Shown here: positions 1-64,000 of the stretch, in pieces | Position numbering within the stretch: position 1 is the first letter of the stretch | How the letters are laid out: the number at the start of each line of letters is the position of its first letter | NCBI GenBank assembly: GCA_004335835.1 | Contig: RWJK01001429.1 | Location: 1 to 64,000, forward strand | Reading direction: 5' to 3' | DNA length: 64,000 bases | DNA from: Scenedesmus sp. ARA3 | Taxonomy: Eukaryota > Chlorophyta > Chlorophyceae > Sphaeropleales > Scenedesmaceae | Made by a program: the position numbers and the translations under genes | Notes under the pieces: generated by a model | Databases searched by the model: none | Seen by the model: the letters and a program-made list of their open reading frames with translations, nothing else | What the model was told of the DNA's origin: nothing

Positions 1-664
1 CAAGGATGACTAGTTTCGGCTTTTGACAGCCTCATCAGATCCTGCGTAGACCACATGCGTGTAAGGCTAGATNTAAGTGCTCACGAACGAGCAGTACAGC
101 TGACAATGACACTGACAGTGCCAGCTGTACGTGTACTGCCTCTGGCAGTGAAAGTACGATGCTGCCATGTGATGTGATCATGCATGGCAAGCAGCATGCA
201 AGCATGGTAGATGCAAGCAAATGCAAGGCACTTAAACTTCAGTGCCGCGCGCAAATCAGGCGCGATGCAATGGATTTGTTTTTGGTGTAGGCAACTACAA
301 CACGTGCTGCAGGGCCCCCAAATATCCGTGACACCTCTGGGTGATGTTTGTACTGCGCATACACGCGGTTCAGCACCACACCAATACGTGCTCTCATCTC
401 AAACTGCCCATTAGGCAAGACAAGCACTGGGGCATCACCTCTACGCTGCTGCCGTCTGCCTGGCGGGCGGCTGTACAAGCCCCTGTACAATTCACCCTAT
501 CTTCTTCTTCTACCGCATGACCAGCAAAGTCGTCTGGCATGCAGGCGTACTGAACCTGTTAGCAGTACACCCCTGTGCTGAACAACAGCAATGCTTAGTG
601 CACATTGCAGGTACACAGCTCTGCTCTCTAGCAAACATTTGCACAGTTGAAGAGTACCCTTGGT

Positions 665-700
665 CTTCGCTTCAAAGTACCAATGGTCTTTGAAGCAAAG
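665..700. repeat. Hairpin-forming inverted repeat
   Basis: Two 13-base arms, 665-677 and 688-700, are reverse complements apart from one position, with a 10-base loop. The hairpin lies about 630 bases beyond the kinase stop codon. It could mark the end of that transcript or be the remnant of a small repeat; nothing in the sequence decides. Confidence 0.5.
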
Positions 701-1030
701 GATTAGCCAGTGTTATCAGCATATGACAAGTATCACAACCGGCACCTTGCACTGGCTGTGAGCAAGGCTGACGCAGCACGCACACACATGCTGGACCTAG
801 AGCCCTCAGTTGACCAGACATCGATGCAACATAATGATGGCTGTGTGATGCGCCAAGTGCACGTCATACAAAACAGCGCCCAGAAGCCAATGACAATCCC
901 TGGCGAGCACCGCACGCATGGCGAAAGTGCACACCACACCTATGCACCCAACTGGCATGTCAGTTTGAGACGAGGTGAAAACATCACTAACATGCGCCAA
1001 AGATCCCATTCCTATGTCACTGTCACCTGG

Positions 1031-1035
1031 TTACA
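1031..1035 (-). terminator. Candidate TGTAA poly(A) signal
   Basis: TTACA on the plus strand reads TGTAA on the minus strand, about 295 bases past the kinase stop. TGTAA is the usual chlorophyte poly(A) signal. A five-base match is weak evidence alone; the distance is normal for an algal 3' UTR. Confidence 0.4.
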
Positions 1036-1327
1036 CCCGCTGCGGAGCTTGCAGCAAAGCGTGCTGTGTGCGCCAGCGCTGATGTCTGTCACACGGAGGC
1101 AATGCTGCCACACATCATGCGCAGGCGCACATATAGCTCTCGCTTGGCTGACCAGTGGCGGCAGCGGAAGATGCTGATGCCGTACCCATAACCAGAACGA
1201 GTTTTCATGACGCCATTCGGAGCAGCCACACACACCTCTGCCAGAGTTCAGTGCTGCTTCCAATCCAGCCGCTGGAGCAGCTGCAGCGGCCTGCCTCCTT
1301 GTTCACTGAAGCAGCCGGTGCAGCAGC

Positions 1328-2120
1328 TCACCGCTCCGGCCTCATGGCATCCAGCTGAGCGATGATGTCGCTGAAGGTGGGCCTGCAGGCGCATGTACAC
1401 AGCGCAGCAGCAGCAGGCAACAGCGATAAGGAGAAGGTTGACGGTATAACATGATCCATGACCTTGTCTGCCGAATGCCATACCCTGTTTCTCTACTCCT
1501 AGCAATAGCTGCAGCACAGGTGAAGCAGGAGCCACAGCAGCACAGCACGTACAGCATAAGCAAGCGCACTACAGTGCCACTCACCTGCCCTTGGGGTCCC
1601 TAGCCAAGCACGCAGACACCAGCTGTGCGAAAGCCGGTGGTGCAGTGCCAGGTAGCACTAGCACCTTGCCAGTGCTGACGCTGTGCAGCACCTGGCTGTG
1701 AGACATGCCAGGGTACGGTGAGCGCCCAGTAAACATCTCCCACAGCACCACGCCAAAGCTGCACAACAATGGCAGCGCAGTCGCAGGCAAACAGCATAAC
1801 TAGAACAGTGTAACGAGCGTGGATAATTCATTATTGTGTACATGAGCACAACACTGAGCAGTGCATGCATAGCGCAAGCCACTGATGGCACCACATACTA
1901 TGCTGTAGTACAGCTGCATACATGCAGCCCTCCCTGCCGCAACTGCAGCTACAGATGTTCGCTTCAGCCAGCTTGCTCCTCACCTGTACACGTCTGCCGC
2001 CTTGCTCATCTTGCCCTCGATGAGCAGCTCTGCAGGCATGTGTGTGACCGTGCCGTAGGTGCGAGTCTGGATCACAGGCGCCTCGTTGCTCACCAGCCGC
2101 GACAGCCCAAAGTCGGAGAT

Positions 2121-2161
<41 letters not shown>

Positions 2162-5100
2162 TCAGTTTGGCGCTGAGCTGCAGCATGTGACTGATGGTGA
2201 CTGGTGGGTCAGAGGAAACCATGCTCTGCCAACGGCGGTGCCCCGCCCCTGCTGCTCAACAAGCTGCTATAGCCTGCAGCCTTCAAACAGCCCAACCAAG
2301 ACTTGACTGCCTGCTGGGCCGCACCTTGGCAACAAAGCCGCGCTTGTCGTCAGCCGTCACAGTCAGCAGCACGTTGTTGCCTGTCAGGTCCCCGTGCAGG
2401 ATGTTCTTGCTGTGCAAGTACGACAGCGCCCCAGCCATCTCACGCGCAGTAGCCTGCAAGCACAGCAGCAGCGGCAGCAGCAGGAAGATGGGCGGTTAGC
2501 AGAAGCAACTCTTGGCCCCATCAGAGTCCCTTGCAATACATTGTGGCTAAACATGGCTCATGCTGAAGCAGGCGCTGACCTACATCAACAGGCCAACTGC
2601 CAGTGTTGCGCCAGGCGCGCATGGCACGCAGCGAACTCGCTGGACCAGCGCCATGCGCCGCCTCACCACGACAGTGTCCATGTCTGCCTCCATGCTGTCC
2701 TTGCGCCTGAACCAGCCCTTGCTGATGGCGTCAGCCACGCAGCCGCGGTTGCAGAACTCCAGCACCAGCCTGCAGGCAACCACGGCACACATGCACACAC
2801 TCACACCAGCATCGTGGTTGCTCAGCAGCAAGCTTGTATTACTGAGCATGATAGAGTGAGCATGAGCTCAAGCAGGCCCCGTCAGCCGCCAGCCGCCACA
2901 ACTGGCATGGCTGCTGGTGTGCAGCCCACAGCCAGCACCGCACTGCTGCAGCATACAGGACAGGTTGCTGCTGTGCCATGTGCATCGCCTGCCCCAGCAG
3001 CCCAGCCAACACAACCCACGCACCACGTCTCCAGCATCTGCTCCCTGCTCCTGCTGCTGGGCAGGCCATTGGCACTGAGCAGCGACCCATCATCCTCGCC
3101 CTCGTCCTCCTCATCCAGGCCAGCCATGGGCAGCGGCCGCGTGACGTGCTTGTACGTGCGCACCTGCAGATGTGGAGCAAGGTCAGCAGCTGGTGATTGG
3201 ACGGTGAACAGTGGACGCATACAGCCGGCATTCTTCCACGCTCGTGCATGCTGATAATAATAGGCAGACGAACACAGTCCGTTGCTGCCAGTCCCCATCT
3301 GCTTTTATGTTTTACCATGCGGTGTGCGGCCTTCATAAGCTGCTGAGGTGTGCTGTGGCGGGCTGCCCACACTGCCCCGTCACTCACCACGTGCGGGTGC
3401 TGCACCTGCTCGCTCAGCAGGCCCTCCAGCAGGCAGCCGTCCTCATGTTGCTGCTGCGAGTACTCCAGCACCTTGACGGCCACCATCTTGCCGTTCCACA
3501 TGCCTGCCAGCAGCAGCAGCAGCACGGCATCAGAGGTAGTGCAAACCCCAAAAGCAACTCTTGACGTGTCTACGCAACAATGTGATGTTGGTGCAATGCA
3601 GGTAGGGTGTGGTAGCTGCCTTGCAGCCCCAATTTCCCTACTTGAAACCCTGCCTCAGTGCACGCAAGACCTGCGCCACGCTGCAGTTGGCTCGGCAAGG
3701 CACGGCAATGCATGCAGGCGCCGCACCTCTGTACACGCGTCCAAAGGCGCCCTTGCCCAGCAGCGGCCCCAGCTTGATGTCTTGGAAAGGCCCGTCAGTC
3801 GCCATCAGGCTGAAACTAGCCATTTTCCGCACAGGGCGCCTTGCGACAGCAGCGCTGCCGGCCGCACTGCCGCTAGCTGCACTGCTGCCTGCTGCGCTGC
3901 CGCTGCTGGTCCGCTGCGCCTGCTGCTGTTGCTGCTGCTGTTGCTGCGGCGAGGGCACCGGCTTCAGCGCCACAAAGTAGAAGGCGCGGTTGCCCTCTGC
4001 CGTGCTGGGCAGGAAGTTGGGGATGCCGATCAGCGGCATGTGCTGGTCCAGCCCAGTGGTGGCGGCGCAGCGGAACTGCGCCATGGCGTACTGCAGCACC
4101 TGGCCTGAGGAGAGGCTGCTGCGGGAGTTGAGGGAGTTGGACTGCGCCTGGGCTGCTGCAGCGTCCTCTGAGCTCTGAGGGGTGAAGTACGTGATCATGA
4201 GCTCAAACTGCAAAGCGCAGGAAGCACCAGAAGGGAGTGATCAGCAGCTGTGCAGTGTCAATTACCTGCAGCCCCAACCTTTGCTGAACTGCTGTTGCTT
4301 AAGAGCAGCCGCAGAAAACAGCAGCAGACAAGGCATACATCATACGACTAGCGGGCCGAAAGCTATAGGGTGCGGCTACAACATGCCACGTTGCCAAGGA
4401 CTTGCAGCAGAGATACAACAGCCGAGCAGAGCTCACGTTCTCCTGCTTTGCAATTGCGTCTGCATAGTCCTGCCCGTGGTCCGTGGGCCCTAGGGAGCCA
4501 GGCGCAGGCGGCTGCGCGCAGCAGCAGCAGCACAGCAGCAGCAAATTTGTCAGGCAAGCAGTAGTGTGACGAGCTGGATGCATGCATTTAAGAAACCAGC
4601 TGCAGCACCTGCACCAAGCAAGGGTGCAGCTCAGCCTCTGCGACACCGGTGCCAGTGAGCCTCGGGCCACCACACCAGGAAGTGCACACTTCTGCAAAGT
4701 AGTCACTTACAACCTGCAGCCTCATAACAACGCACGGTGCTGTGGTGCACATATTGTGGCAGCCCTCATCTGGCCGCAGCAGCTCTCACTTCCAGTAGCA
4801 GCCTTCCCGCCACAACGCCCTCACCTTAAACACACTCCAGAATCCTAGCCCTTCCATGCGCTTCTGCCCCACCACGCTCTCCCATGCCTCATTGGCAAAC
4901 ACGATGTTCCAGTCGTCACCAGAGGTGTCCACCAGCATGATGGCCTCACTGCAGCACACAGCACAGGCAGGCGGCAGCGCCGCGTGCACGTGCTGATGTC
5001 AGCAGCGGCTCTCGACCAAGACTTCCTGCAAGCTCACAAGCTTGCAGACCTCTCCCCTTTGATACCCACGTCTGTGTGCCATCAGCTCGCACGGCGCACT

Positions 5101-7097
5101 TGACACAAGATGGGAATTGAGCAGATCATGCAAAACGCAACCTTGCCTCAGCCCTGCATAACCCCTTGCTGCAGCTTACATCTGTTGCCACCGTGCTGCT
5201 GGCTAACTGCTGCCGGCTAACGGCTGCTGGCAAACTGCTTCATGCCGGCTGCTGCTGCCTAACCGCTGCTGCCAAGCTGCTGCTGCTGCTGCCTGCCGCA
5301 CCTGAAGCAGTCAAACACGCGTAGCAGCTGCGCCTGGTCCTCCTTGTTGCGCATGCGCTGCTGGCGCATGCGCTGCTCCTCCAACGCCTTGTCCTTCTCT
5401 ATCTCACGCACCACCATCTCCGCCATGTTGGCCAGCATGTTGCAGCTCTCCGCATCAAAGCTGCGCGGCTTGCCGTCAATGATGCAGCTGCAGTAGCAGC
5501 GGCGGGACCACCAGGCAGACACGTTTTGAATCAGGACGCGGCAGATGCAGTGCAATGTCGGGCCCAAACGTGCACCACAGGTGCCCGGCATCTGCATGCT
5601 GTGACAGCGGCGCCAACTGTGCTGGCAGGGATTGGCTGCAGCTGCGCAAACCTACAGGTGCTGTCAACGGCAGGATGAACGCAGCGGCAGGCAGCCGCCA
5701 CAGCTAGCTCAAGCCCCACTCACAGCGAGCCCAAGCGCAGGCCGTTGGAGCAGACCAGCGGGCAGCCAGCGTAGAAGCGGATGAAGGGCGCTGCCGTAAC
5801 CAGCGGGTTGTCGCGGAAGCGAGCATCACGCTGCGCATCCTCAACCACCAGCGCCTCAGGGTACGCAGGCAGCAGTGTCCTGCAAGGGCCAGTGGCGCCA
5901 CAGCACCACATCAGACATGCAGCACTGCTTACATGCATGCCCCAGGTCAGCGCCAGCAGCAGGCGCAGTGGAGTGTCACAGGCAGGCTGTGGTGACAGGG
6001 CAAGTTCACGCAGTCGCTTGCAGGACTGCAAGCATGCAAGATTGTCCTTGCATTAAACGCACTGCAGCTGTCTCCATGACATGCTGCCGCATGCTGCTGC
6101 AGGCAGGCGCTGCAAGGCTCACCATGCGCAGAAGGACGTTGGCCGTGGCGTGCGGTCAACGCCAGGCAGGCCCTGCACTGACTTGAACCACTGCACGCGC
6201 TCATCTACCAGCGATACTAGCGCGATAGGCACCTGCAGCAGCAGCACAGTTGCGGCTTCCGTCGCGTGGATTGTGTGCTGGTCTGAGCTGCAAGCTACAC
6301 TCGCCGCAAATCTGCTGCTGTCAGCAGTGGTTCTGCACGCTGGCGGCAACGGGATGCTGCTGGTGCTGGCGGCCCACGCATCTGCCAGACGTGAGGCTCT
6401 CTTGCAGTCGACTAAGCTGTTGCTGTGTATTAAGCTTGCAGGACTGCACCTTGAACACCATGGAGCACAGCTTCGTGATGTCATCAAAGCGGGGCTCCGG
6501 TTCCTGCAAGCAGGCATCAGCAGTGGCTGCTCACACAGCTGGGAACAGAAGCAGGTTCACCGCGCCCCCACGTTGCTCTGCACTGTCTGATGATCATGCG
6601 TCACGGCGATGCCTACTTTTAAAAACCAGCGGCATGCCCGTTTTGCTTTATGCTTTGATGCAGCAGTGCAGTGCGGGTGTGCAACTGCATGGGGAGTCTG
6701 TGCAGCTGTTGCTCACCAGCCTGCTTGCAACTGTATCACTGAATGCTGTGCGCATAGCCCTCATGTTTGGCAGCAGCAATCACACATTCTAACAACGGAA
6801 CCTTCATACCATACTACACTGTTACAGATTTACCGTGTACAGGATGCCCAGGTTGTTGAGGTGCTGCCTGCGCTGCAGCTCGCAAACGGGGGCAATAGCC
6901 CCTGTGTACTCCTCCTCGTTCCCTGCAGGCTTTTCTACAGCTTTGTTGTGGCCCTGTTCTGCTGCTGGATCTGTTTTAGCAGCAACATGTTCTGGCGCTT
7001 GTGCCTTGATGTCGGGGGCTGCTGCTTCCACTGAGCTGCTCTTGGCCTGACTTGCAGGCACAGCAGCAGCCTGCTGTTTCGACAAACAACACCCCAT
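1328..7097 (-). CDS. GAF-PAS-TKL protein kinase, predicted lipid-anchored
   Basis: Probable membrane-tethered Ser/Thr or Tyr kinase of the TKL group with two sensory domains. It starts at an ATG at 7097 with MGCC: Gly2 fits N-myristoylation and Cys3/Cys4 palmitoylation. Exon 1 (6834-7097) joins a GAF domain (exon 2 at 6450-6503, later exons to about 5300) containing [12 protein letters not shown] and GSLCIIDGK, followed by an E/Q/R-rich helix. A PAS domain follows (about 4980 to 4000; NIVFANEAW). The kinase domain has the glycine loop [12 protein letters not shown] (near 3740), MVAVKVLEY with the ATP lysine (near 3490), [11 protein letters not shown] in place of HRD (near 2400), DFGLSR (near 2100) and [18 protein letters not shown] (near 1760). 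The last exon ends PERSer-free at a TGA at 1328-1330. HRD with Gly for Arg makes it a non-RD kinase. Many intron ends are approximate. What GAF or PAS bind is unknown. Confidence 0.85.
2124..2160. repeat. (CAG/CTG)n run at a kinase 3' splice site
   Basis: About 12 triplets. On the minus strand it reads as CTG repeats running directly into the acceptor TGCCAG in front of the exon that encodes DFG. The run therefore takes the place of the polypyrimidine tract and is not coding. Confidence 0.8.
5193..5291. repeat. Imperfect GCTGCTGGCTAAC-type repeat in a kinase intron
   Basis: Four or five degenerate copies of a unit of roughly 20-25 bases built on GCTGCTG plus GCTAAC or GCAAAC, ending in a pure CTG run. 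It sits in the intron next to the GAF-helix exon. It looks like a decaying minisatellite that grew from CTG triplets. Confidence 0.55.
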
Positions 7098-7653
7098 AGT
7101 TCTGATAGGTCTGCAAACACGCGCTATTCACATGGAAGCAGAGCCATTCGGGTGTTTGGGCGAGCAGCGAAAGGTCAAGGGCAGTGGATCATGCACAGGC
7201 ACCATCGCAAAAGGCCGATAGTGCCATCTGATTCCAGTTGTTTGGAAGTTGCAACCAGTGCTGGACCTGACTAGGCGCACAGCCCAGGCTTTGATTGTGT
7301 CTTTTGGTATCTCCTTTCCCACATCATCACCACTCCTGCCGCGCTTTAGGCTTCCAAAAGGCCATACATTGACGAGCAGCAGCTTAAGCGGTGGTTCGGC
7401 GCCAGTCAGCGGTCACTGTCCCCACAATAGGCCTTGATCAGTTGGTACCGTAGTACTGCTGAGAACAGCAACGCAGGCGGTCATGCCCGACCGGGTTACA
7501 CCCCAAGGCATAAGGGGACGCAAGCAGGACCACATCAGCCTCGCCTGTTGCATCAACAGTCGTACTGCTGGGGCAGAAAGCTTCTGCTCTCACAGCAACC
7601 ACACCCAACAGTGCATGCGCAACTGCAACGGCAACTGAAGTTGAGCAGACAGA
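7098..7653. other. Spacer: kinase 5' region and tRNase Z 3' region
   Basis: It lies between two minus-strand genes in tandem, so it should hold the tRNase Z 3' UTR and the kinase promoter. TTACA at 7496-7500 (TGTAA on the minus strand) is about 155 bases past the tRNase Z stop. No TATA box or other promoter element is clear. Confidence 0.6.
7496..7500 (-). terminator. Candidate TGTAA poly(A) signal of the tRNase Z gene
   Basis: Minus-strand TGTAA about 155 bases downstream of the stop codon at 7654. The position is right for an algal poly(A) signal; the assignment rests on motif and spacing only. Confidence 0.45.
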
Positions 7654-9955
7654 TCAAGGGAAGCCATTGAGGAATGGCACACACTTAGCGCGCAGAGCAG
7701 GTGGCATGTTCTCTTCCAGCGCCGCTAGAATCTGCTGCCGCTTGTAGCGCGGCGAGAAGTGCACCAGCAGGATGGCTTCGTTGTGGAACTTGTGCGCATG
7801 CATCACCAGGTCGGTGATGTGTATGTGGCCACGCTCGCGCGCCTGCTCCCAGCTGACGCTCTCGTCCACAAACGTGCATTCCACGATCAGCAGCTTGGCG
7901 CGGTACATGTCTGCGTTGCCGTCCTGCTCAAACAGCTCGCCGCTGGTGTCGCCAGTGAAGGCCACCTCAGGGATCTGCGGCACGCAATCAAGCGGGCACG
8001 GAATGCGCGTCAGGCACTGCCATGCGTGACCTGATTGCATGCAATACAGGACAGCCGAGTTGCTGCTGCTGCAGGCTGCTGCCGCAACACGCTTCTAGCG
8101 CATGCACACAGCAGTTGGACGCTACCTGCTGGCCCCACAACGCTGACTCATTGGTGCCAAGAGTAGACAGTCATGCAGGGACTCCCCAGCCCTGTACACG
8201 CGCTCCGCGCGCACCTGGTAGGTGTCTGTGACCTCCTGCCCTGCCTGCCGCAGCTCTTTGATCTCCTCCTGGCTGCGGCCCACCAGCTCAGCCTTGAGCT
8301 TCTTGCGCAGCGAGTACAGGATGTAGCCCTGCAATCGACAAGCGACAGCCCACACAGCATGTTCCTAAGTGTTCATCCTTGCCGTTGCGCTCAGCTGACC
8401 AGGCAGGCAGGTGGTCAACAAGGCGTCTGCACTAGTCCTCGTGTGCTGCTGTGCACTTGAACGAAGGCAATGGAACGGGAAGCTGGACTCTAACCTATTC
8501 CACATGGCAGCAGATAGCGTGCTTGCTGCAGCTGCATCAACCAACCGCTTCAACAACCACGGTAGCTGTGTGTTGAAACCTGTGGCCTTATCGATGGCAT
8601 TGGCGGGTGTCAGAGCATGCACGCAGTGCGGAGCATTTGCTAACGGCCCAGGCAAGCCCAGCACACACCAACACCCACCTGGGAAGGAACAGGGTGCACT
8701 GTTGGGAAGCACCGCACGATGTGGCCAGTCTCCAGCTCTATCTCCTGGCCCTCCTGCGCTTGGCAGCCAGCAGCCAACACACAGCTGTCAGCGCACGTGC
8801 AATCCTGCAAACACCACACCCTGACAGCAGCCAATGCACGTATGCTTTGCCCAACCTAGGAGCTGCGCACAAAGGCGTGGGGCGCATGTACAATATGCGG
8901 TGAGGCTGCCCTGAGTTGGAGGCAATCCTGCGCCTGTGCACCTGCAAGCAGCCAGGGTGCTGTATACTGCTGAAGAGCTTCGAGCGGCCAACTTCAAAAT
9001 GTGCTGTGCACTTGCTGCCTGCTGCGCACCGTGAGCGGCGTGATGTCATACTCCAGCGGCAGGCCCCCGTCCATGTCGCTGGTCACCTCCAGCAGCTTGC
9101 GCAGCTTGTCCTCGTAGTGCGCCGGCACCACGTAGCGCGCAGGCTGCAGGCCCAGCAGCATCCTGCAGCCGCCAGCAGCACACACGCAGACACAGCGGTC
9201 AGCTGCGGCTGCTGTGCAGCAAAAGAGGGCGTCTGTTCTGAGGCCCGCAAAGCAGCTGCACATGCAGGAGCCCTTGCTGGGCCATACAGACGGTTAACGC
9301 TCATGCAGCAGCTGCTGCTTCTGCTGCTGCTGCTAGTGCTGCTGCCACATCCACTGACCAGTCATTATGTGTGCCTCCACCCTGGTCCGCTGCCATGAGA
9401 ACGCTGCGTTTGCACACCTGCTGGCTGCATGGAACGTCACCCCGCCGATGTGGTCCAGGTGACCATGCGTGATGAGCACCGTCTGCTGGTACACTGCTTG
9501 CTGTGGGCAGCGGCCGATGTCCAGTGCAAGCTTGCACCTGGGCAGGATGAGGCAGGTCTCCTGCAGAACAGCCCAGCAGCATTGCTGTCATTGCTTTACC
9601 ATGCAACGCTGGCCTCTGAATACCATAGGCATGGTTGACTGTGCTGCTTGTCACTTCACAGCTGAAGCTGCTTTCTAGTGCCATGCATGTTGCAGACAGC
9701 CTTGCTGCTGCTGCTGCTGCTGCAGCAATGCTGGTTCTGTCACTTCTACAGGGAGCAATGGTTGCACCGTGTGCACCGCCCTCACCTGCCCAGCTATTGA
9801 CACGCCCTGGATGTCAAAGCCGCACAAGTGGATTGAGGCCGACCGTGAGTCAGCTGGCAGGTCTGTCTGTCCACTTGTTGCACGCGCTGCTGCTGCTGCA
9901 TCTACTGCTTGTGCACGGACCTCCGCTGCTTTCTCTGCACGGTTGCAAAGGTGAG
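7654..9955 (-). CDS. TRZ1: tRNase Z, short form (tRNA 3'-end endonuclease)
   Basis: Metallo-beta-lactamase-fold endonuclease that removes the 3' trailer from pre-tRNA. The exon at about 9430-9560 carries THGHLDHIGG, the zinc-binding HxHxDH motif, after a block reading CLILPRCKLALDIGRC as in plant TRZ1. The next exon (about 9024-9160) has ARYVVPAHYEDKL, then a short exon with ETGHIVRCFPTVHPVPSQ, then GYILYSLRKKLKAELVG, and a last exon with PEVAFTGDTSGELF, a late metal-ligand aspartate, and LVHFSPRY. The TGA is at 7654-7656. Size and block order match the plant short form, not the duplicated long form. The first well-supported exon is near 9786-9860 (IHLCGFDIQGVSIAG). Its frame stays open upstream to about 9955 without an ATG, so the start is unresolved and may lie in an unseen exon that could encode an organelle presequence. 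Confidence 0.85.
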
Positions 9956-10543
9956 TGCTGCACAGGCTCGTCAGAGCTGGGGAATCGCAGAAGCATGCAC
10001 ACCTTTGATTTTGTCTACAGCTTTGTTCAGGCTCTGCAGCATCCTGCCTTGCTGTCTAGCACCAAAAGCCCACTGCTGGTTGGCTGGCACAGGCCCTATG
10101 TGTCAGCTGTGTGCGCTTTGTGAACCTTTGTGCTGATATCACGTGTTGTCGGTTGACATGAGCCAAAATTCAATGACGTATCACAAAGCAGACAGCTTCC
10201 ACCTCAGGAGAGGAACTGCTCCAGTAGTTGCAACTGAATCACCGGTGAAATTCTCGAGAAGCTGAAGATGGTGAACTACAGGCAGCGTGCCGACGTACTG
10301 TTGCTGCAATATAGATGCGAGCTGACGTAGAGGTTGAACGGTGTTGTCCCATCAGCAGGTCACAGGTGTTATTTTGGTTTGCTTGAAAGTTCCGGTGTCA
10401 CAAGGCCTTGTTCTAGTCACTCCTGAGCAAATGGGTGCAGTGTATGTCAATCAGCCATACATGTGTCGGCAAAAGACTTCAGCCATGAGTGATCACTACT
10501 GAGGATGGTCACAGCAGCCTGTTTGTAGCAGCTTTAATCAAAT
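9956..10543. promoter_or_regulatory. Divergent promoter region, tRNase Z / LSD1-like gene
   Basis: The tRNase Z gene reads leftward and the LSD1-like gene rightward from here, so both promoters should lie in this stretch. It may also hold the unseen first exon of the tRNase Z gene. No TATA box, clear motif or repeat was found. Confidence 0.5.
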
Positions 10544-13500
10544 ATGGTTGCTGAAGAAAGCAACAAGTATGCTTTGCGGGCCCGATACATACGCAGGGCC
10601 TTCGAGCAGCAGGGTGACAGCAAGGAGGCCTCCAGGTGTGTGTGGCACCTCTATGCGCACTTCCAGCAGCAGCAACAGTGCATGCCTATGGGTCTTGACA
10701 AAGCAGCCCCAACTGTAGAATACAGCAGCACCTAGCCAGGCTCAGCTGCAACAGTGCGCCACCCAAGATCATGTACACCCCTCACATGTGTCACTGCCCC
10801 TGCTGCTGCTGCCACTGCCACCGATGCCTGCTCATTGCCTGCTTCTGTGCAGTGGTGCTGCTGATGTGCGGGAGGCAGCCATTGCGGTGGGCCTCAAGCC
10901 CAAGCAGATGACAAAGCAGGAGCGGCAGCAGTTCAGCGGCAGGACACGCATATACCTGCAGGCCAGGTGTGTGAGCACCAACCGGCAGTTGCGTACACTG
11001 TACAGCAGCTGCCTGCTGGCATGCACAGCCTGTCCAGTGGCATTGATGCGCCTTGGTAACATCTGTTCTGCATTCATCTCCTGCAGGAACAAGATATTGG
11101 TGCAATGGTGGCAGGACTGCACCCGCCCTGTTAGCCTGCGCGCTGTGCTTGGTGAGCGCAGGCGTTGGAGGCAGCAGCTGCGCCAGCAGCAGCAGGACAT
11201 GCAACATGCAGCTTGCAGCCTTTACTGTAGGTGGCTGCAGCCATGCCATGCTTCTAAAGGCCTGGCAGGTGCCCTGCTTGCCTGGTAGGCAACAGCAGCA
11301 TGGACGTGGCGTCCTGCTGGCTCCCAGCGCCTGGCTGTGACAGTGTCTGCTGCACCCCGTCTGCAGATGCTGCTGATGACGCTGCTCTGGCTGTGACCAA
11401 GGATGCCTTCTACTTCCTGCAAGAGAACGGCTACATCAACTTTGGCGTGCTGCCAGGTGGGTAATGTAGCAACCTGTGCTGCCTGCTGTGTCTGCTGTGC
11501 AGGCATGTTCCACGCTCAACTCAGCACGATGTGGCCGGCTATAGCTGGATAGACTCCAGCAGGCAATTCAAAATGCAGTTGCCCACTGCCATGCTGCATG
11601 CATCTGCACGTTGCTGTGCATGCTCCATAACTTGAAAGCAGCATGTGTCCAAGCATACTGCGACTGCAGAAGGGCACCTGCACCTGACTCAACGTGTTAT
11701 GCTTGCACCCGACATTGCAGAGGCGGCAGAGCCAGCAGCAGCACCAGCCGAGGGAGAGGCAGCAGCTGCAGCAGAAGCAGCAGCAGAGGATGCAGCCGCT
11801 GCGGCGGAGCCTGAGGAGGATGAGCGAGCGATTGTGTTCAAGCTGTATGAGCTGCTGAGGGCTGCAGACATGGAGGTGCGCAGCACAGCAGCTTGGCGGC
11901 TGCTTTGATGATGACTGCCAGCACACTGCCAGGCCGCCAGCTACAATATTCACGGCAGGAGGCAGTGCAGCTTGCGCATGACGGCTTGCAGCACCAGCAG
12001 CACGCCCCGGGGCCTACTCTGCCGCCAGGGAGCTGACACATGAACAGAAACAGCTGCTGCAGCTGTGTACCGACTCATGAACCATACGCCGCTTGCAGCG
12101 CTGCAGCTGATTGTGCTGCCTGCCGTCGTCAACTGCCGCAGACCACGTCTGAGAAAGCACTGCGCAAGGAGCTGCAGAAGCACTTCAAGACAGACATCAG
12201 CGAGAAGAAGCAGCTGGTCAAGGAGCACGTGAGCTGCAGGCAGTGGCGTCAGATGTTCTCAAATATGCAGCTGCACCTCTTCCGGCACAGCTTGAAAACC
12301 AGACACAGGCTTGCTGTGGTTGTTACGTAATGAGCCAGCGGCTCTAAGAACCCCAGCCTGTAAATCCCTTGCACCAATTGCCATTGTATGTAAAGGCATT
12401 GGCAGGGCGTGCATGTAGCAGCTTGGACCACACCTGCAGCCCATTCATGTAACCTGCCTTAATGATGTGTTGATTATGCTGCTGCATCACGCAGGTGAAC
12501 TACTTCATTGAGCACCTAGAGGAGAAGGCAACGCTGCAGCCCAAGGGCTATGAGGGGCAGCTGGGGCCAGCAGAGGCAGCAGCAGCGGCAGCGAAGGCCA
12601 AAGCAAAGCAGGCTGCAGCAGCTGCAGCAGCAGCAGTAAAGCGCGCGGCGGCAGCAGCACCGCTGCCCAAGCCGTCTGGCCGTGTGATTGTGGTGGGCGC
12701 TGGCCCTGCAGGCCTGGCAGCTGCTACAGTGCTCAAGGTGGGAGCAGCGGGGCTGGCGACAGTTGCAACATCCACATACGTGCTGATAATGCTGTGTTGG
12801 TAACAATGCATGAATGCTGTCAAGACGGCCGACTGATGGCCAAGCCGCTGCCTGCATCACAAAGCTCACGCTTCTGCTGCTACTGGTGCTGCTGCCATTG
12901 CTTCAATGTTGCCCGCTCCTGCAGCGCAACAATGTGGACGTGTTGGTGCTGGAGGCGCGCGACCGCGTGGGCGGCCGCGTGCACTCCTACTCGGGGCCTT
13001 TTGCAGCGCCGGTTGACCTGGGCGCCTCTCTCGTGACAGGCACAGCACCAGACCTGGCTGAAGGCCTGGCGCCAGACCCTGTGCTGTTTGTGTGCAAGCA
13101 GCTGGGCATCCAGCTGCACACGCTGGGCGGCTCGCTGCCGATTTTTGACGCGCAGGGGCAGCAGGTGACGCCAGAGACGGATGAGGTCGTGGACAGGTGA
13201 GGCGCGGCGCTGGCGCTGCTGTGGGTGCAGATAGAACGTTGTAGCATGCGCTGCAGCACACTGCAGGATGAGCATTGCCAGGTTGATGGAGGCAGTTGGA
13301 GTAGAGCCCGGGGTGCAGCAGAGGATGATGGCTGCTGCATTGCAGTGGGGCCACATGCAGCAGCAGCAGCAGGAGGTATGAGTATGCTGAAGCCCCGCAC
13401 GACTGCACAAGAGCATGCGTCCTCGACGACCTCCTTGCCACCAACATGCACCGCATATGCTGCTGCTGCTGCTGCTGAAGTCTACGAGATGAGCTGCTGG

Positions 13501-16500
13501 ATGCTGCCCGTGAGGTTGCGGACGAAGATGAGGCTGCAGCAGAGAAAATGTCACTAGGGGAGGCGCTGCAGCAGGCATTTGACAAGCGCTTACACAAGCC
13601 AGCAGCAGCAGCAGCAAATGGCAGCACGGATGCAGTTGTGAATGGCGATGCAAAGCCTGCAGCAGCTGAGGAACAAGAGGGCAAAGAGCCTGTGAAACAG
13701 GAGGCAGACGGACAGCAGCAGCAGCCAGATGCTACCACAGAGTCAAAAGAAGACACAGCAGGCGAGGCTGGTGCTGATGCAGCTGCTGCTGTTGAGCCCA
13801 AGGCAGAGCCAAAGCCAGACGCAGCAGCAGACCCAGCTGAGCAGCCCAAAGGAGCAGGCACAGCCGATGCTAACGGTACAGTAGCAGCTGCAGGGGAGAC
13901 CGGCAAGAGCGCTGCTGCAAGTGAAGGTGCAGCTGCCAAGCAGGCCAGCTACACGGCTGAGCAGCTAGAGCTGCTGGACTGGCACTGGGCCAACCTGGAG
14001 TATGGCTGCAGCGCTGCGCTGACTGAGGTGTCGCTGCCTCACTGGAACCAGGTGCGGCGCTGACGGGGCGGGTGGGGCTGCGGGCTGTGTGCTAGCTTGC
14101 TGGGATCAGGCACAGCAGCTGCTGCCAGCACTGCGTGTTTGTTGTGCAGGTCCTGAGAACTGTGGAGGTGTGCAGTATCCATCCATGTGCTGTGCTGATG
14201 CGTGCTGTTGCCTAGCATGGCTGTCAGGGGTCGTGGTGTCTGGCTGCCTGCCATGAACTGCTTGTGCATTCATCTGCTCTGCTTGCAGGATGAGGAGTGG
14301 GGCGGCTTTGGTGGGCCGCATGCCATGGTGGTGGGCGGCTTTGGGCAGGCCATGCAGGGCCTGGCACAGCAGCTGGGAGACGCCCTGCGCCTGTCAACAG
14401 CTGTGGTCAAGATTGAATACAGCCAGCCCGAACAGCAGCAGCAGCAGCAGCCACCGCAGGAAGGTGCGGACCAGGCAGGATCGGACAAGCCAGAGCAGCC
14501 TGCTGACGCGGCGCCGCAGCAGCCTGCTGCTGTGCGGGTAAAGACTGCGCAGGGTGAGGTGCTGGAGGCGGCGCTAGTGCTGGTGACGCTGCCGCTGGGC
14601 GTGCTGAAGGCCGGGGCTGTGGCGTTTGAGCCGCCGCTGCCTGGCTGGAAGAGCAGCGTGGTGGGGCGCATGGGCTTCGGGGACCTCAACAAGGTGGTGC
14701 TGCAGGTGAGGGGCCGAGGTGGCGCTGAAGCAATGAGTGAAGCAGGGGGGTGTCTCATACTGCCAACAGTAACAGAAGGACGGGCAACAGTACGGGCAAC
14801 AGGCAGTTGCTGGCGGTTTGTATGAGTAGTGTTGTGCTTGCTTGCATCCATACCGTGCTACAGGTGAGGGGAGGACGGGGCTGGGCGCTCGGGGGGGCTG
14901 GCTGAAGCAGGGCGTTGCCTGCCTGCATGCTTGCGGCAGCAGTGGCAGGACAGGCAGTAACATGCAGGAAGAGGCAGCAGTTGCCTGAATCTAAGGGGTG
15001 CTTCTGTGCATGCTTGCAATCATGCAACTGACAGTGTGCATGCAGTCAGGCTGCTGAGAGCAGTGTTTGGAGGATCAAGTATCTTCGGTGTTTAGGCAGC
15101 CGCTGTTCATGCTACACCAATCATGGATCTGCCTCACACTCGCCGTTGTTGCAACACTAATTGCTTGCGCCTCGCCATTCACGGCCCCGTTTGTTCATGC
15201 TCTGGCTGGCTGCAGTTCCCTGAGGTGTTCTGGGACGCCGAGGTGGACTACTTTGGCGTGACGCAGCCGGCAGGGCCCGCCAGCCGCGGCCGCTGCTTCA
15301 TGTTCTGGAACCTGGCGCGCTTCAACGGCGGCACGCCGCTGCTGGCGGGCCTTGTGGCGGGCGCGGCTGCGCGCGCAGCGGAGCAGGACAGCCAGGAGGA
15401 GCTGGTGGAGCACACGCTGCAGGTGTGTGGTGTGGGTGGGGTTTAGGTGGGGTGGGGTGTTGTGGCTGGGCTGTGCTGGAGCGCATGCACCTGCTGCTGC
15501 TGGGTGGGCAGCTGGTCAGCCTGCAGTGGAATGGGGTGCACGGACAGCGGAGCAGGGAGTTATGCTGTGCTGCCTTCACATCACAGTGCATCGTAAGCAC
15601 TCGCCGCGAGATCGGGGCAGCCGCTTCAAAAGTGTTGCTACGCATAAGCACAGTATGTACCCAACAGTGCTGCTCCTGGTGTAACTGTCATGCTTCGGTA
15701 CAGGCGTTGCGGCGAGCATACGGCTCCAAGGTGCAGCAGCCGGTGGCAGCACATACCACGCGCTGGGCCAGTGAGGAGTTCAGCCGCGGCAGCTACAGCT
15801 TCGTGGCTGTGGGCTGCTCCGGTGACGACTATGACGCGCTGGCGCTGCCTCTGGCGCGGCGGCTGCTGTTTGCTGGCGAGCACACCTGCAAGGAGCACCC
15901 TGACACAGTGGGAGGTGCGGCGCGGCTGTGCTTGTACAGATTTTGGCATCGAATCACAGCTTTCAAATATTGCAATGAACATAAGGGATGTGGCGGGGTG
16001 GTTGCAGTTGCTGGCTAGGTGATGTTGTGCTGCTGGCTGATTTGTATGGCTTGGGTGGGTAGCGGGTCAACCGGTGCTGTGCTGCAACGCCGCTGCCGCG
16101 CCCCGTGCTGCTGGTGCTGCAGGAGCCATGCTCTCTGGCATGCGCGAGGCTGCGCGCGCGCTGCAGCTGCTGCGAGGCAAGGGAGATGACAGCGAGGCTG
16201 GACTGGTCAGCTCCCGCACTGAAACGCTCAGCAGGGCAGACAAGCGCAAGCGGCGAAAGGAGGAGGAGGAGGGTGAGCAACGGCACATGATTGATTGCCA
16301 TGGCTGCAAATGTGGCACGGCAAAATGCCAGTGCAGCAGCAGGAGCTGCAATGCCAGTCGCAGCTGCATGCTAGACTGATGCAGTGCACTCCTGACCTCA
16401 GGAAGCACGGCCCGTGTAAAGGGCAGACGTAGCGCGCTGCCTCGCCGCTACACAAGCCCTGCCACATGCGGCACCTGCTTGCTGCTGCAACTCAGCACTG

Positions 16501-19500
16501 CTGCAACTGCTCGCTGCTGCTGCTGTGCGCAGAGGAGGCTGGCTGGGAGTCTGCTGAGGATGAGGAGGAAGCTGAGGAGGGCTCCGGCGGTGAGCGCAAG
16601 AAGCGGAAAAAGGACCGGCAGCGGGACAAGAAGGACAAAAAGGAGAAGAAAAGAGACAAGAAAGAGAAGAAAGAAAAGAAAAAGCGCAAGGACAAGGGCG
16701 ATGAGGAAGGAGGCGCCTCAGAAGAGGAGCAGGGTAAGGCGCGGCAGCGGGCCGTGTGCATGGCAGTGTGCGAGCCTGCGCTGGGCATCATGCCTGACTG
16801 ATCGCCCTCCTTCTGCTGGCAGTAGCTGGTTTACATGTCAACCGCCAGCCGTGCATACTTGCGAGCTGACGCAGCACCGCAGTTGCAGGAGGCACCAGCA
16901 GGCGCATGGGACATGGTCATTAGAGCTGGTTTGCTGTGCTGGCTGCTGCAGGTGCTGCTGGCCGCCGCACGCGGACTGGTGAGCGGCGGCAGGCTGGCAT
17001 GCTGCCTGCTGAGGCAGCCAGCCGCGCAGCAGCGCGTGAGCAGTTCAGGCACGACGTGACGCGGCTGTGGCGCGGTCTGCTGGATGCGCAGCAGGGCGAC
17101 GTTGCGGTGAGCAGGCTCAACGAACGCCTGGCTGTGTGGCGGCAGCATTTGTGGCGGCAGCATGTTTGGCGGCAGCAAACAGGGCAAACTGACAGCGGAC
17201 TGTGTTACTGTCAAGTGTCGTTGAAGATGAAAGCAAATCATAGCATGTACGTGCACAAGATCAGCACACAGCTCATGCCCAGCCTTGCCTGGCTTTTTTG
17301 TCAAAGCTGGCGTGGGAACCAATGGACCTGCTGCAGTGCTGACTGTGGATCATCCGCCGTGCGCTGTACAGGTTGTGAATGATGTGCTGTCCGGCTGCGA
17401 CAGCCTGGACACCAAGCAGCAGTGCATAGCAGCCATCCTGCGCGCTACACCTCAGGTGCGGGGCTGCAGGGCAGCAAACTGCAGCGGCGCCTGCTGCATT
17501 GTTTGTTGGGCGGGCGGCACATGCTCTATTCTGCATCCTAGCACAGTATCTGCTTCGCGGAACCTGTCATATTGCCTGCCTCACGAGTGCTGCTCCCAGG
17601 GCTCTTGCAGCAGCCGCAGGCCTGCCCCTGCAAGTGTATGGTTGGTGGCGAGGTGCCTACTCCAAAACATGTGTCGAACCCATTTACTGCACACACATGC
17701 TTCGCGCCTTGCGTCGCTAGGCACTGTCGCAGCTGTCACAGGACGGCCCATTCCTGGCCACGCTGCAGTCCTGGCTGGCCGAGCTGCTGCCCGAGCGCAG
17801 CGATGCCAATGCGCATGTGCTGCTGAAGATCCTGGAGCTGCTGGGCCGGCTGCCTGACAGCAGCTGGGCGCTGCTGAGCAGCTGTCGGCTGCTGGGCAGC
17901 ATCAAGGCTGCTGCTGAGCACCGCAACAAGGAGGTGGCGCAGGCGGCAGCACCCATCCGCAAGGTAGGTGCTGGTGGTGTAGCTGTGCGCAGATATGGTG
18001 ACAGCGCGGTGCGCTAGTTGTGGGTAGAGACCAATGAGGTTGCAGCAGGGCGCAGCGGCTGCAGCAAGCACAGGACTGGGACGGGAGGCAGCTTCTGGCA
18101 GCACACCGATTGCAGCAGCACCAGCCGCAGCAGCAGCAGCAGCAGCAACACAGGTGTGACTGGCTACACTGCCGTGCCTTGTGGCTGCATGGTATACTGC
18201 GTAGTTTTTGTTGTATGCATGCTTGCTGCAAGTCGGCGCGCTGCGTGTTGTGGCACGTGTTTAGGTGTGCGGCATGCTTTGTGTGCTGTGCAGGCGTGGC
18301 TGGCCAAGAACCCCAGCAAGCCCAAGCCAGGCCAGCAGCAGTCGGCAGCAGCAGGGCCCAAGAAGCTGGCCCTGCTCAACCCAGAGCAGCAGAGAAAGCA
18401 GCAGCAGCAGAAGCGGCCGACCTCGTCAGGCGGCGCCCCTGCTAGCCAACCAGCAGCAGCAGCAGGTGGCGCTGCGGGCGGTGGTGTTGCTGCTGCTGCT
18501 GACCTGGCTGGGCTGCTGCCTGATGATGAGCGCGTGCAGTTGGAGGCATCACAGGCAGCCCTGTGGGAGGCACAAGCACAGGTGCGCGGCTCGCTCGTCT
18601 TATCAAGCATCTACTTGCAGACCCATGTTATTGTTCCAGTACAGGTGCAGTTGCTTGACGTCCACTGGTGCTCAGTAATGCATGGTTGCTGCTGGGTACC
18701 TGCAAGCTGCTGATGCTGAGGGAGTCTGCACTGTGGCCGTAACACTCACAAGTATGCCGACCCACCCTGCAACTCATAGCCCCTGTGCTGCATTTCCTGT
18801 ACATCCTGCATGCATACATCTTGCTGCTGCAGGCTGCAGCAGCTGCTGCCGAGCTGGCGCAGCTGCAGCAGCAGCTGCCCGTGGTGCCGCACAGTGGCCG
18901 CATCAGCAGCTTTGGCGAGTACAAGCGCACCGCAAAGCGGCAGCAGGCAGACCTTGATGAAGAAGCACAGCTTGAGCAGCAGGAGGAGGAGGCAGCAGCA
19001 GCAGCGGCAGCGGGCTCAAAGCGGCGCAAGCTGAGTCAGGAGCAGCAGCAGGGCAAGTCTGATGGCTCTGGCAGCAGCAGGCCTGGCTCTGCTGCTGTGG
19101 GTGACGCCAAGGAGGCGGCCACAAAGCAGCTGCGGGACTTTGTCAAGGTGAGAACCAATTGTCTGCTTGTACTGCTTGCTGCCCAGGAGTTGTTGAAGTT
19201 GCACCAGGTGTTGCTGGCAGCTTCGCGCGCAGTGATTCAGTTGACGTGTGGTGGTGGTATGGGGTAGATGCTGCTTCAGGAATTGCGCTGCATGTCCTGT
19301 GCTATGTGGTCCATGGTAGCTTGTCCATCGATCAGCGTAATGTTCCTGCACATTGCCTCCCAATGGTCCCCTGTGCTGCCTGCTGCTTGCTGCGTGTGCT
19401 GCCACAGGCGCAGCTGAAGCCCCGCTTCCAGTCCAAGCAGCTGAGCAGTGAGGACTGCAAGTGGGTGCTGGCCAAGGTCACTGAGAAAGTGCTGAGCGCC

Positions 19501-19683
19501 ACCACAGCCACTGACCTGGACAGGGCGGGCGACTTTGTCAATGCCAAGAGGGAGAAGAAAGTGGCAGCGCTGGTTGACAGCTACGTGGCGAAGCGGCAGC
19601 AGGAGAGGGAGCGCAAGGGGCCAGCAGCAGCAGGAGATGGCAAGGCAGATGCTGCAGCAGCGGCAGGGCAGGACGCATCCTGA
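10544..19683 (+). CDS. LSD1-type histone demethylase fused to TFIIS-N/LW-like and SRI-like domains
   Basis: About 20 exons and roughly 1,400 residues. From the ATG at 10544: a SWIRM domain (RNKILVQWW to [11 protein letters not shown], about 10,850-11,460); an Ala/Glu linker; a DEK_C-like helical domain (about 11,815-12,530; [27 protein letters not shown]); and an FAD amine oxidase opening with [17 protein letters not shown] (near 12,690). [11 protein letters not shown] (near 14,670) keeps the lysine equivalent to human LSD1 Lys661; [11 protein letters not shown] and [11 protein letters not shown] follow near 15,880-16,150. In place of the CoREST-binding tower there is an Ala/Glu/Pro-rich insert (about 13,590-13,960). 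A Lys/Glu-rich nuclear-type stretch (16,534-16,736) leads to an LW-like fold ([13 protein letters not shown] to IRKAWLAKNP, about 17,720-18,320) and an SRI-like end ([18 protein letters not shown]). Exon phases match at every junction from 15.2 to 19.7 kb. The TGA is at 19681-19683. Expected nuclear; substrate (H3K4me1/2) is inferred from the family. Confidence 0.85.
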
Positions 19684-19701
19684 AGCAGATTGCCGTTCAG
19701 C

Positions 19702-19706
19702 TGTAA
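19702..19706 (+). terminator. Candidate TGTAA poly(A) signal of the LSD1-like gene
   Basis: TGTAA begins 18 bases after the TGA. The motif is right, but the spacing is shorter than usual for algal 3' UTRs, so the functional signal may lie elsewhere. Confidence 0.3.
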
Positions 19707-20051
19707 CGCATTCGTCATCAGGCATAGCTTTGCTGGCCACCCCATTCTGCTGCAGTCCTGCAACAGGCTGGGGTTGCAGAAGCCGCTGTGTGGTATCCGC
19801 AGTAGCGCAAGGCATGCAGGTGTGCATTGCGCAATTTGGTCCGTGCAGCCTGCAGGCTGCTGCTGGCCAGGAGCGCCCTTGAGAAGCACGCAGCTGGCGT
19901 GTTGGGTGTACTGCTATCAAGTGACCGGACAGCATATGAACTGCGGTCAAACACAACGTGTTTCGCCCGTAGTTCAGCGGCTGTTTGCTGTATGAGACGT
20001 GGCAAGGCCCAGATTATTTTGATTGCAGGTAATACTAGAACAAGTAATAGC

Positions 20052-20240
20052 AGGAGGAGCACCCCTCACCAATAGAGAGGCAATAATAGTCGTAGTTTCC
20101 GCTCCGTACGGGGCGCGGTTGCCGATGCCGATGACAAGGTATGGCTTACAAGAAGACTATTATTATTATGAGCAGGAGGAGCAGCACATCAGAATATATG
20201 AAGTTGAAGACAGCAGCCATGGTGGCAGGGGGCGCCTCCT
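20052..20240. other. Short compositionally distinct element with imperfect inverted ends
   Basis: About 190 bases upstream of the FAS1 gene. The left edge AGGAGGAGCACCCC is nearly the reverse complement of the right edge GGGGGCGCCTCCT. The interior is rich in TA, with runs such as ATTATTATTATG and AATAATAG that are rare nearby. No clear target-site duplication was found. It could be a small non-autonomous transposon, an organelle DNA insertion, or chance. The open frame across it has no recognisable protein features. Confidence 0.35.
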
Positions 20241-20404
20241 AGATGCGTGAGTGAGCAGCATGTTGCATTCAGCTATTGCAAACTGTGTTGACATGCCAAT
20301 GCAAGCTTTTTACACATCACTCAAGTTGGATCGCCGACAACAGTTACCGTCAACGGTTCCGACACCCGTCGCTGTAACATCTTGCGCTGGCACCGATCAA
20401 TCAA

Positions 20405-23400
20405 ATGGAGGAGCAGACGCCTGGGCTACACATGCTATTCGCCAGATTGTCTATCAACAACGTCATGATGCTGTGCAAGAGCGTTCGTTTGGCCTGGATA
20501 GTGCTCGGCCTGGTCAGCCTTCAGGTGAGCTACGACACGCCCATTGTGCTCCTTGGCTCGACACCTCAAACGAATGGCCTAAACATGTGTGTTTTCTGCA
20601 GGGAGCGACAGCGCAGACGGCCCAGGCTGGGTCAAACACCTCACTGATCGGTGCACTCGAGTCCAATGGCTTCAAGCAGCTGGCTGGCATGTTCGGCACC
20701 CTCAGGCTGAAGGATGAAGACATTCCTACTAACCTTAACCTCACCATTCTGGCACCCACGGACCAGGTGTGTTGCAGCTTACGCAGGCTGGGCCTGAGCT
20801 GTTGCCGGGGCTGAGTGCACACGCATGCATGCTCAGCAGTGCTGTAGCTGTTGTCAGCAAGCAAGAGTGCCTGTCTCAATGACAGCAGGCCACACCATTG
20901 CAAGCGTGTGCATCAAACATGACGCATGCACGGGCACCGCAATCTCCCCGTGCGCACGCATCTGCCATGCTGCAGGCCATCCAGGACTTTGCTGCCTCCA
21001 TGGGCCTGTCCCTGGAGGAGCTGCGTGCACGGCCAGGCCTAGTCGACACACTGCTGAGCTACCACGTGATCCCAGGGCGCAAACTGACAGGTGAACGCAG
21101 ATGGCTGTAGCTACAGCTTGAATGCCTAGTCCACACCACTGCCTGATTGAGTTTGGTACCAGAAGTTATGTTGCTGCAGCCACACACTAAGGGGTAGTAC
21201 CCACCCGCATGCACAGTCACTCCACCTGCTGCTGCTGTCCGCAGGTGAAGGCCTGGTGGCTGGTGGCCCGCCCCGCACCGCCAAGCCGCTCAGCGCCATG
21301 AGCAACCCCCAGGACGTGCTGCGCTTCCAGCGCCTGGCCAACGGCACCATCACGGTCACTGACGTGCAGAACAACACGGCACATGTTGCCGGCGCGCTCA
21401 TCATGCTGCCGCGGGCCAACGTGTTCCCTGTGGACAAGGTGCTGCTCAATGGTGAGCTCGGGTGCTGCATGCATGTGCTGCGCAGCTTGGATTCTCAACA
21501 AGCAGCAAACCTTGGGCTGAGCAGACATCAGTCTGGCAGTCTGTGTGAACCACTGTGCCGGGAGTGGCTGCCAGCTAGTGAACGAAGTTTTTTGTCCTCA
21601 CATTGTGCCAAATGCGCTGCTGCTGCATCTTGCTGCTGCTGCTGCTGCTGCCCCAGGTGATGTGTTCACCAACGTCACAACGCTGCTGCAGTTCCACCCT
21701 GAGTTCAGCTCTCTGGCTGCCCTGATGCCCAAGGCGCCTGGCCTAGCAGGTGGGGCTGGCAGCAGCAGCCGCAGCACCTTAGGTGCATGCAGGCACCGTT
21801 GCAACTCACGGCCTGTGTAGCCTTGGTCTGCACCAGTTCTACATGCTGCGAGCTCTGGACAGTCTGTACAAGCTAAAAGTTATGGTTGGTGATGTGCCCG
21901 GCATCCGCCAGGCACACGTGCAGCTGAACCAGTGCACAGCAGACTTGCAGCTCTGAAAGCGCATACATTGCCCCCAGCTGCTGCATCACAACCCAAACCA
22001 TGGGGGAGATTGCCGTCCGTGCCCAGGCGTGCGTTGTGGATGTTTGGTGTACTCCTCCCCACTGCTCCCGCTGCCCTCATGTGTTATGCAGGTAGCTTCC
22101 GCGACAACACGTTCAACCACACCCTGCTCGCTCCCACCAACGATGCGCTGGCGGCTGCATCAGCCTTGGTGCCATCTGACGAGCAAGGCCTGACCCAGGT
22201 GCTGCAGTACCACGTCATTGCACAGCCTGGCACGCTGCCTGACAACTTCACACAGGGGGCACCGCTCAGCACACTGCTGCCTGGACACAACGTGGTAATC
22301 CGCTACAGGAGGTGAGCCCCTCTAGCTTGGCCCATTATGTGCGCGTTGGCCTTCCGCTTGTTGTGAAACAGCACTCAATCGTCCTGAGCGCTTGCAATGT
22401 TGCTGAACGAAATCTGCATGCATGCGCCATTGGGTTGCAATGTTGTGAAGGACAAGAAGCCAAGGTGTAGCAGATTGTCAGGCACAGCTGCAGCATGGCC
22501 GTGCATAACACAAGCAGGGTCCCTTGCTGCTGTACCGCAACGGTTGGTGCAGGGTGACTGTCCCTGCGCGCTTCAACAGCAGCCGCAACACGTCCTCCAA
22601 CACCGCCACTGTGGAGCCCGAGGGTGGCTCGCCTGATGCAGCAGCCAATGTCACTTCAACAAACCTCTTCTCTGGCAAGGTGAGGGCGGCTGTCAGCATT
22701 TCTGTGGGTGCTCAAGTTGTTGCTACACGGTGCAGCCGTCTGGCGTCCGGCAAATCATATGGTGTGATGATGTCACTGACATTTGGCAACAATTATGGGT
22801 AACCTCACCGCTGAGCAGGCGCGGCAGCTGCAGCCACGCCGCGCTTGTTGCTCTTCTTGCATGCTGCACTGCTTGCAGTACAGGCAACCTGGGCAGCGGT
22901 TCTTCAGCGGCAATGCTCTTTGCAGCCTGCCATGCGCGTGGCTTCAGCTAGACAGCACACGGCCTGCTGTGCAATGGCAGCGGTTGTGCAGCTATCTGCT
23001 GCTGCTTGCCCTTGGGCAGCAGCCAGAATTTTCACTGTGCTGTGGCCCTGCTGCCGCTGGCCTGTTGCTGTATCAGGGTACTGTCCAGGGCATCAACCGT
23101 GTTCTGCTGCCCGCAAAAGCTGCATCAAACGCCTCAGAAACAGCCATGGCTGGCACCAACACAAACACCTCAGAGACAGCCATGGCTGGCACCAACTCCA
23201 CATCAACGACATCACCCGGCCGGCGCCTCCTGGGCCCTGCAGCTGAAGCCGCAAGCATGGCCAGCGGAAGGCAGCTGCTCCGCTATGGCTCCAACCGTGC
23301 AGCTGGGTATGGTGGAGGAAACTCAGACAGCGGCTGTGACCCCACCCTTGACAATGGCTGCGGTGTGCCTGGCAGCCAGAACTCCATGATGTGGCAGAGC

Positions 23401-23463
23401 TTGCAGGATTCCAGCGAGGCCATGAGCAGCGGGTCTGCTGTTGACGCCGGCGATGAGTTTTGA
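20405..23463 (+). CDS. Secreted fasciclin-domain (FAS1) glycoprotein
   Basis: Likely cell-wall or surface adhesion protein. In-frame ATGs occur at 20405, 20432 and 20465. The last gives the neatest signal peptide, MMLCKSVRLAWIVLGLVSLQ, which then splices in phase 0 to GATAQ. Two FAS1-like regions follow. The first runs from about 20,620 to 21,450 (NLNLTILAPTDQ, LLSYHVIPG, ITVTDVQNNT, FPVDKVLLN). The second runs from about 21,660 to 23,110 (FNHTLLAPTNDA, LQYHVIAQPG, GTVQGINRVLLP). At least eight N-glycosylation sequons are present. The C-terminal region has a tandem SETAMAGTN motif, a Ser/Thr-rich stretch and two cysteines in SGCDPTLDNGCG. The TGA is at 23461-23463. No clear GPI signal is seen, so it is probably soluble or wall-bound. 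Confidence 0.85.
23132..23196 (+). repeat. Tandem repeat in the last FAS1 exon
   Basis: Two 29-base copies (23132-23160 and 23168-23196), differing at one base and set 36 bases apart. Each encodes SETAMAGTN in a Thr/Ser/Asn-rich linker. The spacing keeps the reading frame. Confidence 0.85.
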
Positions 23464-25194
23464 GAGCAGTCAAACGTTGAATATGACCAAAGTGCTCAGG
23501 TTACTATCAAAAAGCTTCAGGCTCCAACAGGATAATGGGGTTGTTGATGACAGTGTGGGAGTATATGTCATGATAATGGGGTATGTGATGACATTATGAT
23601 AGTTCTGCGAAACAGGTGCAGGCCCTTCATCCAGGGTTGTTAAACAAGGGTTGTTTTTCAACAGGTGTGCTGTTGCATAATAATGGATACAAGTATTCTA
23701 CAAGTAGCACACCATTGGGTGTGAGCAACAACAACTTATTTGCGTGTTTTCTCTTGGTGCTGAAGTTGTGATGTTGCAATTGCATGTCATTGGTGCCTCT
23801 CCTGCTGCAGCCCTGGTGTATGTGCCGTGCTTTTTTTTTTTGCAGCAGCATGCAGTCGTGCTGCTGTCTTGACCCGCTATTCACACAATGCACAGACGGT
23901 ACGAATAAGTACTCATTGTTTTTGCTTGTGTAATCTACAGTTTGTGCAGCCTGCACTGATGACACAGCTATCATCGGCTGACCCAGTTTGTACCCTTGTG
24001 ATGTTTTGTGTTGAAGCATGTGTTTTTGGATGCGCAGTGGGACGTGTTGCTATACCGCATGCAGCGTGGTGCTGGTGAGGGCGGCTGGGCAGGGTTACCA
24101 GCATTCTGTGGTCTCCACTGTGCAGTGTGCAACACCTCACGTGGGTCGACAACCAAATGTGCTTGTATTGCTACGGATTTTAATGTGTGAAGTTGATGAA
24201 GGATTGAAATAGGCAGTTTTGATCTAGTGTCACCATGGGAGTGCTGGGCATGGACGTAATGGCATGACACGTAATTAAGCAAGCAGTACTTGTGAAGCGC
24301 TGCGTCGGCGAGTCCTGATGTGTTCGCCTTTTGAGTATGCGTGCTTGGCATAAGCATCTGGCAGCAGCTCGGCGAAAGCAGCTGCTGGCCTTCAGCAGTA
24401 GCCCTCCCCCCTGGGGTGTCCCATCATCAGGCATGCGCCACCCTGCCGCAGCACTGGCGGCCAGTGGATTTTGAAGTGAATAAGCCCGCACATCTCAATG
24501 CAGGTGTGGTGGCCTGAAGAGGACGAACAACCGGCTGGCATGACCAGGCCACACGGCTGCATGTGCATTACTGTTGACAACACACGGGTAACAGCATGCG
24601 TGTGCAGAGCTAAGTTGTTCGTGCCGCTGTGTTACAACATTGTTCAGTCAAACACTTTTGGGGACTCTCATTGAACTGCAGCGGCTGTAACACAACACAG
24701 TGTGCCCATCAGATACATTGTAATTTGGAGCCGTTACAAGGGCACCATGTACACGCACAGCTTGTAGAGGCCCCACTCGTGGCCTCAAGCACACACGGCT
24801 CTCATGCTGATCAGCTCAACTGAATAGGCTATCATTGTGTAAAGCGCCGCCAATCTCGGCTCAGTGCAATGTCGCTGACTTCAAAGAACACACTGTATGA
24901 GCATTGCTGTGTCAGTCGCTGTTGCACCCAGGGCACCAGCATGCAGGACAGCATACAGGACAGTACGTGTGAGAAGTGCAGCCGTCTGCAGTGGTTGGCA
25001 GAACCACAGACATGAGGCTATTCAGCACCAATTACAAGTGACATACACACAACCACCTGCCTGGGGACTACAGATGCTGCTGTTCCTTTGCCCACAAACT
25101 GTACAGGGACTCATAAGCACCAACCTGGATTGCTTCCAGGCATAACAAAGCATAGCTGTCTGCTGAAGGACTCATCAGGCCAGCACCCAGCGCA
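23464..25194. other. Convergent 3' flanks with no supported gene
   Basis: FAS1 (plus) and the SurE-like gene (minus) converge here. TGTAA at 23929-23933 is a candidate FAS1 poly(A) signal about 465 bases past its stop. TTACA at 25032-25036 serves the SurE-like gene, about 160 bases past its stop. Short ATAATGGGGT/GATGACA repeats occur at 23530-23600 and a T run at 23830. No open frame resembles a known protein. Confidence 0.55.
25032..25036 (-). terminator. Candidate TGTAA poly(A) signal of the SurE-like gene
   Basis: Minus-strand TGTAA about 160 bases beyond the stop at 25195. Called from motif and spacing only. Confidence 0.45.
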
Positions 25195-25707
25195 TCACGG
25201 CGTGAGCCAGGCAGGCAGGCCAGCATCATCCTCGTCAAGCGCAGCAGCCAGCACAGCATCCCTCAGCGACAGAGGGTGTCCCACAGGCCACGCCTGCAGG
25301 GTGCTGACCGCAGCCCTGCTGCTGAACACAGCCTCCACGTCACCAGCCGTGGCGTGGTCATTCAACAAAGTGCCACGCCTGATAACAAGTGACGCCGGCA
25401 CTTCCTCCTGCTGCTGCTGCTGCTGCTGCTGCCAGGGCTCTGCTCTGAGTGATGCTGCAACCTTGTCTGTGTTGTCCTGCTGCACGAAGGCGCCAGTGAC
25501 CACTGGCTGGGAGCTGCTGAAGCTGCTGCTGGGCAGCGAGCGGCCAAACACATCCTGCTCCTGTGTGCGCCAGCTGGTGCCAGTCTGCCTTGCAAATCTG
25601 CTGCTGCTGCTGCTGCTGGTAGGTTCTGCAGGACCAGCTTCAACTTGGTAGCAGTGCCACAGCACGCCTGGCCTTGTGCTGGCAAACACAGGGGGTGCTG
25701 AGCTGCC

Positions 25708-25741
<34 letters not shown>

Positions 25742-27081
25742 GGTTTCCAGGTGGGTGGCACGTTGAGGCACAGCAGTATGTCACCATCCGCAAACGCCCT
25801 GCGCAGGATGTCTGCAGCTGCAGCTGCCTGCGAGCTGCTTGGCTGCCTGCTACTGCCCGCCCAGCTGTTGTCTTCCCCCAAAGCCTGCAGGTGAACAGGT
25901 GCCAGGCAGCCGGTTCAAACCTAGGATGTGACGGCAGGTGCTGAGCCAACTGTTGACAGTGTCGAGAAAATGCAGCAGGCGTTTAAGCTGCAGCAGGACT
26001 GCTGTATGCAAGCGCTGCAGGTATTCCTGCATATAGTGTGCACATGCCATGTATGTTTGGACGTACATGCCATGTGTAATGTACGCAGCCCAGCACCACC
26101 TAGTCAGGATGCACCTACCCAGCAATCATCAGGGTGCCAGGTGGAGCCGCTGCTGCTGCTGCTGGCTTGCTGCGGCAATGGTAACTCCTTGCCAAGTGCC
26201 CAACGCCCCGCTTCCTGAAGGTCGAGGGCAACAAGCACAACACTGCCTCAACGGCTGAAGTGCTACTGGTGATAGGTTCGCCGTAAAGGAGGCAAAACAC
26301 TGCTTTGTGACGCAAAGATGTTCCTGTGCACACTGCCACAACAACAAACAGCAACTGCAAGCAAAAGCAGAGCCAGCTGCCTGTCAGGTACGCTGCGCCA
26401 GGCCCGGTTTGGGTGGCAAGCGTTTGGTGCAGCTGCCAAACACATAACAGCTGCTCTGTCAGCTGCGCGCCTCACCGGAAAGGGGAAGTGTGCGCGAGGC
26501 ATGTTGGCTGCTGCTGGCCAGCTGCTGTGCCTGGCTTGCCTCAGGCAGCCCACCACGCGCTGCAGCAGCTGCAGCGTGGCATCCACTGCCGGCTGCATGG
26601 ATGCTGCGGCAGAGGGTGAGGCCAGGCAGCTGGCAACAGCAGGCAGGCCCAGCTGCGCTGCTTGCCGCGCCACTGCCACGGCAGCACAGCTGTCAATGTC
26701 TGCAGCACCAAGCACCAGCAGGCAGCATTCAAGGCTCAAGGTTGGAGTAGATTGTCTCTGCCTGGCCACAAGCAAACCAGGAAAGAAAGCAGTCGGCAAG
26801 GTCAGGCCTATGGACCTTTGGACCTGACCACAATTGCCCGCTAGAGTTTGCAGCTCCTCAACATACATCTGCTGTGCTGTGTAAGCCCACCTGAGCCCAG
26901 GGCAGGCCCCCTATGCACGCCCACCACCACCAGCACTGGTGACAGCCCGAGTGCGGCAAGCAAGCCTGCTTTTTGGTCCACAGCACACAGCACGCAGTCG
27001 GCTGCTGAGGCACCATGCACAGAGTACGTGTGTGGCTCCAGCTGCGGTGTTATCTGCAGCTCTTGATCAAAGCTGTAGTCC

Positions 27082-27112
<31 letters not shown>

Positions 27113-27432
27113 CTGCTGAAGGCTGGACAATGACAGCTTCACATTCCAGCTGCTGTCGAACCTGTGAGATCATGAAGCTTGCTGTTAACATAAAGGAAAA
27201 TCACCAGCTTCAATGTGTTGCATGGTATGTACGTGTAGGCAGCTTTGGACGTTTGGGAGCCACAAACCTGTTTGGCCAATGACTGCAGGAACTGGCTGTC
27301 TGTGTCGGTGGTGTTCGTGAACACTATACACGGCTGCTGCGATCTGAAAGATGTTGTTTTGACAGCAAACCTGCTGCACTTGCGAGCGTGTGACCCGTGG
27401 ATCGTGCGGCCTTGTCGCAACAGCAAAGCCAT
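25195..27432 (-). CDS. SurE-like protein, probably catalytically dead and organelle-targeted
   Basis: Resembles SurE/survival-protein nucleotidases. The ATG at 27432 opens MALLLRQGRTIHGSHARKC, an Arg/Ser-rich, acid-free N-terminus like an organelle transit peptide. CIVFTNTTDTDSQFLQSLAKQ follows, where active SurE has TNDDG. The next exon, joined in phase 0, has QLECEAVIVQPSAA, then YSVHGASAADCVLCAV (SurE: VdGTPADCV) and LVVVGVHRGPALGSGG (SurE: SGINxGxNxG). Then come AVAVARQAAQLGLPAVA (SurE: GTVGAAREG..IPAIA) and PRAHFPFP, as in the NVNxP strand. The last exon (25195-25885) is padded with Ser and Gln runs. It ends WLTP at a TGA at 25195-25197. The paired aspartates and the later asparagine that hold the metal are replaced, so the phosphatase reaction is doubtful. 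Overall length and block order still fit the plant family. Confidence 0.65.
25704..25741. repeat. CTG/CAG run encoding poly-Ser in the SurE-like gene
   Basis: About 12 triplets. On the minus strand, in the frame of the last exon, they read AGC and give a Ser run just after WKP. A shorter run near 25408-25432 gives Gln in the same exon. Confidence 0.8.
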
Positions 27433-27877
27433 TCCGTACTTTGGCACGTGGAGGCTCCCAGTTAAGAACGTTGCGGGATATGTGTTGTACCAAACCACTC
27501 TTTCAATTACAATGAAGCTGTCTCAGAGAGTATCTGCTTCTCGACTTTGGGCTGTCAAGAGTTGACAGCTGACACCGCTGTGACCTGAACCACTATGTTT
27601 CTCTCACACTGTCCATGCAAACCCCGCATTGCTGTGAAGTTTGTCCCTCTTGAGCTGCCCATCTCTGCCCAATGATAACCTTCAAAAGAACACGCATGGG
27701 GCTGTGACTACCTTGTCAGACACAAGCACGGCACCCACAGCCGAACTTCTTATCACCGCCGAAAAGATTGCACATTATAAGTGCAGCCAAACCTTTCACA
27801 CACTATCAGTCACTACGTAGCCCACAACAAAAGCATGAGCTCAACATCATGAAATCCAGGCAGGAAATACAAACAAA
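27433..27877. other. Spacer between tandem minus-strand genes
   Basis: Expected to hold the SurE-like promoter and the MORN gene 3' UTR. TTACA at 27507-27511 (TGTAA on the minus strand) lies about 370 bases past the proposed MORN stop. Nothing else stands out. Confidence 0.5.
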
Positions 27878-29661
27878 TCATGACCGTTGCTCTGCCGCCG
27901 TCTTATCTGCTGCTACCCTGTCAGCCACCAGCCTCTGCACTAAGCTCTGCAGCCGCTGATCCTGGCCCTGCTCCTGCTCCCTGCTGCCTGCAGCACCACC
28001 AGGGCCACCCGCTGCTGGCCACTGCAACTGCAAGCCTGCTCTACTGCTGCTGCTGCTGCCAAGCTGCTGCTGCTTTGCTGCTGTTGCTGAGTGTAGGGGC
28101 TGCTGCCTGCTGCCTGCTGCTTTGGCATGCCATGATTGGCTGCGCGACTGCTGCTGTGACGGCCACTGCAGCACACAGGCACGGCAGCACAGGGGACGCA
28201 GCGGCTTCAAGTTGGAGCAGGTGGCTGGTCACACAGGGAGGTGGCAACAGTGCAGGCAAACTTTGCAGCTGCCAGCACAAGGTGCTTTTTGAAAACAGCT
28301 GATGACGTTCTTGCCAGCGTCAGGACTGCCTTGCCCCACGCAAACAACCGCAGCTGCTGTATGCCTCCGACGCCAGCAGGCAACCGCAGCCCTCTGCACT
28401 CCTCCACCAATCTGCAACCCCAAACATCCTCCTCCGTACTCAGCGTGCTGTTGTAATGATGATAGGTGTTGGGTGCACCCAACAGCCACCACATCATGCA
28501 CCAGCCCCCACACCACAAGCCAACCACATGCGCACTACTGCAGGCTGCTCAGGGAGCACTCTGGGCGTGACCCCNNNNNNNNNNNNCCCCCAACACACAC
28601 ACAAACACACCTGGAAGGAGCGTGCCTGGAAGGCAGCCATGTCAGCCTCCACCGCGCTGTCCAGCGCATCATCGCTGCCGCAGGGCATGACGTCACCCAC
28701 AAACTCGTCCCCAAAGAATTTGCCCTCGCGCGCCGCCATGCTGCCGTCGGGCCGCCTCCAGATGCGGCTGCCGCAGCCGTGCATCACGCCGCGCGCCCAG
28801 TCCCCGCGGTAGATCCTGCGTGTGACAAGGCAGGTGGTTCTGTGGGCTGTGTGCAGGGGTGCAGCAGCCAGCTGCATGGCAGGTGCATCGAGAGGTGTGT
28901 GTGCTGGGCCCCAGCAGCTTTAGGGGTGCGCGCCGCCCTGGGTAAGGCTGGCATGCAGCAGCCTGGACAAAGAGCATGCAATTCAAGCTTGCTGCTGTGT
29001 GCTGCACAGGCTGCTGGTGCTGCGCTTGGAGGTGAGCGTCGCCACAGCTATCCAGCACTCACATGCCTGTGCTCCATACGTAGACACCAGCGCCGTGCAT
29101 TTCACCGTCTTCAAACATGCCCTCATACCTGCAGGAGCAGCCCGCGATTCCTCGCAAGAGTCAGCACATCAGCACCATGCTGTGTTGCTGATGGTACAAC
29201 TGCTGTGGTTTGGCATGGCTGCTTCTGCTTGCAATGGTGCGGCCACAGCTGTCCCTGTTGCTGCTGCTGCTGCTGCTGCCAGACAGGACATGACCGACCT
29301 GTCCTTGTTTGGGAAGGTCAGGATGCCGTGTGAGTGCATCTTGCCGTGCTTGGTGAGGCCAGTGTACCTGCAATTCAAAACCCTTGTTCATGCTGGCACC
29401 AGGTACTGCACCAGGCATGCGCACAACGCAGCAGCACCCACGTAGTGCCATCACGCCAGGTCAAAGACTGCCATGCAAGGCCACCCTGCTCTTGGTCCAT
29501 GCCGTGCAGTATGCTTCAACTTGCTGATATGACCGCAGTGGAACCAAGAGAAATGGAGCAACTGGGCCGTAGCACAAAATACACATCAGCCAATTTCAAC
29601 TGTTACCTGGGACATGACTGTCATGTGACAGGGAGCCAAAGCTGTTCCGCACGCCATACAT
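27878..29661 (-). CDS. MORN-repeat protein (ends uncertain, assembly gap inside)
   Basis: Three exons carry MORN-type repeats: [18 protein letters not shown] (about 29,310-29,375), [18 protein letters not shown] (about 29,062-29,132) and [19 protein letters not shown] (about 28,745-28,815). The last exon continues to [12 protein letters not shown] and an acidic helix, [15 protein letters not shown], ending near 28,612. The second to fourth blocks join with matching phases. The second repeat's closing residues change where the exons meet. A 12-base N run lies in the next intron. The start is uncertain: ATG at 29659-29661 opens MYGVRNSFG, but its simplest donor does not give the phase needed by the first MORN exon. 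The C-terminal part (to the stop near 27878; Gln/Ser-rich, then a charged helix ending AAEQRS) is only a guess from open frame. MORN proteins bind membranes or act as scaffolds; no specific role can be assigned. Confidence 0.6.
28575..28586. other. Assembly gap (12 N)
   Basis: Twelve undetermined bases between CCCC on both sides, followed by a CACACA-rich stretch. It falls just after a MORN-gene donor site, so it is intronic. The true length is unknown. Confidence 0.95.
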
Positions 29662-29885
29662 CGTCCATTTAGGTTTTGGATGAGAAATAAAGCGTTGGTC
29701 CGTTAGCCTGCATTGAAGCCACGCGCACAGCACGCATTCGTTCGGCTCCAAACGACCTTCAGCCAGCAGCTTCGCTGTTGCGTTCTCCACCCCAAAGCAT
29801 CCAGCAGGTCGGCGATACTGCTGTGGTGTTTAGTCCTTGCCTGTCTGACTTTGCTGTGCTGGTCTTGGGTCCATCCAAACACATC
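29662..29885. promoter_or_regulatory. Compact divergent promoter region
   Basis: Only about 224 bases separate the proposed minus-strand MORN start (29661) from the plus-strand ATG at 29886. Both promoters and 5' UTRs must fit here or overlap the other gene. No TATA box is evident. The region depends on the uncertain MORN start. Confidence 0.45.
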
Positions 29886-30838
29886 ATGGGCAAAAAGAGG
29901 AAGTTTGAGCTGGACCTTGACGTCGAGCGCAATATGTACTCTTCCTTTGTAACGGCGGCCAACGCTGTCAGCCAGCTTTACACACAGGGCGTGCAGCAGC
30001 AGCGCCGGGCAGCAGCAGCGGCATCGAGGGCCACCCTGGTGAGCTGTGCTGTGCTGGCCGTCCTTGCAGCGGTCCTGTTGGCCAGGGATTGAGCTAGACT
30101 GCATCTGACGGCTGCCTGCCGCGTTTCTCTGCAGGAGAAGGTGCTGAACTTTGTGCTGCGGGAGAATGCTGGAGGAGAGCACATATCCAAGGCAGCGCTG
30201 GTGCAGTTCCTGCAACACGAGTACGAGGTGGGTGTGCAGCACTTGCAGATAGTTCACTGCAAGTCAGTCTGCTCTCTGCTGCGATATCAGCTGTGCACTG
30301 CTGCTGACCAGCCACGTGATCTGTGCTTCTGCTGCTACGCTTTGCTGCAGAACGCTGATGGCCAGGATGCGCCACCGCCGCAACCGCAAATGCAGTTCAT
30401 GCCCTTCGGCCCAGCAGGTGTGTGCAGCTGTATCTTCCCATCACAGGTTCCGGGTTGCACCTGCTTGCATGATGCTGCATCAGCTTGCAGGATCGGTGGA
30501 ACCCATCTTGCATTTGAGCATTACTAGGACCTGGCCAGCCATGACATCAAAGCGCATGCGAAGAGCAGTAGCCACGCCAGGTACATTTGTAGACGTTCTG
30601 CTGCCAATGCTATCATACTGCCTGACCTGTCACGCCTGTGTGTCACTGACCACACTCTCCTCCTGCTGCTTGTGCGCTACTGTATGGTGATGCAGCAGCA
30701 GCAGCGGCAGCAGCAGCAGGCTCCGATGACAGCCAAGACGTGCAGCAGCCGAAGCAGCCTGGACGTCAATTGTCAGGTGGCATGGTGGCCAGCCCTGGCT
30801 TGCGGGCCCCAGGCAGGATGATGAGCATGGAGGAGCAG

Positions 30839-30876
<38 letters not shown>

Positions 30877-31054
30877 CCCGCACATGCCGCAGCAGCAGCA
30901 GCAGATGCTCCACCTGCAGCAGCAGGAGGCGCAGGCAGCAGATGCAATGCAGGTGCAGCACCATGGCATGATGCACATGGCGGCCAGTCCCTTCACGGGC
31001 GCGCAAGCAGTGCATGGCATGCAGTTCATGCAGCCAGGCAACGGCATGCAGTGA
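29886..31054 (+). CDS. Small conserved plant-lineage protein of unknown function
   Basis: Four exons with exact phases: 29886-30038, 30135-30227, 30351-30417 and 30696-31054, giving 223 residues. It starts MGKKRKFELDLD, a basic patch that could act in nuclear import. The core YSSFVTAANAVSQLYTQG, then TLEKVLNFVLRENAG and ISKAALVQFLQHEYE, is all helical. It resembles a family of short uncharacterised plant proteins with an SSFxxAANxVxxLYxQ core; that match is from memory. The second half is low-complexity: Gln, His and Met with a run of about ten Gln and HPHMPQQQQQ. This second half looks like a transcription-cofactor tail. No enzyme motif is present. The TGA is at 31052-31054. Confidence 0.75.
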
Positions 31055-32298
31055 AAGCCACGCTGTGGCACTGTCAGCCAACAACAGCAGCATTTAGTGC
31101 GTTTACGTGGTACAGCATTGTCCCAGCATACGGGCAAGGCCTGTCAGCTAGTACAGCTGTTGTTTCAGTTGGAGCCTGGAAGTAGCTGTGTAGATCAGTG
31201 TGAGTAGAAGACACACATGTTACAGTCCATGTCAGTAGCATAGCTGCATTGTCCGCATTGCCAGCACTGTATCAGCCTATCCCATGGCTGTTTGTATTTC
31301 TATACTGCGTTTTGCTGCGCATCAACTGGCTATGCTTATACTGTCTGGCTGTATAGGCACTCTGCAGTAGTTCCTGCAAAGTCTTCACAGTTTGGAATGC
31401 TTTTGGGCATTTTTGCACAGCAGCCCGTCGAACGTGTGCAGCAGCGCATACGAACACAAGTGGTGTTTTGGCATGTACAACAGCCTTTCTCGTCTGCTTG
31501 GGTTGGCCTAAGAGCTCATGGCTGTCATATTCCCAACGCGACTGCATTCAGCAAGACCATGTGTGTGAGCATACATGGCTGCTGCACCAGAGCAGCGCAA
31601 GTGCGGTAGTATACGATGAGAGCTGACACAGGTCAACGCACAGCAACGTGCGCACCATTTGCATGTATTGAATGAGCTTGGTGGTCAGGTGGTGGATGTG
31701 GCAGACCATCGTGCATGATGCAGGACCGCTGGTGCAAGCGACTTGAATCTGTTACCCGGCAGGGCCTGCTGGTCAGATTTTGCCTGTTGAAGATGGTGTA
31801 ACAGTCCAAGCATGGCCTGACCCTGATGCACAGGAGGCTGGGGCTTGAGGCGGTGGGGTGGTGGAGCGAGAGCTCAGGTTGCTTCAGCCCTTCCTTGCTT
31901 GCACGCATGAAACGTCACGCAGCTGCGCAACAGCATGTTGTGAGAGCGTCACCCGCATGCCAGGCCAATGACGGTGCCTTGGCATCAGCGGCCTCCTCTA
32001 CATTAAATTGCTGGCAACAATACTACGCACAAGCCATTAGGGTGACGGGCTGCACTTGTCAACGTCTGTGTGAGCAGAAGATCAACAGGTGCTTCAACTG
32101 TCATGACAAAACGCCCTCTGCAGTTCGTGTCGAGGCAGGCACTAGACGTCAAGCAGTGTACAATCCTGATGCATATCGCACTCGCGTGAAGCTTGGTGTC
32201 CAGCGTCGTCTCACGTGTCCTAGTCGTCGAACTCTGGCACTACCAGTACACACCAGCAGCTGGTCACTGAGATCGCGCCCGCTGGGGCTGCCATACCG
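31055..32298. other. Intergenic, no supported gene
   Basis: Lies between two plus-strand genes. TGTAA at 31797-31801 may be the poly(A) signal of the upstream gene, about 740 bases past its stop. An open frame at 31826-32344 runs into the next gene's first exon in another frame and has no domain features. Nothing else is seen. Confidence 0.55.
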
Positions 32299-34930
32299 AT
32301 GTCGAACCCTGCCTCGACGGTGGAGGAGGCCGAGGCGCTGCTGAACCGTTGCAAGGCACTCAGCCATCGTGTCAGCATCTATGCCAAGAAGCTGGTTGGG
32401 GAGCAGGATGCACTGGCAGTAGAGATCAAGTCGCTGCAGGCCAACCTACAGAGCCTACGCAAGGCCAAGTCTGCAGTGGAGGACAGGCAGGAGCAGCAGC
32501 AGATCAGTGAGCTGCTGTCAGAAGCAGCAGCGACCATCAATGGCGTGGGCCCTGGCGGTGACCTGTGAGCATAGCGGCAGCATCATGCAGCTGGCAGCTG
32601 GCCTGCTCTACTCTCTCGCATCATTATCGATGTAGCCTGGCAGAATGCACTTGTGTGTGTGCCCAGCACGTTTGCCCTCAGCAGTAAACTAACCAGACTG
32701 CTGGTCATGCAGTTGCTGCACCCCAAGCCGCTGCCACCCCGTGTAGGGCAACTGCTGCTTCGTATTGCGCAAGCACCTGCTGCTGTTGGCAAGCAGTCAC
32801 AGCCGCACTCTGTGAGCATCCTCTTCTGCACATGGCACATGCACATTATCGCATCAGTCATCCTGCACACGTTATCCTGCATCCTGCATCCTGCAACCCC
32901 AACAATGCCGCGCCCCGCAGGCGCCGCCTGTGCAACCCCAAGATGCCGCGGCTGCTGTCGCTGCTGCTGGGCGACAAGGTGTCGCTGGTGGCGCTGCGCA
33001 AGGACCAGGCGGTGGGCATACGCGAGGAGTACCACGCCTTCCGCAACAGGGCCGTGGGCATCATGGGCACCGTGCCGCTGCTGCTGTACAGCGGCATGAA
33101 GCGCGCAGACCACGTGTCGGTGGAGGGCGGCAAGGACAGCATCAGCCTCACGCCCGCGCTGCTGACTGGTGGGTGGCTGAGAGGGGAGGGGCAGGAGGCA
33201 GCGGAGGAGGGGAGTGGCGGTGACGGGGTGGAAGAGGCTGGGGTGCAGGTGCAGCCAGTGCAGCCGGGCGGGAGGCGCCCAGCTGTTGTCAGCAGTTGTG
33301 TGTGGCGTCTGGGGCTGGCGTGCGCACCAAAGCAGCTGGTTGGGGCAAGCGCCATATGATGAGGGTTGTTACTTTTGCAGCGTTACTTGAGAAGAACTTG
33401 TTGTTGTGGAGATCTGGCAGAGCGATGTCAGTGACGGTCTTCCTTGTGCCTTTTCAAGCCAAGCCAAACTGCTATTGGACAGCTGACAGAGCCGCCAGAG
33501 CAGGTACTGCTGTCCCCGAAATTACCTGCATGCTCATGTTCTACTTGCTGCTGCTGCTCTGCCACTGGCTGACTGCCTGCCACCTTGCATGCCTGCTGCC
33601 TGATGCGCCCCGCAGGCCTGCAGCTGTACTTTGCGTGGCTGTGCTACTTCTACGTGGCCATGGCGCTGCGCGAGGCGGTGCTGCTGGTCAACGGCAGTCA
33701 CATCAAGCCCTGGTGGATCGCGCACCACTGGTGGAGCGCGCTGGGCAGCCTGCTCATGCTGGCGCTGCCCATCAGCAGCCCCAGTGAGTAAGCCAGGGCA
33801 GCGGCAGATTGGCAGCGGCAGAAGGACAGCCACAGCAGCAGCAGAGGCGCAGCCAGTGGGCAAGACAGCATATATGAGCTGCATCAGCAGCGCAAAGTGT
33901 AGGCCTGCCAGCGGTTATGGTGCACTAGAAACTGTCAACAATCACAGGCTGTGGCTGATGGTCACCGCAGCATGTCATGCACGCAGCTGAGTGTGTAAGC
34001 CATAGCACTGCACTGCATGCCGTGTCTATGGGAATGATTGCTGCGGCCCTGATCATGCTCTGTTGTTGCCGCGCTGCCGCAGCCGTGTACTACTTTGCGG
34101 AGTCGTTCATGCTGTGGAGCACCTTCCAGGCGGGCGTGATGCTGGTGCAGAACCGCTACCAGAAGCGGCGCATGTACACGCGCATCGCGCTGGGCAAGAA
34201 CAGCGCCATGGACGTGGTGTCAGGGGAGAGCAGCGGCAGCGCGGGGCAGCTGCTGCTGCTGTACCCGCTGCTGTTCAGTGAGTGACAGGGCCGAGTTTGG
34301 TGGTGGCAGCTGCTCGTAGTGTTGCCTATTTTGGCTGATGCGCCTGGCGCTTGGCTGTGTGTGCCCAGGATTTGGTAGCCAGATGTATGGCTGCATGCCT
34401 GCTGCAGCTGCAGAGGTGTGGACCTGATCAGCAGGGCAGTTCTGTCATCAGCATCGTAGCTTCGTTGCGCTGTCACGTCCTTCCCACCTCCTCCATCTCC
34501 AGCACTTTTTTGCCTGCCTGCTTGCGTGCCACCGCACTCACCTGCTGCTGCTTGCACAGCAACCGCCCAGCACTAACCTGCCCATCACCCTTGCACGCTG
34601 CCTGCGGCCGCTGATACACACAATATGCACACCACTTTGCTCAAATGCTTACCTGCAAACTGCAATCTCGCTGTCACCACCGTCTACCTCGCAGTCCTGC
34701 AGGGCTGGCAGCTGTGGATCGGCGTGGACCTGGCCATCAAGACGTGGCCCGCGCTGGTCAACCCTGAGGGCTGGCTGGAGGCGGAGCGCTGCCAGAGCGA
34801 CCTGCGCGGCATGCGCGGCACCTTCCTGTGCGGGCTCATCTTCGCGTACATGGCGCTGCGCAACAGCTTCGCCACGATCGCAACGATCACGGAGAAGCGC
34901 CAGACGCGGCTGCAGCAGCGGCGGCAGTGA
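32299..34930 (+). CDS. TMEM120/TMPIT-like multispanning membrane protein
   Basis: Five exons with matching phases: 32299-32564, 32921-33168, 33616-33783, 34083-34277 and 34695-34930. Exon 1 is a coiled coil (about residues 5-75; EEAEALLNRC to SAVEDRQEQQQ). Its donor overlaps the first in-frame stop, so it can look like a complete small gene. The body follows the TMEM120 pattern in order: RLLSLLLGDKVSLVALRKDQ with EEYHAF, then LREAVLLVNGSHIKPWWIAHHWWS (human: [20 protein letters not shown]), then FQAGVMLVQNRYQKRRMY, then the C-terminal helix GTFLCGLIFAYMALRNSFATI and a basic tail. About six membrane segments. Animal TMEM120A/B sit in the ER and nuclear envelope; ion-channel activity has been debated and a fold like fatty-acid elongases has been noted. 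The TGA is at 34928-34930. The algal role is unknown. Confidence 0.85.
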
Positions 34931-35680
34931 GTTGGGTCTTACAGGCCTGGCTGGGGTGCCCAGGGATTGAGTGAGAGGCAGCGTGGCTTGTTATCAACTC
35001 ATGCAATGTTGCACATGCGGCTTGTTGCGGATGCATGTAGCATGGATGCAGCGCTACAGGGTTGCTGTGTGTTGTCTGGTAGGCATACAAGTAGCACATG
35101 TGTGTTGCTGAAACGGGTTTGTTGACGTCATTGTGGGATATGGTGTGCATGCCGTGCCGTGCTTCTTCATCCTGACTTGCTGCACTGACAACTGACAATA
35201 AGCATGGGCGGTAGTTTGACTCAGATGCTGCACTGGTGCCAGGTGTGCGCTGCTTGAATGGTTGACAAGTGGCTTCAGGCTGTGGTTGTTACATCAACAT
35301 GATGCTGGCGCTGTGCTGGCATATAGCATCGATGCTGCTGCCAGCAGCATCCCAGTGGGATGAACTGCACGGCTGTGTGCAGTTCATTGAGACTGTTTAA
35401 ACACAGGGTCCGTGCTATAATGATGGTGAATCCAGGATGTTGCATAAACAATTTGCTGGTCTCACCCTGAAGCTCACTGTCACACTGGCACTGAAGGGTT
35501 TCGGGTGCCTGAACCTTTTCCGACCACGCTCGTGGCCGCGTTGCACCGCTACATGGAGCAGAACCACACAAAGAACTGCAACTCCTGCCTTTTGTAAGTG
35601 TCACCAGCGATGTCGAGGAGCTTGTAACTCGCACCGGTTGATCCAAGCTGCTCCACTCAAAGTTCACACACGTTCCTTGC
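34931..35680. other. Intergenic, no supported gene
   Basis: TMEM120-like 3' UTR and endonuclease III promoter. TGTAA at 35593-35597 is the nearest candidate poly(A) signal, about 660 bases past the TMEM120-like stop. No conserved open frame is present. Confidence 0.55.
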
Positions 35681-37981
35681 ATGCTTCGAGCACGGACCTT
35701 CAGGCCACTGCAGTTCATTCTAAGTACGAGATCACATTCAGCGTTCGTAAACCCAGCAAACCGCCGCTTGACATCAGCTAAGGAGGCAGCTACAGTAGTA
35801 CAGTGCTGGCCTGCTGCTGCAACTGGCGCAGGACAAACCAACAGCGTGCTCAGAAGCAGCAAAGCACAAATTGCGAGCTACAACAGGTTTGTATCAGCAT
35901 CAGCCAGCGCCATGGAGGCAGCAACGCCACCACCTAGCAAGAAGACCAAGAGCATCATCACCACCAGCGCCAATGGCACGCCGTTGAAAAAGGCAACACC
36001 TAAGAAGGCAGCTACTGCTGTAGCAGTCACAACAGAGCTGCAGCAGAAAGCGCAGCGGATAGCGCAGCAGCTGGGCGAGCTGTACCCGTCACCACCCATT
36101 CCATTGGACCACAGCAGCACGTTCCAGCTGCTGGTGGCAGTCATCCTCAGCGCGCAGACAACTGACAAGAAGGTCAATGAGGTGCGGCACGAGCAGCAGA
36201 TGTGAATGCTGCCAGGTGGCAAGGCTTCAACAGGGTTGGGTGCGCGGTGCTGTCATTGGTTCACACGCTACGGTTGCAAGCGTTGCATGGTGAGCATATG
36301 GCTGGCAGCATCCAACGTGATGCAGCAGCAAACACGGACGCATAACAAAACCACAGAGCGCGCGTTCACCACGGTAATGCAAGTGACACCTTGGCAGGCC
36401 TGATAAACTGCACTTGTGCAGCTGCATAAGACGCGTTGGAATGTCACAGCCAGCTGGTGTGTGGTGATGCAGGTGACGCCGCACCTGTTCAAGCGTGCAC
36501 AGGATGCAGCCGCCATGGCGTGCATGGAGGTGGCAGACATCCAGGCCATCATCCAGCCCATCGGCCTGGCACCCACCAAGGCCAAGAACCTGTCAAACAT
36601 GAGCAAGGTGAAACAACTTCTGGCTGTAACAGCAGTACCCTTGCGTCTGTGCTGCTGCAGCTGCAGCACCAGGTGTTCGAAGGATCCATGCAGCTGCATC
36701 CAACCCCAATAGATGCTGTCTAGCAGCTGACAGTGTAGCAGCACCCTGGCCATTGCTCATTATGTGGTGCAAACACTACCCCGTGAGGTTGACGTTGCTG
36801 CAGCTGCTGATGCTGTTCATGCTGTGCTGCTGCAGCTGCTGCTGGAGCGCCATGGTGGCGAGGTGCCGGGCAGCTTTGCTGAGCTGGAGGCGCTGCACGG
36901 AGTGGGACACAAGACAGCCAGCGTGGTCATGTCGCAGGCCTTTGGGTGCGCAGGGTTCTTTAAGATTACTGGGTAGTTTCTAGTAAAACGAATTTATGGG
37001 GCCCGCTTATCGGGGCACAGCTGCAGCTGGGTGCCAGCCAGTGGTGGTAGGCAGGGAGGGTGCCATGCAGTTGGCACTAGTACAAGACAGGGACATGCAC
37101 TACGTGCTGGTAAGCCCCTTCACAACCCAGGCGCCAACCTTGAATGTGCAGCAGAACCTGCGTTTAACATGCTCAAGGGGCTCCAGTGGTTGTTCCTGCA
37201 ACCAGGCTATCACTGGCACGCACCGATGCTGTGCTGCCGCCCTGCCTGCAGGCACCCCGCGTTCCCTGTGGACACGCACATCCACCGCCTGGCTGCGCGC
37301 TGGGGCCTCAGCAGCGGCAAGAGCGTGGAGCAGACAGAGGCAGACCTCAAGGCGCTGCTGCCGCCCTCAGCCTGGTGAGCGGCGGCTGGCATGTAGCGTA
37401 ACCTGCAAAGGCTGCAGCTGCTTTGCTGGGGATGCACTGGTAGTGATCAGCCGGCAGAGTACACCCGCATTGCCACCCATCTTATATGCACCAGTTCTTT
37501 TGGGGGGGTGGGGGGATGGCAGGGGTTGGCACCAATTCATCCTGAGACTACAAAGTGGTCACTCCCTGTGACTGCTGTGGCCACTTTGCTTGCGGCATGT
37601 GGTAAGACCTGTGTGCTTTTGCTGTGCTGTGTCTGCAGGCGAGATGTGCACCTGCAGATAATCTACTTTGGGCGGGAGCACTGCCCTGCCAAGCAGCACG
37701 ACCCAAAGCGTTGCCCAATCTGCAGCTGGGCAGCAACTGGAGCAGCTGGCAGCAGCACCGGCAGCACTGACGACATCGCGCCTGCTGCCAGCAAGAAGCC
37801 AACAGCAGTAAAGAAGCGCAAAGCAACAGCCGCTGTGGCAGCTGCCACTGCCGATGCTGCTGGCCAGGCAGCAGCAGTGGCAGTGGTGGTGACAGCAGCT
37901 GGCGAAGGTAGCAGCGGTGTGGCAGCAGCAGGCGTTGGGCAGAGCAGCAGAAGGCGGAGTACGCGTGCACGGAAGCAGTGA
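35681..37981 (+). CDS. NTH1: Endonuclease III-type DNA glycosylase/AP lyase
   Basis: Removes oxidised pyrimidines and nicks AP sites in base-excision repair. The ATG at 35681 opens MLRARTFRPLQFILSTRSHS, an Arg/Ser-rich amphipathic start typical of mitochondrial or plastid targeting. A second ATG gives MEAATPPPSKKTKS, so nuclear and organelle forms may both exist. The HhH-GPD fold follows: FQLLVAVILSAQTTDKKVNE (exon 1 to 36181), VTPHLFKRAQDA (36473-36607), LEALHGVGHKTASVVM with the catalytic Lys (to about 36950), and FPVDTHIHRLAARWGL with the catalytic Asp (37252-37374). The last exon (37639-37981) carries GREHCPAKQHDPKRCPICSW and an Ala/Lys-rich tail ending RRRSTRARKQ. Phases match at the last three junctions. 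The C-terminal Cys motif has three cysteines, not the usual four (C-x6-C-x2-C-x5-C). The TGA is at 37979-37981. Confidence 0.9.
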
Positions 37982-38040
37982 CGGTGTCAACACCAGCCAG
38001 CTGTCATTGGACACAAATTCTTACCATAACAGTCACCACA

Positions 38041-38045
38041 TGTAA
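38041..38045 (+). terminator. Candidate TGTAA poly(A) signal of the endonuclease III gene
   Basis: TGTAA 60 bases after the stop and 129 bases before the next gene's ATG. In so short a spacer this is the only candidate. Confidence 0.5.
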
Positions 38046-38173
38046 CTCCTTGCAGCGTGGCCACGCTTAGCTTCACACGACGCCGTATATGTCTCAAGAT
38101 TATTACTATTTGTTGGATTTATTAGGACGTCGTTACGTTGGTCCTCTTACGTGCTTTGGCGCTGCCGACCATC

Positions 38174-39748
38174 ATGGCAGACGTGCAGCAGCTCATTGAG
38201 CTATGCCAGGCCAATCCGGTTCCTGTCGCTGTGGCTGTGGCAGTTGTAATCGTCTCTATCTTGTTGGCACTGCGGGCCAGCGGAGCAGCAAAGCCGTTCC
38301 TGGACCCCCAGCAGTTCAAGCCCCTGTCCCTCATTCGCATTGATCAGCTCACACACAACACCAAGCGCTTTGTGTTCGCCCTACCTGATCCAAAGATGCG
38401 GCTTGGCCTGCCAACAGGGCAGCACATCACTTTCCTGGCTAAGGATGAGGAGGGCAGAGACGTGTACAGGTGACTGCTGCTGGCTGGCTGCAGTTGCAGC
38501 AGTTACACAGCATATCGCACAGGCGTGATTGCATACAGGCCAGCCTTGCCTGTACCTGGCAGCATCAATGATCAGTCAACGTGTAGCAGCAGGATTTCAG
38601 CCTCATGGCTGTTGAGTCATCTCTCTGCCAGCTTGGTCCTGGTCACATACATGCAGCAGCTTCTTCTTCCGGCAGCCTTGTTCCACCAATCATGCATCCA
38701 CCGCATCCTCCTGCAGGCCGTACACGCCCACAACAGACGATGACACGCTGGGCCGCGTGGAGTTTGTCATCAAGGTGTACCCCAACGGCAAGATGACGCA
38801 GATCATGGACAAGATGGCAGTGGGCGACACCATGCTCATGAAGGGGCCGCGCGGCCGCTTCCAGTACAGCCGCAACATGAAGCAGGCCATCGGTGAGCGC
38901 AGCAGCAGCAGCAGTAGCAGCTGCAGCAGGATTGCGACGCCGTCGGCACTTTCTAGCAGCAGCAGTCTTCAGCACAACCTGGTGCTGCTGCCAGTCAGTC
39001 GCAGGACGCAGCCGTGTGATGTGCAGCACAGCTACCAATCCACCCCAAGGCCCTACTTACAGTGCAGTGCATGCCAAGTGATTTGTTTAACGTGCCATGA
39101 TGGTGGCTTTGCCGTGCAAACTCCTGCGCCCAACTTGTTATTGCACCTGCCGCGCTGCGCCTGCTGCAGGCATGATTGCTGGCGGCACGGGCGTGACGCC
39201 CATGTACCAGGTGGCAGCAGCCATCCTGAAGGACCAGCAGGACACCACGCGCATCAGCCTGCTGTTCGGCAACCTCACCGAGGACGACATCTTGATCAGG
39301 CAGGAGCTGGACGCGCTGGCTGCAGCGCACCCCAAGCGCTTCAATGTGCACTACGTGCTCAACACGCCGCCAGCCAACTGGACAGGTGCGCAGCAGCAGC
39401 AGCAGTACAGCATGTGCTGTGTAGTGTCGCTTCGTGTGTGAAGTAGCGGTGTCACAGCAGGAACCTGCAGGGCAGGGCTTGGCAGCCGTGAAGCTCTGGG
39501 CATGTTTGATCGGACGCAGCAGGGAAGCGGACTTAACTTCACACGTTTATGTGTGTTGCTCGCCTGCCAAAACAACTGCTGCTGCAGGTGGCAGCGGCTT
39601 CATCACCAAGGACATGATCAAGCAGCACTTTGCAGCCCCAGGGCCAAACACCATGGTGCTCAGCTGCGGGCCCAAGCCCATGACTGATGCCATGAAGGGC
39701 TACCTGGACAGCATGGGCTACAGCGAGGAGGCACAGTTCCAGTTCTGA
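38174..39748 (+). CDS. NADH-cytochrome b5 reductase, membrane-anchored
   Basis: FAD flavoprotein that passes electrons from NADH to cytochrome b5 for ER lipid desaturation and similar reactions. Four exons with exact phases: 38174-38469, 38717-38892, 39170-39385 and 39587-39748, giving 283 residues. The N-terminus has one membrane helix ([19 protein letters not shown]). The flavin motif RPYTPT spans the first junction. [20 protein letters not shown] (NADH) and LSCGPKPM (pyridine nucleotide) follow in the right order, and it ends QFQF. Length and order match the plant CBR1 type. The start is the first ATG; no upstream ATG is in frame. The TGA is at 39746-39748. No nearby TGTAA was found downstream. 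Confidence 0.93.
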
Positions 39749-39995
39749 GGCAGCAGCAGGCTTACGGCGTTTAGTCCTGAAGCGAGTGCAGTTTTCTGGC
39801 GTTGCTGTCCTGGGGCAGGAGCTCCAGTGCTAAAGCAGTCCCAGTTCTGACGCAGCCGCAGTTCCTGTGCCAAGGCAGCTCCAGTTCTTAAGCAGCCCCA
39901 AGTTTGAGCAGCCATCCGCTAGGCTGCTGAGCTCGGAGGCACTGGCAGATTTGAGGTAGCTCCTGTTCCGACGCGGTCCCAGTGCTGAGGCACCA
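39735..39995. repeat. Degenerate tandem repeat starting at the b5-reductase stop codon
   Basis: About eight to ten imperfect copies of a unit of roughly 20-27 bases with core CCAGTTCTGAGGCAGC. The first copy is the end of the coding sequence itself (CAGTTCCAGTTCTGAGGCAGC), stop codon included. Later copies read CCCAGTTCTGACGCAGC, CCAGTTCTTAAGCAGC and CCCAGTGCTGAGGC. Copies differ by several bases each, so the array is old. Confidence 0.75.
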
Positions 39996-41115
39996 GCAGC
40001 CGCGCTCGTTCAAATAGTTCAGCAGCAGCAGCCTGTGCTGCAACAGTTGCGTTCAGCATGCACTGGAAAGGCAACGAAGCTGCAGCGCTGTTGCGAGGGG
40101 AGAGCAGCTGCCAGCTGTCCCAGCTGCATTTTGCCAGGGCGCGGCTGCAGCTCCAGGCACACACCCTGCGCGGTCTATTTCAGGAATGTCTAGTGGCTGC
40201 AAGGTCCAGTTCTGAGTAGCAGCAGAGGGTGTCTATTTCTTGCTTGTGACATAGTGATAACGAGCCACGCTGCAGTATAGGCAGTTAGTGTTGATGCTCT
40301 GCCAGCTGCTAAGTGACAGCTGCAGCGTTTAGGGCTCGCAAGATGTGGACAGCCAGGACAGATGCAGTGCAACCCACGGCTGGGCCTTTTCGCTTGATGG
40401 GAGCTGCTTGATGCATGGGCTAGGGTGGTTACTTGCACGGCAACTGTGTTGATGCTGCAGCTACATCCTGAGCAGGCAGGAAACTAAACTTTGTATGCAG
40501 TTTAGTGAGCATGCTAGCTGTGAATTCTGTCTGACTGGGGAATGAACCAGCGCTGTATGGCGTGACCTGCTCTGCGGCATGCTGCAGGATTTTGCACCAT
40601 GCCTTGCAGTGAATGGCACACATGTTTGCATTTGTGTGCAGTCTTTGCTCGTGGCGCAGTTTGGTGTGGAGCGAATGTCTTGTGAGTGGATGCTGGTGGG
40701 CTGGCCTTACTGCAGTGTTGCTGTGTCCATGGTTTGTGCTCTGATGGCAAATCACGTGCTGAGGCCTGTTGTTTACCTGGTGCCCTGGAATCAGGCGATT
40801 ATGAGTTTTGGTCCGTCGGTTTGCTCTACTGGTGATGCGTTGCATCTTGAAAGCGACGTTCCTGTCATTCGGGGCTCTGCTCAGCAGTGCTGTCATGCCT
40901 GCTGAGTCAACGCATGTCACCACGCTCAGACGCGCTGAGAATGCTTGTTTGTGCGACGGTTTGGGTGTTGCAACTTTATTGTTGTTGAAGCTGTTGTGCA
41001 ACGTGCGTATGCGGCGTTGTTGGTGGGCCTTGTCTGCTGTTGTCGACGTCAATAGGCGCGATCCCTGCGTAAACAGCTCGTACCCGTTTCAAGTGCCGTT
41101 CAACAGCTTACAGAC
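39996..41115. other. Intergenic before the processing-protease gene
   Basis: No supported gene. A long minus-strand open frame (40429-41052) is composed mainly of His, Thr, Gln and Asn and shows no domain; it is treated as chance. The last few hundred bases should hold the promoter of the protease gene. Confidence 0.55.
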
Positions 41116-44100
41116 ATGCAGTCTGGCCTGCAAGCGCGTTGTCAGCATCAGCCCTACAGTTCGCAGCGCTGCAGCAGACAACGCTCTGCTGCTGTGTGTT
41201 GCCGTGCAAATGCAAACGAAAGTACATCATCCTTCAGAACAGCAGCAGCACGGCTGTCAGCTGCTGGCCTGGCAGCTGCGCTGACGATGTCATCATGGCT
41301 TGGGGTAGCCAACCCTCCTGCCTTGGCAGGACAGCTATCAGCAGCAGACCAGACCTATGAGCGGGAGATACATAGACTTGCTAGGCCCAAAAGTCACATA
41401 CCCAGCTCTGACGAGCAGGCAGCGCTGCAGTAAGTGCTGTTGCTGCTGTCCCTGCTGGCATTTCCCTTGCCAGGCCTGCAGCGCTAACAATTGTGTTGTG
41501 CCGCAGGCTCCTGATGGACCCTGACATGTTCACAGACGATGCTTGGCAGGCAATGGTCAAGTGAGTTGACACAGCAGGAGACATCTGGGCACCTGATGGC
41601 TTGCAGGAGCTGAGACAGGTTGTCTCTGTGCGTGCTGCCCAAGACAGGCTGTCCCTGCAGCAGCTGCTGCAGCATCGTTGCTGTGCCTGGCCATTTGGAT
41701 TATGCCTCTGGAGTGATCTCGCTCCCTTTCGCTCGCGCTGCTACTTGTACTCGCTTGCTTCAGGCTGCAGCGATATGCGCAGTACCTGGAAACCCTAGCA
41801 GATGCGGGTGTGGAGGAGGCGCCTGGCTGCGAGTCCTGCGCAGCCAACCGCATGATGCTGGAGCGGGCCTGGCAGGTGAGGAGCTTCAGCAAGCTGGCTA
41901 GAGCAATGGTCAGGGTGGAGCCCTTGCAATGGGAATATGCCGGAAGCGTTCATGCTCCTTGTGCCCCATCGTCAGCATGCAGAGTAGCCTCAGCTGGCCT
42001 GACCTTCAGCAGTCACCTTGCTTGCAGGAAACTGCTACACACACAGGCTGCTGTTGTTGCGCTGCTGGTGCGTGCAGACCGTCGCGAACGAGTTCTACGA
42101 CCCTGCGGGCCGCTTCAGCCAGCAGGCGTGGGCGGGGCAGCTGCAGGCGGTGCTGGCGCAGCACGGCGGCGCACTGCACAGCAAGGCTGAGGCGTACAGC
42201 GCGCTGCGGGAGCTGCTGGGCAGCCTGGGAGACAGGTGCGGCTGGGGCTGTGCGGGTTGGCAGCTGACTGGCATTCAGGGGCTAGCATGCCTGGCAAGAG
42301 TGGCGAGCGATGTGTAGTTTAGGAGTTTTAGCGGCTTTGCGCTGTGCGTCTTGCTGCTGGGATGCTGGCCTGTTTGATGCAGGAAATACTGTGGCATGTG
42401 CAGCACTGGCAGTGTCCCGAGGATGTACGACAGCAGCCTGCAAGCGAGCACAGTAGGACAGCAGCACCTACCCACTTGTTGGGTTGCCAGTGATGCATCT
42501 TTTTGCAGCAGCTGTCTGTTGTTGTTGCTTACATGTTGTGTTTGCGTGTGTGCTGCTGCAGGTACAGCACCTTCATGGAGCCGGCAGCGTTTAGGCGGGC
42601 GCTTCGGCAGCCGATGCCTGCAGCTGAGCGCGACTACCTGGCAGCACAGTTTGTGGGTGAGCAGCAGCAGCAGCGCTGCACCTTTATTTTGAAGGCATTA
42701 GGTTTGGTTGCAGCTGTGGCTGCTTGCAGCCTTGGTTGGTGCTGGCCTGCAGGCAGTTGCGTGAAGCAGTCACATCTAGCTATGAAGCAGCACCAGGCGG
42801 GAGCGGTGTGCCTGGTGCATGTCTGGATTATTGCAAAGGGCACAAACAGATGATGTGCTTGCGCTGCTGATGCTGGTGCTGATGCCGCTGATGCTGCTGC
42901 AGGTGTTGGCGTGCAGTTAGGTGGTGTGTCGCCGCAGGGTGGCCGGCTAGTGGAGGCTCCCCTGGTGGAGTCACCTGCAGAAGCTGCAGGCATCCGGCGA
43001 GGCGACAGAGTGCTGGAGATAGGTGGGTGCATGTGCACACATTTGAAAGCAGCAGGGGCCAGCAAGCGCAGCGGAACAGCAGCCAACAGGTGCCTCCTTT
43101 GCTGCTGTTATATTGACAGCCTCATGCCAGTGCCCCTGTTGGGTTGGCCTCTGTTGCCTCCTGTCCTCACCATGTTGTGTGCGTAAAAGCTCGGCTGACA
43201 CCTCGCCTTGTGTCTCGATCTTTACCTCTCACTGAATACTTACCACCCCATCCTGCCTCATCCTACCTCATTCCACCTCACGCTGCCGCGCAGACGGGAT
43301 CCCAGCTGAGAGCCTCACCCTGGATGAGACCACCACACTGCTCAGGGGGCCCGCAGGCTCCAGCGTGGGCCTCACCGTGGCGCCACGCGGGCCAGCACAG
43401 CAGAGCCCACGGCAGCTGCTGCTGGAGCGGCGGCCGCTGCCGCAGCCGGCGGTCAAGGTGCGCTGCTGTGTGTTTTGCAGGGCAGGGGTGTGGAGTGTGG
43501 TGCCGGCAGGCAGGGTATGGCACGCCGTGCACCAAGCAACAGCAGCGGCGGCAGTAGAAACTAGACCCAGCGTATCGCTGCAAACAGCAGACACACTGGC
43601 AAGCAATGCTTGTCCTGCAAGGGGCGTTTCCCCGGATGTACAGCGCACCAAATGTGCACCGTGTGGATGTACAGCGCATCAAATGTGCACCGCGAACTGC
43701 TGCATCACACGTGCCTGTTGTTACTGCCTGCAGGAGGCTCAGCTGCCGCTGCCTGACGGGCGCGTGGTGCAGTACGTGCGCCTGCACTACTTCACACATG
43801 AGGCCACCGGCGCGCTTGCGCAGGTGGTGGCGTCAGCAGAGGCAGAGGGGCAGCACGTGGCAGGTTACGTGCTGGACCTTCGCAACAACCCTGGGGGCGT
43901 GTTTGAGGAGGCGGTGGCTATTGCTTCACTGTTCCAGGTGCGGGCGCTGCTGTTGAGGTGATGATAGTGTACAGTTAGTGACAAGCATTTGGCGATATAT
44001 GACTCTGGCGGCTTCCAGCCCTGCAGCTGAAGGAGGGGACGTGGGATGATGGCCTGGCATAGGAGCTGTTGGACGTGGCAGGGCCATGCTCATGCCAACC

Positions 44101-45630
44101 ATCATTGTTGCAGTCAGCATTGTCTTGTGTTTCGCAAGCTGTTGCCTTTCATAAGCTGTTGCCTTTTATACACAAAATGGCTGTATTCAGCATCATCATA
44201 CACAATTGCCCTTGGCTGGTCTGTGGCTTCTCATGGCTGCACAGCATCTGCACAGCATGAAACCACTCCGCACTCTGAATAGCATCAAGAACATCCAGAC
44301 CCGTCAGCCTCCTCATAGCTCTGTGTGTCTCCTGCGAATCCTTTTTTCCGTCTGATGTATTGTGCAGGACCCCATGAGTCCTGTGGCTGAGACGGTGCGC
44401 AGCGGCAGCAGCTTGGTGGATGTGGTGTGGCGGCCTGCGGGGCTCTCGCCTGCCAGCTGGCCTGATGTGCTGGCCGGCCCCCTCACCAGCAAGCCGCTGG
44501 TGCTGCTGGTCAACAGCAACAGCGCAAGCGCAAGCGAGGTGCTGGCAGGTGGGGTGTTTGAGGCTCGTTGTGCGCTTGCAGGCATGCGCTGCGTAGGCTG
44601 GGAGGTCTGCCACCACTGCTGTTGGTGGCTGTGGCAGCTTGGCAGCTGCCGCTTGCAGGGCAGTGTGCATTGTGCAGTGCAGGTTCCCAGCCCCATGCCT
44701 GGTTCAATTCAGTATGAACAGCTGCGCACTAACAGCGTGAGGTAGAATAGTGTGTTTCATGCACGTGGTGTTTGTCTGGTTTTGGACATACTGGAGAGCT
44801 GAACTGGCTACTGCTGTTGCTACTGCCGCTGCTGCTGCTGCCACTCAGGCGGGCTGCGCGACTACAACAGGGCTGTCATTGTGGGGGAGCGCACATTTGG
44901 CAAGGTGAGAGCCACGGGCGTAACTGCCGTGACTTGCCGCTGTGCAAGTTGCCTTTGCGAGCAGTCGAAGCAGCCGCAAGCGCAGCTGCCTGTGCACCCT
45001 TTGACACCCTATTACTATCTCCCAGTGCTATGCCATGCACTGTACTGACGGTGCCTCCTCGTTGCTGCTGCTGCTCCCGCTGCTGCTGCTGCTGGCGGTC
45101 AGGGCCTGGTGCAGTACTACTTCCCCATGGGTGACGGCAGCGGCCTGAAGCTAACTGCTGCCAAGTACCTCACGCCCAAGGCGTACGACATCACCAAGTT
45201 TGGCGGGCTTACGCCAGACTTTGCCTGCAAGGACTACCCACACGGTGCGCAGCAGCAGGGTGAAGTGCTGGGTTGTGGTGCTGATGTTTGACGTGACGTC
45301 ATAGTGCATGTGGCAGAGCGGGATGTCTGTGCCACCATCTGTGTGGTGTATGCATCAAACAGTGGATATTACTGGAGCCACACCCACTGCTTGGACACCC
45401 AACTGCTCTGCACATGGCAGGCCAAGGAGCGTTGTGTGTAGTGCTGAGAGCTGCGCGCCTGCTGCCGCTGCTGCTGCTGCTGCTGCTGCCTGGCGCGTGC
45501 AGGCGTGTTCACCCCCGGCAGGGCTGACCGCTGCGTGACCAGTGCACTGGGCTACATCATGGCGGCACCCGCGCCTGACCCGCTGTCATACAGCCCGCTG
45601 TATGCAAGCACAGGCACGGAGAAGCCTTGA
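41116..45630 (+). CDS. C-terminal processing serine protease (CtpA family), thylakoid lumen
   Basis: Ser/Lys-dyad protease of the family that trims the D1 protein of photosystem II. The ATG at 41116 opens a bipartite presequence: a Ser/Arg/Gln-rich stromal part, then RLSAAGLAAALTMSSWLG and the lumenal cut site PPALA|G. The mature part has the N-terminal helical region (TVANEFYDPAGRF, YSTFMEP), a PDZ domain (LVESPAEAAGIRRGDRVLEI, LLRGPAGSSVGLTV), then YVLDLRNNPGGVFEEA. The nucleophile motif is NSNSASASEVLAG and the general base lysine is in VGERTFGKGLVQYY. ISP end: FGGLTPDFACKD and a short tail to the TGA at 45628-45630. About 12 exons; the first three junctions were checked and match. It differs from the known Scenedesmus D1 protease in the helical region, so it is likely a paralogue whose substrate may not be D1. 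Confidence 0.9.
43634..43694. repeat. 31-base tandem duplication in an intron
   Basis: Two adjacent copies (43634-43664 and 43665-43694) of a GGATGTACAGCGCA-type unit differing at about three places. It lies in the protease intron before the exon beginning EAQLPLPDG. It looks like a recent slippage event with no coding effect. Confidence 0.85.
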
Positions 45631-46647
45631 GGCTGCTGCCACTGCTGAGGAACAGGAGGAACAGGGTGACAGCGTGACAGGAGGAGGCAGTGGTGGCCAC
45701 ACGTTGGCTGAGCTGCAGCCTACTGTTTGATGCAGGAGGGTTGAGTCATCAGTACCAAATACTAATTAAGCTAGCAGGGTGCTGAGCATGTACCCTTGCT
45801 TGTATTTCTTTTGGTGTGCAGACAAGGTTTGGCTGGTTTGAGGTGTGCTGAATGTTGTGAGTGTTGTGTTGAGTGTGTTGGAGGTGTCGATGAGTTCTCA
45901 TCTGTTGCCAATGTTTGATGTGACCTTTGGTGCTCAGTCACTATGGCCATAGTGACTCGACTGCAGGCACACTGGTCAGCCGCTGTATGATCAGCCGAGT
46001 GATGCAGTGGGGTCCTGCTGTCGCGAGCTGCGCATGCAGTCAACAACAAGCAGGTCTGATTGCCCCACTGTTGATGTGAAGTTGCTGGGAGAAGATCTAT
46101 TCACTTGCATGGCATGACTCAATACCGCAGCCTCCAAGCATGCCATGCTGCCACTGTTGCTGCCCAAGCTGCATCGTGGGCGAGCAGTATGTACAATGTA
46201 CCCGTGCACGATGGTTTTATGCACGCTTGTATTATGCCAGGGGCACAGAGAGTGGCCAGGCTGGGAGGACATGGCTTGTAGCATGCAGCACCAATGGCAA
46301 GTGTGACGTCCCTTGACTTGCTTTGACCGCGCTGTTTACTAGTGCCTGTTACTCGCATCGCGAGCACTTGGCTGTACAACAATCCCTGCTGTGGCCGTGC
46401 CTGTATTGCAATCTTTAGGGTGCGCGTTTGAATGAAACCTGCACCTAGCGTCGAAGTGTGCTGTGCTGCTGGACGGCTGCATGGCTGCACGCATGTATAT
46501 CATTCGTGTGGTGTTTGGTGCCCTGTACAACAGCAGCGCTGATAGAACGTGGAGCGCCGCGAAGCATGGTTTGAGCGGAGTTCAGCAGGTTGTGTGGTGC
46601 TGCTTCTGTGCTGGATAATGGTGCTTTATTATGGATGCTGCTGGGTG

Positions 46648-46670
46648 GGCAGCCCTTGTAAGGGGCTGCC
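46648..46670. repeat. Hairpin with TGTAA in its loop
   Basis: Perfect 8-base stem, GGCAGCCC (46648-46655) and GGGCTGCC (46663-46670), around a TTGTAAG loop. The loop contains the plus-strand poly(A) motif TGTAA. It is about 1 kb past the protease stop, so a long 3' UTR would be needed for it to serve that gene. Confidence 0.6.
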
Positions 46671-47396
46671 ACAGCATACACCTGCTGGTGCTTTGGGGTG
46701 ATTGCGGTACCGTAGCGGACAGCGTTATTCAGGACCATGTCTGCTACACACGGGAGTGCACTGACGCGGTGGTCCAGCTCAGGGCCATCAGCGATTGAGA
46801 GACCTGCTTATTCTTCTGTGTTTGAAGGTTCTGGCCGTATCTGGCCCTGGCTTGTGGGATTGCCCCGTCTGGTCAGGAACCACCTGAGGTGGTTTGGGAG
46901 TGGCTGCCTTTCTAGGTACCATCTCTTGCTAGCAAAACGTGTAATTGATTGATCGATTGATGTCTGCTACATGAGGGCTATGGTTTAATCAAGGCATTGT
47001 GTGCACACGCCAGGCTCACGGTGTTGGTGCTCTTTGTGCTTGGCTGGCCGGCGCAGGCTGGGACCTCCAGCTGTGGTTCCTACCAGCAGGCTAACTGCCG
47101 CTGCCCCAGAATCAGCGCTGCAGTACATGTTGTAGTGCAAGAGTTACTGTTACGTGTTTGCTGCCCCTTGCCCACCAAGGTGGTTTGTGTGAGCTATACA
47201 CCGTGCTATGCTGCAGTTGCTACGATGCCATCAAGTGTCCTGGGCACGTGCTTCATTGCAGAGTACGGCAGAGCAGCGCCCTGTTACTTTAGTTGAAGCA
47301 CACGACGTGAGTGGGCCGTCAACTCTCAAATTGGTTGTTTGTCCGTGTTCAGATCTCACATGCACCACCCACATACCCAGGACGTTTGAGCTAAAC

Positions 47397-47417
47397 TGAG
47401 CACCGCCACGGTGCTCA
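47397..47417. repeat. Perfect short hairpin
   Basis: Nine-base perfect stem TGAGCACCG / CGGTGCTCA with a CCA loop. No gene is attached to it directly. It lies about 350 bases beyond the stop of the minus-strand transporter gene and could be in that gene's 3' UTR. Confidence 0.65.
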
Positions 47418-47580
47418 CAAGGCTTATGCAGCCTCAAAATGACTGTTTAGGCCAGCGCAGCACCCAGCACAACAGGCAGGCACGGTACCGCACAAAGGAA
47501 TGCAGCAACCCTGGGTTTTGGACTAAACACATCTTGTACATCTATAAAACATCTAAGGGATGCCTAGCAACAGCGCTGTT

Positions 47581-47616
47581 GCATATATGCTAGCATATAT
47601 GCTAGCGCTAGCATAG
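47581..47616. repeat. Cluster of overlapping perfect palindromes
   Basis: GCATATATGC occurs twice (47581-47590, 47593-47602). GCTAGCATATATGCTAGC (47589-47606) and ATGCTAGCGCTAGCAT (47600-47615) are perfect overlapping palindromes. The stretch is built almost only of TAGC and ATAT units. Confidence 0.9.
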
Positions 47617-47765
47617 TATCAGTAGGCTGGGCCTGGCATAACAAATCATATGTAGTGTATTAAGTTCCATTGGTTGAGGCAAGTGGCCTGAGCACATCAG
47701 CAGTTGAACCTGCTGTGAATAAACCAATTCTTCACAATGCCTGCAGATACACACCAGACCAGTAA

Positions 47766-50005
47766 TCAATTGCTGATGACGACCTGGTGTAGCGGCCCCT
47801 CTTGGCGCACTGCTTCCCGTGGCTGCTCCAGCACCACCACGCTTGCACGCCGCTGCACCTGCTCCAGCAGCAGCTGCTGCAGCGCCACCGCAGATGTGGC
47901 CCCAGAATGCAGCTCACTCAGCACATGCTCAGCACACATCGACGCATCACCCTCATCACCAGCACTACACTTCCCGCTGTCTTCTTCACGCGTGGCTGCA
48001 GACTTCCCAGCTGGCCCCGCTGCTTCACACTGAACTTCATCAACTGTAGCGTCCTTCTTGGTGAACCTCTGCAGGACCATGTACACCGTCATAGTGACCA
48101 GCACCATGCCAAACCCTACCCACACCAGCGCGCCACCATATGAGTGCACAGTGGGCACCTCATGCATCAGCACAATAGAGCCCACCAGGGAAGACACCAG
48201 CCGCAGGCAAATAAACATGGACACCACGGCTGCACCCAGCACACGGCTGCAGTGCTGCATGAAGATGGTGTTGCAGGCGCCGATAAAGAAGCCGGCAAAC
48301 GCTAGCACACCCCAGTCGAGCGGCTGCAGCACCTGCACCCAGGACCAATCCAAGCCTTCGATTAGGCAAGCCAATGGAGTGAACACCACCAGAGCCACAT
48401 ACGTGTTGCCCCACATGACCTGCACACCAGTGACGAGGTGCTGTGTAACTTGCAGCGCCACCAGGTAAGCAGTCAGCAGCAGCATGGACACTGCTGCAAG
48501 GCACAGCCCTAGCACCATGTCATGCTGGTTGTTTGCGCTCGCGGTGCTGCCATGCAGCGCGTTCAAGTGCTGCGCTTCAACGTAGTTGCCAACGACGATG
48601 AGCACTGAGCCAGCCAGTGTCAGGAAGACTGTCGGCCACAGCTTGCTGGGCGTGGGTTGCTTCAGCAGCAGCTTGTTGGCCAGTGCGGTGGCTAGCGGGG
48701 TGAGCATGATCACCAGCTGCACGGCAGCACAGCAAGTAAGGGTAGCAGCAGAGCAGAGCAGAGTTAGTGGAGATTTGAGGATTTACAGTGATGTTTGCAG
48801 TGGAGATTCAAGCTGCAGCACTCCGCCTTCACCGAGAGGAAGGTGTGGTTGACACCGGGTTTGCACCGCATGCATCGCTGTGCAACCGCAGTGAGTAGAA
48901 AATACTCACTGAACCGGCATGCTTATTCATTTGGAAAGCTGAAGGCTTGTTTTCAAGTGCTGCACACCACCCTCACCTGAACCATGTACGCCACGGTGAA
49001 TCGGCTGGCGTAGATCAGCGTCAGGGCTTGCGCAGCGACCAGCCCGCCTATCAGTGCAGCAACAGCCCACGACTTCAGCCTCTGCAGCAGCTCAGTGCGC
49101 CAGCTGCCACTGCATGCTGCTGCTGCTGCTGCTGCTGTGGTGCCAGGTGCTGACTCCGCTTGCAGTACAGCTGGGGTCTCCACTGTGATACAGATACAGG
49201 CCGGCTGCACTGGATCCTTTGACAGATGCTGCAGCCCTGCGTTGCTCTTGCATTGCTGCCTCTGGTGCCACTGCTGCCGTGCAGCAGCAGCAAAGGTCAG
49301 GGCGGTGCTGGGGATGGTGTAGAACACAATGCAGCCTGCCCAGGCCACTGCCATCAGCACCACAGATAGCTGCAGGGTTGGGATGGGCTTGGCAGCCTGC
49401 GTCTGCAGGTAGCGGCTGCACACGCCGTACAAGCCCCAGTTGAGCTGCGCAGGCAGACGAGCACCAGGCAACACATGTCAAGCAGGTGAGCACAGGGGTA
49501 AATTTGTTCTTGCTGCTGTGGGTACATGCATGTCCCTGCAAGGTTGGTCACGACTGTTCGGCAAGGGAGTCCTCTGCAGGGGCGGCAAGCTAGCTCACTG
49601 CTGGCTGTTGCCGTTTCTGCTTATAAAACGGTGTCTATTCAGCGACCGTCAGGCCAGCCAGGCGCAGGCTCAAGCCGAAGGCGCTGCTGTGACATGTCTG
49701 ATGAACACATGTGCAGGCATTATGACGGAAAGCCACTGGCCCCTGCCATGCAGCAAGGCACCACCAATTAGGGCACGACACATTGTTCAGACACATGCTA
49801 TCAAGGTGTGGCATTTAATGACTGTTGTACAGGCCATGCACTACACGGCGTGGTGCATGCTCTGAACATTTCTGCTGCATCACAGGTGATGCGTTTGATC
49901 GCCGTGACGCACCTGAACAAACATAGCAAGTACGAGGAAAGCCACATATCTGGTTTTGCTGACTGGCGATAGCACAGCAGCTGCTTGAATTTTGTCCCTG
50001 TTCAT
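47766..50005 (-). CDS. Drug/metabolite-superfamily (EamA-like) membrane transporter
   Basis: Three exons with phase 0 junctions. Exon 1 (49913-50005) starts MNRDKIQAAA and has membrane helix 1, YVAFLVLAMFVQ, reading on to LNWGLYGVCSRYL in exon 2 (to about 48,978). Exon 3 (47766 to about 48,725) starts LVIMLTPLATALANKLLL. About nine or ten hydrophobic helices in two halves, with the two-repeat pattern of DMT carriers. Exon 2 has a polar loop rich in Ala between helices 2 and 3. The last 80 residues are a charged, soluble tail rich in Glu and Ala that ends VVISN. The TAG-or-TGA stop begins at 47766. The substrate cannot be read from sequence. No TGTAA was found close behind the stop. Confidence 0.8.
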
Positions 50006-50645
50006 CGTTCACAGCTGCGTGCACCGGCAGCTGTAGGAGCTCCGCGTAAGCTGAAGGGGTATTCGACAATGTAAAGATATGTACTATAAACCAATATTGG
50101 TGTCCGATATAGTGCGAGTGAAACAGTGAAAGATAGCAGCAACAAGTTGGTTCCGGATGGAGAAGCAGCAGCGCGTCTTAAGGCTGTATATACTATCGAT
50201 CTGCCTTTCTAAGGCCGTAGTTGGGCTGTTTATGTGTTACCTGACAGCAGCTGCGCACCCGCTTTGATGATGCCGGTGCTGGACATTTGTGTGACCGTGT
50301 GTGACCGGGATTACGCTCCAGGCAGGCACGTCGATGTCAACCGTCGACTTAAAGTGGCCGGTATCAAACTGCATGTGGTCCATATATAAGCTGAACGAGC
50401 TCAATGGCCCAACATCGACAATTTATCTTGCTCCACACTACAAGAACGCCGCTGCTTCTTACTGATCAGTAATCTTACGAATTGCGCTCGTATTTTCATC
50501 GAGGACAGGTCCGCCGCGCCATTGATATCAGCAACTTGTTGTGCAAAATACCTACAACTTTGTTTTCTTCAAATCAAAAGGAGAACCAGAACTGCTGCTG
50601 CAGCAGATCTGCAGGTGTAAAGGATTCAGATACGACTGTCTCAAC
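50006..50645. promoter_or_regulatory. Divergent promoter region, transporter / opine dehydrogenase-like gene
   Basis: The transporter reads leftward and the dehydrogenase rightward from this 640-base stretch. It is richer in A and T than the genes beside it, for example AATATTGGTGTCCGATATAG at about 50,093. TATATAAG near 50,383 is a possible TATA-like box on the plus strand, about 260 bases before the ATG. Assignment to a transcript is a guess. Confidence 0.4.
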
Positions 50646-52078
50646 ATGAGTTCCGCAGCTGCAATCCCTGCCTTCGGTGTGCCGAAATGCAACATCGTAG
50701 TCTGTGGCTCGGGCAACGGAGGTGAGCAGATCACCAGGGTTCAAGACCCTTGTGAAATGACAACTCATGATGCATGGTGCACAACACTCAGGCTTTCACT
50801 GCCAACAGTTGCATGGGAACACCCTACTCTCCACCGCCGTCAGAGTAGACCCAGCACATCCAGTGAAACATGGCCCACAGACCTTGTCTGGTGTGCCAGT
50901 CGCCTGCTGCCAGACCACTCCCACCAACACTGCTGCTGCTGCTGTTATTGCCGCAACCACCTTGCAGCTCAAACTGCTGCTGCCGTGCTGGGCTCTCAGG
51001 GCCACACAGTGTGGCTGTACTACTCCCCGAGGTACCAGCAGCGCGCAGCAGAGATGCGCGCGGCACTGGCTGTCAACGGGGGCGCCATCACCCTGACAGC
51101 GCACGCCCTGCCAACAGCAGAGGCTCTTGACGGCACCACCACGTACAAGGTGCGCACGCTGCTGTATCTGTACAGAGGCCGGCAGGTCAAAAGCCGCTGC
51201 ATTGTGCACTGTTGCAGCGCCAGTTCCCTTGCAGACACAGCCGGAACCCATCACCTGCCTGCAGCTGCTCACTCATGCCTCGACACAAATTATTATTGAC
51301 AATTCGTTCTTAACATCATCATCTTGCCCCACTGCTCGCCTGCAGGGCCCGATCCAAGGCGTCTCCACCAACGCAGCCGAGCTGCTGGCTGCAGCAGATG
51401 TGGTGCTGCTCAGCGTGACTGCACCCGCCATGGAGGGCCTCATCCGCGAGCTGGCCCCACACCTGCGCAGCCAGCAGCTGCTGCTCTTCCTGCAAGGCAC
51501 CGGCGCAGTCAACCACATGATGCTGAAGGCTGCCCTGCAGGATTGTGTCAAAGCCGGCCTCACTTCAACCTCCCTGGCGGACCGCATGCCTATGTATGCT
51601 GCCGCCAAGGTGCTGCCCTGGGCCTGCCGGCTGCAGGCACCTGCGCAAGTCACTGTGTGTGGCACCAAGGAGCGAGTGAAGCTGGCACTGGCTCCTGATG
51701 CGTGTGGCCTGCTGCGGGTGATGCTGCCGCGGCTGCTTGATGGGCTGTTCCCTGGCACGCGCTTCCTGCTGGACGCGAATGCGGTGCTGGAGCACACCTA
51801 CTTCCCCTACGGGCTGCTGTGCAGCGACGTGATTGTGAGTGCGGGCTTTGCAGCTGTGCTGCTGCTGGTAGCACTGACAGCTTCATGCAGAGGGCGAACA
51901 CGTTGTATACTGTCTGATATGAGTGCTTCGCACGCATTTGTGTGGAACAGCCGTGGCACACAGCTGCTACAGTATACATATCTGTACAGAGCTCCGCTCC
52001 AGCCGGATCCAGAGCTGCTACAGCTGCATGATGGATGCACCTCTACCCTCCTGCCTGCATGCATCCAGTACTGAACGC

Positions 52079-52116
<38 letters not shown>

Positions 52117-53346
52117 CTGCAGCACCCTGGCATGATGTATGGCACCTGGGCAGCCTGGGACGGCACCCCGCTGCCCCACAAGCCGCTCTTCTACCACTCT
52201 GCCAGCCAGGAGGCAGCAGACATGATTGAGGAACTCACTGCTGACACGCGCGCTGTGATTGCTGCCATGTGCAAGCAGATGGGCCTGGCAGAGGCCATTC
52301 ATGTGCCAGGTGGGTGAGGCTGCACAAGGGCTGCATGGCGCGCCACTACAGCGTTATGGCATCACATGCTGACATGCTTGCTGCCACTTGCTGCTCACGT
52401 GTTGACAGAGTGCATGCTTGCACTGCATGCCCGCTTGCGACCTGCACTGTTACTAACCACAGTAGGTGAAACCTAGTGCAGTGCAAACAGGCCAGGCGCA
52501 GTTGATTCAAATTCTGCACTACACAACACAACACGCAGCTGAACACACCACACACGCTGTGGCACAAACTGACTGCGTCCTGCGGCTCCGCTGCCCCCTG
52601 CCCTGCCTCCCACTGCTCCCCCTGCAGACGCCAGAGAGCTCATGTCAGCCCTGTATGGGCCGCAGGTGGCCGACCCTAGCTGCCTGCTCACTGCGCTGCG
52701 CAGCAACGCAGCATACGCAGGCATCTACCACCCCATGAAGGCAGTGCCGCTGCCAGCTGCAGCACCTGCTCCTGCTGCTGCTGCTGACCCGGCCAGCCGC
52801 ACTGGCGCCACAGGCGCAGAGGGTGCTGCCACAGGCTATGTGCCGGATTTCAGCTGCAGGCTGCTGAGCGAGGACGTGCCCTTTGGCCTGGTTGCCACGA
52901 GGGGCATTGCTGAGGTGCTGGGTGTGGCCACTCCCTGCATTGACAAAGTGATCAGCTGGGCGCAGGACAAGCTCGGAAAGGAGTACCTGGTGGGTGGCAA
53001 GCTGTCTGGCAAAGATGTGGCCTCATCTGGTGCGCCGCAGCGCTTCGGAGTGACCAGGCCAGAGCAGCTTGTGATCGGCGCTGAGGGTGTGGCGGCAGCC
53101 GCAGGTGCAGGGCTTGCGGCGCCGGTGGTGGCGGCGGCTGCCGCAGCCGCCACGACTGCCGCTGCCGCCGTGCAGGCGCTGCTGCTGCCGCCGCAGCAGT
53201 TTGTGGGCAGCAGGGCTGCTGCGCAGGGCGTGAATGCATCATGTGCTGATGAGAGGGAGTTCTTGAATGGCCTGCGGGCGCAGAGCTGCCCCGTGCTGTG
53301 CAGGCCGGCTGTGGGTAGCTTCACACGGGCTCTGGTGTGCGCGTAA
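50646..53346 (+). CDS. Octopine/nopaline dehydrogenase-family oxidoreductase
   Basis: NAD(P)-dependent enzyme family that condenses an amino acid with a keto acid. Five exons with matching phases: 50646-50721, 50968-51149, 51346-51834, 52123-52309 and 52628-53346, giving about 550 residues. The ATG at 50646 opens MSSAAAIPAFG. The nucleotide-binding motif VVCGSGNGA is split by intron 1 and continues QTAAAVLGSQGHTVWLYY. Then come ADVVLLSVTAPAMEGLI and LLLFLQGTGAVNHM (Rossmann strands). The C-terminal domain has VLEHTYFPYG, HPGMMYGTW with the expected His, and PLFYHSASQEA. The third exon ends before a long CTG run. An Ala/Pro-rich insert and an Ala-rich C-terminal tail lengthen it beyond typical family members (about 360-400 residues). 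The stop TAA is at 53344-53346. Family is clear; the true substrates are not. Confidence 0.78.
52083..52115. repeat. (CTG)n run at a 3' splice site of the dehydrogenase gene
   Basis: About 11 triplets followed by TCTGCAG and the exon starting HPGMMYG. The run forms the whole acceptor tract of intron 3 and is not coding. Confidence 0.8.
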
Positions 53347-54811
53347 GATTGTGGGTGAACTGCGCTGTACAGCACTTTGTGGCGCACCTGCAGATACGCG
53401 TGTATGCCCAGCATGGTATCTGCTTTTTTCTGTGTAGTGCAATTATACAGTACGCATGAAGACGTCCAGCGTATGATTGTGGTTTTGCTGTGGCCCTGCA
53501 AATGCAGCTGATGGGGCTGTCTTTGCAGATGCGCACGTGTAGACACACGTGTAGACACATGTTTCAAACGCGACAGACGCCTATAACTGTGTCTTTATTG
53601 TGAATGGTGACTGTGATTGGTGCCAATAACAGTGCACGTGTACACTGCATGCGTTTGTACACGAAAGTTGCGTGTGCTCCTGATGTGTGCTGTAGGTCAG
53701 GCGGCATGCGGTCGCACTTGCTGTACGTCAGTCTCTGCAGGTCTGTCAATGCTGCAAATGCATTGCGACCTATATATGTACTCATCATGTTGGCCGTGCA
53801 GTGAAACAGCTGTTTCAGCTGCAGCTGTGCGGACCTGGCATTACTCACAAACACCAGGCCCATTGGTCTGCAGTGCAGGAGCTGCATAAGCTCCTGCTGT
53901 CATCTATACAGTACCTGATGTGGTTGGCTCCTACAGAGCAAGCTTTGTTTCTGGTCTGAAATAACGGTTGTGATGTGAAGCATATGGTGAAGCGTAGTAT
54001 TTTGGTTCTGGCAGGGGCTGACAGTTTTGTTGCATGTCAGCAATGGCTCCTGCACCGCCTCGGTTGTGCGCCGTGCACACGCCGCCACTGCACGTGCAGT
54101 ACATTCCTGGTACCGTACCAGCGTGAGTCACGCTGCGAGGATGACGCCGGGTGGCGGCGCTGATATTGGAACCTGTTTATACTTTGATCAGAGCTCGCCT
54201 GTCGGTCTGTTTGCAGGTCATTCGCCAGATCCCTGTGGGGTCTGACTGTATATTGTGATTGTGTGTCACTGCATGCGGGGAGCTTCGCATAAGATAGTGT
54301 TTGAAGTGGCAGCCGTGACTGTACCCAGTACTACTGTTGTAGTACAATCTTGCTGGGTCTGCAGCTGAATACCCGGAGAAAGGCAATGTAACCATGCGAA
54401 CTTACGCAATTACAGCTCTGCAGCTTGCTCAACACCTTGACCACAAGCAGTCCATTGCAACCATTGACAGAGGCCAATAAGACAACACAGCACCTGCAGA
54501 CCATCCGTGATGGCAGCTGATTGGACTTATTTGCTAACAGGCGCCAAACATACGCTTTTAAAATACCAGCAACTGTGCGCCAACACAGCCAGACTGTGTC
54601 AGATGGAGCAATCATCACACCACATAAACACAACAGCAAGCACGTACTACGTAGTACAGGTTGCAAACCATGCAGCTGCAAGTGCAGCAGTGCAAATCTG
54701 CTGACACGATAGTAACGAACAACAGATTGCTACAACTGCAGCCAACCACAAGCTAAACGCGTGCAGCACCGGCATGCACCATCTACACTGCACCAGCCAC
54801 ACCCGGGGGCA
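53347..54811. other. Convergent 3' flanks, no supported gene
   Basis: The dehydrogenase gene (plus) and the WD40 gene (minus) converge here. TTACA at 54410-54414 (TGTAA on the minus strand) is about 400 bases past the WD40 stop. A plus-strand TGTAA at 54384-54388 is over 1 kb from the dehydrogenase stop. Repeated CACGTGTAGACACA units occur near 53,530. No open frame has a domain. Confidence 0.55.
54410..54414 (-). terminator. Candidate TGTAA poly(A) signal of the WD40 gene
   Basis: Minus-strand TGTAA about 400 bases beyond the stop at 54812, a normal distance for an algal 3' UTR. Motif and spacing only. Confidence 0.4.
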
Positions 54812-55750
54812 CTACATCGTCAACTCCATCGTCGCGCAGTGCCTGCCTTGGTAATGCAGCTCAATCAAGCGCTCAACTGTCCACTTAAGCTGCCACCTAG
54901 ACATCTCACCAACACCGCTGCTACCCTGCTGCTGCTGCTGCTGCAAGCTGTGCGCAGCTCCCTGCAAGCCGCCGTAGCTGCGTGCCGCCTGCTGGCCTGA
55001 TGCCGATTGTGCACGCGCAAGCTGCCGGAACGCTGCTGCTGTCGGCACCGCAATGTATGCATGTGGCAGATGGCTGCTGGGCTTGCTGCTGCCGAGGCTG
55101 GCTAGCCGCTGCGTCCAGCTGCCTGCAGTGCTCCACACCACGCAGCAGCAGCAGCCCTCAATGAATGCAGCCACAGCATCGCCGGCAGGGTTGAAGGCAA
55201 CAGCTGCGACGCCGCTTGCTGCGTCTTCAGCGCTCATCAGCGGCAGGTGGGCGCCTGTGCTGCTGGGGTAGTGGCTGCCCCTGGCAGCATGCAGCCGAGC
55301 CACACCCCAGCACTGACTGCTGCCAGCAGCAGCAGCGGGCTTCGATGCATGTGGGTCCTGTGCAGTCCAGCCAGGGGCATACCCATTGCCAGCTGGCGGC
55401 TGCATGAGTTGGCTGCCAGCTGCACCAGCGGCTGCTGAAGAGTCGTGTGCCGCTCCGTTAGCGTGCGCTGCTGCTGCTGATGATGGTGTGTGGCTGCTTG
55501 CGGTGTCGCCTGCTGGCTCGCCTCCAAACCAGTGCTGCGCCATTGCAGCCTCAGCACGTGTCAAAGTGCTGCTGCTGGTGAGCATGTTACGCAGGGCTGC
55601 GGGCCTGTTGCTGCTGCTAGGAGCTGCCATCCTCTGCTGCTGCTGCTGTGCCGCATCAGCAAGGGAGCTACAGCTGTATGCAGCAGCATCCGCAGCATCA
55701 GCAGCACTGATGCTACTGAGGCTGCTGCAGCTGCCACCTGCAACTGGCAG

Positions 55751-55798
<48 letters not shown>

Positions 55799-58700
55799 AT
55801 TACTGCCCGACCCACCACCACAGCCCTCTGCACCTGACCATAGCCCTGCTATGCCTCCAGGTAGCTGCTGCTGCAGCCGCGCCAGCCCACCAGCACCAGC
55901 CTGCACGGCAGCACTGCTGCTGCTGTTACTGACTAGACTCGCGCTGCTCAGGCTGGCACTGACTGCAGCACTCGCCCCCAGGTGTGATCCCTGGTGCTGC
56001 TGCTGCAGCAGCAGCACTGGCAGCAGCAGTACCTTGCGCTTTGTGCCTCCATTCATATCAAACACAGCCACAGCAGCAGCCTGCATCAGCTCCCCAGCCA
56101 CATGCAGCCCAGGTGCACTACCAGCTCCAGCAGCCTTACTCGCAAACCCAGCAACAGGATCACACCCAGACCACGCCACAACACCAGCTGCTGCTGCTGC
56201 CGCAGCATCCTTCGGCCTAACCCCAAGGGGCCTGCTGCTGCCGACAGCCAGCTGCAGGCTGCTGCTGTGGCAGGCAACTTGTGGGAAGCTGCTGGTGAGC
56301 TCCTTTACAAGTGCAGTAACAGGCTGGGCCATGGCAGCTCTCAAAGAGGGCCGGGCCGGGTCGAGTGCTTGTACTGCCAGGGCAGCGGCGTAGCCGAGGT
56401 GTGGCAGCAGCACGTGGCGCTCCCCTGGGCGCTGCAGCAGGCGCGCCACGCCGCTCATGACTAAAGGGAGGCTGCTGCTGTGGTCGGCAGAGGGGTCTGC
56501 GCAGCGAGGGGAGGAAAGAGTGAGTGAGTGAGTGAATAACTTAGTGAGTGGGTGAGTGAGTGGGAGCAGCAGGAGGGAAGTGAAGGTGGTGGGTTTGGCA
56601 GCTGTCGGGCAGAGAGTGGCAGGCACCCACAGTGGCACAGCAAGTCTCTCTTGCGAGTGCGTTTGCATGACAGATGCCAAGCTATGGAGGTGAACCTCAC
56701 AGAAGGCAGGACCAGGGCAGCTGCCTGGGGTTGATGCCACACACGCCAAGCACACACACTCTTCAGTTGAAGTAACATGTGTACAGTTCCTGCATGTCAA
56801 GTTCAAAACAAGCAGGCCAGTTGCCTGTTCACAAAAGCACATGTGTGATGAACAAACAGTGTCAACACCAGCCGCGCCTCACCTGCCAGCTTGTGGCTGA
56901 GCTCGTTGAGCACTGCCCCGGGGTCCACCAGGGTCAGGCCAGCCAGCAGGTCCAGCACGCAGCGCAGCCAGCCCACCAGCGCCCCGCGCCCAATTGCAAC
57001 AGCAGCAGGCACCAGCTGCTGCATCTGACAATGCTGCTGCTGCTGCACATGCATACCAGCTGCAGGCTCATGTAAGTTTGGCACCCGGGCGCCTGCTGTA
57101 GCAGTTGCTGCTGCAGCGTTGCCACTGCCGCTGCCGCTGCTGTAGCTGTAGCGGACGCCTGTGAGGCTGCTGGTCAGCACTTCGCCCGGCTGCTGGGACC
57201 CTGCTGCACCAAACAAGCTGCTGCCGCTGCCCCTGCTGACAGCAAATGCACCACCGCCGCTGCTGCTGCTGTTGTTGCTGCCAGCAGTGAAGCTGCCAAA
57301 GCCAGCAGCAGCAACTTGCAGCGGGCTGCTACTGCGTATGTGTTGACCGGGGCTGCTGTTTCTGCTGCTGCCTGGCTGTGATGCTGGGCGCACTAATAAG
57401 TCTGCAGACAGGAACAGCCCACCTTCTACGTGCGGCTGCTGCTGCTGCAGGCTGCCGCCGCCGCTGCTGCTGCTGTTCAGCACTGCAGGGTCAGCAATGG
57501 CAGCAGGCTGCTCTGCCAGAAAACCACTGGCTGCACCACTCCTGCTGCTGCTGCTGCTGTGGTCGTGCCAGCTGCCTGGCCCACCAGCAGCAGCAGCTGT
57601 CGCTGTTGGGGTGGCTGGTTGGGGGTGTGTCGGCACCCAGTGGGTGGCGTGCAGTGCTGCGCTGGCGGCTGCACGGGCATCATTCAGGCTGCTGCTGCTG
57701 CTGCCCAGGCGCTCAACGAGGGCGCACAGCCTGCAGCAGCGAAAAGCAGGTTGGTTGTCATGGTGTTGCTGACGGCATGCATGGTGTGCAACATGATGCA
57801 GGGTGTATCAACAGTACTTGTCTGAGTGCTACATAAAGGCTGCACTGAAGCAGCGCTGCAGAAGCCATTCCCGCAAAGCAATAGCTAACTCATCACTATT
57901 GAAACCGCAGCGTCTCATGTGGCTGCTTAATTGCACAGCTGAAACGAAATCGCCGTCCCAGTGTCCCACACGTTACACACTGCTGACAGCACAGTGTGAT
58001 GCCACACATCATCACTCAAGCAAATATGCTGCACCGCACCTGTGCATCAGGTAGGCAGGCTTGCCCACATACGGCCTCCAGGTGCCCCACGCACCACCAC
58101 GCAGCAGCTGGCCCAGCCAGCCCGCAGCAGTACAGCTGGCAGGCCCAGGCGCAGCACCCAGCAGCACGTCAATCAGGCATGCAGACACGGCTGCCAGCAG
58201 CTCCCCTGGCACCTCATGCGGGTGTGATACTGCTGCTGCTGCTGACAGCACCAGCAGCGGCAGCCAGTCAGGCAGGCGCTCCAGTGACAGCAGCTGCGGA
58301 GGCTGCTGCTGCTGCTGCTGGTGGTGGTGGTGTGTGGCGTGCATCTGGTCCCATTGGTATGCCACTGCCAGTTGCAGCACTGCAGGCGGCCAGCAGCTGG
58401 CTGCTGCTGCTGAGCCAGCCATGAACACAACCTGCTGCTGCTGCTGCTCAGTAAGGTCCAGGGGAGCAGGATACGCCTGCACTAGCTGCGGCCCGGCATC
58501 CTGCCGCTGCTGCTGCTGCTGCTGCTGCTGCGCGGCTGGCAGTGCAGGCAGAGGGAAGGTGCCTGCTGGTGCTGGGTGCAGTAGCGCGGCCAGCAGCAGC
58601 TGTGCCGCCTCAGCCAGCAGCCCCCCAGCAGCCAGGGAAGTGCTGGCAATGAGGCACAGGTCAACAAGTGCAGCACCACTGCGCGCAGGCTCTGCTGCTG

Positions 58701-61154
58701 CTGCTGCTGCTGTGGAATTCTGTGCCTGTGCCTTGCCTGCTGTTGAGCTGGCTGTGCAGCTTTGCTTGGCCAGCAGCTCAGGCAGGGTGAGTGCGTAGAG
58801 CGTGATGGCGCCGCTGCATGCGTTGCAGGCAGTGCGGCTGGGCAGGCCTGCCATGAGCCATTTGGCAAGTGACGTCAGCGCCAGCAGCCTGCATGGCGCG
58901 AAATGTGACATGTTCAGCGCAAGAGCAGCAACAGCAGGCGCATTGTGAGTGACAGTGTTGCCGATATGTGCACACATGCTATTTAAAAACAAGGACGCTG
59001 TGCATGGTGGGCCCTGCCAGATCAGGCTGCCTCACATCAGCACAGCTTGAGCACCACATGTTGAACACAGCAGGTCACTGTGTGCAGCTACTTCAGCAGA
59101 GCAAATGATGCCACCAGCAGCTACAACCTCCATTGTAATCACCTGCAGGACAGCAGCGACGGTGCCGCCCTCAGCAGCACACCACTCGGTGCCACCTGCT
59201 GCTGCTGCTGCTGCCGTGTGCCAGCAGCAGCAGCAGCTCGTGCTGCCGGCAATGCCAGCGCCATGGCTCCATTGCCTGACAGCAGCACCTCCTGGCTCAG
59301 GCAGGGGCAGCAGCGCAGCAGCTGGGGCCCAGTGACCGGGGGGTCCTGCAGCAGCTGCGCCAGCTGGCGCGCCAGCAGCTGCTCGTGCTGCAGCTCGCTG
59401 CTGCTGCTGCTGCTGTTGATGGCTGCAGGCAATGCGGCAGGCACGTTGAAATAGCTGTGCTGCTGCTGGGCTTGAAGCTGTTGGCTTGATGATGCTGCAG
59501 CTGGTGGAGAGGAAGCAGGTGAGCCCACCGCCAGGCTTGCACCTGCTGCCACATGCTCAGGGCCCGAGGGAGACATGCCCCTGCTGCTGGCACCGCCACC
59601 AAAGCCACCACTAGCAGCAGCTGCTGCTGCCGCTGCTGCTCCCGCTGCTGCTGTGCTGTGATCATCCAGGCTTGGCCGCGCAGACCAAGCACATGATGCG
59701 CGCACTGCACCTTGCTGCTGCTGCTGCTGCTGCACCAGCGGCACTGCTGCTGCTAGGCCTGCCTCCAGAAGCAGCGCAGCAAGCTGCTCATCCAACTGTC
59801 CATCACAGCCCCAGCGGTGCAGCACACACAGCGCCTGCAGCGCCAGCGCAACAGCCGGCGCCAGCTGCCGCCGCTGCTGCGGGGCGTGGCTGCCGCCAGC
59901 ATGTGCAGCAGCACGCAGGGCGCGCTCGGCGGCAGCAGACAGCTGGCTGCAGGAGCTGTGGCCAGAGCCCTGCCGGGACAAACCGGGGTCGGCTGCTGCT
60001 CCAGCAGCAGCAGGTGTATGAGCAGCAGCAGGTGTATGAGCATGTGGGCTGCCGCTTGCTGCTGCTGCTGACTCCATGCCTCCCTGCATGTAGCCCAAGT
60101 CAATGGAGCCAGGCCTGCTGATGGCCCCAGCGGGCAGCCAGCTCTCACCATCAATGCTCACGCTGCCGCGGCTGCCAGCATGCTGCTGCTGCTGCTGCTG
60201 GCGCTGCCTGCTGCTGCTGCTGCGCTGCTGCTGCCGGGTGTGCGCCTCCAGCTGCTGCAGCAGCTGCTGCAGGTCGATGTCAAGCAGCAGCACATCCCGC
60301 CTGCTGCTGTGCAGGGCCTTGATGGGCCCGCTGCTGTGATCCACAAGCTGCAGCCGAGGCACAAACTGCGCAGCCGCTGCAGCTGCTGCTGCTGCTGCCG
60401 CATTGCCGCCGCTGCCTGACAGCAGCTCATGCGCTGCAGCGCCGTACCCAGCATCCAAGCTAGCCCTGCTGCTGCTGCTGCCGGCCGCAAGCCCACCAGC
60501 ACCAGCCACATCTGCTGACCCACCTGCTGACGCTAGATGTGCACCGCTGCCGCTGCCAGCCTGCTGCTGCTGCTGCTGTGTGCGCTTCAGGTGTCGCATG
60601 CTGCTGGTCAGCTCCTGGCTGAGGCTAGCCATGAGCATGTGGGCAGGGGGCCCTGCCAGCTGCCTGTCCATGTGGCCCGTGTAGGCGTCCCACACACACA
60701 CCTGCCATTGGCCGGCTGCATCAAAGCCGCCCGCTGCTAGCAAACCCCTGCACACAGCAGGGCAGCAGCCAGGGCAGCAGATGCGGGAGGTCACAGAAGG
60801 GTTCAGCTGCAGGGCAGGCGACAAGGCGGGAGCAGGAAAGGACCCAAAGGCGGCGCCTGTACGGCACGTTTCCTAAACTGCCGCTACCCTGTACAGATGA
60901 TGTTTCACAGTGCAACGCTATCCCTGCCTGGCATGTTATTGTCACTGCAGTGGTCCCGCGGCCTCACCTGCTGGTGCTCCATGCCAGCTGGCTGGGCAGG
61001 CCCCAGGCCCAGCCCGTGAAGCTGCGCAGGCAGGCGCCACGCGCCAGGCAGGCCATGCCGATGCTGCCATCAGCAGCCACACTCAGGATGCAGCCGCTCC
61101 ACGGCAGCCGGCTCGACACGGGCGGCAGCACAATGGATGACACGGGCGCTGCAC

Positions 61155-61186
<32 letters not shown>

Positions 61187-64000
61187 GGCGGCAGCAGGAT
61201 TGGCAGTGCATGGATGCAGGCAGCAAAGGCAAATAGCAGATGGTGGAGAAGATGCTACCGTCTAAAGCCAGCTGTTGCTGCGAGCCACCCTGCGGGCATC
61301 GTTGCTGTGCGCCTGCTGCTTGACAGTTCCACACGCAATGCCAACACGAGTAAAGCAACAGCCAGCAGGCATCGTCTCCAACGCCAGCACTGCGCTGCCA
61401 GGCACTGCGCTGGTTGACCACAGGCAAGACAAACGGCCCAGGTACCCCCATGGCTCTGCCCTTCCATCCCATACGCCTGCCGACATTGTAATTCTCAGAT
61501 AATCAGGTATGTCAATGTTGAGCCGCACCTGTGTGTGGGTGCACAGCCATCCATGGCTGGCCCAGGCTGCCCCGCCGCAGGTCCCACGCCCTCACACTGC
61601 CGTCAGTACCACCAGTCAGCAGCAGCGGCACAGCACCACCACCCACAGGCCGCTTACTCCACTCGCTCAACCTGCAGGGGCTGCCGCCTACTTGCTGCTG
61701 CTGCTGCTGCCTGGCGTGCTGCTCGCCTGCTGCTGCTGAGCCGCCCCAGCCATGGCTGCTGCTGCTGCCGCTGCCACTCCTGCTGAGTGGTTGCCGCACA
61801 CCCTGGCTGCTGTTACCAGCCCCTGCTGCATCTGCAGCCCCGCTGCATGCGATCAAATCCTGCGGAGGGCACCTGAACAGCACCTCTAGGTGTGCTGTGA
61901 CCTCGCCCACATGGCCACACGCCACGCGGCAGCAGCTGGCCTGCCATGCTGCGCCGGGCATGCAGTAAGCAGCCAGGTCGTACAGCAGCAGGCTGCCACT
62001 GGCCAGCAGCACAGCTAGCTGCAGCAGCCCTGGGCAGTCACTGCCCAGCAGCAGCATGGCGCTGACCTGACGGTGGCAGTGGCAGCAGCAGTGGCGGCAG
62101 CAGCAGCAGCAGCCAGTGGTAAAGTGGTGAGTCGGCATGCAGCGCCTAGCAAGAGAGCCACACGTCTAAAATCAGAATGCAGAAGTTGTGCAAAGGACAT
62201 TGTAAGCTTGATGCAAGGCGGCATGCGGGTCGGAAAGCAGGGCGGGGCCCCAAAGCGGGACGTGGGCAGCAATCCCTCTGGACAGCACAAACTAAAACCA
62301 CAGCTTCAGGCACAAACTGAACGGGCAACACCGCGCCACCATCGCCAGCTCACCTGTTGCTGCTGCCAGTCCTGTACCGCAGCAGCTGCCCGTGCAGCAG
62401 CTGCCTGCTGCTGCCTGACGTCGCCCCTGTCCATGGTGCGCTGCTGCTTTGACACCCCTGCTGCCGCCCCACACTCATCACCCGCTGCAGCACCACCAAT
62501 GCCAGCATCAGACAGGCCACTTGCTGCATCAGCGCCATCGGCAGCAGGCCGCTTCCTGCTGCTTGTCTGCACCCCTTCCGCCTGCTGCTGCTGCTGCTGC
62601 TGCTGCGTTGAGCTGGCGGTTGCTGTAGTGGGCATGCTGAAGGGCTGGCTGTAGCTGCTGGGGCTGCAGCACAGCGCTGACTCATCATAGCCCAGCCCAG
62701 CAGCAGCAGCACTGAACACAAAGCTGCTGCTGGAGCCTGCTGCCGCTGCTGCTGCTGCTGCTGCTGCTAAGTCTGCCTGTTTCTGTGATGTTTCCTGCTG
62801 GCTCTCATCGGCTGCACACTCCCCAGCTGCACCAGATTCCCTGCGTGTGACTGCAGCATCACTGCTGCTGCTGCTGCCATACAGCAGCTGCCGTGACCAC
62901 GGCCCCTTCCAACTGCCCTGCTGCTGCCGCAGCTTGACGCCAGCCTGGTGGCTGCTGCTGCTGCTGTGGTGGCTGCTGTGGTGATGGTGGTGGTGGTGAT
63001 GGTGAGCGTGGTGGTGTGGCACCAGGCGGCTCACATGCACATGCCAGTCACCAGCATGCCTATTGCCTGGCAGCACGCTGTGCTGCTGCTGCTGCTGCGC
63101 TGCTGGTATGCTGCTGCTGCCTAGCTGCAGCTGGTGCTGTGAAACGGCAGCATATGCCCGGTGGCTGTCAGAGACAGCAGCGAGCACGCGTGCAGCCTGC
63201 TTGGGCAATGCTTGGACTGCAGCTGCCTCTGGCCACGGATGAAGGCGCAGCGTCTGCAGCAGCACCTGCTGCTGCTGCTGCTGCTGCTGCTCAGCACCAC
63301 ACTCGTAGTTGGGGTTGCTGCTGCTGCTGTTTAGGGGCGCTGAGACTTGCCATAGCTGCTGCACTCCAAGATTGTTCCACACCACAACAGCAACATCGCA
63401 TGCCTGGCCCTGGCTGCTGCTACTTCTAGCCCCACTGCTGCTGCTGCTGCCAGCTTCCTGCTGCTGTTGTTGCTGCACCATCAAGGCACCGCCCAGAATG
63501 CGCACGGGCTGCTGCTGCTCATCTGCCCTACCAGCCCTACTTCGGCGCTGCTGCCTCCCAGATGTGCATCTGTTGCAGCTGCTGCTTGTGACACTGCTGC
63601 TGCTGCTGCTGTCGCTATCGCTATCACCTTCGTCACAGGAGGACAATGATCCATCTTCACAGCTGCTGCCGCTGCTGCTTGCCGCACAGTTGAACCGCAC
63701 CCTGTTGTTGTCTGACCCTCTCGACAACCGGCTAGCAGACCGCTGCTGCTGCTGCTGCTGTACTGCAAAGGGAACAAAGGGTGTCACGTCACTGAGCTGC
63801 AGCAGCAGCTGCTGCGCATTGTACCGCTGGCCTGCCACCTGCTGCCAAGCCAGGGGCATGCCTGTGGTGCTGCTGAAGCTGCTGCACACCAGCAGCCGCC
63901 AGCTGTTGTGCTGCACCAGCAGCAGCTGCAGCTGTAAGTCCTTGGCGCTCCTGCTGCCAGCTGTACTGCTGCTGCTGCTGAGCCTGCTGCTGCCGTTGCT
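54812..64000 (-). CDS. WDR7: WDR7/rabconnectin-3-beta-like WD40 protein (5' end outside window)
   Basis: Very large WD40 protein, of which at least seven exons lie in the window. In animals WDR7 pairs with DMXL proteins to control V-ATPase assembly; plants have one homologue. From the 5' side: a low-complexity exon (64000-62354) with Gln, Ser, His and Ala runs; an exon (about 61,530-62,070) with LLASGSLLLYDLAAY, VTAHLEVLFRCPPQDL and LTGGTDGSVRAWDLRRGS; an exon (about 60,965-61,140) with CILSVAADGSIGMACL; an exon (about 59,150-60,750) opening GLLAAGGFDAAG with WQVCVWDAYTGHMDRQL; and helical exons at about 58,035-58,890 and 56,885-57,730. The last exon (54812-56,498) has HVLLPHLGYAAALAVQAL and a final propeller blade, VAAVAFNPAGDAVAAF. 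Much of the length is triplet-repeat filler between propeller blades. The stop begins at 54812. Family assignment rests on the order of the WD blocks. Confidence 0.72.
55751..55798. repeat. (CTG)16 encoding a poly-Ala tract
   Basis: Sixteen triplets. In the minus-strand WD40 frame they read GCA and give about 16 alanines. It is the longest pure triplet run in the window. Confidence 0.9.
56518..56563. repeat. GAGT microsatellite in a WD40-gene intron
   Basis: Imperfect GAGT tetranucleotide array, broken once by AATAACTTA. It falls between the exons ending near 56,498 and starting near 56,884. On the minus strand it is CACT/CTCA repeats close to the acceptor. Confidence 0.85.
62967..63020. repeat. 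GTG/CAC run encoding a His-rich tract
   Basis: On the minus strand the triplets CAC/CAT give HHHAHHHHHHHHH followed by SSHHSSSSS. It lies in the low-complexity 5' exon of the WD40 gene. It differs from the surrounding CAG-type runs in base content. Confidence 0.85.

Follow-up and report, generated by a model that had tools for sequence, protein, structure and literature searches.

A candidate orthologue of the plant histone demethylase LDL3, with TFIIS-N-like and SRI-like domains, in the chlorophyte Tetradesmus obliquus

LDL3 and other proteins with part of its layout

Arabidopsis LDL3 (LSD1-LIKE 3) is held to remove H3K4me2 cotranscriptionally, and the consulted text of PMC10690457 reports that its SRI domain is required to bind phosphorylated RNA polymerase II, that the loss of H3K4me2 by LDL3 depends on polymerase phosphorylation and Paf1C, and that the SRI domain has been deleted experimentally from this single polypeptide. 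The same text names land-plant orthologues with the SRI domain and cites Rebehmed 2014 (FEBS Lett), and the TFIIS-like domain of LDL3 and its green-algal orthologues are already in print (consulted part of PMC6558185). According to these two sources, LDL3 combines a SWIRM domain with an amine oxidase that carries an insert where the tower would be, and its long C-terminal extension includes a TFIIS-like domain as well as an SRI domain at the C-terminus (PMC6558185, PMC10690457); the algal protein described below is built likewise.

Two other kinds of protein share part of this layout. Human LSD1/KDM1A and LSD2/KDM1B have the amine oxidase in common with it, and the consulted text of PMC10690457 describes these mammalian members as having no SRI domain. 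Set2/SETD2, the H3K36 methyltransferase, has a C-terminal SRI domain like the algal protein, although it is a methyltransferase acting on another lysine and has neither a SWIRM domain nor an oxidase. For the autoinhibitory domain (AID) of Set2/SETD2, a likeness to the TFIIS N-terminal domain has been predicted; in an emerging model, the binding of SRI to polymerase lifts the autoinhibition of the enzyme (SETD2 review PMC9167812, in the part consulted).

The gene and its SWIRM, DEK_C and oxidase domains

The window, a stretch of 64,000 nucleotides at the beginning of contig RWJK01001429.1, contains an LDL3-type gene on its forward strand (10544-19683), with 20 coding exons and 19 introns, all of which have GT-AG borders. 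Its spliced translation is identical across all 1411 residues to P0001, a deposited hypothetical protein of Tetradesmus obliquus, a chlorophyte of the family Scenedesmaceae. An earlier note on positions 15216-19683 had proposed one open exon chain leading from an LSD1-type oxidase into further domains, and this proposal held: the peptides that it quoted were found, and no stop interrupts the chain from SWIRM through the LSD1-type oxidase and the helical domain to the SRI-like C-terminus. Its exon junctions were correct to within 3 bases against the splices in the P0001 model (the first five at 16272/16533, 16733/16952, 17106/17372, 17455/17721 and 17963/18294, and the last two at 18581/18833 and 19147/19408; the stop codon ends at 19683). 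The gene begins far upstream of that stretch, at 10544 (first exon, 10544-10635), and the upstream part encodes the SWIRM domain, a DEK_C domain and the FAD-binding half of the oxidase. A candidate exon at 13267-13375 was rejected: although it is open, its phase does not fit the acceptor used, and P0001 lacks it.

The comparison of these sequences suggests, with a probability that we put at about 0.9, that this Tetradesmus obliquus gene is orthologous to plant LDL3, with a tail that would couple its product to elongating RNA polymerase II. The present analysis establishes the gene, its domains and its membership of the family. The earlier note knew of no described LSD1 with such a layout, which was mistaken, since LDL3 is such a protein and two algal entries already bear its name ('LDL3' in Scenedesmus sp. 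PABB004 and 'lysine-specific histone demethylase 1-like protein 3' in Chlorella sorokiniana). The layout is thus real yet already described, because Arabidopsis LDL3 has the same one.

The SWIRM domain (10902-11443; residues 48-116, exons 2-4) was matched in P0001 by Pfam PF04433 (E 2.4e-6) with a score of 28.1 bits, half a bit below the cut-off of 28.6. It is followed, before the oxidase, by the DEK_C domain (11822-12506; residues 155-205, exons 5-7; PF08766, E 4.5e-9), which scored 36.5 bits, above the cut-off of 24.8. The amine oxidase (12675-16166; residues 262-856, exons 7-13; PF01593, E 2.8e-73) was above its Pfam cut-off, and its closest relative in the PDB was human LSD1 (E 9.4e-81), confirming the LSD1 type. 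It contains a low-complexity insert of about 126 residues (approximately 405-530) in place of the LSD1 tower, which binds CoREST; residues 293-400 of the LSD1 chain align opposite this insert. K698 (in LNKVVL) and Y814 (in SGDDYD) did not vary among 30 relatives and stood opposite a lysine and a tyrosine of LSD1, which we take to be its active-site residues K661 and Y761. The SWIRM domain (just below its Pfam cut-off), the LSD1-type oxidase and the insert at the tower place are all features of LDL3, although Arabidopsis LDL3 (1628 residues) has about 33 residues in its insert and 7 introns in its gene (consulted part of PMC6558185), compared with about 126 residues and 19 introns in the alga.

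The DEK_C domain distinguishes the algal protein from the Arabidopsis LDL3 kind, as no match to it was obtained in any land-plant member of the comparison. With a profile of 13 algal segments, the domain was found in 33 of the best 120 of the 531 relatives described below, 13 of the 33 being the profile's own members. No entry bearing a land-plant name among these 120 had it; Selaginella scored 6.2 bits with this profile, below the threshold. We found no published description of DEK_C within a SWIRM/amine oxidase protein in open-access text, and its presence in many algal LDL3 members, as judged from these profile matches, is possibly an addition to the literature. Note that a search of the genome's contigs with the Pfam SWIRM model gave one weak match (C1508, E 0.026) and missed the exon-split SWIRM of the window, no control being matched, and that the corresponding search with the Pfam SRI model gave no match, with 0 of 14 controls matched either; neither search is therefore informative.

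The C-terminal extension and its conservation

The oxidase is followed in the translation by a Lys/Glu-rich linker (16167-16998; residues 857 to about 974) and then by the TFIIS-N/LW-like helical domain (17026-18317; residues 984-1127, exons 15-18). A leave-out profile, built from relatives outside Scenedesmaceae, gave the helical segment 58.7 bits, compared with 9.7 bits for the best shuffle (2000 made, 1956 scored). The profile of four land plants gave it -0.9 bits (best shuffle, 6.6), which counts against the assignment. The window's own segment had no match to Med26/TFIIS (PF08711) in Pfam up to E 1, whereas 10 of 14 family segments had one (up to E 1, best 1.8e-7), and we therefore call the domain TFIIS-N-like by family. 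When the family profile (14 rows, one of which is the window's own sequence) was compared with the PDB, it matched IWS1 (8.7e-9), PNUTS (1.3e-8), TFIIS (0.0053) and SETD2 chains (E 0.0021 and 0.0092). Because designed helical repeat proteins score alike (7rdr, 7.7e-6, with no stretch passing alone; 5cwj, 0.0058), the matches at E of about 0.002-0.01, including those to SETD2, are weak, and the overlap of the latter with the AID is our assumption. A Pfam match to nec1 (E 0.2, below the cut-off) and the matches of the single helical sequence to EmrA and a viral F protein in the PDB, which are unrelated, were taken as chance. In Foldseek, the first and third hits of the predicted model of exon 17 alone (mean pLDDT 86) were TFIIS N-terminal domains, with weak E values of 0.34 and 0.53, and VIA-align placed beta-catenin and armadillo repeats above the first LW domain, indicating that the fold alone is unspecific.

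The SRI-like domain lies at 19091-19602 (residues 1302-1385, exons 19-20). The segment of residues 1302-1392 scored 65.1 bits with the profile of relatives outside Scenedesmaceae (best shuffle, 10.3; 2000 made, 1980 scored) and 36.6 bits with a profile of four land plants only (best shuffle, 12.0). The cut-out C-terminus matched Pfam SRI (PF08236) with E 0.001 and 19.7 bits, below the curated cut-off of 23.5, whereas 14 of 16 aligned LDL3 SRI segments match this model at E 0.01; the domain is therefore named SRI-like by family. When the complete protein was scanned with Pfam, neither SRI nor Med26/TFIIS was listed, which slightly reduces our confidence in the reading of the gene as a polymerase-coupled LDL3. 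In the PDB, the two best matches of the SRI family profile (16 rows, one being the window's own) were the SRI domains of human HYPB/SETD2 (2a7o, E 0.0094) and Set2 (2c5z, E 0.061), and the single segment matched only Set2 (E 0.61). The fold search with the exon 20 model (pLDDT 74.5) gave ribosomal proteins with E above 5; it tells nothing either way, since part of the first SRI helix is missing from this exon.

The two domain names proposed in the earlier note are thus upheld by family rather than by Pfam: in the HMM search of the C-terminal part, the Pfam SRI and Med26 models fell short of their cut-offs for the window's own sequence, whereas both segments scored far above shuffles with the profiles of their relatives. 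The long C-terminal extension with a TFIIS-like domain, and the SRI domain at its end, were recovered in this way (leave-out and family profiles for the former, leave-out and land-plant-only profiles for the latter).

To collect relatives, we used residues 575-905 of P0001, which comprise oxidase and the 49 residues after it and do not include the helical domain. Among 7992 scored candidates, 531 proteins were obtained at E 1e-20, and the best 120 were examined. The profiles for counting tail domains were built without Scenedesmaceae (and, for the helical domain, also without P0004); 11 and 14 sequences inside these profiles match by construction. The helical domain was found in all 120 of these best relatives and the SRI domain in 110, with the same domain order in 110 of 110. 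As judged by eye, nine of the ten SRI-less proteins stop inside the helical domain or between it and the position of SRI, and the tenth, P0059, is an ambiguous case. The organisms among the 120 include Chlorella, Coccomyxa, Myrmecia, Trebouxia, Micractinium, Physcomitrium, Selaginella and many flowering plants, so that the fusion, which the earlier note had suggested looking for in other chlorophytes, is indeed present there as well as in land plants. The nearest relatives by oxidase in this search appear to be LDL3 proteins, names such as LDL3 or homolog 3 being included among the best 120 of 531. One entry, P0007 from Myrmecia, comes with precomputed Pfam labels for all five domains (SWIRM, DEK_C, oxidase, Med26/TFIIS and SRI), and Pfam at E 0.01 found SRI in 14 and Med26/TFIIS in 7 of 30 chosen members. 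Quick FastTree trees of the oxidase (30 members) and the tail (29 members), both without an outgroup and with weak deep support, each recovered the land plants and the Tetradesmus/Scenedesmus group.

A protein search with the helical domain (residues 990-1150 of a preliminary gene model, up to E 10) gave four proteins, namely two from T. obliquus, the 'LDL3' of Scenedesmus sp. PABB004 and P0004. The last, transcriptome-derived by its name, has the oxidase and the helical domain in one ORF that ends before SRI. By eye, this ORF stops close to where exons 18 and 19 join, its end carrying a few odd residues such as a retained intron would produce, and SRI-less isoforms may exist, judging from where it ends.

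Alternative readings and possible function

TGTAA is the usual poly(A) signal of green algae, and a pattern count gave 35 occurrences in the window. One of them (19702-19706, forward strand), 19 bases past the stop codon, is a possible signal for this gene, and two others, at 15680 in intron 11 and at 16415 in intron 13, are possible early poly(A) sites, so that a short transcript without the tail is conceivable; use of the site at 16415 would yield a demethylase without the tail. These two sites, together with the low complexity of the Lys/Glu linker, are also what could be expected if the gene model had fused two adjacent genes, one for an LSD1-type oxidase and the other for a TFIIS-N/SRI protein. 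We find this hardly credible, because 110 of the best 120 of 531 relatives, which come from both green algae and land plants, keep the three domains in the same order (oxidase, helical domain, SRI), P0004 joins the oxidase and the helical domain in a single ORF, and the Arabidopsis protein from which SRI was removed by experiment is one polypeptide (PMC10690457, consulted text).

A true LDL3 orthologue might instead have a tail that no longer serves as a polymerase anchor, its divergent SRI and helical domains being relics or having other partners. The SRI score below the Pfam cut-off, the whole-protein scan that lists neither tail domain and the failure of the land-plant profile to reach the helical domain would fit such a loss. 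We nevertheless consider it quite unlikely, as both tail domains score strongly with leave-out profiles and as P0001 and P0002, both from T. obliquus, are identical at 82 of 84 positions in SRI and 140 of 144 in the helical domain, a level close to that of the C-terminal part of the oxidase (318 of 326) and well above that of the tower-site insert (99 of 126).

If the gene is an LDL3 orthologue with a working tail, SWIRM and DEK_C would probably help to keep the protein on chromatin (for DEK_C, this is our inference), and the FAD-dependent oxidase would, by analogy, demethylate H3K4me2 in the alga. The SRI domain would bind the phosphorylated CTD, to judge from Arabidopsis LDL3, the TFIIS-N-like domain might bind another elongation factor or regulate the enzyme, and the C-terminal tail would in this manner couple the demethylase to elongating RNA polymerase II. 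The coupling proposed by the earlier note agrees with Arabidopsis LDL3 (consulted text of PMC10690457) and would extend to the alga by analogy. Polymerase-coupled H3K4 demethylases, earlier described as perhaps conserved among land plants, would then extend to chlorophyte algae, some of which are single-celled and lend themselves to such tests. The SRI tail in chlorophytes is possibly new, in that the literature consulted speaks of SRI in land plants only.

The weak match of the helical-domain profile to SETD2 chains suggests that the LDL3 tail may resemble the AID and SRI of Set2. In its full form, which we regard as rather doubtful, the LDL3 tail would be the Set2/SETD2 regulatory tail (a TFIIS-N-like autoinhibitory domain plus SRI) placed on an H3K4 eraser, with the oxidase kept in check by the helical domain for as long as SRI has not engaged the phosphorylated CTD; this switch would predate the split of chlorophytes and land plants, and DEK_C would be an extra algal chromatin contact. 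We found no paper drawing the parallel between the LDL3 tail and the autoinhibitory tail of Set2 in open-access text, and the likeness is tentatively a possible addition. If the layout is shared, one and the same module may serve both the H3K36 writer and the H3K4 eraser in reading the polymerase.

Elsewhere in the window, neither an Rfam family at the gathering score nor a tRNA was found. Downstream of the LDL3-type gene and on the same strand, another gene (about 20600-22315) contains two stretches matching Fasciclin (PF02469, 2.4e-10 and 3.6e-6).
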